From NCBI RefSeq assembly GCF_001517835.1, contig NZ_LOQG01000036.1, positions 1-64,000 on the forward strand: 64,000 nucleotides of DNA. Direction: 5' to 3'. The position numbers and the translations under genes are program-made. The stretch is from Caviibacter abscessus. Its GTDB lineage: Bacteria > Fusobacteriota > Fusobacteriia > Fusobacteriales > Leptotrichiaceae. The notes below the pieces were generated by a model. That model was not told where the DNA came from, ran no database searches, and saw only the letters and a program-made list of their open reading frames with translations. Below are positions 1 to 64,000 of this stretch, piece after piece (positions within the stretch are counted from its first letter, which is position 1; each line of letters begins with the position of its first letter).

Positions 1-2769
1 TAAATCTATATTTGGATCTAAATTCTTTCCGTATAAGCTTAGTTTGGCTACTGATAGATCTGCAAATATATCATAATTTGCATATACTCCGTTTCTTTCT
101 ACTAGCTCTATCCCTGCATCTACTTTCCCTTTTGTTCTTAAATTAAAGGCTTTGTTCATATCTGTAAATATATCAAAATCTGAACTTCCTAGTAAATATT
201 TAAATTCCGTTTTATACATTATATTTACACCTGAAAATTCATTCTTATTAAATGCTACTGGTAATTGAAACTCATTTCTTATTTCAAAACTCTTATATGG
301 TCTATATGTTACTCCTATTTTTGGTGATAGTATGTTATATATACTTCTCCATGAATTTTCTAAAGGTTTCTTTTCTTTCTTCAAAGCATCATCTGCATTG
401 AATTTTCTCTTTGATTTTTCATCTTTCTTATCAGTTTGGCTTCTCTTCTCAAACGCCTTATCTACAAGTATTTTTTCTGTTGTTTCTCCAACATTAATAG
501 TAGTTCCATCTAAATCTTTAGGATTTCCTTTTTCATCTCTTTTAACAACATCAAGTTTGTATTCAGTTCCACCTATTGTAAACTTCTCAGGCATTATATA
601 TCCATATTCACCATAATGTGATAACCCTAAATCTATATCCCATTTCGAGCCTGCTTTTATTCTGTAGCCTAAATATGTTTGTGTTACTAAATTAATATCT
701 TTATATTTTAATACTGTTTCTTCCGCATTTTTATCTTTTCCATTTTTAGTATATTTTAAACTAACATCAGTATAAGTTGTATCTAAGCTTGTTTGAGCTA
801 CGAAACCTTTGTACATTCCTTGTACATTTATTCCTGCTGTGTGTTGGATTTTTGTGAAATTTAAATTTTTACTTTCAGATGTAATATTTGTTCTATCATT
901 GATTCTAGAATGTAAGTCTATTCTATATCCATTTCCAACATAACCTGCATTTAATTTGGCTGATATATTATTTACTTGTTTTGCATCATCTAAATTTGCT
1001 AAATCCAATTTAATTTTTGCAAGTGTTTCTTCTACTTTAAATATATTTTTTTCTTTTTCACTTGCATGAAAATACATTGCTCTTGTTAGGTCTATTCCCC
1101 TCATCTCATATGGATTTTGCAATAATTCTGTTGCTTTTCCTAATACACCTGGTACACTAAATATACTTGTAAATTTAGTCCACCAATTTCCTTCTGTAAA
1201 TTTTTTCGCTAAAGTTTGAAAACCATAATAATTTTCAAAATCTTGAAGTGAATAATTAAATATATCTTCTCCAATGTAATGCCAACGATTTGTTAATTCA
1301 TAATCTGTTTTAGATACAGTCAATGCTTGGGGTATTTCTGAGTTTGGTTCTTCACTTGTCAAACTAAGAGATGTTGGTTTAATTGAACTATTCGGTATTT
1401 TTGGATCATTATATGTAAATCCATTAAAATATAGGTAAGTTGGATCTAATATTCCCATATTTATTCCAAATAAATCAAAGTTAGGCAATAAGCCTGGAAA
1501 TAACTGTTTAAAATCATTAGGTACTTGTTTTATTAGTCCTAAATGTGAAGTTTTTCTTCCATATCCTATCCCTGCTCTATCTAGCAATTTTTTTGTTACA
1601 TTTGTTGCTATTAAGTTTATTGTAGCTTTATCTTTGGCTTCATCAACTATTTTTTGGTAATCAAACCCATAATGCAAACCTAAAGAAATTAAATTTGTAT
1701 TTCCATTTTCAATATCTTTTAATAATTTTGAAAGAGTTTCTGTCTTTTTATTATTATGAACTTCATCTAATAAAGTATTTACAGCTAACTTTACAGGGCT
1801 ATCTCCAAATAATGAGCCTGAGTAATATCCTAATAATCTATATGTTCCCTTATATCCTGATACTTCTGCTTTTGATAAGTCTGCATGTTCATCTTTATAT
1901 TTTTGCTCAGTACTTAAATCTACATCTTTTTTCTTTTCCCACTTTTTAAAATACTCTATCTTATCGTATCCTGGTGCTGCATATGATATATTTTCTATCT
2001 CTTCATTTACATCTAATTTTTCTCTATTGATTGCAAACATTGGTCCTACATTAAAATAAAATCCTTTATATGCTCCTCCAAAGCTTGGATTTATCTCTAC
2101 TATTTTACCTTGACCTCTTACATTTACAAAGGCTTGAACTGGATGATCTGCTAATGGGTTAAATGTTACATTGTAATCTACTTCTTTGTTTCCTATTTTT
2201 TCTTTTTCTTCTTCTATTTTATCTATTCCATATTTTTTCTTTTCTTCTCCTATTACATAATACTTTAATGTTCCATTTAAGTACTTGTTCTCTGATGTTA
2301 ACGTTAATTTTAACTTATCTATTTCATTTTTCTCAATAAAATTTTCGTAATCATTATCTTTTCCTATTATATCTAGTCCTAATCTTAAACCAAAGTAATC
2401 TTCGCTTAATTTTATTCCTAACCTTTTTCTAAACTTGTATTCTTTTGATATATATCTTATTGCTAAATCTAAGTCTCTATTTTCTGGATATTTTGGTAAA
2501 TAGTAACTCCTCGCTGTTTGTTGTGCAGGTTCTCCTACACTTTGACTTGTTGGATTTTTCTTTTTGTCGTAATCTTGTACTTTTTTGGCAAATATTAGAT
2601 CCATTGCCGGAAGTGCCATTCTTGATGCTTTTTCTGCCCCATCTGCCCCAAAATGTGTATCAACTCCAAAGGTTACTTCTGCTTTTACCTTATCTTCCAC
2701 TTTTGTATATGTCATAGTAGATGCACTTAGTGCTGCTAATGACAGTAGTAATTTTCTATTTTTTTTCAT
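1..2769 (-). CDS. Giant outer-membrane beta-barrel-like protein, copy 1 (3' end outside window)
   Basis: About 923 N-terminal codons are visible; the rest lies beyond position 1. The product begins with a Sec signal peptide (MKKNRKLLLSLAALSAS, then cleavage near TYTK). It matches the next gene (3108-7205) almost residue for residue, including the block GADGAEKASRMALPAMD near residue 45 and the final visible segment YGKNLDPNIDL. Long alternating hydrophobic/polar stretches suit surface-exposed beta structure. Start: the ATG at 2769 follows AAAAGAGAAAA. A second ATG at 2786 is out of frame in this copy, which fixes the start. The two copies differ most in a charged loop at about 360-600. Function is unknown; placement in the outer membrane is inferred from the complete paralog, which ends in the beta-barrel signal FKW. 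Confidence 0.85.
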   Translation of the reverse strand, partial: MKKNRKLLLSLAALSASTMTYTKVEDKVKAEVTFGVDTHFGADGAEKASRMALPAMDLIFAKKVQDYDKKKNPTSQSVGEPAQQTARSYYLPKYPENRDLDLAIRYISKEYKFRKRLGIKLSEDYFGLRLGLDIIGKDNDYENFIEKNEIDKLKLTLTSENKYLNGTLKYYVIGEEKKKYGIDKIEEEKEKIGNKEVDYNVTFNPLADHPVQAFVNVRGQGKIVEINPSFGGAYKGFYFNVGPMFAINREKLDVNEEIENISYAAPGYDKIEYFKKWEKKKDVDLSTEQKYKDEHADLSKAEVSGYKGTYRLLGYYSGSLFGDSPVKLAVNTLLDEVHNNKKTETLSKLLKDIENGNTNLISLGLHYGFDYQKIVDEAKDKATINLIATNVTKKLLDRAGIGYGRKTSHLGLIKQVPNDFKQLFPGLLPNFDLFGINMGILDPTYLYFNGFTYNDPKIPNSSIKPTSLSLTSEEPNSEIPQALTVSKTDYELTNRWHYIGEDIFNYSLQDFENYYGFQTLAKKFTEGNWWTKFTSIFSVPGVLGKATELLQNPYEMRGIDLTRAMYFHASEKEKNIFKVEETLAKIKLDLANLDDAKQVNNISAKLNAGYVGNGYRIDLHSRINDRTNITSESKNLNFTKIQHTAGINVQGMYKGFVAQTSLDTTYTDVSLKYTKNGKDKNAEETVLKYKDINLVTQTYLGYRIKAGSKWDIDLGLSHYGEYGYIMPEKFTIGGTEYKLDVVKRDEKGNPKDLDGTTINVGETTEKILVDKAFEKRSQTDKKDEKSKRKFNADDALKKEKKPLENSWRSIYNILSPKIGVTYRPYKSFEIRNEFQLPVAFNKNEFSGVNIMYKTEFKYLLGSSDFDIFTDMNKAFNLRTKGKVDAGIELVERNGVYANYDIFADLSVAKLSLYGKNLDPNIDL

Positions 2770-2808
2770 GTTTTTTCTCTTTTCATTTTAGTTTTTTTCA
2801 ATCGCGTT

Positions 2809-2817
2809 ATTATATCA
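2809..2817 (-). promoter_or_regulatory. Extended -10 promoter of OMP copy 1
   Basis: Read on the minus strand the site is TGATATAAT, a perfect TGnTATAAT extended -10. No good -35 is present upstream. The same element followed by a GCGATTGAAAAAAA leader occurs before copy 2, so the promoter was duplicated with the gene. Confidence 0.7.
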
Positions 2818-3070
2818 TAATTAAAAAAATTTGTATAAAAATTTACCTGTCAGTAATTTTACCAATACATAAATTTGTAAAAAAAGGATTTAATATTTAA
2901 ATTAGTACAACATTGTACTCTCTACTTAAATATATAAAATAAGGGCTTTTAAATAACTAGTCATAGTAGTTGAGCACATATGCAAAAATCTAAAATAAGT
3001 TAATTTATTATCAATCTAATAACTGACAAATAAAAAAAATTAATTGATAATTTAACACTACTATAATTAA
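2818..3070. other. Non-coding spacer between the OMP copies
   Basis: The gene-free stretch between the copies is about 340 bases in total. Apart from the copy 1 promoter and the copy 2 terminator it is AT-rich with no convincing ORF or RNA. A short inverted repeat (ATTATCAAT near 3008-3016 and ATTGATAAT near 3041-3049) is the only other structure noticed. Confidence 0.5.
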
Positions 3071-3102
3071 AAAAGAGGTAGATAATTGCCTAACCTCTTA
3101 TT
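3071..3102 (-). terminator. Rho-independent terminator after OMP copy 2
   Basis: On the minus strand AAGAGGTTAG pairs with TCTACCTCTT, followed by a T-run, a few bases after the stop codon at 3108. Confidence 0.8.
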
Positions 3103-3107
3103 TTTCA

Positions 3108-6100
3108 TTACCATTTAAACTCAAATCCTGTTTTAATATTTACGTCTGTTCTCTTGTATTTAGCATTTTCAAAACTTACCGGTACATTTATACTTGATGT
3201 CCATGATATTCCTTTTATTATATTGTATTTTGCCGATACCTCTGGTGATAACACATTTTTTACTTTTAACACATTACTTCCAAATAATTGTAAATCATCC
3301 AATAATATGTTATCCATAATTACATACTTAAGATCTAATTTATGATTTACTCCAATACCCATAAAGAATTTATCTATAACTTTAAAGTTATATCCTAAAT
3401 GAATATCACTATTAACATTTAGGCTTCTATATTGTAGATTTTCATTTACTACCCTTGTTGTTACTTTATCTACAAGTACTTTCTGACTTTTTTCTACGGC
3501 TGAGATAACAGTATCTTTACTAAATTTATCAAGCTTTCCGTGTCTTTCTTCAATTATTTTCTTTATTCTTTCCTTTTTTTGTTTTTCAGGTTCATTTTGA
3601 TAAAAAAGCACTTCGTTTTTTTCTGTAAATTGATCTTTTAATTTAATATATTCTTGATTTTTTTCTTTAGATTGTATCGCATAAACTTTTTCTACTGTTG
3701 TTTCAGTATTTTTTTCAGTATATTGTGAAACATGCTTAACATTATTGTATTCTAAATCAAGATTTGTTCTTACATTAAATCCAACTTCATTGTTATAGTC
3801 TAAATTAAAATATACTCTATATTTTTTATCAAATAATGTACTTAATCCTTTTGTTTCTTTACGATTAAAATAATTATTAAGTTTTACAAAATATACTCCT
3901 TTATCTCCGTTGTGTTTAAAAAGCAAATGAAACTCATACCACTTTGGATTATAGTCTTTATCATAAGCCCACGTTATCTCTTTACCTGAGTTTGTACTAC
4001 CTAACGCCTTTATATCTTCGTCTTTTGTTTTAAGAGGAATATCAGTTTTATTATTTATCTCAACTACAGCTTTTCCACTCTTTGATGAAAATCCTGCTCT
4101 TAACGTCAAGTTGTTTGTTATCTTTTCTATACTTACAAACGGTGTCAATGCATAATTTAAACTATTTTCAAACTTAAAGTCTTTTAATTTATTATCAAAT
4201 GCTTTTACTTCATCTCCTGTATTTCTATAGGCCAATACTTCTCTTACTGTACTTTGTAGGTCATTTTTAAAGATTTGTTTATCTTTACTTATTTGCTTTT
4301 GTACCCCTGCTACTATACTTGTCTCTTTATTTGGACTTAATTCTATTCCATATTTTAAGTATATCTCTTTATTCTCTTTTGATATTATTACTCTTGGTTT
4401 TAGTGGTAGGTTTACTACTAATGGATTTATTGATAAATCTATATTGGGATCTAGATTTTTTCCGTATAAGCTTACTTTTGCCGCTGATAAATCTGCAAAT
4501 ATATCGTAATTTGCATATACTCCGTTTCTTTCTACTAATTCTACTCCTGCGTCTACTTTTCCTTTTGTTCTTAAATTAAAGGCTTTATTCATGTCTGTAA
4601 ATATATCAAAGTCTGAACTTCCCAACAGATATTTAAACTCTGTCTTGTACATTATATTTACACCTGAAAACTCATTCTTATTAAACGCTACCGGTAGTTG
4701 AAATTCATTTCTTATCTCAAAACTCTTATACGGTCTATATGTTACTCCTATTTTTGGTGATAGTATGTTGTATATACTTCTCCATGAGTTTTCTAACGGT
4801 TTCTTTTCTTTCTTCAAAGCATCGTCTGCATTGAATTTTCTTTTTGAGTTTTCATTTTTTTTATCATCAATTTTATTTTTATTATTAAATGCTTTATCTA
4901 CAAGTTTTTTTTCTGTTTCTTTACTTATATCTACAGAATTTCCATCTAGATCTTTTGGATTTCCTTTTCCATCTCTTTCTACAACATCAAGTGTGTACTC
5001 TTTTCCATCTACTTTAAATGTTTCAGGCATTATATACCCATATTCACCATAATGCGATAATCCTAAATCTATATCCCACTTTGATCCTGCTTTTATTCTG
5101 TAGCCTAAATATGTTTGTGTTACTAAATTAATATCTTTATACTTTAATACTGTTTCTTTTGCCTTATTATCTTTTTCATTTTTAGTATATTTTAAATTAA
5201 TATCAGTATAAGTTGTATCTAAGCTTGTTTGAGCTATGAAGCCTTTATACATTCCTTGTACATTTATTCCTGCTGTGTGTTGGATTTTTGTGAAGTCTAA
5301 TTTTTTGTCATCTGATGATTTAATATCTGTTCTATCATTTATTCTTGAATGTAAATCAATTCTATATCCGTTGCCAACATAACCTGCATTTAATTTTGCT
5401 GATATATTATTTGTTTGCTTTATATCTTTAACATCTTTTAAATCTGCTTTTATTGTTTTAAGTGTTTCCTCTACCTTAAATATATTCTTTTCCTTTTCAC
5501 TTGCATGAAAATACATCGCTCTTGTTAAATCTATTCCTCTCATTTCATAAGGATTTTTTAACAGTTCCCTTGCTTTATATAATGTACTTGGTATACTAAA
5601 TACACTTTTGATTTTAGTCCACCAATTTCCTTCTGTAAAATTTTTCGCTAAAGTTTGAAAACCATAATAATTTTCAAAATCTTGAAGTGAGTAATCAAAT
5701 ATATCTTCTCCAAGATAATGCCAACGATTTGTTAATTCATAATCTTTATTAGCTACAGTTAATGCTTGCGGCATTTCTGCTTTCGGTCCTTCACTTGTTA
5801 AACTAACTGATGTTGGTTTAATTAAACTATTTGGTATTTTAGGATCATTATACGTAAATCCATTAAAATACAGATAAGTTGGATCTAGGATTCTCATATT
5901 TATTCCAAATAAATCAAAATTTGGCAATAAGCCTGGAAATAGCTGTTTGAAATCATTTGGAACTTGTTTTATTAGTCCTAAATGTGAAGTTTTTCTCCCA
6001 TATCCTATTCCTGCTCTATCTAGCATTTTTTGTGTTACTTTTGTTGCTATTAAGTTTATTGTAGCTTTATCTTTTGCTTCATTAATTAATTTTTGATATT

Positions 6101-7205
6101 GAAATCCATACTTAACACCTAAAACTAAAATATTTGTTCCATTTTCAATATCTTTTAATAATCCTGAAATATGTTTAGTTTTATCATTACTATGTATCTC
6201 ATCTAAAAAAGTATTTACAGCTAACTTTACAGGGCTATCTCCAAACAGTGAGCCTGAGTAATATCCTAGTAATCTGTATGTTCCTTTGTATCCTGATACT
6301 TTTGCATTTTCTAAATCTGCATGTTCTTTTTCATAATTCTCTTTTTTACTTAAATCTACATTTTCTTTCTTTTCCCATTTTTTGAAATACTCTATTTTAT
6401 CGTATCCCGGTGCTGCATATGATACATTTTCTATTTCTTCATTTATATCTAACTTCTCTCTATTCGTCGCAAACACCGGTCCTGCGTTAAAGTAAAAACC
6501 TTTGTATGCTCCTCCAAAACTTGGATTTATCTCTGCTCTTTTACCTTGACCTCTTACATTTACAAAAGCTTGTATCGGATAATCTGCTAATGGATTAAAT
6601 GTTACATTGTAGTCTACTTCTTTGTTACCTATCTTATCTCTTTCTTGCTCTATTTTATCTATTCCATATTTTTTCTTTTCTTCTCCTATTACATAATACT
6701 TTAATGTTCCGCTTAAATATTTATTTTCTGATGTTAATGTTAATCTTAACTTATCTATTTCATTTTTTTCAATAAAATTTTCATAATCATTATCTTTTCC
6801 TATTACATCAAGACCTAATCTTAATCCAAAATAGTCCTCACTTAATTTTATTCCTAACCTTTTTCTAAATTTATATTCTTTTGATATATATCTTATTGCT
6901 AAGTCTAAATCTCTATTTGCTGGATATTTTGGTATATAGTAATTCCTAACCGTTTGTTTTGCAGGTTCTCCTACACTTTGATTTTTTGGTTCTTTCTTTT
7001 TATCATAGTCTTGTACTTTTTTTGCAAATATTAGATCCATTGCTGGAAGTGCCATTCTTGATGCTTTTTCTGCCCCATCTGCTCCAAAATGCGTGTCAAT
7101 TCCAAATGTCACTTCTGCTTTTATCTTATCTTCTACCTTTGCATATGTCATCGTCGATGCACTTAATGCCGCTAATGACAATAATATTTTTCTATTTCTC
7201 TTCAT
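3108..7205 (-). CDS. Giant outer-membrane beta-barrel-like protein, copy 2 (complete, 1365 aa)
   Basis: A secreted protein with signal peptide MKRNRKILLSLAALSAS and predicted cleavage after TYA. The body is rich in amphipathic strands, aromatic residues and Lys/Asp/Asn loops. The last residues are TGFEFKW, the terminal-aromatic signal recognised by the BAM machinery, so an outer-membrane barrel is likely. Charged, repeat-poor loops around residues 780-850 resemble surface loops. Start: a TTG/ATG-type start at 7223 would add six residues (MKREKN). I prefer the ATG at 7205 because copy 1 has a frameshift between the equivalent codons and the sequence AAAAGAGAAAAA just upstream serves as the ribosome site. 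I recognise no named family; adhesin, porin or nutrient receptor are all open. Confidence 0.88.
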   Translation of the reverse strand: MKRNRKILLSLAALSASTMTYAKVEDKIKAEVTFGIDTHFGADGAEKASRMALPAMDLIFAKKVQDYDKKKEPKNQSVGEPAKQTVRNYYIPKYPANRDLDLAIRYISKEYKFRKRLGIKLSEDYFGLRLGLDVIGKDNDYENFIEKNEIDKLRLTLTSENKYLSGTLKYYVIGEEKKKYGIDKIEQERDKIGNKEVDYNVTFNPLADYPIQAFVNVRGQGKRAEINPSFGGAYKGFYFNAGPVFATNREKLDINEEIENVSYAAPGYDKIEYFKKWEKKENVDLSKKENYEKEHADLENAKVSGYKGTYRLLGYYSGSLFGDSPVKLAVNTFLDEIHSNDKTKHISGLLKDIENGTNILVLGVKYGFQYQKLINEAKDKATINLIATKVTQKMLDRAGIGYGRKTSHLGLIKQVPNDFKQLFPGLLPNFDLFGINMRILDPTYLYFNGFTYNDPKIPNSLIKPTSVSLTSEGPKAEMPQALTVANKDYELTNRWHYLGEDIFDYSLQDFENYYGFQTLAKNFTEGNWWTKIKSVFSIPSTLYKARELLKNPYEMRGIDLTRAMYFHASEKEKNIFKVEETLKTIKADLKDVKDIKQTNNISAKLNAGYVGNGYRIDLHSRINDRTDIKSSDDKKLDFTKIQHTAGINVQGMYKGFIAQTSLDTTYTDINLKYTKNEKDNKAKETVLKYKDINLVTQTYLGYRIKAGSKWDIDLGLSHYGEYGYIMPETFKVDGKEYTLDVVERDGKGNPKDLDGNSVDISKETEKKLVDKAFNNKNKIDDKKNENSKRKFNADDALKKEKKPLENSWRSIYNILSPKIGVTYRPYKSFEIRNEFQLPVAFNKNEFSGVNIMYKTEFKYLLGSSDFDIFTDMNKAFNLRTKGKVDAGVELVERNGVYANYDIFADLSAAKVSLYGKNLDPNIDLSINPLVVNLPLKPRVIISKENKEIYLKYGIELSPNKETSIVAGVQKQISKDKQIFKNDLQSTVREVLAYRNTGDEVKAFDNKLKDFKFENSLNYALTPFVSIEKITNNLTLRAGFSSKSGKAVVEINNKTDIPLKTKDEDIKALGSTNSGKEITWAYDKDYNPKWYEFHLLFKHNGDKGVYFVKLNNYFNRKETKGLSTLFDKKYRVYFNLDYNNEVGFNVRTNLDLEYNNVKHVSQYTEKNTETTVEKVYAIQSKEKNQEYIKLKDQFTEKNEVLFYQNEPEKQKKERIKKIIEERHGKLDKFSKDTVISAVEKSQKVLVDKVTTRVVNENLQYRSLNVNSDIHLGYNFKVIDKFFMGIGVNHKLDLKYVIMDNILLDDLQLFGSNVLKVKNVLSPEVSAKYNIIKGISWTSSINVPVSFENAKYKRTDVNIKTGFEFKW

Positions 7206-7247
7206 ATTTTTTTCTCTTTTCATTTTAAATTTTTTTCAATCGCATTT

Positions 7248-7256
7248 ATTATATCA
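7248..7256 (-). promoter_or_regulatory. Extended -10 promoter of OMP copy 2
   Basis: The minus-strand site TGATATAAT is identical to that of copy 1, followed by AAATGCGATTGAAAAAAA. The shared promoter plus leader implies similar expression of both genes. Confidence 0.7.
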
Positions 7257-7419
7257 CAATAAAAAAAATTTTATAAAATTATATGAAGTCAATTTTTAAC
7301 TGAATCTTTACATCAAATTGTATTGATTTTATCTAACACTTAAAAAAAAGTATAAAAGATGACTAATAATATTTTAAATAATTTAATAACAAATATATAA
7401 CATTAAATATAAGTATAAT

Positions 7420-7454
7420 AAAAAAATGGGACTGTTTTAAATTAAACATCCCCA
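7420..7454 (-). terminator. Terminator overlapping the nagA stop
   Basis: On the minus strand GGGATGTTTAA pairs with TTAAAACAGTCCC (one bulge), followed by TTTTTTT. The stem begins inside the last nagA codons. Confidence 0.75.
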
Positions 7455-8605
7455 TAATTTTTCTTATTTTCAAATTCAAATTTACCCATTACCATTGTTT
7501 TATTGATAGTATAGTCATCTTCAATAACTACTAAATCAGCATCATAATTTGCTTTTATTTGACCTTTTCTATCATCAATTCTAAGTAATTTTGCTGGATT
7601 TAAAGTACAAGCATTTATTGCATACTCAAATGGTACCATAGCTTTTTCAACTGTTATTCTTAAAGCATCTATAATTTTTAAAATTGAACCTGCAAGAGCT
7701 CCGCTTTTTCTTCTTGCACTTCCATCTTCAGAAACTATAACTGTTTCTCCACCTAATAAAAATTCACCTGTTCCTACTGCCTTAGCACACATTGAATCGC
7801 TTACAATCACTGAATAATTTGGACCTTTAGACATAAAGAAAATATTTATTATATCAGGTGTACTATGTATACCATCACAAATTATTTCTGCATATGTATC
7901 CCTAACCCTAAGAGCTGCTCCAACTTGACCTGGTTCTCTATGATGAAGAGGTGTCATTGCATTAAAAGTATGAGTCATTGATCTTGCACCATTAGAAAAA
8001 GCCATTACAGCTTCATCATAAGTTGCTCCACTGTGACCAACACTTACTATAACTCCATTTTTAGATAGTTCTCTAGTCATTTCATAATCTTTATCTTTTT
8101 CAACCGCAAGTGTCATTATTAATATCATATTATCACAAGATGCTTGAAATCTTTTAAATTCTTCTATATCAGGTTTTACAATACAAGGAACAGGCTGAGC
8201 TCCACAATGATTTACATCTAAAAATGGTCCTTCAAAATTTATTCCTAGTATTCTAGCTCCTTTATAGTCCATTTTTGATACTTTAAGTACATTATTTGCA
8301 GCTTTTGTTAAAACTTCTTCTGTTTGTGTTACAGTTGTAGGACAAAATGATGTTACTCCCTCACTTGGCAAATACTCACACCATTTTTTAAGACCTTCTA
8401 CATGTCCATCGTTTGTATCAAACCCAACAGCACCATGAGTATGGACATCAATAAAGCCTGGAACTATTCTTTTATTTCCAAAATCATAATCAACTTTAAT
8501 ATTTTCATCATACTTCATAAGTCTTACAATTTTATCCCCGATAACCTCAATAATACAAGGTATAAATTGATTTGAAGTCCATACTCTTTTACTTCTAATT
8601 AACAT
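7442..8605 (-). CDS. nagA: N-acetylglucosamine-6-phosphate deacetylase
   Basis: Hydrolyses GlcNAc-6-phosphate to glucosamine-6-phosphate and acetate in the cytoplasm, feeding amino-sugar catabolism or cell-wall recycling. At 387 aa it has the usual NagA length. Amidohydrolase marks are visible: DVHTHG at 53-58 (metal His pair), EGPF at 125-128 with the metal-binding Glu, GHSGAT with H191, THTFNAM with H212, and the catalytic Asp in VSDSM (D270). Start: ATG preceded by GGAG with eight bases spacing. It lies upstream of the tandem OMP genes but is separated from them by a terminator. The deaminase nagB is not in the window, so the next step must be encoded elsewhere. Confidence 0.95.
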   Translation of the reverse strand: MLIRSKRVWTSNQFIPCIIEVIGDKIVRLMKYDENIKVDYDFGNKRIVPGFIDVHTHGAVGFDTNDGHVEGLKKWCEYLPSEGVTSFCPTTVTQTEEVLTKAANNVLKVSKMDYKGARILGINFEGPFLDVNHCGAQPVPCIVKPDIEEFKRFQASCDNMILIMTLAVEKDKDYEMTRELSKNGVIVSVGHSGATYDEAVMAFSNGARSMTHTFNAMTPLHHREPGQVGAALRVRDTYAEIICDGIHSTPDIINIFFMSKGPNYSVIVSDSMCAKAVGTGEFLLGGETVIVSEDGSARRKSGALAGSILKIIDALRITVEKAMVPFEYAINACTLNPAKLLRIDDRKGQIKANYDADLVVIEDDYTINKTMVMGKFEFENKKNYGDV

Positions 8606-8619
8606 CTTAATATCTCCTT

Positions 8620-9072
8620 TTATCTTTTACCTATTAATTGTATAACATAGTATGTAATTCCACTTGCTATTATTGGACCTGATGCAGATCCTTTAAAAAA
8701 TACTATCCCAAGAATTATTCCTCCAGTTAAAGCAACAACTAATTCCGGTTCTTGTATCTGTAAATATATACCTTTTGTTGCAAAAACAGAAACTATTGCT
8801 CCAACAATTATAGCCGCTATTCCTTCTGTACTTTTTACTGTGTTTATAAATTCATTCATTCCTATTTTATCCATTGCTATTGGAACTAATATAGCTAAAG
8901 TAAGCATATATATTCCAAAATTAGAACCTTTATTTTTTATTAATTCCAATATATTCTTATTAGACGGTATTAATTTTAAAATAATAAGAGTTAATGAGGC
9001 ATAAAGCAATAATCTATTTTTACTAAAAATTGCAAGTAATCCAATTATTGCTAGTATTGCATAGCTACTCAT
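8620..9072 (-). CDS. DUF441 family membrane protein (YeaL/YtwI-like)
   Basis: A 150-residue protein with about four to five hydrophobic segments and small-residue motifs such as GAIVSVFATKG and GIVFFKGSASGP typical of the UPF0756/DUF441 family. The family is widespread but has no settled function; inner-membrane location is clear from the sequence. The start overlaps the end of the DUF554 gene by four bases (ATGA), so the two are co-translated. nagA follows after 14 bases, making a three-gene unit. Confidence 0.85.
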   Translation of the reverse strand: MSSYAILAIIGLLAIFSKNRLLLYASLTLIILKLIPSNKNILELIKNKGSNFGIYMLTLAILVPIAMDKIGMNEFINTVKSTEGIAAIIVGAIVSVFATKGIYLQIQEPELVVALTGGIILGIVFFKGSASGPIIASGITYYVIQLIGKR

Positions 9073-9746
9073 ATTTTTATTACCTCCATTATTATCGGTA
9101 AAAATAGTGCTAATATCATATTAAATATTTTTATTTTTGTATTAAATATTGTATTTATTCCCAATAAAATTAAAAATATTCCACCAACAGTTGTTATATC
9201 ACTAATTGCAATCGCCGTTAAATATGGTTTTATATTTAATGCAAATAAATAGAAAAAACCTTGATAAATTAATATAAATATAGATGTAAATGCTACTCCT
9301 ATTCCATATACTGAACCAGCAATAACTGCCATTACAGAATCCAATAAACTTTTAGCATAAACAATACTTCTATCGTTATATAACGCTTCACTAAATGAAC
9401 CAAGTATAGCCATTGCTCCTATACAAGTAAGCATAGTCGTAAAAACAAGACCTTTAGCAAATTTTTCTCCAGTTTTATGTGATAATAAAAGTTCTAATTT
9501 ATTACTGAATTTTACTAAATTATCATCAAGTTTTAAAACAGTACCTAATAAAAATGAAATTATTATGTATATTATTGCTCTTTTATAATTATCAATATGT
9601 ATTAAAGTTTTAAATCCAAATATTACAATTACAATTCCTAAAATTTTAATTAAAATTTTTTTTATTCTTTCACTTATTTTTTCTCCAAGAAATATTCCAA
9701 TTAGTGCCGCAATCAAAACAGTAAAAGCATTTACTAAAACTCCCAT
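9069..9746 (-). CDS. DUF554 family membrane protein (YqgA/YdfK-like)
   Basis: A 225-residue polytopic inner-membrane protein. The N-terminus, MGVLVNAFTVLIAALIGIFLG, and the later block ASVYG-like (AVIAGSVYGIGVAFTS) match the DUF554 family (E. coli YqgA, B. subtilis YdfK). About six membrane segments are visible. Biochemical function of the family is unknown; a transport role is often suspected. It is the first gene of the DUF554-DUF441-nagA unit. Confidence 0.85.
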   Translation of the reverse strand: MGVLVNAFTVLIAALIGIFLGEKISERIKKILIKILGIVIVIFGFKTLIHIDNYKRAIIYIIISFLLGTVLKLDDNLVKFSNKLELLLSHKTGEKFAKGLVFTTMLTCIGAMAILGSFSEALYNDRSIVYAKSLLDSVMAVIAGSVYGIGVAFTSIFILIYQGFFYLFALNIKPYLTAIAISDITTVGGIFLILLGINTIFNTKIKIFNMILALFLPIIMEVIKI

Positions 9747-9805
9747 TTTCTCCCCTATATAATTTATGTATATTTAATTATACATTAAAACATATGTAAA
9801 CTCAA

Positions 9806-9838
9806 TAAAAAAGCTACATAAATTTAAATTATGTAGCC
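9806..9838 (-). terminator. Terminator after the Xaa-Pro peptidase gene
   Basis: On the minus strand GCTACATAA pairs with TTATGTAGC, followed by TTTTTTA. Confidence 0.85.
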
Positions 9839-9845
9839 TATATTT

Positions 9846-10934
9846 TTATTCAGGTTTTATCATTATCAATTCTCTTGGAGATTTTGTTAATTGTTCATAT
9901 CCGTCTTCAGTTACTAATAGATCATCTTCAATTCTAACTCCGTATTTACCTTCAAGGTATAATCCAGGTTCAACAGTCATAACCATAGTTGGTTTTAAAG
10001 CTTCATTTCCAATTTGAGAGCAGTATGGAGGTTCATGAACTTCAAGTCCGAAGCTATGTCCTAAACTATGGCCAAAATATTTTGCCATTTCTCCATTAGC
10101 ATCAAAATAATCTCTAACTGCTTGATCTACATCTTTGCCTATAACTCCAGGTTTTATCATTTCAATACCAAGTGATTGACCTGCATAAACTAAATCATAT
10201 AATTTCTTTTGTTCTTCTGGTATTTCATCTCCAAAAAAGACTGTTCTTGTCATATCAGAAGCATACCCCTTATAATAGCAACCAAAATCCATAGTTATTA
10301 ACTCATTTTTCTTGATTTTTTTATCACTTGCTACACCATGTGGCATTGATGATCTGTATCCACTTGCAACTATTGTTTCAAATGATTTATCATCAGCACC
10401 ATTTATTCTTTGAATATATTCAAGATATGCTGCAATTTCTCTTTCAGTCATACCTTCTTTTATTATTTTTATTGTTTCTTTGAAAGCAATATCAGTGATT
10501 TGTGCTGCTTTTCTTAAACATTCTATTTCTTCTTTAGATTTATATTTTCTAAGTTCTAACATGGTATCTGATGCGGGAACAAATTCAATATCTCCAAATG
10601 CTTTTTTTAATGACTTATATTGTGCATAAGACATAGAAGCATCATCAAAACCTAGTCTTTTTACATTATTTTCCTTAATGTGTTCTGCTATTTTTTCTAT
10701 ACCGTTTTTTGATATTTTAACAAACTCAAATCCATAAGGAGCTGTTTGTTCTGTTGCTTGTTCTACATATCTAAAATCTGAATAGAAGTATTTTTTGTTT
10801 TTTAATATAAGACCTTGTCCTGTTGTACCTGTAAATCCTGAAAAATATCTTTTATTAAAATAGTCTGTTAAAATTAATCCATCTATATCTAGTTCTATTA
10901 ATAAATTTTGAACTTTTTTTAACCATTCTTCCAT
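9846..10934 (-). CDS. M24B Xaa-Pro aminopeptidase/dipeptidase
   Basis: A cytoplasmic metallopeptidase that removes N-terminal residues before proline, or splits Xaa-Pro dipeptides. Residues 1-125 form the creatinase N-terminal domain and 135-355 the pita-bread catalytic domain. All five metal ligands are visible: D216 and D227 (MDFGCY..ASDMTRT), H293 (GHSLGHSFG), E322 (VEPGLY) and E336 (RIEDD). The 362-residue length fits PepQ/YqhT-type enzymes better than the longer E. coli PepP. Which substrate size it prefers cannot be read from the sequence. It follows the YgjP-like gene by 16 bases. Confidence 0.93.
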   Translation of the reverse strand: MEEWLKKVQNLLIELDIDGLILTDYFNKRYFSGFTGTTGQGLILKNKKYFYSDFRYVEQATEQTAPYGFEFVKISKNGIEKIAEHIKENNVKRLGFDDASMSYAQYKSLKKAFGDIEFVPASDTMLELRKYKSKEEIECLRKAAQITDIAFKETIKIIKEGMTEREIAAYLEYIQRINGADDKSFETIVASGYRSSMPHGVASDKKIKKNELITMDFGCYYKGYASDMTRTVFFGDEIPEEQKKLYDLVYAGQSLGIEMIKPGVIGKDVDQAVRDYFDANGEMAKYFGHSLGHSFGLEVHEPPYCSQIGNEALKPTMVMTVEPGLYLEGKYGVRIEDDLLVTEDGYEQLTKSPRELIMIKPE

Positions 10935-10950
10935 TTTAATCCTCCTTTAA

Positions 10951-11646
10951 TTATACATTGTAATTTAATTTTTTATTTATTTCTTTATAATTTTTAAAAT
11001 ATATATCTATGTAATTATAGAAATCTTTACTATGATTTGGATATCTTAAATGTGATAATTCATGGACTATTACACTATCAATTTCCATAATACTTTTTTT
11101 CATTAACTCTAAATTTAATGCAATTTCTCTTTTCTTTGGAATGCAAAAACCCCATTTACCTTTTATTAGTTTTATAATTAATCTAATATCTTCATATTCT
11201 TTCATTATGTTTTTATAATATTCAAATCTTTCATTAAATATTTTTACTGCGTTTTTATAGTACCAACTGTATACTATATCTTTAAGCATTTTCTCATCTT
11301 CATACAAAGTATAAATTTTTATAATATTCTCTTCTAACTTTATTCTATTTAAATTAGAACTAATAATTTCCATTTTATATTTTTTTCCTAAAAAAGAAAT
11401 ATATGAATGCGGTTTATATGTATCTAAGTTTCCCATAACCAAAATATATTTTTTTATTCTTGTTACATGTTTTTCTATAAATTCTTTTTTTGAATTTATA
11501 AACTGCTCTATATAGTATTTATCTAAATTAAGTGGTGCTGATATATAGATAGTTCCGTTAGTTTTTATTCTAAGATTTATATTTTTAACTTTTTTTCTTT
11601 CAATGATATATCCAGCTATTTCTTCTTGATGTTTTATATCCTTCAT
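10951..11646 (-). CDS. YgjP-like (DUF45) zinc metallopeptidase-fold protein
   Basis: A 231-residue protein of the DUF45/YgjP group. The zinc motif HELSH is at 195-199, followed by the third His in YPNHSKDF (H205). The preceding KGKWGFCIPKKREIALNLEL is the family's hallmark WGSCS-N-L block in a divergent form. Members are found alone or fused to restriction and helicase proteins; the substrate is unknown. The start overlaps by one base the stop of the next upstream gene, so it belongs to the NUDIX - 123-aa protein - YgjP - peptidase operon. Confidence 0.85.
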   Translation of the reverse strand: MKDIKHQEEIAGYIIERKKVKNINLRIKTNGTIYISAPLNLDKYYIEQFINSKKEFIEKHVTRIKKYILVMGNLDTYKPHSYISFLGKKYKMEIISSNLNRIKLEENIIKIYTLYEDEKMLKDIVYSWYYKNAVKIFNERFEYYKNIMKEYEDIRLIIKLIKGKWGFCIPKKREIALNLELMKKSIMEIDSVIVHELSHLRYPNHSKDFYNYIDIYFKNYKEINKKLNYNV

Positions 11647-12017
11647 TAACTTAACTCTTTCTCAATAGTATCAATTATTACCTTAGGATAAACAGATAAG
11701 AATATTTTATATAATTTATTATTATATGTTTTTATTTTAACTAATATATTTTTACAATCATTGAAATTTTTAATAGTTAAAGTCTTTTCTTCATCATAAT
11801 TTAAAATTAATTCTAACGCTACTATACCGGCTTGTTTACCATCTGTTGCTATTTTTATGTTTTTTATAACCGGTGCTATCATCTTATTTATATCAAAAAC
11901 ATATTTATCATTTACAATAAACATATTTTTGGAAAATATAATTTTTTGCTTTTTAGTCAATTTTAATAAAATAAATATAACAAATAGTATGAAAAATATT
12001 AAAATATAGTATTTCAC
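11646..12017 (-). CDS. Small single-pass membrane protein, unrecognised
   Basis: 123 residues. Residues 2-20 form one N-terminal membrane segment (YYILIFFILFVIFILLKL); the remainder is a soluble, Lys/Ile-rich domain with alternating strands. I do not recognise the family. It overlaps the NUDIX gene by four bases upstream and touches the YgjP gene downstream, so it is translationally coupled to both. Confidence 0.7.
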   Translation of the reverse strand: MKYYILIFFILFVIFILLKLTKKQKIIFSKNMFIVNDKYVFDINKMIAPVIKNIKIATDGKQAGIVALELILNYDEEKTLTIKNFNDCKNILVKIKTYNNKLYKIFLSVYPKVIIDTIEKELS

Positions 12018-12520
12018 TTCATAACTCCAATGCTATTTAATAAAAATATTGTTTTTAAATCGTTAGATTTTTCAAGTGCTTCATTTATTGTCATTTTTAT
12101 AACCTCAATATCTTCACCTTCATCTAAAGACTGCTCTGATGCTATTGCATTTTTCTTTAATTTTGCCATATAAAAATACAGTTTTTCTGTTGTATATCCA
12201 GGACTTACATATAAAGGATTACCTATAATCTTAAATTGTTCAATACTATTTTTATCAAATCCTGTTTCTTCAAGTAATTCTCTATATGCAGCAAAAGTAG
12301 GTTCTTCTCCTTCATCTATTAAACCAGCAACAACCTCTAAAGTATAATCATCTGAACCTGCTCTATATTGTTTTACTAAATATACATGTTCTAAAGTATT
12401 ATCAAAGACTGCTACACAAACAGCATCTTGCTTTTTTAAATATTCCAAATTTACATTTTTTGTAGGGTGTATTTTTATATCACCTTTTAAAAATTTAAAT
12501 CCTTCATCTATAGGTTTCAC
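12014..12520 (-). CDS. NUDIX hydrolase, ADP-ribose pyrophosphatase type
   Basis: Likely hydrolyses ADP-ribose or related nucleoside diphosphate sugars. The complete NUDIX box GLIDEGEEPTFAAYRELLEE plus TGF occupies 66-88 (Gx5Ex7REUxEExGU). The context (LEVVAGLIDEGE, then NPLYVSPGYTTEKLYFYMA) matches the ADPRase/NudF subgroup, where the SPG segment helps bind substrate. 168 residues is short but normal. It heads an overlapping operon with the small membrane protein and YgjP-like gene, downstream of lysS. Confidence 0.9.
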   Translation of the reverse strand: MKPIDEGFKFLKGDIKIHPTKNVNLEYLKKQDAVCVAVFDNTLEHVYLVKQYRAGSDDYTLEVVAGLIDEGEEPTFAAYRELLEETGFDKNSIEQFKIIGNPLYVSPGYTTEKLYFYMAKLKKNAIASEQSLDEGEDIEVIKMTINEALEKSNDLKTIFLLNSIGVMK

Positions 12521-12536
12521 ATTTACTCCTTGTTAG

Positions 12537-12559
12537 AAAAGCTATTGCCGTGCAATAGC
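12537..12559 (-). terminator. Terminator after lysS
   Basis: On the minus strand a perfect 8-bp stem, GCTATTGC/GCAATAGC, with loop ACG is followed by TTTTC. It lies directly after the lysS stop codon. Confidence 0.85.
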
Positions 12560-14053
12560 TTAATCAAAATGTTTTTCTTTTTTTAATGTTGGGAATAAGA
12601 TTACATCTCTTATTGATTGTGAGTTTGTAAGTAACATACAAAGTCTATCAAGTCCTATTCCAAGTCCACCAGCAGGCGGCATAGCATATTCTAATGCACG
12701 TATATAGTCATAATCCATATCGCAAGCTTCGTCATCTCCTGATTTTTTCTTATTAACTTGATCTTCAAATCTTGCTTTTTGTTCTCTAGGATCATTTAAT
12801 TCAGAATACGCATTTCCATATTCTCTTCCAGTAATAAATAATTCAAATCTATCTACCCAATCTTCACTTCCCTTTGTATTTTTTGAAAGAGGTGATATTT
12901 CTTTTGGATATTTAGTTATAAATGTTGGATTTACTATTGTGTGTTCTACTTTTTCTTCAAATAATAAATTTAAAATACCATATTTTGTATAGTTCTTATT
13001 GCTTTCTAACTCAACACCTAATTTTTTAGCAAATTCAACAGCGTCTTCATCAGTTTTAATTTCATCAATATTAAATCCTGTTTTTTCCATAACTATTTCT
13101 TGCATAGTTACTCTTCTCCATGGTTTAGCCATATTTATCATTTGACCATCATATTCTATTTCATATTTATTATGTATATGCATACATAAACTTGAAATTA
13201 AATCTTCCGTAATATCCATCATCACGTTATAATCTGCATATGCTTGATATAATTCCATCATTGTAAACTCAGGATTATGTTTAATTGAAATACCTTCATT
13301 TCTAAAACTTCTATTTATTTCAAAAACCTTTTCAAACCCACCAACTAATAATCTTTTTAGATATAGCTCAGGTGCTATTCTTAAATACATTTCTTGATCT
13401 AAAGCATTATGAAACGTTACAAAAGGTTTTGCAGCAGCTCCTCCTGCAACAGGATGCAACATTGGTGTTTCAACTTCAATAAAGTTTTTATTTTCTAAGT
13501 ATCTTCTAATATATCTGATAATTTCAAATCTTGTTTTCATTGTGTTCATAACATTTTCATTCATTACAAGATCTACATATCTTTGTCTATATCTCATTTC
13601 AACATCTGTCAAACCATGAAATTTTTCAGGTAATGGACGTATATTTTTAGATAATACTGTATATTTATGTGCTCTTAATGTTAATTCTCCTGTTTGTGTT
13701 AAAAATAAGTGCCCTTCTATACCAATGAAATCACCAACACTTAAGTTTTTAAATATCTCGTATTCTTGTTCTCCAACTTCTGTTTTTTGTACATAAAATT
13801 GTATTTTACCAGTTTCATCTTTTAAATGAGCAAAACCATTTTTACCCATTCTTCTATATGATACTATACGACCTGCTGTAACAAATACTTTATCTGAAGC
13901 TTTTCCATAATTTAAAATATCAATAACATTATCTTTTTTATCAAAATATCTACCGTATGGCTCAATATCCATAGCTTTTAGTTCTTCAACTTTTTTTATT
14001 TTTTCCGACATTATATAACTTGTATTTTGTGTTGTTTCCACATCTTTAGGCAT
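12560..14053 (-). CDS. lysS: Lysyl-tRNA synthetase, class II
   Basis: Charges tRNA-Lys. At 497 aa it has the standard class II LysRS layout: an OB-fold anticodon domain at about 55-160 (VFVTAGRIVSYRRMGKNGF, KIQFYVQK), then the catalytic domain. Motif 1 is FIEVETPMLHPVAGGAAAKP, motif 2 is FRNEGISIKHNPEFTMMELY, and motif 3 is GLGIGLDRLCMLLT. Start: ATG after AAGGAG. No T-box or other leader structure is visible upstream. It appears to be transcribed alone up to the terminator at 12537-12559, though readthrough into the NUDIX operon is possible. Confidence 0.96.
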   Translation of the reverse strand: MPKDVETTQNTSYIMSEKIKKVEELKAMDIEPYGRYFDKKDNVIDILNYGKASDKVFVTAGRIVSYRRMGKNGFAHLKDETGKIQFYVQKTEVGEQEYEIFKNLSVGDFIGIEGHLFLTQTGELTLRAHKYTVLSKNIRPLPEKFHGLTDVEMRYRQRYVDLVMNENVMNTMKTRFEIIRYIRRYLENKNFIEVETPMLHPVAGGAAAKPFVTFHNALDQEMYLRIAPELYLKRLLVGGFEKVFEINRSFRNEGISIKHNPEFTMMELYQAYADYNVMMDITEDLISSLCMHIHNKYEIEYDGQMINMAKPWRRVTMQEIVMEKTGFNIDEIKTDEDAVEFAKKLGVELESNKNYTKYGILNLLFEEKVEHTIVNPTFITKYPKEISPLSKNTKGSEDWVDRFELFITGREYGNAYSELNDPREQKARFEDQVNKKKSGDDEACDMDYDYIRALEYAMPPAGGLGIGLDRLCMLLTNSQSIRDVILFPTLKKEKHFD

Positions 14054-14124
14054 TATTTAATTTCTCCTTCATTATTTATATATTATTAATAAATAATACA
14101 CTTTTACGGCTTTTTTGTCAATAA

Positions 14125-14172
14125 ATTAAAAATAGTGCAATTGATATTTTAAACTATCATAATGCACTATTA
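14125..14172 (-). terminator. Terminator after the 14206-14400 remnant
   Basis: On the minus strand AATAGTGCA pairs with TGCACTATT across a 23-base loop, followed by TTTTTAATTT. Confidence 0.7.
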
Positions 14173-14175
14173 ACG

Positions 14176-14400
14176 TTATTTTTCAACTACATTACCTTCA
14201 GGTTTTTATATTTTTTCTATTACTTCCACTTTTTCTATTATTTGAGGCTTAGTTTTATTACCATTTATACTATTAGGAAATATCCCAAAATTTGTATCTG
14301 CTCTTAAAAAATCATATCCGATTTTTAAATTAGCTTCAAACTCATATGACATCGTAATAATACAACCTAATGTCATTAACCCTAAAATAATTTTTCTCAT
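14176..14400 (-). pseudogene. Truncated secreted/outer-membrane protein remnant
   Basis: An ORF of 64 codons (14206-14400) starts with a signal peptide (MRKIILGLMTLGCIITMS), a beta-strand-like stretch (EFEANLKIGYDFLRA) and a Val/Ile/Glu/Lys linker (PQIIEKVEVIEKI). It then hits TAA. The same frame continues with nine sensible codons (KPEGNVVEK) to a second TAA at 14176. This looks like the first strand and periplasmic linker of a larger envelope protein, possibly OmpA-like, with the rest lost. Alternatively it is a genuine 64-residue exported peptide. It has a good terminator downstream and an RBS-like GGAGGT upstream. Confidence 0.5.
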
Positions 14401-14462
14401 TTTACCTCCAATTTTTAAAAATACCCGTCATTCTATCACTACTAACTATCAAAAATCAAGTA

Positions 14463-14490
14463 AAACAAAAGCCCTAGTTTTCACTAGGGC
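14463..14490 (-). terminator. Terminator after the His-rich OMP gene
   Basis: On the minus strand a perfect 8-bp stem, GCCCTAGT/ACTAGGGC, with loop GAAA is followed by TTTTGTTTT, just after the stop at 14496. Confidence 0.9.
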
Positions 14491-14495
14491 ATCTA

Positions 14496-16460
14496 TTACC
14501 ATTCATATTTAATTCCAGCTTTTAGCATTGCTACAAAATACTTAAATGTAAAGTCATCTTCTGCTTTATTAAACTTATTACCTGAACCAACTGATAATGC
14601 ATTTTTTCCAAAAATAACAGGAATTTCTACTTTACCAAATAATTTTAAATTATTTTGGAAAGTGTATTCTGCTTTAACATATGGTTTTAAATCTATTTCA
14701 GCACCCATAACCCATTTATTAGCTTCTGCCATATTTTCATCTTGCACATATCTTGGTTTTGCTTTTCTAAGTTGAATTTTTGATTGAGCTTCTAAACCAA
14801 CTTTAAGCTTTAAACCGTCATATGAGAAGTATTCACTTACATCAACACCAAATTTAATTATATTATAATGAAGTCCTAAACCTTGACTATCAAATAATGG
14901 TGCATATAAATGACCAACAAATGGTTTTGCTCTTAAACCATAAGCTAATTTTTTGTCGTAACTGAATTTAGATTCATTATAAATAACTGTTCTTTCTCCA
15001 TTTAAATCTTTTTGAAGTTCAAACTTATTATTAAACTCATATTCTTTATATTTATATTTCGTTTTATTTTCAAGACTTAATTCATTTCTAACTATTTCTA
15101 CATTTTGATATTGTGTAGGGTTAGTACTTGTTCCACTTTCAATTACAAGATATTTTTTACCATCTTTACCAGTGTAATAATAGTAATCTTCGTATTTACT
15201 CTTATCTTCATTTTGATGTCTTAAACTTGATTTATTTGGTTTTGAAAAATCAATGATAGAACTTAAATTATTTTTATCAACATCCATTTTTTGACCATTT
15301 TCTGAATATAAAGCAGATTTTACGTTATATTTTCTACCACTTGTTTGTGTAGTGTCAATGTAGCTATTAATTCTTAATTCATTTGTAAATTCTGAACCTT
15401 TTAATCCTACATTTGGTTTTTTGTATATTAATTTAAATTGTGATTCATAACTATTATCTAATTGGTCATATCTTAATTTTGCATCTTTTAATGGATTTAA
15501 TAAATATGATCCATTGTGAGATACTCTTAAATCAAATTTTAATTGTTCTAACTTTTCGTGTTCATGATCTAAAATTTCCCAAAATTCATGATATCTTCTT
15601 TTTTCTTTATTGTAATCATAAGTAAATTGTAAACTATTTTTAAAGTTATGTTTTTCTGTTATTGCTTTAAACTGCAACGCATTATACATGCTTCCACTTA
15701 TTACTGTATTTTCATCATACTTATATCTAATGTCTGTTCTAAGTTCTGCAAGTTGTGGTTTATATAAATCAAAAGTACTAAATTTAGGTCTAAATGTTAA
15801 AGATAAATTATCTTTTAATAAAATATTATGTTCATAATCTACTAAAATACTTTTATGATATCTTCTTTCATCTCCATTATATGATAAAGGAAAATATGTA
15901 AATTTTGCTTTTATATATTTAGTAGGATTATATCCAACACCAAGTTTAACTTGCATATCATTATCTTCTCTTACAGGTTTAGTTGTAACATAATTTTCTA
16001 AGTTTAAAATATTTGGGTCATGTTCGTGTTCATGTTCTTCATCATTTACACCATCGTGATCATGGTCTGAATCTTGGCTATCATGTTCATGTGGACTATG
16101 ATAGTGATCTTTGTTAAGACCTCCTAAAATATCAAAATTAGATTCTGAATCGTTACCTTTTAGTTTTTCTGTATATTCCTTTTTTATTTCTTCTGGAGAA
16201 ATTATTGGATTTGGTATTAATTTATCATGTCTATAAACTTCATCTCTTTTAGTTATATCATCTCTTTGACCTCTTATTTTAACAAAAAAATTAACTTTAT
16301 TGTTAAGTGTATATACTTTAAGGTCTACGGGTCTATACATTATTCCTACATATTGTCCATTTTGAATAGTGGTTTCTAAATCAGACTTAAATTTAATCCT
16401 ATAATCTTTTGAATAAGATAAGGCTGATATAAGTAATAAAAATATAAGTGTTTTTTTCAT
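14496..16460 (-). CDS. Outer-membrane beta-barrel protein with His-rich loop
   Basis: 654 residues with signal peptide MKKTLIFLLLISALSYS and C-terminal LKAGIKYEW, a classic terminal-aromatic barrel signal. The remainder alternates strands and charged turns through the full length, as in large porins or adhesins. Residues 119-148 hold nine His in thirty positions, in HxH steps mixed with Asp and Glu (HYHSPHEHD, HDHDG, HEHEHD). Such clusters bind Zn, Ni or Cu in many proteins; metal capture is inferred here. It stands alone between its own promoter and terminator. I recognise no named family, and it is not a close copy of the 1365-residue OMPs. Confidence 0.85.
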   Translation of the reverse strand: MKKTLIFLLLISALSYSKDYRIKFKSDLETTIQNGQYVGIMYRPVDLKVYTLNNKVNFFVKIRGQRDDITKRDEVYRHDKLIPNPIISPEEIKKEYTEKLKGNDSESNFDILGGLNKDHYHSPHEHDSQDSDHDHDGVNDEEHEHEHDPNILNLENYVTTKPVREDNDMQVKLGVGYNPTKYIKAKFTYFPLSYNGDERRYHKSILVDYEHNILLKDNLSLTFRPKFSTFDLYKPQLAELRTDIRYKYDENTVISGSMYNALQFKAITEKHNFKNSLQFTYDYNKEKRRYHEFWEILDHEHEKLEQLKFDLRVSHNGSYLLNPLKDAKLRYDQLDNSYESQFKLIYKKPNVGLKGSEFTNELRINSYIDTTQTSGRKYNVKSALYSENGQKMDVDKNNLSSIIDFSKPNKSSLRHQNEDKSKYEDYYYYTGKDGKKYLVIESGTSTNPTQYQNVEIVRNELSLENKTKYKYKEYEFNNKFELQKDLNGERTVIYNESKFSYDKKLAYGLRAKPFVGHLYAPLFDSQGLGLHYNIIKFGVDVSEYFSYDGLKLKVGLEAQSKIQLRKAKPRYVQDENMAEANKWVMGAEIDLKPYVKAEYTFQNNLKLFGKVEIPVIFGKNALSVGSGNKFNKAEDDFTFKYFVAMLKAGIKYEW

Positions 16461-16491
16461 GTCGTTCTCCTGATATCAAATTATTTTTTCA

Positions 16492-16520
16492 AGTATAACA
16501 AAATAATTTTAGGCATTCAA
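16492..16520 (-). promoter_or_regulatory. Sigma-70-type promoter of the His-rich OMP
   Basis: On the minus strand TTGAAT, a 17-base spacer and TATACT, ending about 30 bases upstream of the ATG. AGGAG is placed before the start. Confidence 0.7.
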
Positions 16521-16625
16521 GCTAACAACATCAGTTATTTTTTAGTTTGCTTGTTATTTATTTCTCTTATACACTATGTTTTACGTACTATACAGCTTCA
16601 AAAGATTTTTAGATATTTTTTAGTT

Positions 16626-16653
16626 AAAAAAAGCACATACTTATTGTATGTAC
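16626..16653 (-). terminator. Terminator after the 16653 gene
   Basis: On the minus strand GTACATAC and GTATGTGC form a stem around AATAA, followed by TTTTTTT. It starts at the stop codon. Confidence 0.75.
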
Positions 16654-17015
16654 TAATTTGTTATAACTAATTCAATATTTACTTCACTTAAAAATTCATT
16701 TTTTTCAGTATATTCTCTAGCTACTATCTTAATTTTGTTATTAATGTTTTCAAAAAAGATTGTCTCTATTTTTGTTAAAAATATGCAATTATTTAATTCT
16801 AATTTTGATGTAGTTTCTTCATTTAAAATATACTGTTTTATATATTTCATACCATTATTATTAGAATTTACCAATAATTTGTTCTCATATAACTCAAATG
16901 AATAATTATCACATTTATATACATTTCCATTAACAGAACAATTTTTAAGTATTACATTGTTTTCATCTTTTTTGTCATTATAGTATAAATAGATACTTTT
17001 AATATCAATAGTCAT
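16653..17015 (-). CDS. Uncharacterised 120-aa protein, possibly DUF1934/calycin-like
   Basis: A soluble protein made of alternating beta strands (SIYLYYND, YSFELYENKLLV, KLELNNCIFLTKIE, VNIELVITN). The pattern and the closing strand resemble DUF1934 (YwiB-like) proteins, but I see no decisive motif, so this is a weak suggestion. Start: the longer frame begins inside the upstream gene; ATG at 17015, two bases past the upstream stop (TAATATG), fits coupled translation best. Confidence 0.65.
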   Translation of the reverse strand: MTIDIKSIYLYYNDKKDENNVILKNCSVNGNVYKCDNYSFELYENKLLVNSNNNGMKYIKQYILNEETTSKLELNNCIFLTKIETIFFENINNKIKIVAREYTEKNEFLSEVNIELVITN

Positions 17016-17016
17016 A

Positions 17017-17466
17017 TTATTTCTCATCATCTTCATCTTCAAAAAAGTCATCTATGAAATCATCCATATCTTCAAAAACTTCTTCTTCATCATCTTCATA
17101 ATTTTCTTCATGAATTTTTTCAGATTCAAAGTCTTGTTCATCTTCATCAATTATTACGCTAAGACCATCGTTTTCTGAATCGTATGTATCAATATCATCT
17201 TCGTCATCATCTAAACCATAATTAATATTTGGCTGATCTCTTTCAAATATATTCCTTTCATATATATCAAGGATTGTATCTTCCTCTTCTTCATCAACCA
17301 TATATATTTCTTCTTCATCTTCATCACATTCAAAAACTTTTTTTATCCCATATTCGTTTTCAGCAATGATATATTCTTTATCGTCGTATTCAATAGTATT
17401 TAAACAAGTAAAATATTCTAAATTGTCATCAATTGAGTAAGTAAATTCTTCTCCAAATGAATACAT
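17017..17466 (-). CDS. Highly acidic protein, DUF1292-like N-terminus
   Basis: 149 residues. The first half (FTCLNTIEYDDKEYIIAENE, GIKKVFECDEDEEEIYMVDE) follows the pattern of DUF1292 (YrzB-like) proteins. The second half is an almost pure Asp/Glu tail from about residue 85 to the end. No catalytic motif is visible. The gene is followed directly by rlmH upstream in the operon (11-base gap) and by the 120-aa gene downstream. The acidic tail suggests a nucleic-acid-mimicking, chaperone-like or disordered role; that is only inference. Confidence 0.7.
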   Translation of the reverse strand: MYSFGEEFTYSIDDNLEYFTCLNTIEYDDKEYIIAENEYGIKKVFECDEDEEEIYMVDEEEEDTILDIYERNIFERDQPNINYGLDDDEDDIDTYDSENDGLSVIIDEDEQDFESEKIHEENYEDDEEEVFEDMDDFIDDFFEDEDDEK

Positions 17467-17477
17467 AAAACCCTCCG

Positions 17478-17936
17478 TTATTTATGATATTTTATATTAT
17501 TTATTATGCAAATACTTCTATAAATCTGCTCTACCAGCATTAATCTAAATAACTGATGTGGAAAAGTCATATTGGAAAAACTCAATAAATAGTCACATTT
17601 TTTTCTAACTTCATCATTAGCACCTCGAGAACCTCCAATGATAAAGTTAATTGTACTATAACTCATAGTAAGTTTATCAATTTTACTTGCTAATTGTTCT
17701 GAACTTAGATTATTTGATTTAATATCTAATAATATATTATATGCTCTTTTATTAGTTATTTCTTCAATTATCCTAGTTGATTCTTTTTGTATAGCAGTTA
17801 CATTATCCTCTTCTTCGTTAAGTTCAATAATTTTTAAATTCACATATTTTTCAATTCTTTTTTGATATTCTTTTATTCCATCAGAAATATATTTTTCCTT
17901 TATTTTACCAATAGAAATAATATTTATTTTAAGCAT
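17478..17936 (-). CDS. rlmH: 23S rRNA pseudouridine-1915 N3-methyltransferase
   Basis: A SPOUT methyltransferase that uses SAM to modify pseudouridine 1915 in helix 69 of 23S rRNA. The 152-residue protein has the family opening (INIISIGKIKEKYISDGIKEY), the knot segment FIIGGSRGANDEV and the C-terminal SFSNMTFPHQLFRLMLVEQI, then YRS and YHK at the end. Start at ATG 17936. It is the first gene of the rlmH - acidic protein - 120-aa protein unit. Confidence 0.95.
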   Translation of the reverse strand: MLKINIISIGKIKEKYISDGIKEYQKRIEKYVNLKIIELNEEEDNVTAIQKESTRIIEEITNKRAYNILLDIKSNNLSSEQLASKIDKLTMSYSTINFIIGGSRGANDEVRKKCDYLLSFSNMTFPHQLFRLMLVEQIYRSICIINNIKYHK

Positions 17937-17987
17937 TTACGTTTCCTTATCTATTATACATATTTACGTAAAAATTACAAGCAAAAT

Positions 17988-19649
17988 TTACACTTTTCTC
18001 TTAGATAGTTTATCAAGGTATTCTTTCTTTATTTGTGATATTACAGGTCTTCCATGAGGGCAATTAAACTTGTTTATTTTATGTAATTCTTCTACCAGTG
18101 CTTGCATTTCTTCCATCTTAAGTTTTTGTCCTGCCATAATTGCTGTTCTACAAGACATTGAAACTATTATTTTTTCTCTTATATCTTTAATTTCTCCATC
18201 TTCGCTTATACTATCTATCATAGCCTTTATTATATTCTTAGGCGTATTTCTAAGTTCAAAATCCGGAACTTCTCTTAATATTATTTCTGTTTCTGATATT
18301 TGTTCTATATCAAATCCAAATTCTTTAAAAATTTCCAAATTATTAACTACAGTATTTACATCATAACTTGTAAATTCAATCACTTCTGGTATCAAAAGTT
18401 GTTTACTTGTCATTTTTTTGTTTGCATATTCTTCTTTTAACTTCTCGTATCTTATTCTTTCATGCATAGCATGTTGATCATAAAAATCAATACTATCTTC
18501 ATTCTTTACCATTATATATGTATTAAAAACTTGAGCTATAATTTCAAAATTTGAAACATTATTTTCTTCATTAACATCAAATATACTTTGAATATACGTA
18601 GTTTTTTTATCTTCGTCGTTTACATAGTGTATTTCTTTTTTTATTTCTATTTCTTTATTAGTGTATGTAGTAGGAGTCCAAGTTTTTCTATCATCTTCAT
18701 AAAAAAAGTCCTCTATTGCACTTTTTATTACTCTATAAACTATCTTATCATCAGAAAATTTCACTATTTTTTTTGAAGGATGTACATTTACATCAACTTC
18801 TGAAGAGTTTATGTTGTAAAAAATAATAGCAAAAGGATATTTATTTTTCATTAATTTTGTATAATATCCATCTATCACAGCTCTTTCAATTAAATTTGAT
18901 TTGCAATATCTATTATTTACATATGTATATATATAGTTTTTTGAGCCCCTAAAAATTTCACTATTTCCTAAATATCCATATTTGAATTTTTTTAAATTTT
19001 TAAAAATATTTTTGCCAAAAAGTTCAAATAATGTGTTGTCTATTCCATTACCATTAGTTGATATACTTTGTTTTCCATCAATTTCAAGTTTTATTGACAC
19101 GTTATAATTTGCAAGTGCAATTTTCATAACTATGTCTTTTATATTACTATTTTCGGTTTGTTCTTTTTTTAAAAATTTTTTTCTTGCAGGTGTATTGTAA
19201 AATAAATCTCTAATTTCTATTACAGTTCCTGTTTTACTTGCAACATCATCAGATTTCACAATATTTCCACCTATAACCATTATTCTATGTCCTAATTTCA
19301 TATCAGAAGTTTTAGAAGTCATAGTAAACTTTGAAACAGCACAAATAGAAGCTAGTGCCTCTCCCCTAAATCCAAAAGTACTAAGATTAAAAATATCTTC
19401 TTTTGTTCTTAATTTTGAAGTTGCATGTCTTTCAATTGATAAATAAAGGTCCATAATTTCCATACCTACACCATCATCTACAATTTTCACATACTTTCCA
19501 CCATCTTCTACACTTATATATATGTTATTAGCTCCAGCATCAAGTGAATTTTCAAGTAATTCTTTTATCATTGATGCAGGATTTTCAACAACTTCTCCAG
19601 CTGCAATTATATTTGAAACATTTTCATCAAGTATTTTAATTTTACCCAT
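17988..19649 (-). CDS. mutL: DNA mismatch repair protein MutL with endonuclease motif
   Basis: 553 residues. The N-terminal GHKL ATPase is intact: IIAAGEVVENPASMIKELLE with E30, ENSLDAGA, DDGVGM, STFGFRGEAL and GTVIEIRDLFYNTPARKKF. The C-terminal dimerisation domain carries DQHAMHERIRYE, the DQHA(x)2E(x)4E endonuclease motif of MutL from bacteria without MutH. It also has SCRTAIMAG and CPHGRP, which complete the metal site. It should nick the nascent strand together with MutS, which is not in the window. Start ATG follows AGGAG, which comes only a few bases after the T-run of the upstream RNA gene. Confidence 0.95.
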   Translation of the reverse strand: MGKIKILDENVSNIIAAGEVVENPASMIKELLENSLDAGANNIYISVEDGGKYVKIVDDGVGMEIMDLYLSIERHATSKLRTKEDIFNLSTFGFRGEALASICAVSKFTMTSKTSDMKLGHRIMVIGGNIVKSDDVASKTGTVIEIRDLFYNTPARKKFLKKEQTENSNIKDIVMKIALANYNVSIKLEIDGKQSISTNGNGIDNTLFELFGKNIFKNLKKFKYGYLGNSEIFRGSKNYIYTYVNNRYCKSNLIERAVIDGYYTKLMKNKYPFAIIFYNINSSEVDVNVHPSKKIVKFSDDKIVYRVIKSAIEDFFYEDDRKTWTPTTYTNKEIEIKKEIHYVNDEDKKTTYIQSIFDVNEENNVSNFEIIAQVFNTYIMVKNEDSIDFYDQHAMHERIRYEKLKEEYANKKMTSKQLLIPEVIEFTSYDVNTVVNNLEIFKEFGFDIEQISETEIILREVPDFELRNTPKNIIKAMIDSISEDGEIKDIREKIIVSMSCRTAIMAGQKLKMEEMQALVEELHKINKFNCPHGRPVISQIKKEYLDKLSKRKV

Positions 19650-19663
19650 AAATATTTTCTCCT

Positions 19664-19860
19664 AAAAAAACTAGAGTATCCAGCACAAATTTTTGGTCGC
19701 CTGTTACAAAAAAACAGGTGGTAGTTATTTACAAAATACGTACAGAATCCGTTTAAGCACTTACGTCTTTCGTGATTAGCCTGAGGCATAGTTTGTAGGG
19801 ACAACCCCATTAAGATTGAGTAAAGCCCAAAAATTTGAAGTACTCTTGATACTCTAGTAT
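19664..19860 (-). ncRNA. Structured non-coding RNA, about 195 nt (family uncertain; 6S-like candidate)
   Basis: It lies between aspS and mutL, on the same strand. A strong promoter (19867-19895) ends about seven bases upstream. Two nested perfect 11-bp helices close the molecule: 19849-19859 with 19670-19680 (ACTAGAGTATC/GATACTCTAGT), and 19827-19837 with 19686-19696. A T-run follows the outer helix, so it also serves as terminator. Inside are smaller hairpins, for example CCTGTT/AACAGG around 19701-19717 and GCCTCAGGC near 19788-19796. The size, standalone promoter and long closing stem suit 6S RNA, but I do not recognise its conserved central bubble. A mutL leader is the alternative. No protein-like ORF explains the pairing. 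Confidence 0.72.
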
Positions 19861-19866
19861 AAATTC

Positions 19867-19895
19867 ATTATATCATTAATTTGTCTGTATTTCAA
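19867..19895 (-). promoter_or_regulatory. Strong sigma-70-type promoter of the ncRNA
   Basis: On the minus strand TTGAAA, exactly 17 bases, then TATAAT. This is among the best promoter matches in the window. The expected start site is near 19860, one base outside the closing helix. Confidence 0.85.
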
Positions 19896-19914
19896 ATGAA
19901 TAATAATGGTTTAC

Positions 19915-21657
19915 TTAAATGTTTTTTTCATTTAATATATTTAACATTAAATCTTCTTTTAATTGTTTTTCATCAATATCAGCAGGTGCTCCGGTCATTA
20001 AATCTTGTCCTTTATTTGTTTTAGGGAAAGGTATAACTTCTTTAATAGATACTTCATTTAACATTACCATAAGCCATCTATCAAACCCAAATGCTAATCC
20101 TCCATGTGGTGGAACTCCATATTTTAATGCTTCTAATAAAAATCCAAATTTTTCTTCCTGCTCTTCTTTTGAAATTAATAATCTATCAAATACAAGACTT
20201 TGTAATTTTGCATCATGTATTCTTATACTTCCTCCACCTATTTCAAATCCATTTAAAACTAAGTCATATGAATCTGTTTTAATATTTTCTAAATCATTAC
20301 TTTCAAGTAAATGTCTGTCTTCTGCTTTTACATTTGTAAATGGATGATGTTGTGATTTATATCTTCCTTCTTCTTCACTATATTCAAACATAGGAAAATC
20401 TACAACCCATAAGAAATTAAATTTATTATTGTCAATTATTTCTAATTCATTTGCTAATTTTAATCTTAAAGCACCCATTGCATTTAAAACTATATTTTTT
20501 TCATCTGCGATTATAAAGCAAGTTTGACCATTTTGTATGTTTAATTTTTCATCAAGTTGCTTTATAGTAGTTTCATCAAAGAATTTTATTATTGATGAAT
20601 TTAATACATCATTTTCCTTTTTAATATATGCAAGTCCTTTAGCTTTAAAGTATATTTTTACATAATCTTCAAGTTCTTTTATATTTTTTCTTGAAAAATC
20701 TTTATCAGCAACTATTGCTTTTATATATTGTGCATTATCAAATACACTAAAACCTTTTCCTTTTACTATATCTTTTATATCAATTAGCTTCATTTCAAAT
20801 CTAGTATCAGGTTTATCACTACCATAGTTTTCCATTGCATAATCATATGTTATACGTGGAAACTCATAATTAGCATCTTTTCCTGTTACATCTTTAAATA
20901 CTTTTTTAGCAAGTTTCTCAACTAAAGTTATGATATCTTCTTGTTCTATAAAAGACATTTCCATATCAATTTGCGTAAATTCAAGCTGCCTATCAGCTCT
21001 TAAATCCTCATCTCTAAAACATTTTGCGACTTGGTAATATTTATCAAGCCCTGCTATCATAAGAGTTTGTTTAAAAAGTTGTGGTGATTGAGGTAGTGCA
21101 TAAAAATTACCTTTTTGTATTCTACTTGGTACAACAAAATCTCTTGCACCCTCCGGAGTAGCTTTAGCAAGTATAGGCGTATCTATATCTAAAAATCCCT
21201 CTTTATTCATAAATTCTCTAATTGAAAATAGCATTTCATTTCTTTTTACTATATTTTTTTTCATTCTTTCACGTCTTAAATCAATATATCTATATGTTAA
21301 ACGTAAATTTTCATTTTGAATGTTTTCATCATCAACTTCAAAAGGTAACGGTTTTGAATAACTTAAAATTTCAACATTATTTGCTATTACTTCAATTTCT
21401 CCAGTTTCTATTTTACTGTTAATTGAACTTCTTTTAGCAACTGTTCCCTCTACTTTTATTACAGATTCTGGTTTAATTATCTTTACATTTTCCATTAAAT
21501 CATCTTTTAAAACTATTTGAGTAATACCGTATCTATCTCTTAAATCAATAAAAGCAAAAGCTCCTAAATTTCTAATTTTAGAAACCCAACCTGACAATAT
21601 TACATTTTCATTACAATTTGTTATTCTTAATTCATTTAATTTATGAGTTCTATACAT
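19915..21657 (-). CDS. aspS: Aspartyl-tRNA synthetase, bacterial type
   Basis: Charges tRNA-Asp. At 580 aa it has the bacterial architecture: OB-fold anticodon domain (VILSGWVSKIRNLGAFAFID), catalytic domain with motif 1 near GFLDIDTPILAKATPEGARD, motif 2 CFRDEDLRADRQLEFTQID, an inserted GAD-type domain at about 285-410, and motif 3 GGLAFGFDRWLMVMLN. The C-terminus has the FPKTNKGQDLMTGAP block. It follows hisS by a single base. Whether it is discriminating or also charges tRNA-Asn cannot be told. Confidence 0.96.
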   Translation of the reverse strand: MYRTHKLNELRITNCNENVILSGWVSKIRNLGAFAFIDLRDRYGITQIVLKDDLMENVKIIKPESVIKVEGTVAKRSSINSKIETGEIEVIANNVEILSYSKPLPFEVDDENIQNENLRLTYRYIDLRRERMKKNIVKRNEMLFSIREFMNKEGFLDIDTPILAKATPEGARDFVVPSRIQKGNFYALPQSPQLFKQTLMIAGLDKYYQVAKCFRDEDLRADRQLEFTQIDMEMSFIEQEDIITLVEKLAKKVFKDVTGKDANYEFPRITYDYAMENYGSDKPDTRFEMKLIDIKDIVKGKGFSVFDNAQYIKAIVADKDFSRKNIKELEDYVKIYFKAKGLAYIKKENDVLNSSIIKFFDETTIKQLDEKLNIQNGQTCFIIADEKNIVLNAMGALRLKLANELEIIDNNKFNFLWVVDFPMFEYSEEEGRYKSQHHPFTNVKAEDRHLLESNDLENIKTDSYDLVLNGFEIGGGSIRIHDAKLQSLVFDRLLISKEEQEEKFGFLLEALKYGVPPHGGLAFGFDRWLMVMLNEVSIKEVIPFPKTNKGQDLMTGAPADIDEKQLKEDLMLNILNEKNI

Positions 21658-21658
21658 A

Positions 21659-22888
21659 TTACTTTATCTCCTCAGCTATGTTTTCTATATTTACAATTTT
21701 TTGCTCACCTGTAATATAGTTTTTAATAGATACCTGATTGTTTTTAATTTCTTCTGTACCTAATATTATTACTTTATTTGCACCAAGTTTATTTGCTTTT
21801 TTCATTTGAGAATTAAAACTTTTAATTTCATATTCATATTCAACGTAAACATCATTTTTTCTTAAAACATCTAATATTTTAAATAAGTTTTCTTTTGTTT
21901 CTTCAAAGTAAACGATATAAACTAACTCTTTTTTATTTGGAAGTAAGTTTTCGTCAAGCAATAAAGATATTCTTTCTATTCCAGCTGCAAAACCTATTGC
22001 AGGCGTTAAGGTATTTGATAATATTTGCGTTAATTTATCGTATCTTCCACCACCTAAAACCGTTGATTGTGCCCCAAGTTTTGATGATTTAATTTCAAAT
22101 ACAGTATCAGAATAGTAGTCTAAACCACGAACCAACTTATCATTAATTACATAATTTACATTAAATTTTTCAAGATAGTAGCATAATTTTTCAAAAAATT
22201 CTTTACTTTCACAATCAAAATAATCATGTAACTTAGGAGCATTTTCCACAATTTCACTATCTTCTTTTGAATCTAAAACTCTAAGTGGATTTTTATAACA
22301 TCTTATTTTTGAATTTTCAGATAATTTATCATAATTATCTATTAAATATTTTTTTAATACTTCTAAGTATTTTGCTCTACTTTCAGTATTACCTAAACTA
22401 TTTAATTCTACTACTAAATCACTTATTCCTAATTTTTCTAAAAATTCACAAGCCATACTGATTATTTGTGCATCTTGCATAGGATTTCTTGTTCCAAAAC
22501 ATTCAATACCAACTTGATTAAACTCTCTATATCTTCCTTTTTGCGGTGCTTCATATCTATACATAGGACCATAATAATACCACTTAATGTTAGGATTTGA
22601 TTTATATAGTTTTGATTCTAAATAAGCTCTTACAACTCCTGCTGTCCCCTCAGGTCTTAACGCTATATGTCTTCCACCTTTATCTTCAAAATCGTACATT
22701 TCTTTTGAAACTACATCTGTTTCATCTCCTACACTTCTTTTGAATAAATCAAGTTCTTCAACATTAGGTGTTATTATTCTTTCATATCCATATTTACTAA
22801 ATACTTTTTTTGCTGTATCAACTATGTACTCAAATTTTTCAATGTCTTTAAAGTATATATCTTTCATTCCTTTTAGTACTTGTATCAT
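21659..22888 (-). CDS. hisS: Histidyl-tRNA synthetase
   Basis: Charges tRNA-His. 409 aa. Class II motif 2 region RYEAPQKGRYREFNQVGIEC, histidine motifs VRGLDYYSDTVFE and GGGRYDKL, and motif 3 PAIGFAAGIERISLLL are all present, followed by the C-terminal anticodon-binding domain (about 315-409). ALRPEGTAGVVRAYLE near residue 75 is the motif 1/2 boundary. The start ATG overlaps the tmk stop (ATGA), and aspS follows after one base, giving a tight tmk-hisS-aspS unit. Confidence 0.96.
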   Translation of the reverse strand: MIQVLKGMKDIYFKDIEKFEYIVDTAKKVFSKYGYERIITPNVEELDLFKRSVGDETDVVSKEMYDFEDKGGRHIALRPEGTAGVVRAYLESKLYKSNPNIKWYYYGPMYRYEAPQKGRYREFNQVGIECFGTRNPMQDAQIISMACEFLEKLGISDLVVELNSLGNTESRAKYLEVLKKYLIDNYDKLSENSKIRCYKNPLRVLDSKEDSEIVENAPKLHDYFDCESKEFFEKLCYYLEKFNVNYVINDKLVRGLDYYSDTVFEIKSSKLGAQSTVLGGGRYDKLTQILSNTLTPAIGFAAGIERISLLLDENLLPNKKELVYIVYFEETKENLFKILDVLRKNDVYVEYEYEIKSFNSQMKKANKLGANKVIILGTEEIKNNQVSIKNYITGEQKIVNIENIAEEIK

Positions 22889-23553
22889 AGTATCTCCTTA
22901 ACTACCGCTAAAATTTCATCTTGTATCTCTTCTACTGTTTTAAGTTTACCATCTTTTATACAGGTTATAACTTTAGCACCATAAATATCAACGACTTTTT
23001 TTGCAGTATTGTATGCTCTTAATTTTTGATTTTCATCAGATTCCAATATATCTTTTTTATCTTCTCCAGTTATTTTATTAGGTCTTTTATAAATAAGTTT
23101 ATTTGAAAATTCATAAGGCATATCAAGAAAGATTATTAAATCTGGTTTAGGTAAACCGAATTTATTCCATTCTAGCTCTGTAAGCCACTCGTTATAGTAT
23201 GCAAATTCTTTTTCGTTATATATTCTGTTTCCCTGATGAATTATGTTTGAAATTGTATATCTATCACTTATTACTATTCCACCTGAATTGTAAAAAGATT
23301 CCCAATCTTTTTTAAATGATGCGTATCTATCTATACTAAAAAAAATTGATGATGCAAACACACTTATATCATCATTTTTCCCAAATTCTCCTGCTAAATA
23401 CATTTTAACAGGATATGAAGCATTACTCTCATAATTAGGAAATGATATTTTTTTTATATCATAATCTTTTTTTAAATTTTCATAGAGTAAATTACTTTGT
23501 GTTTGTTTACCACTACCATCTGTACCTTCAATAATTATTAATTTACCTTTCAT
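22885..23553 (-). CDS. tmk: Thymidylate kinase-like enzyme
   Basis: Phosphorylates dTMP to dTDP with ATP. 222 residues. P-loop IIEGTDGSGKQTQS at 6-19, the substrate-binding DRY (FSIDRYASFKKDW) and the catalytic-loop DRYTISNIIHQ are visible, plus a LID-like region near KRPNKITGEDKK. The GSGKQTQ variant and longer insertions set it apart from standard bacterial Tmk. A broader deoxynucleotide kinase cannot be excluded. It sits between gltX and hisS, with a terminator-like hairpin immediately upstream of its RBS (GGAGG). Confidence 0.87.
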   Translation of the reverse strand: MKGKLIIIEGTDGSGKQTQSNLLYENLKKDYDIKKISFPNYESNASYPVKMYLAGEFGKNDDISVFASSIFFSIDRYASFKKDWESFYNSGGIVISDRYTISNIIHQGNRIYNEKEFAYYNEWLTELEWNKFGLPKPDLIIFLDMPYEFSNKLIYKRPNKITGEDKKDILESDENQKLRAYNTAKKVVDIYGAKVITCIKDGKLKTVEEIQDEILAVVKEIL

Positions 23554-23570
23554 ATAGCCTCCAACTGTTA

Positions 23571-23595
23571 AAAAAGGTTTTTCAAACGAAAAACC
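23571..23595 (-). terminator. Terminator-like hairpin between gltX and tmk
   Basis: On the minus strand a perfect 8-bp stem, GGTTTTTC/GAAAAACC, with a four-base loop is followed by TTTTTT and, about ten bases later, by the tmk ribosome site. With no room for a promoter after it, it probably lowers rather than abolishes tmk-hisS-aspS readthrough. Confidence 0.7.
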
Positions 23596-23599
23596 GATT

Positions 23600-25081
23600 T
23601 TAAAATTGATTAATTCTTTTTAATATTCTGTTTTTTCCAATAACAGTTATGACTGTGTATAAGTCTGCACCTCTTGCCTTACCTGTAAGTACTGCACGAA
23701 GAGGCATAAGTGATGCTGCTGGACCTTCATTTATTTCATTTTGAATTTCTTGAAGTATTTCTTTTGCTCTATCAATAGAAATATTTTCATTTTCTTTTTC
23801 AATTTTTTCTTTAAATAACGCAATAGCTTTTTTCCCATTTTCACTATTTAAAGCTTCAAGTAATCTTGTTACAGATTTTCTTTCTTTTTTATTCATATCT
23901 TCAGTTACTATAGGCATAGAAAAAGTATCATTGAAATAAATATCGGCAGATTGTGCTAGCTCTTTTAATGTATGAGCTCCTTCTCTTAAAATTTCAACAA
24001 TAAATTCTAGGTGTTCATAACTAATACTTGTCATATCATATAGTTTATCAAAATATGGTTTAGCTAATTGTGTTAATTCTTTGATATCTTTTAATCTCAT
24101 GTGTTGATTATTTACCCAACCTAATTTTACTAAATCAAATACAGGTCCTCCAAGAGATACTCTATCAAAACTAAAGTTTTCTATCATTTCATCAAGAGTA
24201 AAAATTTCTTTATCTTCAGGCATGCTCCAACCCATTAATGCTAAGAAATTAAGCATTCCTTCTTTTAAGTACCCTTCTTCTTTATAGTAATTTAATGATA
24301 CCGGATTTTTTCTTTTTGATATCTTTGTCTTATCTGCATTTCTTAAAAGTGGCATATGAAACCATCTTGGTTCTTTCCAACCAAATGCTTTATATAATTG
24401 AACGTGTTTAGGTGTTGAAGCTATCCACTCTTCAGCACGAATAACATCTGTAATTCCCATTAAATAGTCGTCCACTATATTTGCTAAATGATATGTAGGA
24501 AATCCATCTGATTTTAACAGCACTTGATCATCAATTTTACTATTTTCAAATACTATGTCTCCTCTTAATCTGTCTTTTACAATAGTTTGTCCATCATATG
24601 GCATTTTAAGTCTTATTATATACGGTTCATTATTATTTTTCTTTTTCTCTATTTCTTCTTTTGTTAATTTTCTACAATGTCCATCATAACCAGGAGCTTG
24701 ATTCATAGCAATTTGTCTTTCTCTTAAACTTGCTAATCTTTCTTGTGTACAAAAACAGTAATATGCTTCTCCTTTATCAACTAATATTTCAGCATATTCT
24801 TTATACATATTCATTCTTTCAGATTGTCTATATGGACCAAAGTCTCCACCATTATCAGGACCTTCATCATAATAAAGTCCTAGCCATTTCATCGCATCAA
24901 ATATTTGTTGTTCAGAATCAGCTGAAAACCTTGTTCTGTCTGTATCCTCTATTCTTAGTATAAATTTACCACCATTATGCTTTGCATAAGCGTAGTTAAA
25001 TAATCCTATGTATGCTGTACCCACGTGTGGATCTCCTGTTGGAGAAGGGGCTATTCTAACTTTTACACTTTCAACTTCCAT
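23600..25081 (-). CDS. gltX: Glutamyl-tRNA synthetase
   Basis: Charges tRNA-Glu and, in organisms using GatCAB, possibly tRNA-Gln. 493 aa, class I. The HIGH-type signature is visible as RIAPSPTGDPHVGTAYIGLF near residue 8-27, and the KMSKS equivalent as TKISKRKNPVSL. ILRIEDTDRTR and the Cys-containing YYCFCTQERL segment are typical. An anticodon-binding helical domain fills about 330-493. Start ATG after GGAG; its own promoter lies upstream. No glnS is seen in the window. Confidence 0.96.
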   Translation of the reverse strand: MEVESVKVRIAPSPTGDPHVGTAYIGLFNYAYAKHNGGKFILRIEDTDRTRFSADSEQQIFDAMKWLGLYYDEGPDNGGDFGPYRQSERMNMYKEYAEILVDKGEAYYCFCTQERLASLRERQIAMNQAPGYDGHCRKLTKEEIEKKKNNNEPYIIRLKMPYDGQTIVKDRLRGDIVFENSKIDDQVLLKSDGFPTYHLANIVDDYLMGITDVIRAEEWIASTPKHVQLYKAFGWKEPRWFHMPLLRNADKTKISKRKNPVSLNYYKEEGYLKEGMLNFLALMGWSMPEDKEIFTLDEMIENFSFDRVSLGGPVFDLVKLGWVNNQHMRLKDIKELTQLAKPYFDKLYDMTSISYEHLEFIVEILREGAHTLKELAQSADIYFNDTFSMPIVTEDMNKKERKSVTRLLEALNSENGKKAIALFKEKIEKENENISIDRAKEILQEIQNEINEGPAASLMPLRAVLTGKARGADLYTVITVIGKNRILKRINQF

Positions 25082-25131
25082 TTTTATCTCCTAATTATAT
25101 ATATTAATTGTAATTTTTAAAATTTTGTTAT

Positions 25132-25161
25132 ATTTTATCATAACTTTATACCTTTTTTCAA
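25132..25161 (-). promoter_or_regulatory. Probable promoter of gltX-tmk-hisS-aspS
   Basis: On the minus strand TTGAAA, 18 bases, TAAAAT. It overlaps the far side of the pgm terminator. Confidence 0.5.
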
Positions 25162-25162
25162 T

Positions 25163-25192
25163 TAAAAATTAGGTAGAGATAGACTCTACCTA
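25163..25192 (-). terminator. Terminator after pgm
   Basis: On the minus strand TAGGTAGAG pairs with CTCTACCTA around a five-base loop, followed by ATTTTTAATT. Confidence 0.85.
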
Positions 25193-25195
25193 GTT

Positions 25196-26812
25196 TTATT
25201 TAACCGTTTCAGTTAATTTTTGTTTTAAATCTTCTATATTATCGCCATTTTCAGTATTTACATAAATATAGAACTTAATTTTTGGCTCTGTTCCCGAAGG
25301 TCTTACTATTATATGAGTATCATTTTCAAGTTTTAGGCTTATAACATTTTCTTTGGGAAGACCTGTCTCTTCCAGATAGTCAATTTTTTCAACTACTTTA
25401 TATCCAAAAAGCTCTTTTTCAATATTATGTCTGTAATAATTCATAACTTCATTTATCTTTTGTTTACCTTCAATACCTTCAAGTGTTATGTTTATTACTC
25501 CTGATTTATAGTGTCCATATTTATCGTAAACTTTCTCAAGTTCTTTTACTATATTAGTTCCTTTTTTCTTATAAAATGCCGCCATTTCACAAACCAACAT
25601 AGCTCCCAATACTCCATCTTTATCACGAGTAAAACTTCCGTATAACATACCGAAGCTTTCTTCAAAACCAAATAAGAAACTACCGTTTAACGCTCCTTCT
25701 TCAAATTGTTTTATTTTCTCTCCTATATATTTAAATCCTGTTAAAGTTTTTATAACTCTTATGTTTTTTATATTATCAACCATAGGTGTTGAAACTATTG
25801 TTGTAACTATTGTGCTATTTGTCTTTATATCTTTTTTATAATTTAAAATATAGTCTATCATAAGCATTCCAAGTTCATTTCCGCTTATATAATGTAGTTT
25901 ACCTTTATCATTAACACATAAACCTATTCTATCAGAATCTGGGTCGTTGTTTATTAAAACATCAGTATTTTCATCCATTACTTTTATTGCCTGTTCAAAA
26001 GATTTTGGATCTTCTGGATTTGCATAATCTATAGTCGGAAAAGTACCATCTGGTTTAAACTGATTTTCTACAACTTTTACATTATATCCCATTTGAGTTA
26101 ATAAAGTATATACCGTATTTCCTGCTGCACCGTGAAGTGGAGTGTAAACAACATTTAACTTATCTTTCCAATTTATGTTATTTATCGTAAGACTTTTTAA
26201 ATCCTCTAAATACATTTTATCAATACTATCATCTAATATATTTACTTTTGCATTTTCATCATATTTAATTTCAGAAAAACTTTTTATAGTATCAACTTCA
26301 TTAATTATTCTGCTTGCATGTGGTTCAACTATTTGAGCTCCATCTTCAAAATATACTTTATAACCGTTATATTCCTTTTTATTATGGCTTGCTGTTATTA
26401 CTATTCCAACCATACATCCCAATTTTCTAATAGCATAAGAAAGTTCTGGAGTTGTTTTTATATCTTCAAAAACATATGCTTTTATACCATTTGATGAAAA
26501 TACCTTAGCAGTATTCATTGCAAACTCATATGACATATTTCTTGGATCATAAGCTATAACAGCACCTTGACTTATTGCTTTTTCTTTATAATTTTTTAAA
26601 AGATAATTTGATATTCCTTGTGTTACTTTTCTTATAAGGTAAACATTCATTCTATTAGGACCTAATCCTATTTTACCTCTTATTCCTCCTGTACCAAAAG
26701 ATAGTGTCGTATAAAAAGAATCTTTAATCTCATCTTCTGTCATATTTTTAAGTATTTCTTTATCTTCATTAGTAATATATTCATCATTTAGCCATCTTTC
26801 ATATTCTTGCAT
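25196..26812 (-). CDS. pgm: Phosphoglucomutase/phosphomannomutase family enzyme
   Basis: Interconverts hexose-1- and hexose-6-phosphates. About 538 residues in four domains. The phosphoserine loop TASHNKKEYNGYK (near residue 140), the metal loop DPDSDRIG (near 290), the sugar-binding GFEESFGML and the phosphate-binding RPSGTEPKIKFY are all intact. Length fits the PgcA/PMM group rather than GlmM. Start: a GTG at 26824 is possible, but AAGGAG lies 11 bases before the ATG at 26812, which gives a normal family N-terminus (MQEYERWL). It is the last gene of the queH operon. Confidence 0.93.
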   Translation of the reverse strand: MQEYERWLNDEYITNEDKEILKNMTEDEIKDSFYTTLSFGTGGIRGKIGLGPNRMNVYLIRKVTQGISNYLLKNYKEKAISQGAVIAYDPRNMSYEFAMNTAKVFSSNGIKAYVFEDIKTTPELSYAIRKLGCMVGIVITASHNKKEYNGYKVYFEDGAQIVEPHASRIINEVDTIKSFSEIKYDENAKVNILDDSIDKMYLEDLKSLTINNINWKDKLNVVYTPLHGAAGNTVYTLLTQMGYNVKVVENQFKPDGTFPTIDYANPEDPKSFEQAIKVMDENTDVLINNDPDSDRIGLCVNDKGKLHYISGNELGMLMIDYILNYKKDIKTNSTIVTTIVSTPMVDNIKNIRVIKTLTGFKYIGEKIKQFEEGALNGSFLFGFEESFGMLYGSFTRDKDGVLGAMLVCEMAAFYKKKGTNIVKELEKVYDKYGHYKSGVINITLEGIEGKQKINEVMNYYRHNIEKELFGYKVVEKIDYLEETGLPKENVISLKLENDTHIIVRPSGTEPKIKFYIYVNTENGDNIEDLKQKLTETVK

Positions 26813-26814
26813 TT

Positions 26815-28383
26815 TTAATAACACTCCTTTATTATTTTTTCAGCACATCTTATTCCGTCTACAGCAGCTGTCATAATTCCACCTGCATATCCTGCACCCT
26901 CTCCACAAGGAATTAATCCTTTTATGTTTGAATACAATTCATCATCTCTTAATATTCTAATCGGTGAAGAACTCCTACTTTCAACACCTGTAATTATTAC
27001 ATCATTTGATGCAAAACCATTTATTTTTTTATCTAATTTTATTAAACCGTCTCTTAAAGTTTCATTTATATATTCAGGAAATAAAACATTTAAATTTGTT
27101 AATTTATATCCTATACTATAACTTGGTTTAATACTTTTTAATGCTTTTGTTACTCTATTTTGAATATAATCCTCAACTAATTGAACCGGTGCCTTATAAT
27201 CACTTCCACCTAATTCAAATGCTTTTTTTTCAAGATCTCTTTGAAATTTTACTCCTGCCATTAAATCATCTTCCAAGTCTTCAGGATTTACATTAACTAG
27301 AACTGCTGAATTTGCATTTTCTAAATCTCTATTATTATAACTCATTCCATTTATAGCTATATGACCTAATTCACTTGCAGCAGGAACTACAACACCTCCA
27401 GGACACATACAAAAAGTGTAAACTCCTCTTCCATTGTCAGTTCTTACATTTAATTTATATTCTGCCGGAGGAAGTCCTAAATCATCTCTTCCATACTGCA
27501 TTTTATCTATCATTTTTTGTTTATGTTCTATTCTAACACCAACTGAAAATATTTTCTTAGTCATATTTATTCCGATATCTTTTAACATATAAAAGGTGTC
27601 TCTGGCACTATGACCTATCGCAAGTATACATTTATCAGTTTCTAAAATATACTCTTTTTCTTTTGTTAAAACTTGAAGAGAACTTAAATTATTATATTTA
27701 TCATAGTTAATACCTATAACTTTATTTAAAAATCTGTATTCTCCACCTAAACTTACTATTGTTTCCCTTATTTTCCTTACTATTTTTATAAGTTCATCAG
27801 TTCCAATATGTGGTTTTGATAAATATGATATAGCCTCATCTGCTCCTGCAAGTATTAATTCATCTATTACTATTTTAATTCTTTCATTGTGTGAATTTGT
27901 AGTAAGTTTTCCATCTGAAAATGTTCCGGCACCACCTTCACCATACTGAACGTTTGATTCTGTGTTTAATTTACCTGTTTTAAAAAATTCATAAACATCC
28001 TCAACTCTTTCATCAACCTCTTTACCACGTTCAAGTATAATGGGTTTTAATCCTGCTCTCGCAAGTATTAATCCTGCAAAAATACCGGCAGGTCCACTAC
28101 CTATTACAACAGGTCTTTTTCCTTTATATGAACTTAAATTTGGTATAATGTAGTTTAAAGGCTCAATTTTTTTTATAGTATTACCATTAATATATTGCTC
28201 TTCATTTTCTAACTCAACATCTATAGAATATACTATTTTAATATTTGATTTTTTTCTGGCATCTATTGATTTTGCTGATATTTTAAACTTTGTAATATCT
28301 GCATTTAATATCTTTTCTGCTTCTTTTTTTATATCTTCATTACTATGCTTTATACCTAATTTTATTCCTGAAATTCTAATCAT
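26815..28383 (-). CDS. FAD-dependent dehydrogenase (COG2509 type)
   Basis: A soluble flavoprotein of about 522 residues. The dinucleotide fold VIGSGPAGIFAGLILARAGL, followed by ILERGKEVDER, binds FAD. Further marks are YGEGGAGTFSDGKLTT, FCMCPGGVVVPAASE and the C-terminal GEGAGYAGGIMTAAVDGIR. The family is common beside queuosine or cell-wall genes but has no defined substrate. Start: the longest frame starts at 28455, inside the neighbour; ATG at 28383 with GGAG seven bases upstream yields the expected MIRISGIKLGIKH start. It overlaps the previous stop by eight bases. Confidence 0.88.
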   Translation of the reverse strand: MIRISGIKLGIKHSNEDIKKEAEKILNADITKFKISAKSIDARKKSNIKIVYSIDVELENEEQYINGNTIKKIEPLNYIIPNLSSYKGKRPVVIGSGPAGIFAGLILARAGLKPIILERGKEVDERVEDVYEFFKTGKLNTESNVQYGEGGAGTFSDGKLTTNSHNERIKIVIDELILAGADEAISYLSKPHIGTDELIKIVRKIRETIVSLGGEYRFLNKVIGINYDKYNNLSSLQVLTKEKEYILETDKCILAIGHSARDTFYMLKDIGINMTKKIFSVGVRIEHKQKMIDKMQYGRDDLGLPPAEYKLNVRTDNGRGVYTFCMCPGGVVVPAASELGHIAINGMSYNNRDLENANSAVLVNVNPEDLEDDLMAGVKFQRDLEKKAFELGGSDYKAPVQLVEDYIQNRVTKALKSIKPSYSIGYKLTNLNVLFPEYINETLRDGLIKLDKKINGFASNDVIITGVESRSSSPIRILRDDELYSNIKGLIPCGEGAGYAGGIMTAAVDGIRCAEKIIKECY

Positions 28384-29578
28384 TATTTTCTCCAACCAAC
28401 ATACCAGATGCAAATGCAAATTGTAGATTGTAACCGCCACATTCTCCATATACATCTAATATTTCACCGCAAAAATACAAATTATTTACTTTTTTTGACA
28501 TAAATGTTTTATTATCAATTTCTCTTGTATCAACACCACCTGCTGTAACTTGTGCCTGTTTAAATCCCATAGTGTCATAGCATTTTATATTGTATCTTTT
28601 TATTATATTTGAAAGATTACTAAGTGTTTTATCATCTATCATATATACCATTTCATTTAATTTTTCAACTCCAGCTTGCTTTAATAAAAACTGCCCTAAT
28701 TTTTTGGGTAAAACTGAAGTCAAAAAATCTGCTATTTCCAAATAATTTAATTGATTTCTTCTATTATATAACATTTCTTTTAAATTTTCTAAACTTATAT
28801 TAGGCATAAAATCTACATAAAAATCAACCTCAAAACCATATTTAGGTATTAAATATGATAAATTAAATACAGTAGGTCCTGATATTCCATATGGAGTAAA
28901 CAAAAGTTCTCCTATATCTTCTTTTAATAATTTATTATTTTTATACATACTAAGTCTTACATCAAGTCTTATGCCTTCAAGACCTTTTATATAGCTTTTA
29001 TCAGCTTTTAATTGAACTAGTATTGGACTAAGTTTAGTTATACTATGACCAAATTTTTTAGCAATTTCATAACCACTACCGTCACTACCAAGTTCTTTAT
29101 AACTAAAACCACCTGTTGCTAGCACAAGTTTTTTTGCTTTAATATCAAAAATACTAAACATACCATTTTCATTTTTTATATCCTTTATATCTACATCTAG
29201 TTTTATTGGTATATTTAAAAAATTAGCGTAATTTCTTATAGCATCAACTACTGATGCAGCTTGAAGAGAATTTGGATATATTTTTCCATTTTTACCTTCT
29301 ACAGCTAAAATTCCCATTGTAGAAAAAAAATCAATAACACTTGAAACCGGATATTTATCAAAAAGATAATCAACAAAATTATTTTGATTTGAAGTATATT
29401 TTTTTGAATTAGCATTTAAATTTGTAAAATTGCATCTACCATTTCCAGTAGTAAGAACTTTTTTAAGTATCCTATCCTTATGTTCAAAAACTATAACTCT
29501 TTTGCCTTTTAGAGTAGCTTTTATCGCACAAAGCATTCCTGAAGCACCAGCTCCGATTATAGCAAAATCAAAAACCAT
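28376..29578 (-). CDS. HI0933/BaiN-type NAD(P)/FAD oxidoreductase
   Basis: 400 residues with N-terminal FAD motif FAIIGAGASGMLCAIKA and VFEHKDRILKKVLTTGNGRC, hallmark of the HI0933 family. It also has PYGISGPTVFNLS, TAGGVDTREIDNKTFMSK and the terminal GEILDVYGECGGYNLQFAF. Known members have been linked to flavin-dependent reductions (BaiN in bile-acid metabolism), but physiological substrates vary, so I give no symbol. Start: ATG at 29578 with AAGGA seven bases upstream; the TTG at 29596 is less likely. It sits between queH and the second FAD dehydrogenase. Confidence 0.9.
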   Translation of the reverse strand: MVFDFAIIGAGASGMLCAIKATLKGKRVIVFEHKDRILKKVLTTGNGRCNFTNLNANSKKYTSNQNNFVDYLFDKYPVSSVIDFFSTMGILAVEGKNGKIYPNSLQAASVVDAIRNYANFLNIPIKLDVDIKDIKNENGMFSIFDIKAKKLVLATGGFSYKELGSDGSGYEIAKKFGHSITKLSPILVQLKADKSYIKGLEGIRLDVRLSMYKNNKLLKEDIGELLFTPYGISGPTVFNLSYLIPKYGFEVDFYVDFMPNISLENLKEMLYNRRNQLNYLEIADFLTSVLPKKLGQFLLKQAGVEKLNEMVYMIDDKTLSNLSNIIKRYNIKCYDTMGFKQAQVTAGGVDTREIDNKTFMSKKVNNLYFCGEILDVYGECGGYNLQFAFASGMLVGENND

Positions 29579-30269
29579 ATTTTTTTCCTTCTTCAACAGT
29601 CATTTTATATTTTTCTTTATCTGCTGCGAATATACAACCACAATAACATTGTCTATACACATCATATTGTTCACAAAGCTCTATTGATCTTTTATATCCA
29701 TTATTTTTTTTGAAATCTGAAGGTAAATATTTAGTTTCATAAATATTTTGAATTGAAAAACCAATTTTATTTATCAGTTCACTGTTTTTCATAGGACTTA
29801 ATGTTAATGCACTGCCAAAATAATCAAATCCAAGTTCTATAGCTTTTTTTGCAACTATATCAAGTCTATATGCAAAACATACTTCGCATCTTCTCCCGCC
29901 TTCTTTTTCAGTTTCCAAACCTCTTACTAACTTAAAAAATTCAAGAGGTTTATACTCTTCCTCTATATATCCTACATTATTATTTGTTTCTTTATTAAAA
30001 TTTTCAATAAATTTTCTTTGTTCCATACTTCTTTTTCTATATTCATATTCAGGATGAATATTTGAATTTGCAAATAGTATTGTAATATTTGCATATTCAC
30101 ACATAAATTCCAAAGTATATGTACTACAAGGTGCACAACAACTATGAAGCAATACACTAGGTTTTTCATCATGTTGTTTCCATTTATCAATAACTTGAAC
30201 TAGTAATTTATGATAATTTATTTTTTCATTTGGTCTCATTTTTTTTACTAAATCATCTGCATCAAACAT
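29568..30269 (-). CDS. queH: Epoxyqueuosine reductase QueH
   Basis: Catalyses the last step of queuosine synthesis, reducing epoxyqueuosine in tRNA to queuosine. It is the non-cobalamin enzyme that replaces QueG. 233 residues. The Cys motifs expected for the Fe-S and metal sites are LLHSCCAPCSTY near residue 40-51, RRCEVCFAYR, and CEQYDVYRQCYCGCIF at the C-terminus. ALTLSPMKNSELINKIG is a family block. It heads the queH-BaiN-like-FAD-pgm run; the next gene overlaps or abuts it. No other queuosine gene is visible, so queuine salvage or genes elsewhere supply the precursor. Confidence 0.93.
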   Translation of the reverse strand: MFDADDLVKKMRPNEKINYHKLLVQVIDKWKQHDEKPSVLLHSCCAPCSTYTLEFMCEYANITILFANSNIHPEYEYRKRSMEQRKFIENFNKETNNNVGYIEEEYKPLEFFKLVRGLETEKEGGRRCEVCFAYRLDIVAKKAIELGFDYFGSALTLSPMKNSELINKIGFSIQNIYETKYLPSDFKKNNGYKRSIELCEQYDVYRQCYCGCIFAADKEKYKMTVEEGKKYGF

Positions 30270-30361
30270 TATTCATACACCCTTTCATATTAATTTTATT
30301 ATACTTTGTAAAACTATCTTTTGTCAATTAATGAATTTCTATTTTATTATTTCTTCTTTTT

Positions 30362-30370
30362 TGGTATAAT
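30362..30370 (+). promoter_or_regulatory. Extended -10 promoter of mscL
   Basis: TGGTATAAT matches the extended -10 consensus, about 29 bases before the ATG; a clear AAGGAG precedes the start. The -35 is poor. Confidence 0.65.
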
Positions 30371-30398
30371 CAATTGATAAAATTAAGGAGACTTAGAT

Positions 30399-30797
30399 AT
30401 GTTAAAAGAATTTAAGGAATTTATTTCAAAAGGTAACGTAATTGATTTAGCTGTTGGGGTTATAATAGGGGGAGCATTTGGTAAAATAGTAGCATCTCTT
30501 GTAAATGATGTTATAATGCCAATAATTGGTCTTATATTAGGAAATATAAACTTTAGAGAATTAAAAGTTGTTTTAAAAGAGGCTAATGGAGATATTCCTG
30601 CATCAACACTTAATTATGGTGCATTTATACAAAATATTGTTGACTTTTTAATAATAGCTTTTGTTATATTTATTGTTATAAAACTTTATAATAAAGCAAA
30701 ACCAGCTCAAAAAGTTGAAGAAGAAGTTCCAGCAGAACCAAAACTTACTATGGAACAAGAATTATTAACAGAAATAAGAGATTTATTAAAAAAATAA
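30399..30797 (+). CDS. mscL: Large-conductance mechanosensitive channel
   Basis: A homopentameric inner-membrane channel that opens under hypo-osmotic shock. 132 residues with the family order. The N-terminal amphipathic helix is [20 protein letters not shown], continuing into TM1 ([21 protein letters not shown]). A periplasmic loop follows, then TM2 ([17 protein letters not shown]). The C-terminal charged helix bundle ends [12 protein letters not shown]. It stands alone on the plus strand between two minus-strand operons, with its own promoter and terminator. Confidence 0.97.
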
Positions 30798-30821
30798 GGC
30801 ATAAATTATTATGACTTTGAT

Positions 30822-30852
30822 GAGAATAGAAGCTATCTATTCTCATTTTTTT
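30822..30852 (+). terminator. mscL terminator
   Basis: GAGAATAG pairs with CTATTCTC around a seven-base loop, followed by TTTTTTT. Confidence 0.9.
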
Positions 30853-30854
30853 AT

Positions 30855-30885
30855 AAAAATAAGACATTACACTTTTGTAATGCCT
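30855..30885 (-). terminator. Terminator after the TPR protein gene
   Basis: On the minus strand GGCATTAC pairs with GTAATGTC, followed by TTATTTTTA. It is adjacent to the mscL terminator, separating convergent units. Confidence 0.8.
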
Positions 30886-30893
30886 TAATCTTT

Positions 30894-32009
30894 TTATTTA
30901 TTTAATTGTTTTATAAATTCTTCTGCCCCTGCAACTTTTAATTGTTTAGCTGTTGTAGCCCATTTAAGTGCTGCCGCTTTATTTCCTTTAGCTGCTTCTA
31001 CATATGCTAATCCTAAATTTGCATCGTTATTTTTGTCTCTTAATCCTAATTTATAGTATTTTTCAGCTCCAGTTGCATTATTATTATTCAATAAAAGTGT
31101 TCCTAACATTGTATTATTTGCTTTATGTAATTTTTTTAATCTACTTGCATAAACAGCTTCATCTTTTGTTTTACCAATTTTAGAACTTACAATAAATAAT
31201 CTCATTGTTATTTCTGAATTATTTGGTGCTAATTTATCTACTTTTTGTAAATAGTTATATGATTTTGTTAATTCGTTTAATGTTAAATATCTTAAACCTA
31301 TTGTATAAATTATTTCAGCTGATTTTGGTGCTAATTTTTCAGCAGAGTTTAAGCTATTATATCCTTTTGTTTTATCTTTAAGTATATCAAAATAATAATC
31401 TGATATTATTATATGTGTTCTTGCTGAAATTTCTGAAATATTTAACGCAATTACTTTATTTGCAAAGTTAAGTCCGTTAGCATTTCCACGAACTAACATA
31501 TTTTCTGCTATAGCATATAAGAAAGTGGCAATAAAGTTTTTATTTGTATTTTTCATAGCAAGATTATATATTTCACTGTATTTATTTTTATTTTCAACTT
31601 TATCATATAAGTATGCTAATTGTCCTAAAGTTACAGCATCTTTACTTTCATATCTTGCATTTAACTCTTCAGCAAGTGCTACTCTTTCTTTGTCAGTACT
31701 TACCATATTTAATAATTGTCTATTTGCATATTTAGCTATATCAGTTTTTGATTCTTTATTTGCTGTTATTTTTCCTAAATACATTTTTATTTCTGCATCT
31801 GTTTTTGCAACAGTCTGTGCTAAGTGTAAGTTAATTTCTTCAAATTCTTTTTCTTCTCCTTTAACTAGTACACTCTTTTTTAGTAATTCTTGTGCTTCTT
31901 GTGTTTTTTTTGCTTCATATAATTTATTTGCTGCTTCTATATCTGCTTTTGGTCCTGCATATGTTAATATTGTAAACAATGCTGCCGATGTTAATAAAAT
32001 CTTTTTCAT
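30894..32009 (-). CDS. Exported TPR-repeat protein
   Basis: 371 residues. Residues 1-18 are a signal peptide (MKKILLTSAALFTILTYA, cleavage before GPKAD). The remainder is helical TPR repeats, e.g. ANKLYEAKKTQEAQELLKKS, and ALKWATTAKQLKVAGAEEFI near the end. There is no lipobox and no barrel signal, so a periplasmic scaffold is likely. It follows dapH by 11 bases and is probably cotranscribed with it, but no functional link is evident. Confidence 0.75.
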   Translation of the reverse strand: MKKILLTSAALFTILTYAGPKADIEAANKLYEAKKTQEAQELLKKSVLVKGEEKEFEEINLHLAQTVAKTDAEIKMYLGKITANKESKTDIAKYANRQLLNMVSTDKERVALAEELNARYESKDAVTLGQLAYLYDKVENKNKYSEIYNLAMKNTNKNFIATFLYAIAENMLVRGNANGLNFANKVIALNISEISARTHIIISDYYFDILKDKTKGYNSLNSAEKLAPKSAEIIYTIGLRYLTLNELTKSYNYLQKVDKLAPNNSEITMRLFIVSSKIGKTKDEAVYASRLKKLHKANNTMLGTLLLNNNNATGAEKYYKLGLRDKNNDANLGLAYVEAAKGNKAAALKWATTAKQLKVAGAEEFIKQLNK

Positions 32010-32020
32010 TTTTAATTCCC

Positions 32021-32713
32021 CTACTTTCTCAAATCTTGTACTAACTCTGTTTTTTGTTCTGTTTTTTCGTCTACTTTTTTTATTATCTTAGCAGGCATTC
32101 CCGCTACTACAACACCTTCAGGTACATTTTCTGTAACAACTGCTCCAGCTGCAACAACAGAACCTTTACCTATTTTTACGCCTTCTAAAACTACAGCATT
32201 TGCTCCTATAACTACATTATCTTCAACAATTACCGGATCTGCTGATGGTGGTTCTATTACACCAGCAAGAACTGAACCGGCACCAATATGACAATTTTTA
32301 CCTACAACAGCACGCCCTCCTAAAACTACATTCATATCAATCATAGTACCTTCGCCTATTTTTGCACCTATGTTTATAACGGCACCCATCATTATCACTG
32401 CTTTAGATCCTATTTCAACTTTATCTCTTATTATAGCTCCAGGTTCTATTCTTGCATCAATGTTTGTTATATCAAGCATTGGAACTCCTGAATTTCTTCT
32501 ATCATATTTTAAATGATAATTTTTAAGATTGTTCTCGCTTATTATTTTTTTTATTTCTTCTATATCGCCATATATATGTTTCAAATCTTTACCAATTAAT
32601 TTACAACCATAATTATTTATTATATTTTCATCAGTTATAAGCTCACAAGGTGTAGATTTTTTTGAATCTGCTATAAACTTAATAATTGCTTTAGATTTTT
32701 CTAATTCTGTCAT
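32021..32713 (-). CDS. dapH: Tetrahydrodipicolinate N-acetyltransferase
   Basis: Acetylates tetrahydrodipicolinate in the acetyl branch of lysine/meso-DAP synthesis. 230 residues. An N-terminal DapH domain (1-85) is followed by left-handed beta-helix hexapeptide repeats from about 90 ([39 protein letters not shown]-type turns). The HxGAG loop ([20 protein letters not shown]) is specific for DapD/DapH-type acyltransferases. This choice of acetyl branch predicts DapL-independent downstream genes elsewhere. A promoter with TATAAT precedes it. Confidence 0.94.
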
Positions 32714-32743
32714 TTTTATTTCCCTTCATTTTGGTGTTTATTA

Positions 32744-32772
32744 ATTATACTATATATTAAAATAAAAGTAAA
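32744..32772 (-). promoter_or_regulatory. Promoter of dapH-TPR unit
   Basis: On the minus strand TTTACT, 17 bases, TATAAT. Confidence 0.6.
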
Positions 32773-32792
32773 TGTGCTTTAAACTCCAGTTT

Positions 32793-33473
32793 TTATTCAT
32801 ATACAAACAAACCTTGTTTTTTTTCTAGCAAAGTATGTGCCAATTTTATTGCACCTATTGCAAAAATTTTTCTTGAAAATGCAGTATGTTTTATTTCAAT
32901 TATTTCATCTTCAGCTGCAAAAATAACACTATGTTCTCCAAATATATTCCCAGCTCTAACACTATGTATTCCCAATTCATTTGAGTTTCTTTTTCCGGTT
33001 CTATTTGTAACTATTTCTAAATCAGATCTTACATCTTTAATATTTTTAGCAAGCGTTTTGGCTGTCCCACTTGGAGCGTCTATTTTTCTGTTATGATGTT
33101 TTTCAATTATTTCTATATCAAAATTTTCTAAAAGTTGTGTAGCTAATTTTGCAAGTCTATTTAAAGCAAATACTCCTAAAGAAGTATTTGTTGCTTTAAT
33201 TATATATATATATTTACTGTATTCTTCTATTAATTGTTCCTCTATAATACTATGTCCTGTTGTTGCTATTAATATAGGTTTATTTTTATTTTTTGCAAAC
33301 TCTAATATTTTTTTTGTTGCCAAGTGATTTGAAAAATCAATTATAGCATCAAAATCTTCGTTAAAAATAACATCTTTTGTTGTATCTATCATTCCTGCAA
33401 ATACATCAGGCTCTTTTATGCAATCTTTTACTATATTTGCCATAACGCCATTACCTGATATTAAAATTTTCAT
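32793..33473 (-). CDS. dapB: 4-hydroxy-tetrahydrodipicolinate reductase
   Basis: Reduces hydroxytetrahydrodipicolinate with NAD(P)H in DAP synthesis, upstream of DapH. 226 residues, on the short side for DapB (usually 240-270), because the N-terminal Rossmann part is compact (MKILISGNGVMANIV). The catalytic block EKHHNRKIDAPSGTA is intact. ATTGHS, the nucleotide-site strand, is followed by FALNRLAKLA. dapB and dapH are separate units 80 bases apart. Confidence 0.94.
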   Translation of the reverse strand: MKILISGNGVMANIVKDCIKEPDVFAGMIDTTKDVIFNEDFDAIIDFSNHLATKKILEFAKNKNKPILIATTGHSIIEEQLIEEYSKYIYIIKATNTSLGVFALNRLAKLATQLLENFDIEIIEKHHNRKIDAPSGTAKTLAKNIKDVRSDLEIVTNRTGKRNSNELGIHSVRAGNIFGEHSVIFAAEDEIIEIKHTAFSRKIFAIGAIKLAHTLLEKKQGLFVYE

Positions 33474-33493
33474 AGTTAAACACTCCTTTTATA

Positions 33494-33522
33494 TTGACAT
33501 TTCTTGTTTTCTATTGTATTAT
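33494..33522 (+). promoter_or_regulatory. Consensus sigma-70 promoter of ptsH
   Basis: TTGACA, exactly 17 bases, TATTAT; followed by an AGGAGG ribosome site before the ATG. It sits in the divergent region with dapB and is the strongest -35 in the window. Confidence 0.85.
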
Positions 33523-33557
33523 TTTACATATATTACACTACTTAATAGGAGGAAGAC

Positions 33558-33818
33558 ATGGTTAGTAAATCATTAGTTTTCACTGGTCCACAAGGGTTAC
33601 ATGCTAGACCAGCTGGTGCTTTAGTAAAAAAAGCAAAAGAATTTGAAAGTTCTATTCAAATAGTTTATGGAGGAAATAGTTTTAATGCTAAAGCTATTAC
33701 TAAGTTACTATCTGCGGGTATAAAAAATGGTGCAGAATTAACAGTTACAGCTGAAGGTGCAGATGAAGAAATAGCTGTAAATTCAATTGTTGAATTTTTA
33801 TTAAATGTTATAGATTAA
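33558..33818 (+). CDS. ptsH: PTS phosphocarrier protein HPr
   Basis: Relays phosphate from enzyme I to sugar-specific IIA proteins. 86 residues. The phospho-accepting His is H15 in GPQGLHARPAG. At the regulatory site the usual K-S-I is K45-A46-I47 (NAKAITKLLSAGI), so the Ser46 phosphorylated by HPr kinase in Firmicutes is missing. Enzyme I is not in the window. The gene is alone on the plus strand, with a strong promoter and a shared terminator. Confidence 0.96.
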   Translation: MVSKSLVFTGPQGLHARPAGALVKKAKEFESSIQIVYGGNSFNAKAITKLLSAGIKNGAELTVTAEGADEEIAVNSIVEFLLNVID

Positions 33819-33823
33819 TAAAT

Positions 33824-33846
33824 AAAAGGAGCAGATGCTCCTTTTT
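33824..33846. terminator. Bidirectional terminator between ptsH and the rluD-like gene
   Basis: AAAAGGAGCA pairs with TGCTCCTTTT, with T-runs on both strands, between convergent genes. Confidence 0.9.
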
Positions 33847-34630
33847 ATATTTCAAATTTATATTTATCAAACTCTAAATATTTACATTTTAGCATCAATT
33901 CATCTTCCGGTTTGTAATTTCCATATTTATCATCACCAATTATACTAAGCCCTATGCTACTAAGTTGTACTCTTATTTGATGTTTTCTCCCGCTTATTAA
34001 TTGTACTTCAAAAATTATCTTATCCTTTTGTATATCAATCACCTTAAATATGCTTTCAGCTATTTTTCCTTTATCACTTATAATTACTTTGTCCTCTCCT
34101 ACATAAAGTTTATTTTTTATATGAAATACATCACCAATAGCATATTTACCGTTATTTTTAGTAATTGCTTCATATTTTTTTATAACTTTATTTTCTCTTA
34201 TAAGCTGTGTTACATGTCTTAACATACTTGGCGTTTTACACCCTATAACCAAACCTTTTGTTTTTCTATCAAGTCTATTTGCAAAATTTATATTATATAA
34301 TTCTGCTAATCCCTTACTATGCCCACTTCCCTTATGAATTGGCATTCCTGCTGGTTTATTTATTATTAATAAATTTTCATCTTCATATACTATATATTTA
34401 TTATTATACTCTTTTTTTTCTTTTTTTATTAAATTAAATTCAAGTGAAGTTATATAAAGTTCATCGTCTATTTTTAATCTGTAATCTTGAGATACTTTTT
34501 TATCATTTACTTTTATTTTTGCAGTCCTAATAGCAGAAAATATTTCAGATAAGCTATTATTTTTACAATGTTTTCTCAAATATCTGTCAAGTCTTACATT
34601 TTCATATTCTTTATCAATTTTTATTTTCAA
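33845..34630 (-). CDS. RluC/RluD-family pseudouridine synthase
   Basis: Isomerises uridines in 23S rRNA or another RNA. 261 residues. Residues 1-60 form an S4 RNA-binding domain (VRLDRYLRKHCKNNSLSEIF). The catalytic domain has INKPAGMPIHKG and NRLDRKTKGLV (catalytic Asp in RLD), then SGRKHQIRVQLSSIG. Which position it modifies (955/2504/2580, 1911/1915/1917 or other) cannot be told, so I give no symbol. It is the last gene of the ymdB-to-rodA operon, nine bases after rodA. Confidence 0.92.
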   Translation of the reverse strand: MKIKIDKEYENVRLDRYLRKHCKNNSLSEIFSAIRTAKIKVNDKKVSQDYRLKIDDELYITSLEFNLIKKEKKEYNNKYIVYEDENLLIINKPAGMPIHKGSGHSKGLAELYNINFANRLDRKTKGLVIGCKTPSMLRHVTQLIRENKVIKKYEAITKNNGKYAIGDVFHIKNKLYVGEDKVIISDKGKIAESIFKVIDIQKDKIIFEVQLISGRKHQIRVQLSSIGLSIIGDDKYGNYKPEDELMLKCKYLEFDKYKFEI

Positions 34631-34639
34631 ATTATCACC

Positions 34640-35734
34640 TTATTCAGAATGAATTTTTATACTTTCAACTAAAGCAATAAGCATAAAAGATGAAAGCATA
34701 GAACTACCACCATAACTTACAAAAAGTAGTGGTTTTCCTGTTACAGGTAAAAGCCCTAAAGTCATACCAACGTTTACAATAACATGAGCAAGAAATATTC
34801 CTGAAATCCCATAAACAATTAACTTACCATAATTATCTTCAACTAACCTGCTAACTCTTAATATAGAATAAATAAGGTAAAAATATATGAATAATAAAAA
34901 CGAGGCCCCTAAAAATCCTGTTTCTTCCGAGATAACGGAAAATATAAAATCTGTTTGTGGTTCAGGTAAAAATTTAAGACGACTTTGACTTCCTTGTAAT
35001 ATTCCCATACCTGTAAATCCACCAGAACCTATTGATATCTTTGATTGAGTTACATGCCACCCTTTATTTTTTATGTCTTTTTCAGGATTTAAAAATACTT
35101 CAACTCTATTTTTTTGATAATCTGATAAAACAAATTTATATACAGGTACACTTAATACTATAACTGAAATTACTATTATTATTATAGGTTTCATATTTGC
35201 ATCATTTAAAAACAATATACACATATATGAAAAACAAATTATTAATGTCGTACCTAAATCTGGTTGTTTAAGTAATATAACTAATATAGGTATTATAGGA
35301 AAAATTCCAATAAACATATCAATTATATTATTAATTCCATTTCTAAGCTTAACTATAATCCAATAAGCCATCACCATTATTACTATTATTTTAACAAATT
35401 CAGATGGTTGAAGTTGTATTCCTCCAACTGAAATCCATCTTTGAGCACCAAGTGTCTTTTTACCAAAAAACATTACGCTTAGCAAAATAAAGTACGAAAA
35501 TCCATACAAATACCATATGTATTTTTTGCTTACGCTATAATCTATAAATAAAGAAAGTGCAATTATGATCGTTCCAACACCTATCCACATTACATTTTTG
35601 TATACATATGACATTGATCTTGACGCACTGTATACAAAAATTGTGCTTATAATTACAAGAATATATACAAGTATAACAATAGTTTTATCAAACTTAATTA
35701 ATTTATCCTTTAATTTTTCTTTATTGTACGCCAT
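34640..35734 (-). CDS. rodA: Rod-shape/peptidoglycan polymerase of the SEDS family
   Basis: A polytopic inner-membrane glycosyltransferase that polymerises lipid II with a class B PBP for elongation. 364 residues with about ten membrane segments. SEDS marks: WISVGGIQLQPSEFVKI, the ALF-like LKQPDLGTTLII, GWHVTQSKISIGSGGFTG, FIFSVISEETGFLGA and the C-terminal GGSSMLSSFMLIALV. RodA rather than FtsW is suggested by the GWH..Q..IGSGG order and size. It overlaps the cvpA end by 14 bases. The associated PBP2 and MreB are not in the window. Confidence 0.93.
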   Translation of the reverse strand: MAYNKEKLKDKLIKFDKTIVILVYILVIISTIFVYSASRSMSYVYKNVMWIGVGTIIIALSLFIDYSVSKKYIWYLYGFSYFILLSVMFFGKKTLGAQRWISVGGIQLQPSEFVKIIVIMVMAYWIIVKLRNGINNIIDMFIGIFPIIPILVILLKQPDLGTTLIICFSYMCILFLNDANMKPIIIIVISVIVLSVPVYKFVLSDYQKNRVEVFLNPEKDIKNKGWHVTQSKISIGSGGFTGMGILQGSQSRLKFLPEPQTDFIFSVISEETGFLGASFLLFIYFYLIYSILRVSRLVEDNYGKLIVYGISGIFLAHVIVNVGMTLGLLPVTGKPLLFVSYGGSSMLSSFMLIALVESIKIHSE

Positions 35735-36293
35735 CTGTGAGAACGTCCTTTTTTATTTTATTATAAATTATATTTTCTAATTTTATTTTTTTATTTTTTT
35801 CACTAAATTCCTTTAATTTAGAAGACATAAATTTAGGAAATAAATCATAAATTCCGTCAAAATATATTGATGTATAGTATACACAATAACTTGTATTTAA
35901 AGTTTTTTCAATTTTTTCATTGTATCCTCTAATAAAAATTAGAAAAACTATAACTATAAAAGATAATGCTATTCCTTTTATAATTCCAAATAGTCCACCT
36001 AATAAAGAATTAAGTGTTCCAAGTTTAATAACTTTTAAAAATTTATCAATTATTGAAACTATTATAGATAAAATTACATATATAATTAAAAATGAAATTA
36101 TATAAACTATCACATTTGAGTATTTATAACCATATGATAAAAGAAGATTGTTTATTTTGTCATTAAATTTTGTAACTAAAAATAATGTGACAAATATTTT
36201 TGTAATTGAAAATACCTCGTAAATAAATCCTTTTTGTAGACCCTTAAACAACAGAATCAATATAAAAATTATAATTAACACATCTAAAATCAT
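35721..36293 (-). CDS. CvpA-family membrane protein
   Basis: 190 residues, four predicted membrane segments in residues 1-105 (VLIIIFILILLFKGLQKGF, LFLVTKFNDKI, VIVYIISFLIIYVIL, LGGLFGIIKGIALSFIVIV) and a charged C-terminal tail. The N-terminus DVLIIIFILILLFKGLQKGF matches the CvpA (colicin V production) family, linked in several bacteria to cell-envelope stress. It overlaps alr by four bases and rodA by 14, placing it in an envelope operon. Confidence 0.8.
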   Translation of the reverse strand: MILDVLIIIFILILLFKGLQKGFIYEVFSITKIFVTLFLVTKFNDKINNLLLSYGYKYSNVIVYIISFLIIYVILSIIVSIIDKFLKVIKLGTLNSLLGGLFGIIKGIALSFIVIVFLIFIRGYNEKIEKTLNTSYCVYYTSIYFDGIYDLFPKFMSSKLKEFSEKNKKIKLENIIYNKIKKDVLTDGVQ

Positions 36294-37330
36294 AAATTAT
36301 TCTCCTTATATTTCTTATATACCCTTTTGCCTATAGAACATAATATCTCATAACTTATACTTGAAATAGCTTTTGCTATTTCATTTAATGTTATATGTTC
36401 ACCAATAATTTCAACTTTATCACCAATTTTAACATTTTCATCAACTAAGACCATGAATTGATCCATACATATATTTCCTATTATTTTATAATACTTTCCA
36501 TTAATATATACTTTTCCATCTTTTGAATAATCTCTTCTTATTCCATCTGCATAACCAACTGAAATTGTTGCAATATAATCATTTTTCTTAGCTTTATAAG
36601 TGTTTCCATATCCTATAAAAGAATCTTTATCAAGTTTTTTTACATAATTTACTCTTGAATAAAAGCTAAGTGCTTGCTTAAATAGACCTGTATCATCTCC
36701 ACCATATATCATTATACCTACTCTATATAAGTCATAGTTTGTATATTTTTTAGCAAATTTAAAACTTCCATAACTATTTAATGCATGCTTAAATTCTATA
36801 TTACTCGAAAGTGCAATATTATTAAATTTTTCAATTTGTTTTTTTGTATAATCATCATCAGATTCAGATACAGATAAATGAGTAAAAATACCCTTAGGAT
36901 TTGATAATTTTATCGCTTTTCTTATATCATTATCATTAAATCCTATTCTTCCCATTCCAGTATCATATGCTAAATGTATATTACATTTTAAATTATGTTT
37001 ATTTATATACTCTATATCTTCAAATGAACTTACAGTAAAATGAATACCGTATTTTGATAATGATTTATAATATTTTTTTTCAATTGGAGAAAGTATTAAA
37101 ATATTTGTATTATTATTTTTTCTATATAGTTGCATTGCTTCCTTGTACGTAGCAACTCCGAACCATTTTATTCCTTTTTTTATACAAAGCTCATATATTT
37201 TAACGGCTCCATGTCCATATGCGTCTGCTTTTATAACCGCCATTAATTTTTGCTTAGGTACAAATTCAAATATCTTTTCTATATTATATTCCACATTTTT
37301 TAGATTGATTATAACTTGACTTCTACTCAT
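36290..37330 (-). CDS. alr: Alanine racemase
   Basis: A PLP enzyme that makes D-alanine for peptidoglycan. About 346 residues. The PLP lysine is in MAVIKADAYGHGAVKIYE, and the second catalytic residue, Tyr, in SVGYADGIRRDYS. GRIGFND and CMDQFMVLV complete the family signature. Start: the long frame begins at a TTG (37345), but ATG at 37330 (MSRSQVIINLKNV) gives the usual family N-terminus. It overlaps cmk by eight bases. Confidence 0.94.
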   Translation of the reverse strand: MSRSQVIINLKNVEYNIEKIFEFVPKQKLMAVIKADAYGHGAVKIYELCIKKGIKWFGVATYKEAMQLYRKNNNTNILILSPIEKKYYKSLSKYGIHFTVSSFEDIEYINKHNLKCNIHLAYDTGMGRIGFNDNDIRKAIKLSNPKGIFTHLSVSESDDDYTKKQIEKFNNIALSSNIEFKHALNSYGSFKFAKKYTNYDLYRVGIMIYGGDDTGLFKQALSFYSRVNYVKKLDKDSFIGYGNTYKAKKNDYIATISVGYADGIRRDYSKDGKVYINGKYYKIIGNICMDQFMVLVDENVKIGDKVEIIGEHITLNEIAKAISSISYEILCSIGKRVYKKYKENNL

Positions 37331-37949
37331 TTTTCTTTTTTTCAACTATTTCAATAATTTTTTTAGTTACTTCATCAATATCCATTTTTGTAGTGTCTAA
37401 AACTATTGCATCATCTGCCACTTTAAGTGGTGAATTTTGTCTAGTTGAGTCCTGTTCATCTCTTTTCTTCATATCATATAAAATTTTTTCATAACCTATA
37501 TTTTTATCTTCTAAATGTCTTCTTTTTGCTCTCTGTTCTAAAGAAGCAGTTAAAAAGATTTTTACTTTAGCATCAGGAAAAACTATTGTTCCTATATCTC
37601 TACCATCTAATATGATATCTTGCTCTCCTGCAATTTTTCTTTGTAAAGATACCATGTACTCTCTTACTTCTTTAATTTTTGAAATATCTGATGCTTTTTT
37701 TGAAACTTCATTTTCTCTAATTTCTTCAGATACATCAATACCATCAAGATAAAAAATATTTCCTTTTATTAAAATATTTAAATTTTCTAAAATACTTTTA
37801 TCAAATTCTTTATTTTCTTTTATTAATTTTAAGGCTAGTAATCTATACATTGCTCCTGTATCAAGATGCTGTATATTTAATTTTTTTGCTATTATTTTCG
37901 CTATACTGCTTTTACCAGAACCTGATGGACCATCTATTGCTATAATCAT
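37323..37949 (-). CDS. cmk: Cytidylate kinase
   Basis: Phosphorylates CMP and dCMP. About 208 residues. P-loop IAIDGPSGSGKSSIAK, HLDTGAMYRLLALKL and the C-terminal LDGRDIGTIVFPDAKVKIF, TKRRHLED-type region and DTTKMDIDEVT all match. Start: ATG at 37949 with GAGG seven bases upstream; the longer frame at 37967 reaches into prmA. It is followed by alr with overlap. Confidence 0.95.
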   Translation of the reverse strand: MIIAIDGPSGSGKSSIAKIIAKKLNIQHLDTGAMYRLLALKLIKENKEFDKSILENLNILIKGNIFYLDGIDVSEEIRENEVSKKASDISKIKEVREYMVSLQRKIAGEQDIILDGRDIGTIVFPDAKVKIFLTASLEQRAKRRHLEDKNIGYEKILYDMKKRDEQDSTRQNSPLKVADDAIVLDTTKMDIDEVTKKIIEIVEKKKNE

Positions 37950-37950
37950 T

Positions 37951-38865
37951 TTATCCCTCATATTCAAAAACTAAACCAACCCAATTATTTTTCTCTTTTT
38001 TATCAATTAATTTTAATCCTTTTTCTTGAGTTTGATTTAATATTTTGTATTCTTTTTCTTTTAATATTCCTGAAAATATCACTATACTTCCTTTTTTTAG
38101 TACCTTTAATATATCAACTAATAATAATTCAAGAACATCTGTTAATATATTTGATACAACTAAATTATACTTGTTTTCAATTTTATCTACAAGATTTCCT
38201 ATAATAATTTCATAATCATTTTTTATACCATTTTTTTCAAAATTGTTATTTACAACATCAAAACAATTCTTATCGATATCTATTCCCGTAACACTTTTTG
38301 CACCTAGTTTTTTAGATACCAACATTAATATTCCTGAACCACAACCAATATCAAGTACGTCATCAGATGTTTTTACATATTTTTCTATTAAATCTATACA
38401 TAAAGATGTTGTTTCATGAGTTCCTGTACCAAATGCCATTGAAGGATCTATATTTATTACTATCTCATCATTTTGTGCATCATAATCTATCCAACTTGGA
38501 TTTATCACTATTTTACTTCCAATTTTAGTTGTAACAAATGCTTTTTTCCATTCATCTTTATATGAACTTGTATCTAAATCATTTACATATAATTCAAATA
38601 CACAATTTTCAAGCTTATTATTTAATTCAACACTTATTTTATTTACAATTTTGTCAAAAAATCTATTATTTGGTAAACAAAATATTACAGACCATACCAT
38701 TTTTTTCAAATTAAAATTATCAAGATAATCAAGCTTATTCATAGTAAAATCTTCTTCTAGCTCTAATTCAAATATACCAAAATCTTTTAATGTTTCAATT
38801 ATCTTTTGTTTATTCTCTAAGTTATTATCACTGTAATATTCTATCTTAACTTTTTTTAGTATCAT
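37951..38865 (-). CDS. prmA: Ribosomal protein L11 methyltransferase
   Basis: A SAM-dependent enzyme that trimethylates several residues of ribosomal protein L11. 304 residues. The N-terminal substrate-recognition domain (1-115) is followed by the catalytic marks DPSMAFGTGTHETTSLCIDL, VLDIGCGSGILML and VVSNILTDVL. It overlaps ymdB by four bases (ATGA) and precedes cmk with a one-base gap. Confidence 0.94.
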   Translation of the reverse strand: MILKKVKIEYYSDNNLENKQKIIETLKDFGIFELELEEDFTMNKLDYLDNFNLKKMVWSVIFCLPNNRFFDKIVNKISVELNNKLENCVFELYVNDLDTSSYKDEWKKAFVTTKIGSKIVINPSWIDYDAQNDEIVINIDPSMAFGTGTHETTSLCIDLIEKYVKTSDDVLDIGCGSGILMLVSKKLGAKSVTGIDIDKNCFDVVNNNFEKNGIKNDYEIIIGNLVDKIENKYNLVVSNILTDVLELLLVDILKVLKKGSIVIFSGILKEKEYKILNQTQEKGLKLIDKKEKNNWVGLVFEYEG

Positions 38866-39641
38866 ACTTCGTCATATCCTAAATTTATTCTTTTTATTTC
38901 TTTACAATATCCTGTTTTTTCATCAATAATAACTTCGATACCATTAATTCTAAGGTTTTCTTCACATGGAACATATCTAGGTGCATAACCTTCTTTAAAT
39001 CTTTTTATACTTTCACGTTTGTTCATACCTAAAACACCATCATTTCCACCCGTCATACCTAAATCAGTAATATATCCTGTTTTCCCGTAAAGTATCTTTT
39101 CATCTGCTGTTTGCGTATGTGTATGTGTTCCATAAATAACTGAAGCTATTCCTGCTAAATTCCAACCCATTGCTTGTTTTTCAGATGTTGCTTCCGCATG
39201 AAAATCTACTATTAATATATCCACTTGTTCCCGTAATTTAGGAGCTAATTCATCTATTGCAAGAAATGGACAAGCTATAGGCTGCATAAAAATTTTACCT
39301 TGTATATTTATCACACCTACTTTAACATTATTTTTATTAACTATTACATATCCATGTCCAGGTAGTGCCTTATGAAAATTATGTGGTCTTATTATTTTCT
39401 TCTCTTCATCAAGGTATGAAAATACTTCTTTTCTGTCATATGTATGATTTCCTAAAGTTATTACATCTACACCTTTATTTAAAAATTGTTTTGCAATATT
39501 AGGGGTTATTCCAAATCCTGATGCTGCATTTTCACCATTTACGATTATAAAATCATAATTATGCTTTCTTTTTTCTAAAAACTTATAAAGCATATCTCTC
39601 CCTGGTTCACCAACTACATCCCCTATCATTAAAAATTTCAT
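38862..39641 (-). CDS. ymdB: YmdB-type metallophosphoesterase
   Basis: 259 residues of the YmdB family, whose B. subtilis member is a phosphodiesterase affecting biofilm and motility decisions and mRNA levels. Metal motifs: MIGDVVGEPGRD, IVNGENAASGFG, TLGNHTYDR, DFHAEATSEKQA and YGTHTHTQTAD, all intact. The rny gene lies just upstream, a common ymdB neighbour, separated here by an rny terminator. It heads the ymdB-prmA-cmk-alr-cvpA-rodA-rluD-like run. Confidence 0.92.
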   Translation of the reverse strand: MKFLMIGDVVGEPGRDMLYKFLEKRKHNYDFIIVNGENAASGFGITPNIAKQFLNKGVDVITLGNHTYDRKEVFSYLDEEKKIIRPHNFHKALPGHGYVIVNKNNVKVGVINIQGKIFMQPIACPFLAIDELAPKLREQVDILIVDFHAEATSEKQAMGWNLAGIASVIYGTHTHTQTADEKILYGKTGYITDLGMTGGNDGVLGMNKRESIKRFKEGYAPRYVPCEENLRINGIEVIIDEKTGYCKEIKRINLGYDEV

Positions 39642-39751
39642 TTTTAATTCTCCTATTCTAATTAAGTCAAACTATATATTTAAAATTATTTTTATAACTT
39701 TTTGTCTAATTTTATTATATTAGTTTTTATAACTTTTTACAAATATTTTAT

Positions 39752-39787
39752 AAAAAAAATTATCCCTAAAAAATTCAGGAATAATTT
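39752..39787 (-). terminator. Terminator after rny
   Basis: On the minus strand AAATTATTCCT pairs with AGGGATAATTT (one mismatch), followed by TTTTTTT. Confidence 0.85.
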
Positions 39788-39799
39788 CTTTATATATCA

Positions 39800-41374
39800 T
39801 TATTTTGCATATTCTACTGCTCTTGTTTCTCTAACTACAGTTACTTTTATTTGTCCTGGATATTGCATTTTTTCTTCTATTTCTTTTGCAATATCTCTTG
39901 ATAATATTATTGCCTTATCATCATCAATTTTATCAGGACTTACTATAAGTCTTAATTCTCTTCCTGCTTGAATTGCATAAGAGTTTTCAATTCCTTCATG
40001 AGAATTTGCTATTTCTTCTAATTGTTCAAGTCTTTTAATATAGTTTGCAAGTGTTTCTCTTCTTGCACCAGGTCTTGATGCAGACATAGCATCAGCTGCT
40101 TGTAATATTACCGCTTCAACACTCATTTGCTCAACTTCATTATGGTGTGATTCAACTGCATTTATTACTATTTCATTTTCTTTTGAGAATTTTCTTAAAA
40201 ATTCTGCTCCGTTTATAGCATGAGAACCTTCTTGCTCATGAGAAAATGCTTTTCCTATATCATGAAATAGTCCTGCTCTTTTTGCATTATCAACATTAGC
40301 TCCTATTTCTGCTGCTATTGCTCCAGCTATATGAGCAACTTCTATACAATGCTGTAATACATTTTGTCCAAATGAAGTTCTATATTTTAATCTACCTAAA
40401 ACTTTTAATACTTCTTTGGGAAGTGTTGGTATACCAACTTCAAGTATTGCTCTCTCAGCAGCTTCAAACATACTTTGTTCAACTTCTGCTGCCGCTTTTT
40501 CAACTAATTCTTCTATTTTTGTTGGATGTATTCTTCCATCTTGAATAAGTTTTTCAAGTGCAATTTTTGCAACTTCTCTTCTTACTCCATCAAATGATGA
40601 TAAAACAACAGCTTCAGGTGTATCGTCTATTATAAGGTCAACTCCTGTTGCAGCTTCAATAGCACGTATATTACGTCCTTCTTTCCCTATTATTCTACCT
40701 TTCATTTCTTCACTTGGAAGTTCAACAACAGTTATACTTGCATCAACAATAAAATCTGCTGCCGCTTTATTCATCGCTGTAGATAAAACTCTTTTTGATA
40801 TTTTATCTTTTTCTCTATCTAAGTTATATTCAAATTCTTTTATTTTTACCGCTTTATCATGATCCAATTCATTGTCAAGTTTATTTAGTATTATATCTCT
40901 GGCTTCTTCAATTGTAAGTTCTGCTATTTTTTCCAATTCTTTTTCTTGTTTAGTTATAAGTTCGCTTAATTCTTCTTCTTTAACTTTTAGTTTTACTTTT
41001 TGTTCATCAACCTTTTGTTCTTTTTCTTCTAATTTTTGATATTTTAAATCAAGGTTTTCTTCTTTTTTAACAAGTCTTGCTTCTTTTTGAGAAATCTCAC
41101 TTTTCATAAGCTTTATTTCTTCGTCTGCTTCTCTTTTAGTATTTAGTAGCTGTTCCTTAACTTTTAAGGTTTCTTCTTTTCTGTATGCTTCTACTTCTCT
41201 TTCAACTTCTTTTTTAGTTACATCAAAACGTCTTTTAATGTCCATAATTTTTAGTTCTAATTCACTTAGTTCTCCGAACTTTTCTATATATGTTTTTCTA
41301 GTATATAATAATACTATTATGAAAGCAGATAGTAAAAGTACAAAAATAATAGCTACTATAATGTAAATATTCAT
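39800..41374 (-). CDS. rny: Ribonuclease Y
   Basis: A membrane-anchored endoribonuclease that starts mRNA decay. 524 residues. One N-terminal transmembrane helix (IVAIIFVLLLSAFIIVLLY), a long coiled coil (about 35-205), a KH domain with IIGKEGRNIRAIEAATGVD, and an HD domain with FHDIGKAFSHEQEGSH. Start ATG after AAAGGGG. The cell also encodes PNPase (pnp), with which RNase Y commonly cooperates. Confidence 0.97.
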   Translation of the reverse strand: MNIYIIVAIIFVLLLSAFIIVLLYTRKTYIEKFGELSELELKIMDIKRRFDVTKKEVEREVEAYRKEETLKVKEQLLNTKREADEEIKLMKSEISQKEARLVKKEENLDLKYQKLEEKEQKVDEQKVKLKVKEEELSELITKQEKELEKIAELTIEEARDIILNKLDNELDHDKAVKIKEFEYNLDREKDKISKRVLSTAMNKAAADFIVDASITVVELPSEEMKGRIIGKEGRNIRAIEAATGVDLIIDDTPEAVVLSSFDGVRREVAKIALEKLIQDGRIHPTKIEELVEKAAAEVEQSMFEAAERAILEVGIPTLPKEVLKVLGRLKYRTSFGQNVLQHCIEVAHIAGAIAAEIGANVDNAKRAGLFHDIGKAFSHEQEGSHAINGAEFLRKFSKENEIVINAVESHHNEVEQMSVEAVILQAADAMSASRPGARRETLANYIKRLEQLEEIANSHEGIENSYAIQAGRELRLIVSPDKIDDDKAIILSRDIAKEIEEKMQYPGQIKVTVVRETRAVEYAK

Positions 41375-41388
41375 TTTTCCCCTTTCTA

Positions 41389-41784
41389 TTAATGCCTTTC
41401 ATACACATCATAGATTTTCCAAATATCATTGTCCTTTATCCAAACAACATCGAAATAATTACTAGTCGTGCCAAAATTTATAACTAGTAACGAGTTTATT
41501 TTATTATTTGAAAGTATATTTATTTTATTCTCAGGTATAAATAACAATATGTTTGAGAAATCCTGCTTTTTCAATTCATTAAGTATAATCCTATTTTTTA
41601 ATGTGTGTACAAAAAACTTATCTATATCTTTCTTTTTATTTTGTTTAGCTAACTCTATAAACTGATTAGTAGAGATTACAAAAGAAGAATATGTATTATC
41701 ATAATCAATTTTTTCAGTTGTTACATTATTAGCTGTGCAAGCCATAAATACTATTAAAAATATGCTATAAATTATTTTTTTCAT
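41389..41784 (-). CDS. Small lipoprotein, unrecognised
   Basis: 131 residues. The N-terminus MKKIIYSIFLIVFMAC is a lipoprotein signal with Cys16 as the lipidation site. The mature part is mixed alpha/beta, with a closing segment VVWIKDNDIWKIYDVYERH resembling a SnoaL/DUF4878-like fold; that is a weak suggestion. It precedes rny by 14 bases on the same strand, so they may share a message. Confidence 0.65.
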   Translation of the reverse strand: MKKIIYSIFLIVFMACTANNVTTEKIDYDNTYSSFVISTNQFIELAKQNKKKDIDKFFVHTLKNRIILNELKKQDFSNILLFIPENKINILSNNKINSLLVINFGTTSNYFDVVWIKDNDIWKIYDVYERH

Positions 41785-41873
41785 AGTACCTCCAGTTTAA
41801 ACAAGCATAGCACATTTAAGTTAAAATTTCAACAAATATATAATTTAGTGTATTTTGTATGTCATTCTTTATT

Positions 41874-41901
41874 TTGAATTTAAAATTTTATATGGTAAAA
41901 T
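41874..41901 (+). promoter_or_regulatory. Promoter of the DeoR-type regulator
   Basis: TTGAAT, 16 bases and TGGTAAAAT (extended -10), 42 bases before the ATG; TTAGGAG provides the ribosome site. Confidence 0.6.
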
Positions 41902-41942
41902 ATGCATATATAATTATTTTTAGTTAGGAGAATTTTTTTCAA

Positions 41943-42704
41943 ATGATTAAAATACAACGACAAAACAAGATATTAAAATATTTATCTATAAACGGGACTA
42001 TTTCTATATCTTCATTATCAAAAGAATTTAACTGTAGTGAAGAAACTATAAGAAATGATTTAAAACAACTTGAGTTAATCAGTAAACTTAAACGTACTCA
42101 TGGCGGAGCATATATAGAAGACACTCATGACAGAGGTATTCCAAATGATATAAAGGAAAATCTTATGTTAGATGAAAAAAGATACATAGCAGAGCTTGCT
42201 ATAAAGTACATAAAAAATAACAATACAATTATGCTTGATTCAAGTACAACATGTATAGAACTTGTAAAAAAAATACTTGAAACTGATTTATACATCACTA
42301 TAATTACAAACTCTTTACAAATATCAAATTTATGTATAAATTCTCAAAATATAAAAATAATACTTGTTGCAGGAAAATTAAATAAAAAAACAAAATCATT
42401 GACAGGACATTTAACTACACAGGTTTTAGAACTTTTCAAACCAGATATTTCATTTATAAGTTTTCCTACCATAGATAAAAAACAAGGTTTCGGTGATAAC
42501 ACAATTGAAGAATTGACAATAAGAAATGCAATGTTATCTAATTCAAGAAAGAATATAATACTTTTAGATAATACAAAATTTAGAGATAATTCATCAGTAA
42601 TCTTTACACCCGTTAAAAATATTGACATAGTTATTACAGATAAAAAAATAAGTACTGAATGGAAAAGTTTTTTTGAAAATTTAAAAATTGAAGTTATTTT
42701 TTAA
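41943..42704 (+). CDS. DeoR-family transcriptional regulator
   Basis: 253 residues. The N-terminal winged HTH (about 5-60) reads RQNKILKYLSINGTISISSL, SEETIRNDLKQLE and THGGAY, the DeoR hallmark. The C-terminal sugar-phosphate-sensing DeoRC domain has MLDSSTTCIELVKKI, TNSLQISNLC, ILVAGKLNKKTKSL and SRKNIILLDNTKF. Such proteins respond to phosphorylated sugars. It faces the five-gene nucleoside cluster end to end, so it is the best candidate for its regulator, sensing a pentose- or deoxypentose-phosphate. Confidence 0.9.
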   Translation: MIKIQRQNKILKYLSINGTISISSLSKEFNCSEETIRNDLKQLELISKLKRTHGGAYIEDTHDRGIPNDIKENLMLDEKRYIAELAIKYIKNNNTIMLDSSTTCIELVKKILETDLYITIITNSLQISNLCINSQNIKIILVAGKLNKKTKSLTGHLTTQVLELFKPDISFISFPTIDKKQGFGDNTIEELTIRNAMLSNSRKNIILLDNTKFRDNSSVIFTPVKNIDIVITDKKISTEWKSFFENLKIEVIF

Positions 42705-42710
42705 TTATAA

Positions 42711-42747
42711 AAAAATCGTTTTTCTTTTTAAAGATTAACGATTTTTT
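42711..42747. terminator. Bidirectional terminator between the regulator and the aldehyde reductase
   Basis: AAAAATCGTT pairs with AACGATTTTT (10 bp) around a 16-base loop, with T-runs on both sides. Confidence 0.8.
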
Positions 42748-42765
42748 CATATTTATAATTCTAAA

Positions 42766-43932
42766 TTAAAGTGCAAATTTTAAAACTTCTATAACTTCAC
42801 TTAAAGAAAGACCCGTATAATGTCCGATTTTCATTTTATCATTTTTGGTAGCTTTAATAGCCATTTTAGTAAATTTATCATCTTTTATGTTAAAGTTTGA
42901 AAGTTTTGTTCTCATTCCAATAGAAATGTATATTTGCTCCAATTTATCAGCAAGTAATAATGCAAGTTCTTTTTCAGAATAATTTTTATAATCATACCCA
43001 AATAATCTATTTGCTAATTGTGCAAGTTTTTCAGGAGCTTTATCTGCCATGTACCTTATATATGCCGGCAAAACTGTAGCCATACCTTCTCCATGTGTTA
43101 TACCATATTCTTGTGATAATTCATGTTCTATTCTATGCGATGCCCAGTCTGAAATTCTACCACAATCCAATAAGTTATTATGAGCTATTACTGAAATAAA
43201 AAATATTTCTGATAATGCATTTCTATTTTTATTGTCTTTTAATAATCTTTCAACATTTAAAAACAAAGATTTAAGCATTCCCTCTATCATATAATCTGTT
43301 GTATCTACAAATTTAACAGATGTAAAATATCTTTCAAGTAAATGAGCTGATATATCTGTAATTCCTGCAAACATTTGAAATTTTGGAACAGATTCCAAAT
43401 ATAACGGGTTTAATATTGCAAATTTCGGAATTAAAAAATCATATTCTATTCCAAGCTTGTTTTCATCACTTGAAAGAATAGAGGCATTAGAAGTTTCCGA
43501 ACCGCTTGAAGCAATTGTTGATATAACACCGATTGGAAGTGCTTTCGTAGGTTCTGATTTATATAAATAAAAATCCCAAACATCAATGTCACTTTTAGCT
43601 CCTACAGCTACAGCTTTTGCCGTATCAACACTTGAGCCTCCTCCTACAGCTAATATGAAGTCTATATTTTCTTTTTTACATAAATTTATTAATTCTCTTG
43701 CAAGTTCAAGTTTTGGATTGGGTACAACTTTATTTTCATAAAAATAACTAATATTTAAATTTTCACATACATTTATAATCTCATCATATATTCCTAAATC
43801 TTTTATAAAATCTCCACTACTAAGTATTAACATTTTTTTTACGTTAAATTTTAAAAGTTCTTCTTTTAAATATGATAAACTGCTTTCTCCAAATATTATT
43901 TTGGCACCATTTTGAAACTTAAAATCTTTCAT
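42766..43932 (-). CDS. Iron-dependent alcohol dehydrogenase, YqhD/BDH type
   Basis: 388 residues of the group III Fe-ADH family. Metal ligands are D193, H197 (GITDISAHLL), H266 (WASHRIEHE) and H280 (ITHGEGMA). The nucleotide loop is AVGGGSSVDTAKAV. The WASHRIEHELS segment is typical of YqhD-like NADPH aldehyde reductases rather than FucO. In this cluster it probably reduces the aldehyde released by the aldolase (glycolaldehyde, acetaldehyde or methylthioacetaldehyde), which is an inference from context. Last gene of the operon. Confidence 0.9.
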   Translation of the reverse strand: MKDFKFQNGAKIIFGESSLSYLKEELLKFNVKKMLILSSGDFIKDLGIYDEIINVCENLNISYFYENKVVPNPKLELARELINLCKKENIDFILAVGGGSSVDTAKAVAVGAKSDIDVWDFYLYKSEPTKALPIGVISTIASSGSETSNASILSSDENKLGIEYDFLIPKFAILNPLYLESVPKFQMFAGITDISAHLLERYFTSVKFVDTTDYMIEGMLKSLFLNVERLLKDNKNRNALSEIFFISVIAHNNLLDCGRISDWASHRIEHELSQEYGITHGEGMATVLPAYIRYMADKAPEKLAQLANRLFGYDYKNYSEKELALLLADKLEQIYISIGMRTKLSNFNIKDDKFTKMAIKATKNDKMKIGHYTGLSLSEVIEVLKFAL

Positions 43933-43944
43933 AATAACATCTCC

Positions 43945-44535
43945 CTATAAATCTAATATCCTAGGATCACCTAATGTTTTTGCATAATAGTATATCTTGG
44001 CTGCATCTTCTACATATTCAGCAGCTAAAAATGCTTCATCTATGTCACTTCCGCAACTTATAGTTCCGTGGTTTCCTAATATACATGAATTTCTATTTTC
44101 TAAATATGGTAAAACTGTTTCTCCAAGCTCAGCAGATCCCGCAGGTTTAAAAGGAGATACTTTTATATCACCACCTAAATAAGGTTTCATTTCAACTAAA
44201 ATTAAGGGTACATTTTGGTAAACAACTGAAAGTGCAGTTGCAAAAGTTGAATGAGTATGAACAATCGCATTATATTTAGAATATTTTTTATAAACTGCTA
44301 TGTGCATTTTCCATTCAGAAGAAGGCTTAAGCCCATTAATATACGGTTCTCCATTTGAATTAATTTCAACTACATCACTAGGCGTCATTTTATTATATGG
44401 TATCCCGCTTGGTGTTATAAAAAAGCTGTCTTTCTTTTTTAAATTTCTTATGCTTATATTCCCACTAGTTCCTGCTACCAATCCCCTGTTATATAAATTT
44501 TTCCCAGCTTCAACTATCAATTCTTTTAAATCCAT
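43945..44535 (-). CDS. Class II aldolase, FucA/AraD family
   Basis: 196 residues of the L-fuculose-phosphate aldolase/AraD family. Zn ligands H93 and H95 (IVHTHSTFATAL) and H156 (GNHGTIS), and catalytic E74 (PSSEWKMHIAVY) are present, with TSGNISIR and TPSGIPY binding phosphate. Because isomerisation, not kinase, precedes it, the substrate should be a ketose-1-phosphate, giving DHAP plus an aldehyde. The AraD epimerase alternative is unlikely next to the ADH and isomerase genes. Confidence 0.88.
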   Translation of the reverse strand: MDLKELIVEAGKNLYNRGLVAGTSGNISIRNLKKKDSFFITPSGIPYNKMTPSDVVEINSNGEPYINGLKPSSEWKMHIAVYKKYSKYNAIVHTHSTFATALSVVYQNVPLILVEMKPYLGGDIKVSPFKPAGSAELGETVLPYLENRNSCILGNHGTISCGSDIDEAFLAAEYVEDAAKIYYYAKTLGDPRILDL

Positions 44536-44587
44536 TTCTATTTTATGATAAAGTCTATAACTAATATCATATACTCCTTTCTTATAT

Positions 44588-45634
44588 TCAGTAAAATTTT
44601 ACAGTTTCATTTTTAAAATATGTATTTAAATCAAAAGAAGAAAAAATACCCTTATCAGTAACAATTCCACTGATAAGATAAGGAGGAGTAATATCAAACG
44701 AAGGATATATAGCCTTTGATTTTTCATATGAATGATTACCAAGTACCAATTTTGGATCTTTCATTTCTATTACTATATCTTTTTCATCATATTTGTCATC
44801 ATCAGGTATACCTGTAACAAAATAAGGTATTTTAAAATGGTTTGCAAGTATTGCAATTTGATATGTCCCTATCTTATTTGCAATATATCCTTGTCTTGTA
44901 ATGGTATCAGCCGCTGAAGTAAACAAATTAATTTTTTCATATTTCATAGCATAGGCTATCATATTGTCAGTAATTACGGTTGTATCAAAACCCATTTCAG
45001 AAAAGCACGTTGCAGTTAGTCTTGCACCTTGAAAATATGGTCTTGTTTCTGCACAGTAAACTTTTACATTAAGTTTATTCTGAAGCTTTAAAACCTTAAT
45101 AAGCATACCTATTATTGTTTCTCCAAAACATTGTGTAAGTATTCTGTCTTCATCTTTTATTTGACTTGCTAAATATACCGCAACTTTTTCCATTATCATA
45201 TATCTTCTTTCAAGTGATTTTATAGTTTCTTCTTTTATAGCCTTTGCTACGTCCATATTATTATAAATCGCACTTTTAGCTATTTTTAAGCAATTATTAG
45301 TTATTTTTTCCATTCTATTTGCCGTTGTAGGTCTTGCATGTGATAAGATATAACTTGCTTTTTCTAAGTATTTTATTTGTTCCTCTTTATTTTTATTCTT
45401 ACATTCAAACGCCGCTAAAGCCATTCCCATTCCAACTGCCGTATATGGTCCTGCACTTTGTGTTACCATATCAAAAATAGCCCTTGCAACTTCTTCATAT
45501 TTAGTACATTTTACAAAAGAAATTTTTTCAGGATAAATCCTTCTATCTAATATATTTACATAACCGTCTTCATAAAACCACGCAATATTTTCATATTTAA
45601 GCATAAACGGCAAATCTTCATCATATCTTTTCAT
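44588..45634 (-). CDS. MtnA-like sugar-1-phosphate isomerase
   Basis: 348 residues of the eIF2B/MtnA family. Family motifs: SAGPYTAVGM (61-70), RPTTAN (101-106), ETRPYFQGARLT (197-208), ITDNM, NKIGTY (253-258) and DITPPYLISG. The catalytic Cys (C169 in ILTQCFGE) and Asp (D243 in SAADTI) are kept. However, the usual THCN-G loop is TQCFGE, so substrate preference may have shifted. Expected reaction: aldose-1-phosphate (5-methylthioribose-, 5-deoxyribose- or ribose-1-phosphate) to the ketose-1-phosphate. Sits between permease and aldolase genes. Confidence 0.85.
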   Translation of the reverse strand: MKRYDEDLPFMLKYENIAWFYEDGYVNILDRRIYPEKISFVKCTKYEEVARAIFDMVTQSAGPYTAVGMGMALAAFECKNKNKEEQIKYLEKASYILSHARPTTANRMEKITNNCLKIAKSAIYNNMDVAKAIKEETIKSLERRYMIMEKVAVYLASQIKDEDRILTQCFGETIIGMLIKVLKLQNKLNVKVYCAETRPYFQGARLTATCFSEMGFDTTVITDNMIAYAMKYEKINLFTSAADTITRQGYIANKIGTYQIAILANHFKIPYFVTGIPDDDKYDEKDIVIEMKDPKLVLGNHSYEKSKAIYPSFDITPPYLISGIVTDKGIFSSFDLNTYFKNETVKFY

Positions 45635-45655
45635 AAAAATTCCTCCGAAATACTT

Positions 45656-46948
45656 TTATTTATTAATTCTAGGCTCTTTCCACCATGCATAAATAAGTAC
45701 TACCAAGCAAAATATAAACATAGGAATTATAGCTCCCTGTTCTTTTAAGTAACTGTAGCTTGACATAAATCCTATTATATATATAACTATGCTTATAACA
45801 GGTATAACATACATAGCCCACTTAGGTAATTTAAATGCTGCTTTTTCATAAGCGTCAGGATTTTTTTTAAGTAAAAACATTACAGCTATTACAGGAAATA
45901 TAGAAAATATTAATCCTATGTTAGTTCCTATAACTGAAATTGCTCTAATTTCCTGTCCTAAAATAATAGGTATCATTCCTGCGATATAATACATAAGTAA
46001 AAGCCAATGTGGAGTTTTAAACATTTTATTTTCTTGAGCCAGTTTTTTAGGTAACCACCCGTCATTTATAGCAGCTTTTATACCTTTTGTCGCCCAAGCA
46101 AATACTGCATTTAATGATGAAAGAAGTGCTGCCATTCCTCCACCTATCATAAATACAAGATACATCCAGTTAGGTAAAATTTTTTTAGCAACTATACCTA
46201 AATTTTTAAATGCTACTTCTTCAATAGGTAAAACTCCTGCTGCAACTATAGCAATAAATAAATATAAAACAGAAACTGAAAATGTTGATGCAAGCATTGC
46301 ATACGGTATATCTCTTCCTGGATTTTTAGAATCTCCCCCGAACTCAGATAAAAATTCTGCACCTATTAGTGCATATCTTACTAAAACCGAAGCTGCTAAA
46401 AAATTTCCAATTCCTTGTGGGATAGTATTTTTTAAAGTAAAAAAAGATGTAAAATCATTTACCTGCGGTAATCCAAAACCTACAAAAGCAAGTAATGACA
46501 ATACAAGTATTGAAACTACGAATCTTTGTAAAAATACACTGCTTTTTAAGCCTACAATATTAACTAAAAATACAAAAGTCATCATTATAGCAGCCACTAT
46601 ATGAACATTTATAAAAGGGAATAATTCTTTTGCATAATCGGCAAATCCTATTGCATATTGAGCAAGTATAAATTGACCAAATACTAAAAGTGCAACATAG
46701 AAAAAAGCTGTTTTTTTGCCTATTAAATCTCTTACATAAGTATACATTCCACCTGCGTTAGGTATAGCTGAACCCAATGCTGCTATTGATATCGTAGGAA
46801 TAATTACTATAATACCTGCAACAGCAAAAGAAATTGCAACTCCTTTTCCTGTCATTCCTATCGCTATACAAAGTAAAACCATGATACCCGACCCTATAAT
46901 TTGACCAACTCCCATTATTAAAAGCTCAAAAAAACTCAATTTTTTCAT
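45656..46948 (-). CDS. APC-superfamily permease
   Basis: 430 residues, about 12 membrane segments. N-terminal MGVGQIIGSGIMVLLCIAIG corresponds to the APC GxxIGxGIF motif. SVLVRYALIGAEFLSEFGGD resembles the conserved region of the sixth segment. Amino acids or polyamines are the common cargo. Its location inside the nucleoside/isomerase/aldolase operon suggests transport of a pathway substrate or product, or an amino acid tied to it. That cannot be decided from sequence. Confidence 0.85.
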   Translation of the reverse strand: MKKLSFFELLIMGVGQIIGSGIMVLLCIAIGMTGKGVAISFAVAGIIVIIPTISIAALGSAIPNAGGMYTYVRDLIGKKTAFFYVALLVFGQFILAQYAIGFADYAKELFPFINVHIVAAIMMTFVFLVNIVGLKSSVFLQRFVVSILVLSLLAFVGFGLPQVNDFTSFFTLKNTIPQGIGNFLAASVLVRYALIGAEFLSEFGGDSKNPGRDIPYAMLASTFSVSVLYLFIAIVAAGVLPIEEVAFKNLGIVAKKILPNWMYLVFMIGGGMAALLSSLNAVFAWATKGIKAAINDGWLPKKLAQENKMFKTPHWLLLMYYIAGMIPIILGQEIRAISVIGTNIGLIFSIFPVIAVMFLLKKNPDAYEKAAFKLPKWAMYVIPVISIVIYIIGFMSSYSYLKEQGAIIPMFIFCLVVLIYAWWKEPRINK

Positions 46949-46963
46949 TTTTAACCTTCTTTC

Positions 46964-47701
46964 TTATATTTCAATTTTAATAAGAGCATCAAGTGCAATT
47001 ATTGCACATTCTTCAACAGTTTCCTTTAAAACTTCAGGATCGGGGTCATTATCTTCTGCTGAATTTAAAACTTCCAGTGCATTTCCATCAACTGAAAGTA
47101 TAGAGCCTACTTTAACATTATATAAAGAACCTGCTGTATATAACGCTGAAACTTCCATTTCTAAAGCTATTGCTCCTGCTTGTGCCTGTTTTTCAGTGTT
47201 GGTTTCCATTATACCACCGTAAAATGCACCTTGTGTTACAATTATTCCATTATGAACATTTTTATCTGTTTTCTCAGATTCCTTTATCAAAGTATTTACA
47301 ACATTTAAATCTGCTATTGCAGGAAATGAATCAGGAACATAAATATTTGATACACCATCTTCCTTAGCAGCTGCTATAGGTATAACAATGTCTCCCGCTT
47401 TTATATTTTCATTTAACGAACCGCATGTTCCAAGCCTAATAATAGCACAAGCTCCACCTTTTATAAGGCTTATAAATGACAACATAGCTCCACTTGCACC
47501 TACACCGTGAGATGATATATTTATAGGAACTCCTTTGTACTCACCGTAATATGTCCAATACTCTCTCCCCTTTGCTAAACATTTTACATTTTGTAATTTT
47601 TTTGATAACATTTCTGCTCTGAACGGATCTCCACAAACTAAAACTCTTTTTTCAATATCACCTTTTCCAAGTCTTATACCAGGTAATAAGTCTTTTGACA
47701 T
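46964..47701 (-). CDS. Nucleoside phosphorylase, PNP/UDP family
   Basis: 245 residues. Phosphate-binding marks VLVCGDPFRAE (G24 region) and the R89 of IIRLGTCGSL, followed by SHGVGASGAM, then FYGG and ALEMEVSALY at 179-188 for the ribose. The pattern lies closer to uridine phosphorylase-like proteins than to DeoD hexamers, but base preference is not readable. It produces a sugar-1-phosphate, exactly the substrate of the MtnA-like gene two positions downstream. First gene of the cluster. Confidence 0.9.
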   Translation of the reverse strand: MSKDLLPGIRLGKGDIEKRVLVCGDPFRAEMLSKKLQNVKCLAKGREYWTYYGEYKGVPINISSHGVGASGAMLSFISLIKGGACAIIRLGTCGSLNENIKAGDIVIPIAAAKEDGVSNIYVPDSFPAIADLNVVNTLIKESEKTDKNVHNGIIVTQGAFYGGIMETNTEKQAQAGAIALEMEVSALYTAGSLYNVKVGSILSVDGNALEVLNSAEDNDPDPEVLKETVEECAIIALDALIKIEI

Positions 47702-47733
47702 AATATCCCTCCCATATTTTAATTTTCATTATA

Positions 47734-47761
47734 ATTATACTTCGAAAACAAAAAAAGTCAA
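47734..47761 (-). promoter_or_regulatory. Promoter of the nucleoside salvage cluster
   Basis: On the minus strand TTGACT, 16 bases containing TTTTCGAAG, then TATAAT; GGGAGGGA is the ribosome site before the phosphorylase ATG. The TTCGAA half-palindrome touching the -10 may be an operator; a DeoR target is a guess. Confidence 0.7.
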
Positions 47762-47830
47762 AGAAAAATCAAAAAAAATAAAAAATATCCAAATAAAATT
47801 CAATTTTTAACTAACGTGTATGTATTAAAT

Positions 47831-47862
47831 AAAAAAATGTGCGATAATCTATCACACATTTC
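47831..47862 (-). terminator. Terminator after adhP
   Basis: On the minus strand AAATGTGTGATAG pairs with ATCGCACATTT (near-perfect), followed by TTTTTATTT. Confidence 0.85.
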
Positions 47863-47872
47863 ATATATTTAT

Positions 47873-48886
47873 TTACATTTTCATATCTATAACCATACGA
47901 CCTTGTATTTTACCATTTTCCATTTCATCAAAAATGTCATACACATCAGTTATTGGTCTTTTCTTAACTACTGGTACTACTAATCCTTCTGCACCGAATT
48001 GGAATGCTTCTTCAAGATCTTTTCTTGTTCCAACTAATGATCCTATAATTTCAATTCCGTCTAATACAGTCTTAACAATTGAAACGTCCATTGTTTCTGA
48101 AGGAAGTCCTACTGCAACTACTTTTCCAGCAGCTCTTACTGAATCAATTGCTTGATTAAACGCAACTTTTGAAACAGCCGTAACAACAGCTGAATGAGCT
48201 CCACCAACTTTTTCTTGTATCAATTTAGCTGGATCTTCTTTTAATCCGTTTATTACTATATCTGCTCCTACTTCTTTAGCTAATGCTAATTTATCATCAT
48301 TAATATCTACTGCTATAACATGTGCATTAAATACTTTTTTAGCATATTGAACAGCTAAGTTTCCAAGTCCTCCTGCTCCGTAGCATACTATCCATTGACA
48401 AGGTTTTAATTTAGCTGCTTTTATTGCTGCATAAACTGTAACACCTGCACAAGTTATACTACTTGCTTGAGCTGGATCTAATCCTTCAGGTACTTTAACT
48501 GCATAATCAGCAGGTACTATACATTGAGTTGCCATTCCACCATCTGCTGAATATCCTGCATTAAGAACTGTTCTACATAAAGTTTCTCTTCCCGTATTAC
48601 AATATTCACAAGATCCACAACCTTTGAAGAACCAAGCAATACTTACTCTATCTCCAACTTTAAGTGCTGTAACACCTTCCGCTACTTCACTTACTACTCC
48701 AACACCTTCATGCCCTAATACTCTACCTGGAACTTTCCCAAAATCTCCATGTGCTACGTGTAAATCAGTATGACAAACTCCACAAAATTCTACATCAACA
48801 AGAGCTTCTCCATATTTTAAACCTCTTATTTCCTTTTCAACAAGTTCAATACCTGTTCCTTCTTGGTTTACTATGACTGCTTTCAT
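47873..48886 (-). CDS. adhP: Zinc-dependent alcohol dehydrogenase
   Basis: Interconverts short-chain alcohols and aldehydes with NAD. 337 residues. Catalytic zinc: [10 protein letters not shown] (Cys, His) and GHEGVGVV; structural zinc Cys cluster [15 protein letters not shown]. Nucleotide fold [16 protein letters not shown]. Sequence and length fit AdhP (propanol-preferring). Start: two ATG codons are adjacent; the second, at 48886 (MKAVIVNQ), lies six bases after GGAGG. It has its own promoter, so it is not strictly part of the salvage operon, but it could oxidise or reduce the same aldehydes. Confidence 0.93.
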
Positions 48887-48923
48887 CATATACCTCCACA
48901 AATTATTTTTTTCTCTTAGTGAT

Positions 48924-48951
48924 AGTATACCTCATAGGATAAATTTGTCAA
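48924..48951 (-). promoter_or_regulatory. Promoter of adhP
   Basis: On the minus strand TTGACA, 16 bases, TATACT, followed closely by the GGAGG ribosome site. Confidence 0.75.
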
Positions 48952-48972
48952 GATGTATTTTAACATTTATTT

Positions 48973-49515
48973 TTACTTGCTTATTAAATTTTTTAAAAAT
49001 TCAGTTATAGAATTTAAAAATGATTTTTTATTATTTTTTTCTAAACGCACAATTGACTCTTTTGCAATGTAATCATCAGATAATTTATAGTATTTTAATG
49101 CCTCTTTTATATTTTTCTCATTTTCGTATTTATTTGCAATAATAAGTGCAGCTGCATTTACTCCTTCATTATATGCTAAAATATATTCATTTATATCATC
49201 AGTCATTCTTGCTTTTAAGAAATAATAAAGTCCTAAATCTTTTTCTTTTAGTTCTTCTAATATTATTTGGGCATTTTTCATATCTTTTTTTACTTCCATT
49301 AAAAACATAACATAATTATAGTGACTTCTGATATTACCATTTTTATAGCTTTTATAAAGATAGGTATTAGCTTTATCATAATTTTTAAAATCTAAATAAA
49401 TATTTGCAAGTGTAAAACATGCTCTATCATCTTCATCAGCTATTTCTCCAAGCATTTCAATAGCTTTTTCCAAATTTAAAAAATTATTTATTGCTTCTTG
49501 GTATTTATCTTCCAT
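48973..49515 (-). CDS. TPR/SEL1-like repeat protein
   Basis: 180 residues, all-helical, with repeats such as AFTLANIYLDFKNYDKANTY-like (CFTLANIYLDFKNYDKAN) and SHYNYVMFLMEVKKDMKNAQ. No signal peptide, so cytosolic. It overlaps the lgt end by 28 bases and closes the pnp-to-lgt operon. Function unknown; protein-protein scaffolding is the usual role of such repeats. Confidence 0.7.
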   Translation of the reverse strand: MEDKYQEAINNFLNLEKAIEMLGEIADEDDRACFTLANIYLDFKNYDKANTYLYKSYKNGNIRSHYNYVMFLMEVKKDMKNAQIILEELKEKDLGLYYFLKARMTDDINEYILAYNEGVNAAALIIANKYENEKNIKEALKYYKLSDDYIAKESIVRLEKNNKKSFLNSITEFLKNLISK

Positions 49516-50354
49516 ATTCCAATTATTCCTATAATTATCATGATAAAGCTAATTAAATAAGGAGCTCTAATTCCATAAAATCTTAAATCTTCAGCTCTAA
49601 ATGTACTTACAAATACCCTTATAATTCCATAAGCTATTAGATATATCATTGTTAAAATACCTGATTTGTATTCTTTTTTTCTAAAGAAAAACCAAATTAA
49701 TAAAAATGCTATAAAATTAAGTATCATTTCATATATCATTGCTGGATGTAATGGGTATGACGGAAATTCAATTCCTGCCGGAGTATCTTGCGGAAATACT
49801 ACACCCCAAGGAACATTTGTTTTATAATTCGCTTGTTCAGCTAATGGCAACGAATTGTAATATTCCCACCATTTTGAAAACGTTCCTGTAAATATTACTT
49901 TTAGAGGGGTAAATGTTGGAACTCCATGTATTTCTCCATTTGCAAAATTACCTATTCTACCTAATGCTTGACCTAGTATTAAAGGCCCTACAGACATATC
50001 AGTTAAATCAAATAGTTTATATCCTTTAATTTTTGAAAAAATATATGCACCTATTAATCCACCTATTATTCCTCCATGGATTGCTAAACCGCCCTTCCAA
50101 ACAGCAATTATATCTGCTATATTTTGTCCATAATAATCCCATCTAAAAAGAACATAATATATTCTTGCACCTATAAGTCCAGAAAATAACGCTGTTACAG
50201 CAAAATCTTCTATATCTTTTACACTTGTTATTCCTTTTTTCTTTATAACATCATCTCTTTTTGCAATATAAATAGCTAAAAGTAGTGCAATTATATACAT
50301 AAGACTGTATATACGAAGTTCAAAAAAACCTATTTTAAATAAATATGATCTCAT
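49488..50354 (-). CDS. lgt: Prolipoprotein diacylglyceryl transferase
   Basis: Attaches diacylglycerol to the lipobox Cys of prolipoproteins in the inner membrane. 288 residues, about seven membrane segments. HGGIIGGLIGAYIFSK and the signature GQALGRIGNFANGEIHGVPT (the GRxGNFxNxE motif) are present, and the essential Arg is in this block. The lipoproteins at 41389 and 51201 are its likely clients. It overlaps the carboxypeptidase gene by four bases. Confidence 0.96.
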   Translation of the reverse strand: MRSYLFKIGFFELRIYSLMYIIALLLAIYIAKRDDVIKKKGITSVKDIEDFAVTALFSGLIGARIYYVLFRWDYYGQNIADIIAVWKGGLAIHGGIIGGLIGAYIFSKIKGYKLFDLTDMSVGPLILGQALGRIGNFANGEIHGVPTFTPLKVIFTGTFSKWWEYYNSLPLAEQANYKTNVPWGVVFPQDTPAGIEFPSYPLHPAMIYEMILNFIAFLLIWFFFRKKEYKSGILTMIYLIAYGIIRVFVSTFRAEDLRFYGIRAPYLISFIMIIIGIIGIWKINTKKQ

Positions 50355-51217
50355 TTTATTCCCCCAACATCTTCATAATTTTGTATTACTTTGCTTGTAA
50401 TTAAACTTCTATTTGTAGGATTATCACTACCTAATATAACTTCAAATAATTTATCATCATTATTTTCATAATAAATTGATATATTATATTTTGAACTATT
50501 ATGATAACCGGTTTTAATTCCTTTTATTCCATTTAAATTTTCTAATAAATCGTTTGTATTCTCTAATTCCTGATTTTTAACTCTTATGTTTTTTATTTTT
50601 ACTATTTCTGCTATTGGTTCATAATTTTTAATAGCATATTTTGATAGTTTAAGTATAGCTCTTGCACTTCCCATATCCATACAAGAATTTGTGTAACTAG
50701 GAGGTAAACCATGTACACTGCAATAATGCAAATCTTCTATTCCTATTTCACGTGCTTTTTCATTCATTAAACTTACAAAATCAGGTGATACATAATCCGC
50801 TAAAACTTGAGCTGCCGCATTTGTTGACTTTATTAAAATTAATTTAAGTAATTCTTCAACTGTATATACTTGCCCTGCCTTAATTTTTGCACCATAAGGT
50901 ATGCTGGCTTGTTTTTTCGTTACTTTTATTTTTTCATTCAAATCTTTTATATTATCAAGTGCAACAATAGCTGTCATTATCTTTGTTAATGACGCAAGAG
51001 GTCTCATTTCATCTATATTATCTTCTACCAATATCTTTTCATCATCTGCAAGTAAATACGATTTATATATATCATTATTTTCTATTTTCAAATACGATAC
51101 AGGTACACTATACTTATTTTCAATTCTGTAATATAAATTTGAAGTTAATTCTGAAAATGTGTTTAAATAAAAAAATATAATTGAAACTAATAATGTCTGT
51201 TTACTCGCCGACATCAT
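50351..51217 (-). CDS. D-alanyl-D-alanine carboxypeptidase (S11)
   Basis: Removes the terminal D-Ala from peptidoglycan pentapeptides. About 288 residues. Active-site serine S76 in RPLASLTKIM (SxxK), STNAAAQVLAD (SxN) and KTGYHN (KTG) are intact. An N-terminal hydrophobic segment (QTLLVSIIFFYLNTF) acts as signal or anchor. Start: the frame opens earlier at 51256, inside the upstream gene, but ATG at 51217 follows AAGG and gives a sensible signal. It lacks a long C-terminal amphipathic anchor seen in PBP5. Confidence 0.9.
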   Translation of the reverse strand: MMSASKQTLLVSIIFFYLNTFSELTSNLYYRIENKYSVPVSYLKIENNDIYKSYLLADDEKILVEDNIDEMRPLASLTKIMTAIVALDNIKDLNEKIKVTKKQASIPYGAKIKAGQVYTVEELLKLILIKSTNAAAQVLADYVSPDFVSLMNEKAREIGIEDLHYCSVHGLPPSYTNSCMDMGSARAILKLSKYAIKNYEPIAEIVKIKNIRVKNQELENTNDLLENLNGIKGIKTGYHNSSKYNISIYYENNDDKLFEVILGSDNPTNRSLITSKVIQNYEDVGGIK

Positions 51218-52157
51218 AACTACCTTCTTTTTTAGAATTTTGTTTATTGATTTCATCTAAAATTAATTTTGCTTGTTCATTCCCATTATTTTTAGCCATT
51301 TCAAGCCATTTAATTGCATTTTCATTATCTCCCTTGCTGTTATATGAAATTCCTATTGCAAGCTCCAATTCTTTATGACCAAGCTTATGTTGCTCTAAAA
51401 GTAGTGGCAATGCTTTTTCATGTTCTCCTGAATTAAAATACATTGCTGCTAAATCATACCCAACTGATTTTTCCCCTCTTTTATATCCTTTTTCAAGCCA
51501 AGTTTTTGCTTCCTCATTTTTATTTAAATTTGCATATGCAAATGCAAGTTGTAAATCTACTTTTTTTTCTCCATTTTCATATGCTTTTTTCAAATAAGTT
51601 ATTGCTTTTTCAAAATCCTTTTTTTGTAGTGCTATAACACCTAAATTTTGATTTATCTGTGCTTTAATATTTTTATACTCTTTTTTATTTGGCAATAAGT
51701 TTGCATTTTCAAGTGCTTTATCTAAATTTTTATCATTTAAATAATATATAGTAAGACCATATAAAGCTTCTTCTATATTGTATTTTTTACCAAGCTCAAG
51801 CACACTTATATATTTTTCCTTAAATTGATATTTTCCATATATTTGTGCAAGAGTTAATATTGCTTCCTTATCACCACTTTGAGATAAAAATATTACATAT
51901 CCCAACTTATCAAAATTTATTCCATCTTTAGTTAATATTTCTTTTTGTGCGTCAGTAAAAGTTTGTGTATATTTTTCATAATTTTTTTCAAAAGAACCTT
52001 GAAATAAAGTATTTTCTTTATTTTCTTCTAAATCATTTTTTACAATTTCTATTGGAACTATATTTTTAGTATCTGTGTTATTAACTGTTTGCTTTTCTTC
52101 TTTTTTTCCACAAGATACAAAACCCAATAATAATAGCACAAATAATACTTTTTTCAT
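51201..52157 (-). CDS. Lipoprotein with TPR/SEL1-like repeats
   Basis: About 318 residues. The N-terminus MKKVLFVLLLLGFVSCGKK is a lipoprotein signal with Cys16. The rest is helical repeats, for instance KKDFEKAITYLKKAYENGEK, AKTWLEKGYKRGEKSVGYDL and GDNENAIKWLEMAKNNGNEQ, matching SEL1-like repeats. Start: ATG at 52157 (GGAG nine bases upstream) rather than the TTG at 52172. It overlaps the next gene by 17 bases. Function unknown; anchoring to the membrane is clear. Confidence 0.8.
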   Translation of the reverse strand: MKKVLFVLLLLGFVSCGKKEEKQTVNNTDTKNIVPIEIVKNDLEENKENTLFQGSFEKNYEKYTQTFTDAQKEILTKDGINFDKLGYVIFLSQSGDKEAILTLAQIYGKYQFKEKYISVLELGKKYNIEEALYGLTIYYLNDKNLDKALENANLLPNKKEYKNIKAQINQNLGVIALQKKDFEKAITYLKKAYENGEKKVDLQLAFAYANLNKNEEAKTWLEKGYKRGEKSVGYDLAAMYFNSGEHEKALPLLLEQHKLGHKELELAIGISYNSKGDNENAIKWLEMAKNNGNEQAKLILDEINKQNSKKEGSYDVGE

Positions 52158-52158
52158 T

Positions 52159-54771
52159 TTATTTTTCTCCAAATTTAATATATTTTTTTATAAGTTCATT
52201 TACAATTAACGGTATTAATGTAAATCCAATTACTATATCTAAATCCATAAATGTAAGAGACATTAAATTAAATGCTTTTGCTAAAAATGGAATTGATATT
52301 AATGAAAATTGTAATACTACACCGATAATTAAAGAATAATTTAAATATTTATTTGAAAATATCCCAACTTTAAATATTGATTCCTTGTCATTTCTCATAG
52401 TATATGCATAAAATAGCTGTGATATTGTCAATACTATAAATGACATTGTTCTAGCATAAGCTAGCTGATGTTTTCCTGCACTTATTAAATTATTTAAAGG
52501 AACACCCTGTTCAAATAATCCTATTACAAATGCAAGTAGTGTTAAAATACCTATTAACATTCCCCCAACTATTGCTCTAAACCAAGCTCCTTGTGCAAAA
52601 AAACTTTCGTTTGCATTTCTTGGCGGCTTATTCATAACGTCTATTTTTGATTTATCAACACCAAGTGCAAGTGCTGGAAAAGTATCTGTTACAAGATTTA
52701 CCCATAATATTTGCGAAGCAAGAAGAGGTATAGGTAAACCTAATAAAGTTGCAAATAATATTGAAATAACTTCCCCTATATTACAAGAAAGTAAAAACAT
52801 TATTGATTTTTTTATATTATTATATATATTTCTACCCTCTTCAATAGCTGTTACTATTGTTGTAAAATTATCATCTGTAAGTATCATATCACTTGCACCC
52901 TTTGCAACATCAGTACCTGTTATTCCCATTGCAACACCTATATCAGCAATTTTTAATGAAGGTGCATCATTTACTCCATCACCTGTCATTGATACTATAT
53001 TTCCATTTGATTTTAAAGCTTTTACTATTCTAACTTTATGTTCAGGAGAAACTCTTGCAAATACTCTGTATTTACTTACTACTTCTTTCAATTTTTCATC
53101 AGTCATTTTTTCTAACTCAGTACCTGTCATACAAGCATTAATATCTTTTGTTATGTTCAACTCTTTAGCAATTGCAAATGCTGTATTCTTGTGATCTCCT
53201 GTTATCATAACAACATTTATTCCAGCTTGATGTGCCTTTTTTATTGAATCTTTTACCTCAAGTCTTGGTGGATCTATCATTCCTACCATACCGATTAATA
53301 CTAAATCTTTTTCATATTCATCTTGAGATATATTATCATTAGTATCTTTATAGGCAACACCAATTACACGAAGTGCTTCATCAGACATAGAATTTGCAAT
53401 ATTTAAAATCTCATCTTTTTGATCCTGTGATAATTCTAATATTTCACTTCCTACAAGAATATGAGGACATATTTTTAGTAAATTATCTATTGCCCCTTTG
53501 GTATGTACTCTATATCCATCATTTTCTTTATTTAATGTTGACATTAATTTTCTATCAGAATCAAATGGTACTTCTCCAATTCTTAAAAACTTATCATTTA
53601 ATTGTTTTTTATACATTTCATTTTTTATGCCATACGAAATAAAGGCAACTTCAGTCGGATCTCCTATAGGCATGTCATCAACTATATCTGCATCTGAACA
53701 TAAAATTAACGATTTAATTAAGTCATATTCACTATCTGCTTTAAAATATGATTTAACAACTGTCATTTTATTTTGTGTAAGTGTTCCTGTTTTATCAGAA
53801 CAAATAAAATTTACAGAACCCAGTGTTTCAACAGCAGGCAATTTTTTTATTATTGCATTTTTTTTAGACATTCTTGTAACACCCATTGCAAGAACTATTG
53901 CAATTATTGCAACAAGACCTTCAGGTATAGCTGCTACTGCAAGACTTATAGCAGTAACAAACATTTCAATCATTTCTCTACCTTGTAATACTCCAATAAT
54001 GAAAATGAAAAAACATATTACTATTGCACCATACCCTAAAGTTTGACCTAATTTATTCATTTTCTTTTGAAGAGGCGTTTTATCTTCTTCTTCATTAAGT
54101 AATTTCGCTATATCTCCTATTTTAGTATTATTTCCTGTTGCAACTACAATACCTATTCCACGACCATATGTAACTAAAGTTGACATAAATGCCATATTAG
54201 TCATATCAGCAATACTTACATCTTTAGTTAATACATCATTTGCATTTTTTTGTGCAGGAACAGATTCTCCAGTAAAACTGCTCTCTTCTATTTGAAGATT
54301 TACGCTTTCAATAAGTCTTAAATCTGCCGGTACGTATCTACCTGCATCAAGTGCAACTATGTCTCCTACAACAACATCTTTTGAATCTATTTCTAAACTA
54401 ACCCCGTTTCTTATAACCACAGCTTTAGGTGAAGTCATATTTTTCAAAGCATTTAATGCTTTTTCAGCTTTTAATTCTTGTACTACACCAACTACTGCAT
54501 TAATTACTACCACAGCTAATATAATAATAGCATCAATATATTCATGTTTAACTATTACTGTAAGTGCTGCTGAAGCTAATAAAACACAAACTAAAACATC
54601 TTTTAATTGTTCAAATAAAAGGGCTAAAACACTTTTTGTTTTGCCCTCTTCCAATTTATTTTCACCATTTTCCAAAAGTCTTTCTTTAGCTTGTTCATTT
54701 GTTAAACCTTGCTTAATATCAGTTTTTAATTCACTTAAAACCTGTTCTATTGTTTCTTGGTAAAATTTCAA
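52159..54771 (-). CDS. Calcium-type P-type ATPase (P2 family)
   Basis: Pumps Ca2+ (possibly Mn2+) out using ATP. About 870 residues and ten membrane segments. Domain marks: TGES (SSFTGESVP), phosphorylation site ICSDKTGTLTQNKM, MITGDHKNTAF and MTGDGVNDAPSLKIADIG. PEGL in the fourth membrane segment is the Ca/Mn site. Start: a longer frame starts at 54828, but TTG at 54771 has AAGGAG six bases upstream and the frame begins KFYQETIEQ as in homologs, so it starts just after pgsA. The extra 19 residues of the long frame lack similarity. Confidence 0.93.
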   Translation of the reverse strand: MKFYQETIEQVLSELKTDIKQGLTNEQAKERLLENGENKLEEGKTKSVLALLFEQLKDVLVCVLLASAALTVIVKHEYIDAIIILAVVVINAVVGVVQELKAEKALNALKNMTSPKAVVIRNGVSLEIDSKDVVVGDIVALDAGRYVPADLRLIESVNLQIEESSFTGESVPAQKNANDVLTKDVSIADMTNMAFMSTLVTYGRGIGIVVATGNNTKIGDIAKLLNEEEDKTPLQKKMNKLGQTLGYGAIVICFFIFIIGVLQGREMIEMFVTAISLAVAAIPEGLVAIIAIVLAMGVTRMSKKNAIIKKLPAVETLGSVNFICSDKTGTLTQNKMTVVKSYFKADSEYDLIKSLILCSDADIVDDMPIGDPTEVAFISYGIKNEMYKKQLNDKFLRIGEVPFDSDRKLMSTLNKENDGYRVHTKGAIDNLLKICPHILVGSEILELSQDQKDEILNIANSMSDEALRVIGVAYKDTNDNISQDEYEKDLVLIGMVGMIDPPRLEVKDSIKKAHQAGINVVMITGDHKNTAFAIAKELNITKDINACMTGTELEKMTDEKLKEVVSKYRVFARVSPEHKVRIVKALKSNGNIVSMTGDGVNDAPSLKIADIGVAMGITGTDVAKGASDMILTDDNFTTIVTAIEEGRNIYNNIKKSIMFLLSCNIGEVISILFATLLGLPIPLLASQILWVNLVTDTFPALALGVDKSKIDVMNKPPRNANESFFAQGAWFRAIVGGMLIGILTLLAFVIGLFEQGVPLNNLISAGKHQLAYARTMSFIVLTISQLFYAYTMRNDKESIFKVGIFSNKYLNYSLIIGVVLQFSLISIPFLAKAFNLMSLTFMDLDIVIGFTLIPLIVNELIKKYIKFGEK

Positions 54772-54781
54772 TTTTATCTCC

Positions 54782-55363
54782 TTATAACTCACTGTCAAAA
54801 TATTTTTTTGCTTGATTGTGATACTCAATACCTGATATTACTGTTAAAAATACTGCCGGTACTAATATCAAAGAATTTACAAATTTAAAAAATAAGAAAT
54901 TCGGTAAAATTATTGCTATACTTAATGCAATATATGTTGCAACCGTCTTATATTTCCCAAGTTGTGATGCAGGTATTGCACCGGCACCTCTTGAAGCTGC
55001 TACAGCTCTTTCAGCTGTGACTATTAATTCTCTTGTTAAAATTATTAAAACGAATATTAAACTTATTAAATTATGTTTTAACAAAACAAACATGCAAGAA
55101 AATGTTAACAATTTATCCGCAATAGGATCCATTATCTTACCAAAATCTGTAACTTCACCTGTTTCTCTTGCTATCTTGCCGTCCAAATAATCTGTAGCTA
55201 TTGCAATTAAAAATATACTTAAAGCAAATGTTCTTCCAAAATAATTAAATATTATAAATCTTGAACTTAATGCCATATCAAAAAACACAATAAACGGAAT
55301 AACAAGTACCAATCTTAATACTGTAAGTTTATTTGGTAAATTCATTTTACTAAAATCTAACAT
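54782..55363 (-). CDS. pgsA: CDP-diacylglycerol-glycerol-3-phosphate 3-phosphatidyltransferase
   Basis: Makes phosphatidylglycerophosphate, the precursor of phosphatidylglycerol. 193 residues, about five membrane segments. The CDP-alcohol phosphotransferase motif is complete in YLDGKIARETGEVTDFGKIM and the following DPIADK (DGx2ARx8Gx3Dx3D). Start: the frame opens at 55390 inside pnp; ATG at 55363 (MLDFSKMNLPNKLTVLR), with AAGGA before it and two bases after the pnp stop, is the better choice. It shares the CDP-DAG pool with cdsA at 61067. Confidence 0.94.
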   Translation of the reverse strand: MLDFSKMNLPNKLTVLRLVLVIPFIVFFDMALSSRFIIFNYFGRTFALSIFLIAIATDYLDGKIARETGEVTDFGKIMDPIADKLLTFSCMFVLLKHNLISLIFVLIILTRELIVTAERAVAASRGAGAIPASQLGKYKTVATYIALSIAIILPNFLFFKFVNSLILVPAVFLTVISGIEYHNQAKKYFDSEL

Positions 55364-55365
55364 AA

Positions 55366-57570
55366 CTACTCTTCCTTTCCGCTTTCGCAAGTAACTTGTT
55401 CTGTTTTACCTACTTGTTTCATACTCAAGCTAAATTTACCATCTTGATCTAGGTTTATTACTTTAACAGTTACTATTTGACCTTCTTTTAATTCATCTTC
55501 TACATTTTTTACTCTTTTTTCACTTATTTCAGAAATATGTAAAAGCCCTTCTTTTCCTGGAACTATTTCTACAAAAGCCCCAAATTTAGCTAATTTAACT
55601 ACCTTACCTATGTATTCTTTACCTAATTCCACTATAAGTGTATATTGATTTACTAACTCCAAGGCTCTTTGCATCATATCTGCATCTTTTCCAAATATAC
55701 TTACTCTTCCATCATCTTCTATATCTATTGAAACTTGAGTTTCTTCTATTATAGATTTAATAACTTTTCCAGCAGGTCCTATTAATCCTGCTATTGTAGA
55801 AGGATCTATTCTAAGATTAATAATTTTAGGTGCATTTTCTGATAAATAAGGTCTTGGTTCAGCTATTTCTTTTTCCATTATATCAATAATTTCAAATCTT
55901 GCTTTATGTGCTTGATTTAAGGCTATTCTCATAATTTCTTCAGTTATACCTTCTATTTTTATATCCATTTGTATAGCTGTTATTCCTTGTTTTGTACCTG
56001 CAACTTTAAAGTCCATATCTCCTAAATGATCTTCAAGTCCTTGTATATCTGTTAAAACTGTATATTCATCTTTTTCTTTAATAAGTCCCATTGCTATTCC
56101 AGCAACTGTTCCCTTTATAGGAACACCAGCAGCCATAAGTGCTAGAGAACCACCACAAATTGATGCTTGTGATGATGAACCATTTGATTCAGTTATGTCT
56201 GATACTACCCTTACAGTATATGGAAAATCATCTTCACTTGGCATAACTGCTTTTAATGCTCTTTCAGCTAAGTTTCCATGTCCTAATTCTCTTCTTCCAG
56301 GAGCTTTCATAAATCCAGCTTCTCCAACAGAAAATGGAGGGAAATTATAATGTAAGAAGAATTTCTTTCTCTTTTCATCTTCCATACCATCTACAATTTG
56401 CTCATCTTCTTTAGAACCTAAAGTTACCGTAGAAAGAGATTGTGTTTCTCCTCTAGTAAATAAAGCTGAACCATGAGGCATATCCAGCACATCTACTTTT
56501 GCATTTATTGGTCTTATTTGTTCTATACTTCTTCCATCTGGTCTATATTTTTCAAATATTATTAATTCTCTCACAATTTTCTTTTCTAAATCGTGGTAAT
56601 AAGTTTTAAATTCTTTTTCAAATGCTTTGATACTTTTTTGATTATTATTTAATAATTTATCAATAACATCATTTATATCTTTTTCTTTTAATTCTTTTTC
56701 TGCAAGTTCTCTTGCAACTTTTTCCAAGAATATTTCAAGAAGCTTTTCTTCCAAATCATCAATAGCATCTTGTTTTGCTTGCTTACCGGGAACTAAAATA
56801 GCATCCTTTAATTCTTTTTCATAGCTATTTAAAAATTCTTTTACTTTATCATCTATTTGAGGAACTTCAAACTCGTATTTTTGTATTGAAAGTTCTTTTA
56901 TTATATCTTCTTGTTGGCCACATATTGCCTTAATATTTTCGTGTCCAAATAAAATAGCTCCAAGCATTTGTTCTTCACTAACTTCATTAGACCAAGCTTC
57001 AACCATTGTTATAGCTTCCTTTGTTCCTGCAACAGATAAATAAATTTTACTATTTTCCTGTTGTTCTTTTGTTGGATTTAAAACATATTCTCCATCAACA
57101 TATCCAACAGTTACTCCTGCAACAGGTCCATTAAATGGTATATCTGATAATGATAAAGCCATTGAAGCACCTAAAGTTGCAAGATTTTCAGGCATGTTAA
57201 TCCCGTCAAATGAAACAACATTTAAAACAATATGTACAGCATTTAAAAATCCTTCTGGAAATAAAGGTCTTATTGGTCTATCAACAAGTCTTGAAATAAG
57301 TATTTCTTCTGTTGAAGGTTTTGATTCTCTTTTAATAAATCCACCAGGAAATTTACCTGAAGCATAAAATTTTTCAATATAATCTACTGTTAAAGGAAAA
57401 AAATCTTGTCCTTCTTTTACATCTTTTGATCTTGTAGCTGTAACAAGTAATGTAGTCTTACCACAAGTTATCATAACAGAACCTGATGCCTGTCTTGCAA
57501 CTTTGCCGGTATTAATTTTTACAATACTGTCGCCCATTCTAATTTCATAATTTTTTTCGTTTTCAAACAT
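55366..57570 (-). CDS. pnp: Polyribonucleotide nucleotidyltransferase (PNPase)
   Basis: A 3'-5' phosphorolytic exonuclease of mRNA decay. 734 residues. Two RNase PH domains ([20 protein letters not shown]; and [20 protein letters not shown]), then a KH domain ([19 protein letters not shown]) and an S1 domain ([26 protein letters not shown]). Catalytic region [19 protein letters not shown] is intact. It heads a seven-gene operon (pnp, pgsA, Ca-ATPase, SEL1 lipoprotein, carboxypeptidase, lgt, TPR). A long leader inverted repeat precedes it. Confidence 0.97.
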
Positions 57571-57587
57571 TATATCCTCCTAAAATT

Positions 57588-57663
57588 AATGAAATGTGAG
57601 CAAATAACATTACAAGCTTTTTTATAAAAAACTTCTAAAATTACTTACTACAAACATTTCATT
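57588..57663 (-). promoter_or_regulatory. pnp leader inverted repeat
   Basis: AATGAAATGT at 57588-57597 is a perfect complement of ACATTTCATT at 57654-57663, so the leader RNA can fold into a 10-bp stem closing about 56 bases. In the RNA the stem lies between the predicted start site and the ribosome site. E. coli pnp autoregulates through an RNase III-cut leader hairpin, so a similar control is possible here. Confidence 0.55.
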
Positions 57664-57672
57664 TTTTATATT

Positions 57673-57701
57673 ATTTTATCATATTTTAAAGGTATTTACA
57701 A
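57673..57701 (-). promoter_or_regulatory. Promoter of the pnp operon
   Basis: On the minus strand TTGTAA, 17 bases, TAAAAT. The predicted start site is just upstream of the outer arm of the leader repeat. Confidence 0.6.
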
Positions 57702-57726
57702 ATTTAACAAATGCATTTATTTTAAT

Positions 57727-57758
57727 AAAAAAACAGTAAACCCTTTTTGATTTACTGA
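57727..57758 (-). terminator. Terminator after the 57762-58381 genes
   Basis: On the minus strand CAGTAAA pairs with TTTACTG around a ten-base loop, followed by TTTTTTTAT. Confidence 0.8.
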
Positions 57759-57761
57759 ATT

Positions 57762-58052
57762 TTATCTAAATATAATTTTAAATAATTGAATGATTATAAT
57801 CATCATTCCTATAAAAAATATAACCCATGCTGACTTATAATTTTTAGATGCTACTGCATCTTTAATCATTAAAATCCAACTTACAAAACACATCACAAAA
57901 CTTATAAACATCAATAGCAATCCTATTGGCATAAATATTTTAAAAAACTGATTTGGGTAAACTACTCCAGAAAAAACAATTAGTAAAAGTATTGCTAATC
58001 CAATTACTCCTATAAAAATAGATATTTTAAATAATTTTTTACTATACATCAT
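57762..58052 (-). CDS. Small three-helix membrane protein, unrecognised
   Basis: 96 residues with three hydrophobic stretches (ISIFIGVIGLAILLLIVFS, FFKIFMPIGLLLMFISFVMC, WVIFFIGMMIIIIQLFKIIF). No motif of a known family. It overlaps the 58049 gene by four bases, so they are co-translated. Lies just upstream of the pnp promoter on the same strand. Confidence 0.65.
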   Translation of the reverse strand: MMYSKKLFKISIFIGVIGLAILLLIVFSGVVYPNQFFKIFMPIGLLLMFISFVMCFVSWILMIKDAVASKNYKSAWVIFFIGMMIIIIQLFKIIFR

Positions 58053-58381
58053 ATTCTCCTTTTTAATTGTTGAAGTTTAAGACTTATTAATTTTTGAACT
58101 ACTTCATCAGAAAGAGACCATTTTCTTTTTGTCATTTCATAATAGTACTTAGCTATCATCTCTTGCGTTTTATCAATTGTAATGGTATCAAGATTTTTAA
58201 AGTTAAAAAAAATAAATTTATTAATAGCTTTTTCTTCTTGCATTTGCACTCTATTTTTAATTAGAACAGTTTCATAAGTTTCTAAATTTGTCTTAGTACA
58301 TAAGTCATCAATTACATTCATTATCCAAGATAATTCTGTTAATACTTCCTCTTTAAACTCTTCTTTTACCATTCCTGCCAT
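58049..58381 (-). CDS. Small helical cytosolic protein, unrecognised
   Basis: 110 residues, mostly charged helices (KEEFKEEVLTELSWIMNVID, YETVLIKNRVQMQEEKAIN, KTQEMIAKYYYEMTKRKW). No known motif. Start ATG at 58381; AGGAG lies rather far upstream (about 13 bases), so the second ATG (58372) is possible. It precedes the membrane gene and follows the ABC-F remnant by 23 bases. Confidence 0.6.
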   Translation of the reverse strand: MAGMVKEEFKEEVLTELSWIMNVIDDLCTKTNLETYETVLIKNRVQMQEEKAINKFIFFNFKNLDTITIDKTQEMIAKYYYEMTKRKWSLSDEVVQKLISLKLQQLKRRI

Positions 58382-58404
58382 TGTAATTTTCTTCTCCTTT
58401 CACT

Positions 58405-59841
58405 TTATTTTAACTCTATTACTTTATTAGCTATATCTTTAACAAATTTTCTATCATGTTCTACAAATATTAAAGTTGGATTTACCTCTTTTATAATTTC
58501 TTCAATCTGTATTCTTGAAATTACATCTATATAATTAAGTGATTCGTCCCAAATAAATAAATGAGCAGGTTTTGCTAAACTTATTGCAATTAATACTTTC
58601 TTTTTTTGTCCATCACTATAATTTTGCATTTCCACTTCAAATAGTTCTCTTGAAAAATCTAATTTTCTAAGAATTGTCTTACACAAAGTTTCATCAACAT
58701 TTTGTTTTGAATGTAGCTATTTAAACTCCCAGTTAAATCAGATGTATCTTGAGGTATATATGATATTTTCAAATTACTTGCTAATTTTATCTCTCCTGTA
58801 TAATTACAATTTAGTCCTAATAATATTTTAATTAATGTTGATTTTCCGCTTCCATTTTGACCATATATTGCTACCCTATCGCCTCGTTTTATTTCAAAAC
58901 TCACATTATTTAATACCTGTTTTTCTCCATAATATGCCAACAAGCTATTTACTGATACTAACTCATTTTTGTGATAATGTAGTGAATTTAATATTAAAGT
59001 TTCTTTTGTTTCAATATCCTTTAATAAATTTTGTTTTTCTTCTATCGCCTTATTTTGTCTATTTTCTAAATTCTTTGACCTTTTCATCATTTTAGCTGAC
59101 TGATGTCCGATATACCCTTTATCAGATCTTAAACCTGATATAGTTACTCCATTTTTTGTTTTTTCAATTTTATCAGGCCAAACTTTACTTTGTCTTGCAG
59201 ATTCTTTTAACCTTTTAATTTATCATTTTTACTAATTTCAAATTGATCTTTTCTCATTTTATTTTCATACCAAGATGTAAAATTACCTGTTTGAACATCA
59301 ATAGAATTTCTGTTAATTGAAATAATATGATTTATACACCCATCTAAAAAATCTCTGTCATGAGAAATAAGTAAAAAACCTTTCTTATTTTTCAAATATT
59401 CACTTACAATTTTTCTGCCAGCCATATCTAAATGATTTGTAGGTTCATCAATAAGTAAAAATCCATTTTCTTTAGTAAATAAAATTGCCAAAAGAACTTT
59501 TGTTTGTTTTCCTTTTGATAAAATTCTAAATTCTCTATAAATAATATCTTCCTCTAGATTTAATAAATTAAGCTCTTTAAATAATTTCCACTCTTGTTCA
59601 TATGATGTTAATTCCTGAAACAATTCTATACCCAATTTTGAATTATCAGTTATATTTGGTGGAAATTTAATAAAATCTACACTTTTATTTATTTTTCCAT
59701 TATAAACTTCTTCATTTAAAAGTAATTTAGAATAGTGTTGATTTTCCAATTAGTATCAAAATAAAATGATACGTTATCAAATATAGGATTTATATATCCA
59801 TAATATGAAAAGCTTAGGTTTTCAATTTTAATCAAAGAGAT
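58405..59841 (-). pseudogene. Decayed ABC-F ribosome-protection ATPase gene (Lsa/Vml-like)
   Basis: Pieces in three frames rebuild one ABC-F protein. The order is SLIKIENLSFSYYGY, then LLLNEEVYNGKI..ILSKGKQTKVLL..LLIDEPTNHLDM..LISHDRDFLD, then SGLRSDKGYIGHQSAKMMKR, then RVAIYGQNGSGKSTLIKILL (Walker A of domain 2), then NYSDGQKKKVLIA..VEHDRKFVKDI. Lesions: the start is ATC at 59841 after AAGGATG. The first Walker A is deleted with a frameshift near 59745 (DTNW runs straight into the -KST- region). Another shift occurs at about 59213 and a third near 58706. The gene is dead, but its similarity is to antibiotic-resistance ABC-F proteins. Confidence 0.88.
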
Positions 59842-59900
59842 AAAATCACATCCTTATTTTATATTATACCATATTCTTTTGTATTTTATCTCTAAATTTT

Positions 59901-59916
59901 CATGGTAAAGACCATG
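59901..59916. promoter_or_regulatory. Palindrome CATGGT-AAAG-ACCATG upstream of the NUDIX-uppS-cdsA-CheA-like operon
   Basis: A perfect 6-bp inverted repeat with a four-base centre overlaps the -35 position of the promoter at 59923-59931. It is followed by seven T. It could be an operator or a weak terminator; since no gene on the plus strand ends upstream, operator is favoured. Confidence 0.45.
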
Positions 59917-59922
59917 TTTTTT

Positions 59923-59931
59923 TGATATAAT
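59923..59931 (+). promoter_or_regulatory. Extended -10 promoter of the plus-strand operon
   Basis: TGATATAAT is a perfect extended -10; AAGGGGAG follows, and a TTG start at 59955. No good -35. Confidence 0.65.
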
Positions 59932-59954
59932 TCATATTAAAAGGGGAGATAAAA

Positions 59955-60392
59955 TTGGATATTAATTTTAAATTTAATGATATAACTTTAAATGTCAGAG
60001 TTGCCGGTATTTATATAAAGAATAATAAAGTGCTATTTAATAGACATAAAGACTCTACTTTTTATAACTTACCCGGAGGAAGAATAAAACTTGGTGAATC
60101 AAGTAGTAACGCTTTGATAAGAGAATATTTTGAAGAAACAAATGAACATATTGAAATAATATCAAAACCATATATTTTAGAAAACTTTTTTTCAAGAAAT
60201 GGAAATAATTATCACGAATATCTTTTTTTATACATTATAAATATTAAAAGTCTGAAAAATTTAGATAACTATAGTCAAGATAATCAAATTTTTAATATGT
60301 TTACAAAAGAAGAAATAATAAAATTAGATATTAGACCCTTAGAAGTTAAAAATTATTTAATATCTCTTCTTTCGGAGGAAAATAATGGATAA
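59955..60392 (+). CDS. NUDIX-family hydrolase
   Basis: 145 residues. NUDIX box GGRIKLGESSSNALIREYFE followed by ETNEHIE (Gx5Ex7REUxEE), with Asn where Gly is usual after the EE-T. Before it, GIYIKNNKVLFNRHKDSTFYNLP is the usual approach strand. Substrate unknown. Start: TTG at 59955, with AAGGGGAG six bases upstream; no ATG fits. It overlaps uppS by eight bases, so translation is coupled. Confidence 0.82.
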   Translation: MDINFKFNDITLNVRVAGIYIKNNKVLFNRHKDSTFYNLPGGRIKLGESSSNALIREYFEETNEHIEIISKPYILENFFSRNGNNYHEYLFLYIINIKSLKNLDNYSQDNQIFNMFTKEEIIKLDIRPLEVKNYLISLLSEENNG

Positions 60393-61077
60393 TATACCAA
60401 AGCACATCGCTATTATTATGGACGGAAATGGTCGTTGGGGAAAACAGTATAACGGTAGTAGAAGTTATGGGCATAAAATTGGAGCACAAGTTTTAGAAAA
60501 TACAATAAAAGATTGTCTTGAATTAGGAATATCTTATCTTTCAGTCTATGCTTTCTCAACAGAAAATTGGAAAAGGTCATCAATAGAAGTATCAACTATA
60601 TTAAAACTATTTTATTCATATCTGGAAAATAAAAAAAATGATCTAATGGATAAAAATGTAAAATTAGTTGTTTCAGGTTCTACAAATATGATTCCTGATA
60701 AATTATTAAATAAAATAAATGAAACTTGCGAGTATTTAAAAAACAACAAAAAAATGGTTTTTAATATTTGCTTTAATTATGGTGGAAGACAAGAAATTAT
60801 AGAGGCAATAAATAAGATAATAAAGGATAAAAAAGAATTTATTGATACTTATGAATTTCAAAATTATCTTTATTCTCCTAAAATTCCTGATCCTGATTTA
60901 GTTATTAGAACAGGCGGAGAAACTAGAATAAGTAATTTTTTACTTTGGCAAATCTCATATAGTGAACTATATTTCACTGATGTATTGTGGCCTGATTTTA
61001 ATAAAGATGAACTAAAAAAGGCAATAGAATATTACTCAAAAAAAGATAGAAGATATGGAGGATTAAATGTTAAATAG
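60385..61077 (+). CDS. uppS: Undecaprenyl diphosphate synthase
   Basis: Makes the C55 lipid carrier for peptidoglycan from FPP and IPP. 230 residues. Catalytic Asp D13 in IIMDGNGRWGKQ, YAFSTENWKR, then NICFNYGGRQEI and the C-terminal RTGGETRISNFLLWQISYSE (usually RTSGE). Overlaps the NUDIX gene by eight bases and cdsA by 11, a frequent uppS-cdsA pairing. Confidence 0.96.
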   Translation: MDNIPKHIAIIMDGNGRWGKQYNGSRSYGHKIGAQVLENTIKDCLELGISYLSVYAFSTENWKRSSIEVSTILKLFYSYLENKKNDLMDKNVKLVVSGSTNMIPDKLLNKINETCEYLKNNKKMVFNICFNYGGRQEIIEAINKIIKDKKEFIDTYEFQNYLYSPKIPDPDLVIRTGGETRISNFLLWQISYSELYFTDVLWPDFNKDELKKAIEYYSKKDRRYGGLNVK

Positions 61078-61900
61078 AACTTTTTTATTTATTTTTATAC
61101 CATTTTTAATATATAGTTTTTTAAGTACAAATATATCAATTTTAATATTTACCGAAGTTATTATAGTTTTTTCGTTATTTGAATTATACGAGATGTTTAA
61201 AAGAAAATCCATTGCAGTATATGATTATTACGGTATACTTGTAGGATTTTTAATTCCTATATTTGTTTATTATAGAAAAAATCCGGTGCTACTTTTAATA
61301 TTTTCCGCTTTAATATTAGCGGTTCTTCAAATAAGTACAAATAAAATAGAAAAAGCTATTGAGAAATTATCTTTTACTTTTTTTGGTATTTTATACATAG
61401 CCTTTTCTTTTACTTACACAATTAAAATTAAACAATTAGAAAATGGTGGAGCACTACTTCTTTTTGTATTTTGCTTAATATGGGTTTGTGATACATTCGC
61501 ATATATTTTCGGTATGACACTTGGAAAACATAAATTTTCAAGAATATCTCCTAATAAATCAATAGAAGGTCTTTTAGGTGGTTTTCTGGGAACTTTATTA
61601 CTTTGTTTTAGTTATGAACACATCCTTTATTACGCTTCAATATTAATTTCTAAAATAATAAATACACCTGTGCTAAAAGTTAAAATCTTTGATTCAAAAT
61701 ATGAAATGATAATATTTGCTTTTATAGTTACTGCTTTAGCAGTTCTAGGTGATCTATTTGAATCAAAATTAAAAAGAGAATTTGGTATAAAAGACAGTGG
61801 TAAAATTTTATTAGGGCATGGTGGTTTTTTAGATAGATTTGACAGTGCTTTATTTGTTCTACCTTTTGCTTTTTATATTTTTAAACTCTTTGTAAATTAG
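61067..61900 (+). CDS. cdsA: Phosphatidate cytidylyltransferase
   Basis: Makes CDP-diacylglycerol from phosphatidate and CTP in the inner membrane. 277 residues, about eight membrane segments. Signature near the C-terminus: DLFESKLKREFGIKDSGKIL then GHGGFLDRFDS, and SPNKSIEGLLGGFLGT earlier. It supplies pgsA at 54782. The next gene starts nine bases after its stop, with an AGGTGA ribosome site overlapping it. Confidence 0.95.
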   Translation: MLNRTFLFIFIPFLIYSFLSTNISILIFTEVIIVFSLFELYEMFKRKSIAVYDYYGILVGFLIPIFVYYRKNPVLLLIFSALILAVLQISTNKIEKAIEKLSFTFFGILYIAFSFTYTIKIKQLENGGALLLFVFCLIWVCDTFAYIFGMTLGKHKFSRISPNKSIEGLLGGFLGTLLLCFSYEHILYYASILISKIINTPVLKVKIFDSKYEMIIFAFIVTALAVLGDLFESKLKREFGIKDSGKILLGHGGFLDRFDSALFVLPFAFYIFKLFVN

Positions 61901-61909
61901 GTGAAATAA

Positions 61910-63316
61910 ATGAATTATAAAATAAAGATATTTTTAAAAAAAGATATTGATTTATCTAATAATAAAGTAATGGAATTTATTGATACATTTAATGAAAAGT
62001 TTGATGTTTTAGATGAAAATTTCATATTTTATGAAAACAATTCTATTGAATACTACAATGAGTTAAAACTTAACTGTTATTTAAATTATCATATAAATGC
62101 AAAAAATCAAAAAGATATATCCCTTTTTTTAGAGACATATAACTTTATAGATAAATTTAATATTACTGTTGAAAACAATTTGAAAAATAACGAAGATATT
62201 GTTATAAACACAAAACAAATTGATAAATTAGTAAACAGTATAGATAAATTGTTTTTTATAAGAAAAGAATTTCAAGAAATGACAAAATATTTAGATGAAG
62301 AAAAAAAAGAAAAATACTCTAAATTATTAAAAGAGCTTTCTCTAACTAAATATTTTTTAAAAAAGGAAACTGTAAATCTTAGAATTGTTGACTTAGAAGA
62401 ACAATTAAATAAAATGGATAAAACATTAAAAGAATACGGTCAATTATTTGGTTTAGATTTAAAATTAAATTTTAAAATTGTTGATTTAAAACTTGATAAA
62501 ATCCTATTTTTCAACATAAAATCAGCATTAATAGATGTGATTTATAATATAATTTTAGCTGAAGTTGACAGAAAAAATATTGAACTTAATTACTCTAAAA
62601 ATAATGTATTTAACATATATTTACTATTAAAGCAAGAATTTAATCAATTAAAAATAGAAATAAGTGCTCATAATCATAAATTAAATTACAATAAAATAAT
62701 AGAAAGATTTTTGGAACAAAAAATTATTGAAGAAAGTAATGTTTATTCAAAAAATGAAATATACAATATGATGTTTACAAATGATTTTTTAGCTTCTTCT
62801 AAAGATTACGAAATAAAAGAAAGAGAACTAGCTCTTCTTAATTTTTATAACACTTCTAAAAATTTAAACGGTAAAATGTATATAAGACGCAACGAAAATG
62901 ATGAAATTACATATGTTGCCAAAATACCGTTACAATTTTTAATACTTAATGCAACTATTGTTAAAATTAAAGAAAACTATTATGCTATTGAAACAAAGTG
63001 TATAGAAGATATTTCAGACTTTTTTATAACTAATACTTTTACAACTAACAATTTTATGTATTATAAAAATAAAGAAGCTGAACTTCCAATTATTAATATG
63101 TACAATGAAGCTATAAAAGCACTTACTGTTGTTATAAAAAATCAAAGACATGTATTTTTAACAGATGATCTTTTGTATCAAGAACAAATATTTGTTAGAC
63201 CTCTTCAAGTTGATTCAAACATGTACATAGGAGATTGTCTTTTAAAGGATAATAAAAGAGCATATATCATAGATTTTAATAAATATTTACAAAAAGGTGT
63301 AAAATATGAAAACTAA
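61910..63316 (+). CDS. Degenerate CheA-like protein without P1 (pseudokinase)
   Basis: 468 residues with the CheA order minus P1. Residues 1-90 resemble a P2 domain (YKIKIFLKKDIDLSNNKVME). Residues 97-182 resemble the P3 dimerisation helices: TKQIDKLVNSIDKLFFIRKE corresponds to the RVDVEKLDKLMNLVGELV region, and VNLRIVDLEEQLNKMDKTLK to MKVRMVP..F.R. Residues 183-340 follow the P4 kinase fold, and 345-460 the P5/CheW-like domain (NYYAIETKCIEDI; LTDDLLYQEQIFVRPL; GDCLLKDN). The N-box keeps only N213 in ALIDVIYNIILAE. The G1 DDG is ISAHNHKLN, and the G2 GRGVGMDVV is ERELALLNFY. ATP binding is therefore probably lost. Inference from pattern alignment by eye. Confidence 0.72.
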   Translation: MNYKIKIFLKKDIDLSNNKVMEFIDTFNEKFDVLDENFIFYENNSIEYYNELKLNCYLNYHINAKNQKDISLFLETYNFIDKFNITVENNLKNNEDIVINTKQIDKLVNSIDKLFFIRKEFQEMTKYLDEEKKEKYSKLLKELSLTKYFLKKETVNLRIVDLEEQLNKMDKTLKEYGQLFGLDLKLNFKIVDLKLDKILFFNIKSALIDVIYNIILAEVDRKNIELNYSKNNVFNIYLLLKQEFNQLKIEISAHNHKLNYNKIIERFLEQKIIEESNVYSKNEIYNMMFTNDFLASSKDYEIKERELALLNFYNTSKNLNGKMYIRRNENDEITYVAKIPLQFLILNATIVKIKENYYAIETKCIEDISDFFITNTFTTNNFMYYKNKEAELPIINMYNEAIKALTVVIKNQRHVFLTDDLLYQEQIFVRPLQVDSNMYIGDCLLKDNKRAYIIDFNKYLQKGVKYEN

Positions 63317-64000
63317 TAATTTTGATTCTATTTTAGAAAATGATATAAAAATAATACGTGAAATATCAGACTTTTTACTAAAAATTGTAAATCCTGAAGA
63401 AATTGATTTTCAAATATGTATAAAAAAGATAAATAAACTTGAAAATGACACATTTTCATTAACCAATATACATGATATTGATTTATTAAGTAACATAAAA
63501 AAGATATTTTTAAATATTGATAGAAATAAATTTTTGTTTTTTGAATTTAAGTATGACTTATTTTCCGTATTATCAAAAATAGAACAACTCTACTCAAGTT
63601 ACAAAGATATCGGGATAAAACAAGATAATAGTAAAATAAAAAAAATTGAAAGCGAATTAATTGATTACGATAAAAAATTTTCAAATGATTTATACATTAA
63701 AAACAAAGATAAAACTTATTACTATATTAAAATAACACTTGATACAAGTGTCCCTTATTTTTATTTATCAAGAAAAAATATACTTAATCATCTTAGAGAA
63801 TATGGAAAGCCATATAATTATATACCCATTTCATTAGATGATGATTCATATAATTACTTTATTTTAGACTATAAAGTAGATAATAGTATAAATGTACAAG
63901 AAATTTTTGAAAATCTAAAAAAAATAGATGATGCTATAATAAAATATACACTATTTAAAGTTAATAATGAAAATAATATATATAATATTAAATTTTTCAT
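63306..64000 (+). CDS. Second CheA-like protein, N-terminal part (runs off the window)
   Basis: The reading frame opens at ATG 63306, overlaps the preceding stop by 11 bases and is open to the window end (231 codons). Residues 1-125 are helical, with IHDIDLLSNIKKIFLNIDRN and KYDLFSVLSKIEQLY in the place of a P1 Hpt domain. The phospho-His position (HTxKG) reads SNIKK. Residues 136-220 look like another P2 (TYYYIKITLDTSVPYFYLSR then ILNHLREYG). Downstream P3-P5 may lie outside. An unrelated helical protein is possible for the first half, but its coupling to the preceding CheA-like gene supports the call. Confidence 0.6.
   Translation, partial: MKTNNFDSILENDIKIIREISDFLLKIVNPEEIDFQICIKKINKLENDTFSLTNIHDIDLLSNIKKIFLNIDRNKFLFFEFKYDLFSVLSKIEQLYSSYKDIGIKQDNSKIKKIESELIDYDKKFSNDLYIKNKDKTYYYIKITLDTSVPYFYLSRKNILNHLREYGKPYNYIPISLDDDSYNYFILDYKVDNSINVQEIFENLKKIDDAIIKYTLFKVNNENNIYNIKFF

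Follow-up and report, generated by a model that had tools for sequence, protein, structure and literature searches.

A five-gene operon on the minus strand of the window (the whole 64-kb stretch of Caviibacter abscessus DNA analyzed here), at 42766-47701, most likely encodes a DHAP shunt for 5'-deoxyadenosine and/or 5'-methylthioadenosine (MTA) that is entered through a nucleoside phosphorylase. The components of such a shunt are found together in the operon: a phosphorylase as entry, an MtnA-type isomerase with its catalytic residues and an aldolase of the FucA/DrdA type.

Organization of the operon

All five open reading frames (phosphorylase, APC permease, MtnA-like isomerase, class II aldolase and iron-containing alcohol dehydrogenase, Fe-ADH) were confirmed in the order and at the place given by an earlier, sequence-only reading of this DNA. 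From the first to the last gene, the intergenic gaps are 15, 21, 52 and 12 nt. The features of the locus are as follows.

47834..47862, minus strand: hairpin terminator of the preceding adhP gene, the operon's upstream border (folding z -4.8)
47734..47761, minus strand: promoter-like site TTGACT-N16-TATAAT, 5' of the phosphorylase gene (sequence match)
46964..47701, minus strand: NP-I nucleoside phosphorylase, 245 aa (PF01048)
45656..46948, minus strand: APC-superfamily permease, 430 aa (PF13520)
44588..45634, minus strand: MtnA-like aldose-1-phosphate isomerase, 348 aa (PF01008; PRK05720)
43945..44535, minus strand: class II aldolase, FucA/DrdA type, 196 aa (PF00596)
42766..43932, minus strand: Fe-ADH, 388 aa (PF00465)
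42709..42750, both strands: bidirectional hairpin terminator in the Fe-ADH/DeoR intergenic region (folding z -5.9 and -4.6)
41943..42704, plus strand: DeoR-family repressor gene, convergent with the operon (family match; linked ortholog in many relatives)

With hairpin terminators at both borders, the five genes form a genuine operon. The promoter-like site begins with TTGACTTTTTT, a start that is common to the promoters of two relatives, G015 and G013. The DeoR-family gene had been missing from the sequence-only reading; in relatives it is linked to the enzymes of the operon, and its product is probably the local regulator. Neither Rfam families nor tRNAs were detected in the window.

Gene neighborhoods in relatives

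At 24 of 34 loci from Fusobacteriota, Bacillota and Vibrionaceae, the orthologous isomerase gene adjoins that of an MTR kinase (S-methyl-5-thioribose kinase), identified by TIGR01767 scores over the cut-off for the examples scanned, and the same neighbor accompanies the isomerase ortholog in four further records of a plasmid collection. At locus L040, the isomerase is adjoined by a 5'-deoxyadenosine/MTA deaminase-like gene. DrdK, the kinase of the DHAP shunt, does not use ribose (PMC6079011); an isomerase paired with such a kinase would thus handle 5-deoxy or 5-methylthio sugars.

Among 60 relatives, the isomerase was identified in ten and an MTR kinase over the cut-off in eight, all of which belong to these ten. 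The two isomerase-bearing genomes devoid of MTR kinase, G015 and C. abscessus, where none was found anywhere in the genome, are the two with the phosphorylase in the operon, and in both the phosphorylase and the APC permease occupy the place of the kinase and an NhaC-type permease. The proposal of a kinase-free, DHAP-shunt-like operon with a phosphorylase as entry, already part of the sequence-only reading, remains the best one. The conserved five-gene order that it had suggested looking for holds in part: the gene set is kept in G015 on one strand and at 55-74% identity (PHOS-APC-MTNA-ALD-DeoR-FeADH), with the DeoR gene moved inside, directly before FeADH.

G013 possesses both the MTR kinase and the phosphorylase-permease pair, the latter unlinked to the isomerase operon and adjoining an NMT1/THI5-like ABC transporter. 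The promoters of the phosphorylase-permease and isomerase-aldolase genes of G013 have the exact 16-mer ACATTTCCCAAAAAAG in common, of which just these two copies with up to two mismatches occur in the 265 kb sampled, roughly one fifth of that genome. The phosphorylase is interchangeable with the MTR-kinase module and, in G013, apparently co-regulated with it. The position of the pair in G013 would also suit a permease and phosphorylase that function in the salvage of adenine or nucleobases and merely happen to be co-transcribed with an unrelated sugar-phosphate pathway. This appears highly improbable given that the pair is co-operonic with the isomerase in two genomes with differing gene orders, that the two G013 promoters have an element in common, and that the orthologous pair is confined to isomerase-bearing genomes, although the last association is based on few cases, as only three genomes carry the pair. 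Near kinase-free isomerases in gut clostridial MAGs, no other phosphorylase was found among the ten neighbors tested.

The phosphorylase

The phosphorylase forms a clade of its own near PNP/UP within the NP-I family. The best NCBIfam models, uridine phosphorylase (145 bits, cut-off 280) and DeoD, both score under their cut-offs, and no MTAP/MtnP model is among the matches at E 0.001. According to the alignment, the phosphate site is complete, with the equivalents of G23, R27, R45, R88 and T91 kept, and so are those of E184 and D206, the latter a purine-type Asp. The uracil-binding Gln/Arg pair, which serves to discriminate uridine phosphorylases (PMC7271239), and the corresponding loop are absent; the low score together with the absence of this region rules out a function as uridine phosphorylase. 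The equivalent of His7, the residue that holds the ribose 5'-OH, is a Gly in all three orthologs, and a Gly at this position is seen in this clade only. Based on these features, the enzyme is predicted to be a purine 5'-deoxynucleoside phosphorylase acting on 5'-deoxyadenosine or MTA.

By sequence, its nearest characterized relatives are the Plasmodium PNPs, which hardly discriminate between inosine and methylthioinosine (PMC3885546). In P. falciparum PNP, the substitution His7Ser moved the preference about 16-fold toward methylthioinosine, His7Ala did not result in such a shift, and Tyr160Phe lowered the use of methylthioinosine (PMC3885546). The residue equivalent to Tyr160 is Phe in the operon's phosphorylase. 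Because of the latter two effects, the evidence from the 5'-pocket only leans toward 5'-deoxynucleosides. The dual use by the Plasmodium enzymes and the promiscuity of class II aldolases (PMC6079011) would both be consistent with a shunt of broad specificity, in which phosphorylase and isomerase take purine ribonucleosides as well as 5'-deoxynucleosides for general purine and carbon salvage. However, the loss of the 5'-OH His in every ortholog, the exchange with MTR kinase and the presence of a separate DeoD in the genome make such a role unlikely.

A search at E 1e-45 across 391 genomes from Terrisporobacter's class, a sample without positive control, did not find the clade. Plasmids yielded matches of low identity only, about 28-34% among the matches listed and all below 60%, and the next-best matches within the phylum are 39-40% identical.

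Genomic context and the question of ribonucleosides

As substrates, the sequence-only reading had favored uridine or other ribonucleosides, with glycolaldehyde and ethylene glycol as products: uridine, inosine or adenosine would give ribose-1-phosphate and ribulose-1-phosphate, which would be cleaved to DHAP and glycolaldehyde, the latter being reduced to ethylene glycol. DeoB phosphopentomutase was not found in the C. abscessus genome, leaving ribose-1-phosphate without its usual exit, so that the ribose route stays alive at low probability. Class II aldolases are able to cleave ribulose-1-phosphate, and a comparable route from nucleosides to DHAP and ethylene glycol exists in haloarchaea, where it uses other enzymes (PMC9700705). 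This part of the reading is nevertheless not supported. The phosphorylase lacks both the uridine-phosphorylase signature and the 5'-OH His and exchanges with the MTR-kinase module, with which the isomerase orthologs pair; ordinary nucleosides have an operon of their own elsewhere in the genome (a Bmp-type transporter and a pyrimidine phosphorylase together with DeoC, DeoD and Cdd); and two large proteins of the phosphohexomutase family (580 and 542 aa) could provide phosphopentomutase activity. Loss of DeoB as the reason for the operon was ruled out, since the two are not associated across 60 genomes: the isomerase is present in three of the 16 relatives without DeoB over the cut-off and in seven of the 44 with it. 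A ribonucleoside shunt is therefore improbable. There is likewise little to expect of a restricted form in which ribose-1-phosphate from purine nucleosides would be converted via ribulose-1-phosphate to DHAP and glycolaldehyde and would, in a DeoB-less genome and without a kinase, circumvent the pentose phosphate pathway; no report of such a bypass was found for bacteria.

The genome contains seven radical SAM matches, which makes production of 5'-deoxyadenosine likely. 5'-Deoxyadenosine and MTA inhibit radical SAM enzymes. No Pfs nucleosidase scored over the cut-off in C. abscessus, in contrast to 58 of the 60 relatives, and no LuxS was found in its genome. Thus, it might be speculated that the phosphorylase-entry shunt is the answer of a Pfs-less 1.2-Mb genome to the disposal of 5'-deoxyadenosine or MTA, with a gain of DHAP and the saving of one ATP.

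Isomerase, aldolase, dehydrogenase and permease

The isomerase, the sole member of the IF-2B family in the genome, exceeds the cut-off of the MtnA model PRK05720 (NCBIfam; 316 versus 271 bits) and stays far below that of the R15P isomerase model (111 versus 314 bits). Aligned to 2yrf, it keeps both catalytic residues of MtnA, the Cys in LTQC and the Asp in SAAD. The best solved relatives of the aldolase are 6btd/6btg and E. coli FucA (1dzw), and it keeps the catalytic Glu of the FucA type (PSSEW) as well as the three metal His (VHTHS, GNHG). In line with the sequence-only reading, it scores as FucA/DrdA, and AraD (L-ribulose-5-phosphate 4-epimerase) is ruled out by 74 bits against a TIGR00760 cut-off of 389.

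An MtnA-type isomerase, together with the fold common to MtnB and the aldolases, might also point to full methionine salvage, with the aldolase-like protein acting as the dehydratase MtnB and sulfur returning to methionine. However, MtnB was ruled out by score (84 bits, cut-off 137), the best alignment being with FucA/DrdA; the operon has no gene for MtnC, MtnD or MtnE, and an alcohol dehydrogenase suits an aldehyde product. We consider this route very improbable.

The Fe-ADH, whose nearest named model (PRK15138) remains under its cut-off, is linked with isomerase and aldolase in many relatives and is predicted to reduce the aldehyde freed by the aldolase. The better-known substrates of APC permeases are amino acids. 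The permease of the operon is predicted to be a nucleoside importer or an adenine exporter; its orthologs (67-73% identity) occur in G013 and G015 only, always adjoining the phosphorylase, and none was found at 1e-40 in 18 other isomerase-bearing genomes.

In the pathway we propose, the permease would import (or balance) 5'-deoxyadenosine and/or MTA, and the PNP-like phosphorylase would convert the nucleoside and phosphate to adenine and 5-deoxyribose-1-phosphate (or methylthioribose-1-phosphate), a cleavage driven by phosphate and thus spending neither ATP nor a kinase. The isomerase would form the respective ribulose-1-phosphate derivative, from which the aldolase would release DHAP and acetaldehyde (or methylthioacetaldehyde), to be reduced by the Fe-ADH, probably under control of the DeoR-type repressor.

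Comparison with known systems

Phosphorylase entry to the DHAP shunt is a concept already described (PMC6079011, PMC10986504), of which the operon is a variant. With the kinase form, known from B. thuringiensis (DrdK-DrdI-DrdA) and E. coli ATCC 25922 (mtnK-mtnA-ald2-permease), it has in common the MtnA-type isomerase, the FucA/DrdA-type aldolase, a permease, a repressor of the DeoR type (MtnR in E. coli, PMC12632272) and the products DHAP and aldehyde; it differs in having a phosphorylase for the kinase, an APC permease and an Fe-ADH, in a genome without Pfs. The phosphorylase form (MtnP; Clostridium phytofermentans cluster, PMC6079011; variant, PMC10986504), compared by published description only, similarly lacks a kinase and combines a phosphorylase with an isomerase and an aldolase, whereas the enzyme found here is PNP/UP-like and matches no MtnP model. 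The haloarchaeal non-carboxylating pentose bisphosphate pathway (PMC9700705) also includes a nucleoside phosphorylase, a ribulose-1-phosphate-type aldolase and an aldehyde reductase and yields DHAP, but its R1P kinase, R15P isomerase and RuBP phosphatase are absent from the operon. The MTR-kinase modules of Fusobacteriaceae, Terrisporobacter and Vibrio share the orthologous isomerase (54-64% identity), aldolase, Fe-ADH and DeoR and differ in their front end of NhaC permease and MTR kinase, those of Bacillota having an extra 2-hydroxyacid dehydrogenase and FGGY kinase. Together, the operon and these modules show a single salvage back end of isomerase, aldolase, reductase and repressor that is served by swappable front ends, either a sugar permease with a kinase or a nucleoside permease with a phosphorylase.

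Operon organization and enzyme identities

The five genes that the sequence-only reading had placed in this order at 42766-47701 were all recovered as open reading frames (ORFs) at these positions, separated by gaps of 15, 21, 52 and 12 nt.

Genes of the operon and its flank
46964-47701, minus strand, phosphorylase of the NP-I family (ORF)
45656-46948, minus strand, APC permease (ORF)
44588-45634, minus strand, MtnA-like isomerase (ORF)
43945-44535, minus strand, class II aldolase (ORF)
42766-43932, minus strand, Fe-alcohol dehydrogenase (ORF)
41943-42704, convergent with the operon, DeoR-family repressor gene

A promoter-like site lies 5' of the phosphorylase gene, the first of the operon. 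Upstream, a strong hairpin terminator closes the adhP gene, and between the last gene, encoding the dehydrogenase, and the convergent DeoR-family gene lies a bidirectional hairpin. The isomerase scores above the MtnA subfamily cut-off (PRK05720) and retains the Cys and Asp aligned to the catalytic pair of B. subtilis MtnA. The best structure matches of the aldolase are DrdA and FucA, and its catalytic Glu and metal-binding His residues are retained. AraD, the identity named in the sequence-only reading as incompatible with its proposed DHAP shunt, and MtnB were both rejected with scores below the cut-offs.

Exchange of front ends

Isomerase orthologs occur in 10 of the 60 relatives (including G000, the window's own genome) and at 25 loci of other genomes. 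Among the examined loci L012-L045, 34 in all, 24 have an MTR kinase gene (TIGR01767; the kinase examples scanned scored well above the cut-off) within about 8 kb of the isomerase, usually together with an NhaC-type permease, the aldolase, an Fe-alcohol dehydrogenase and a DeoR regulator. The RefSeq annotation of Lactobacillus intestinalis contains the trio mtnK, isomerase and L-fuculose-phosphate aldolase, and a Fusobacterium vincentii record holds a closely similar kinase-form module. Eight of the 60 relatives have an MTR kinase above the cut-off, all among the ten isomerase genomes, an overlap with a chance probability of about 2 in 10^8 under the assumption of independent genomes, which does not hold here. 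The two kinase-free isomerase genomes, G000 and its relative G015, have the phosphorylase and APC permease within the operon instead, in agreement with the kinase-free operon originally described. The isomerase tree places G000, G015 and the kinase-bearing relative G013 in a single clade with full support, in which G015 is sister to G013 (92/81); in the aldolase tree, all three group with Terrisporobacter (99/99), whose module is of the kinase form. From the kinase distribution and both trees, we infer that a common back end runs with either front end, kinase or phosphorylase.

Several Bacillota MTR-kinase modules (L021:9077-11508, L025, L029, L035, L120) add a 2-hydroxyacid dehydrogenase and an FGGY kinase, the latter nearest to autoinducer-2 kinase but below its cut-off; this extra branch is conserved. 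The isomerase gene of a gut clostridial MAG adjoins a gene resembling 5'-deoxyadenosine/MTA/SAH deaminases (L040:6886-7977; PRK06038/PRK07228, below cut-off), and in an Oscillospiraceae MAG (L033:6197-7291) a VanG-type D-Ala-D-Ser ligase (above the NCBIfam cut-off) is located near the isomerase.

G013 possesses the kinase form together with an unlinked phosphorylase-permease pair (66-67%). In this genome, the promoter region of the isomerase-aldolase genes and the phosphorylase promoter have in common the exact 16-mer ACATTTCCCAAAAAAG. Within 265 kb of G013 the element occurs in two exact copies, precisely those at the two promoters; sites with one or two mismatches are absent, and three sites have three mismatches. 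This shared element points to common control of the two sets of genes, and to one pathway, despite their separation. The phosphorylase promoters of the window and of G015 share the start TTGACTTTTTT with the G013 promoters, which does not by itself establish a matching operator in the window. The G013 pair (L086:4443-9149) adjoins an NMT1/THI5-like ABC transporter of the thiamin-precursor type.

Substrate of the phosphorylase

The phosphorylase is an NP-I family member for which no curated model was passed. Aligned with P. falciparum PNP (PfPNP), it retains the residues that bind phosphate, the Met-Glu pair that serves the ribose hydroxyls and the equivalent of Asp206, the protonator of purine N7, and it lacks the Gln/Arg region, the discriminator of uridine phosphorylases (PMC7271239). 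The most distinctive change affects the equivalent of His7, which in PfPNP contacts the ribose 5'-OH (PMC3885546): this position is Gly in all three orthologs, and His in PfPNP and in six of six UP-like or DeoD-like controls. In PfPNP, His7Ser shifted preference about 16-fold to methylthioinosine, His7Ala caused no such shift, and Tyr160Phe disfavoured methylthioinosine (PMC3885546). In view of these effects, the altered 5' pocket favours a 5'-deoxy substrate but falls short of proof.

The MTR/5-deoxyribose kinase of the DHAP shunt is inactive on ribose (PMC6079011), so the isomerases paired with it should handle 5-deoxy or 5-methylthio sugars. In G000, ordinary nucleosides are served by another operon (C1:14971-22709; L087:972-8710), which encodes a Bmp-type ABC transporter, pyrimidine-nucleoside phosphorylase, DeoC, DeoD and Cdd. 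Uridine, the substrate first proposed, is thus disfavoured by the missing Gln/Arg region, the ribose-inactive kinase and this second operon. Some room for our operon to act on ribose-1-phosphate from ordinary nucleosides is left by the absence of DeoB anywhere in the G000 genome; ribose-1-phosphate made by DeoD thus needs another exit, and phosphopentomutase activity must come from another source. Two large phosphohexomutase-family proteins may be such non-DeoB phosphopentomutases:

Candidate phosphopentomutases
25196-26824 of the window, minus strand, 542 aa, far below the archaeal GlmM cut-off
L106:316-2058, 580 aa

Moreover, isomerase presence does not track DeoB loss (3 of 16 relatives without DeoB, 7 of 44 with it). 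Given these candidates and this independence, and with the kinase and the second operon also speaking against it, a role in ribose-1-phosphate use appears quite improbable, and 5'-deoxyadenosine and/or MTA remain the best explanation.

Pfs removes MTA, 5'-deoxyadenosine and SAH. It scores above the cut-off in 58 of the 60 relatives, and was not found above it in G000 (1.22 Mb, 99.4% complete, 40 contigs), where loss in an assembly gap is possible, or in the relative G004. Because G000 has no Pfs above the cut-off, no NP-I protein besides the operon phosphorylase and DeoD, and no detected LuxS, yet seven radical SAM matches, the operon phosphorylase may be its sole sink for 5'-deoxyadenosine. 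G015 retains Pfs alongside the same operon, and therefore the operon need not replace Pfs.

Comparison with known systems

A cluster of C. phytofermentans led to the prediction of a phosphorylase-isomerase-aldolase form (PMC6079011), which has been described as the MtnP variant of the DHAP shunt (PMC10986504). A halophile route converts guanosine into DHAP and ethylene glycol via other enzymes (PMC9700705). Phosphorylase entry into the shunt is already known, and what appears to differ here is the enzyme type, which in contrast to MtnP is PNP-like with an altered 5' pocket, an APC permease as the partner of this enzyme, the exchange with the MTR-kinase module, and the setting in a Pfs-less genome.
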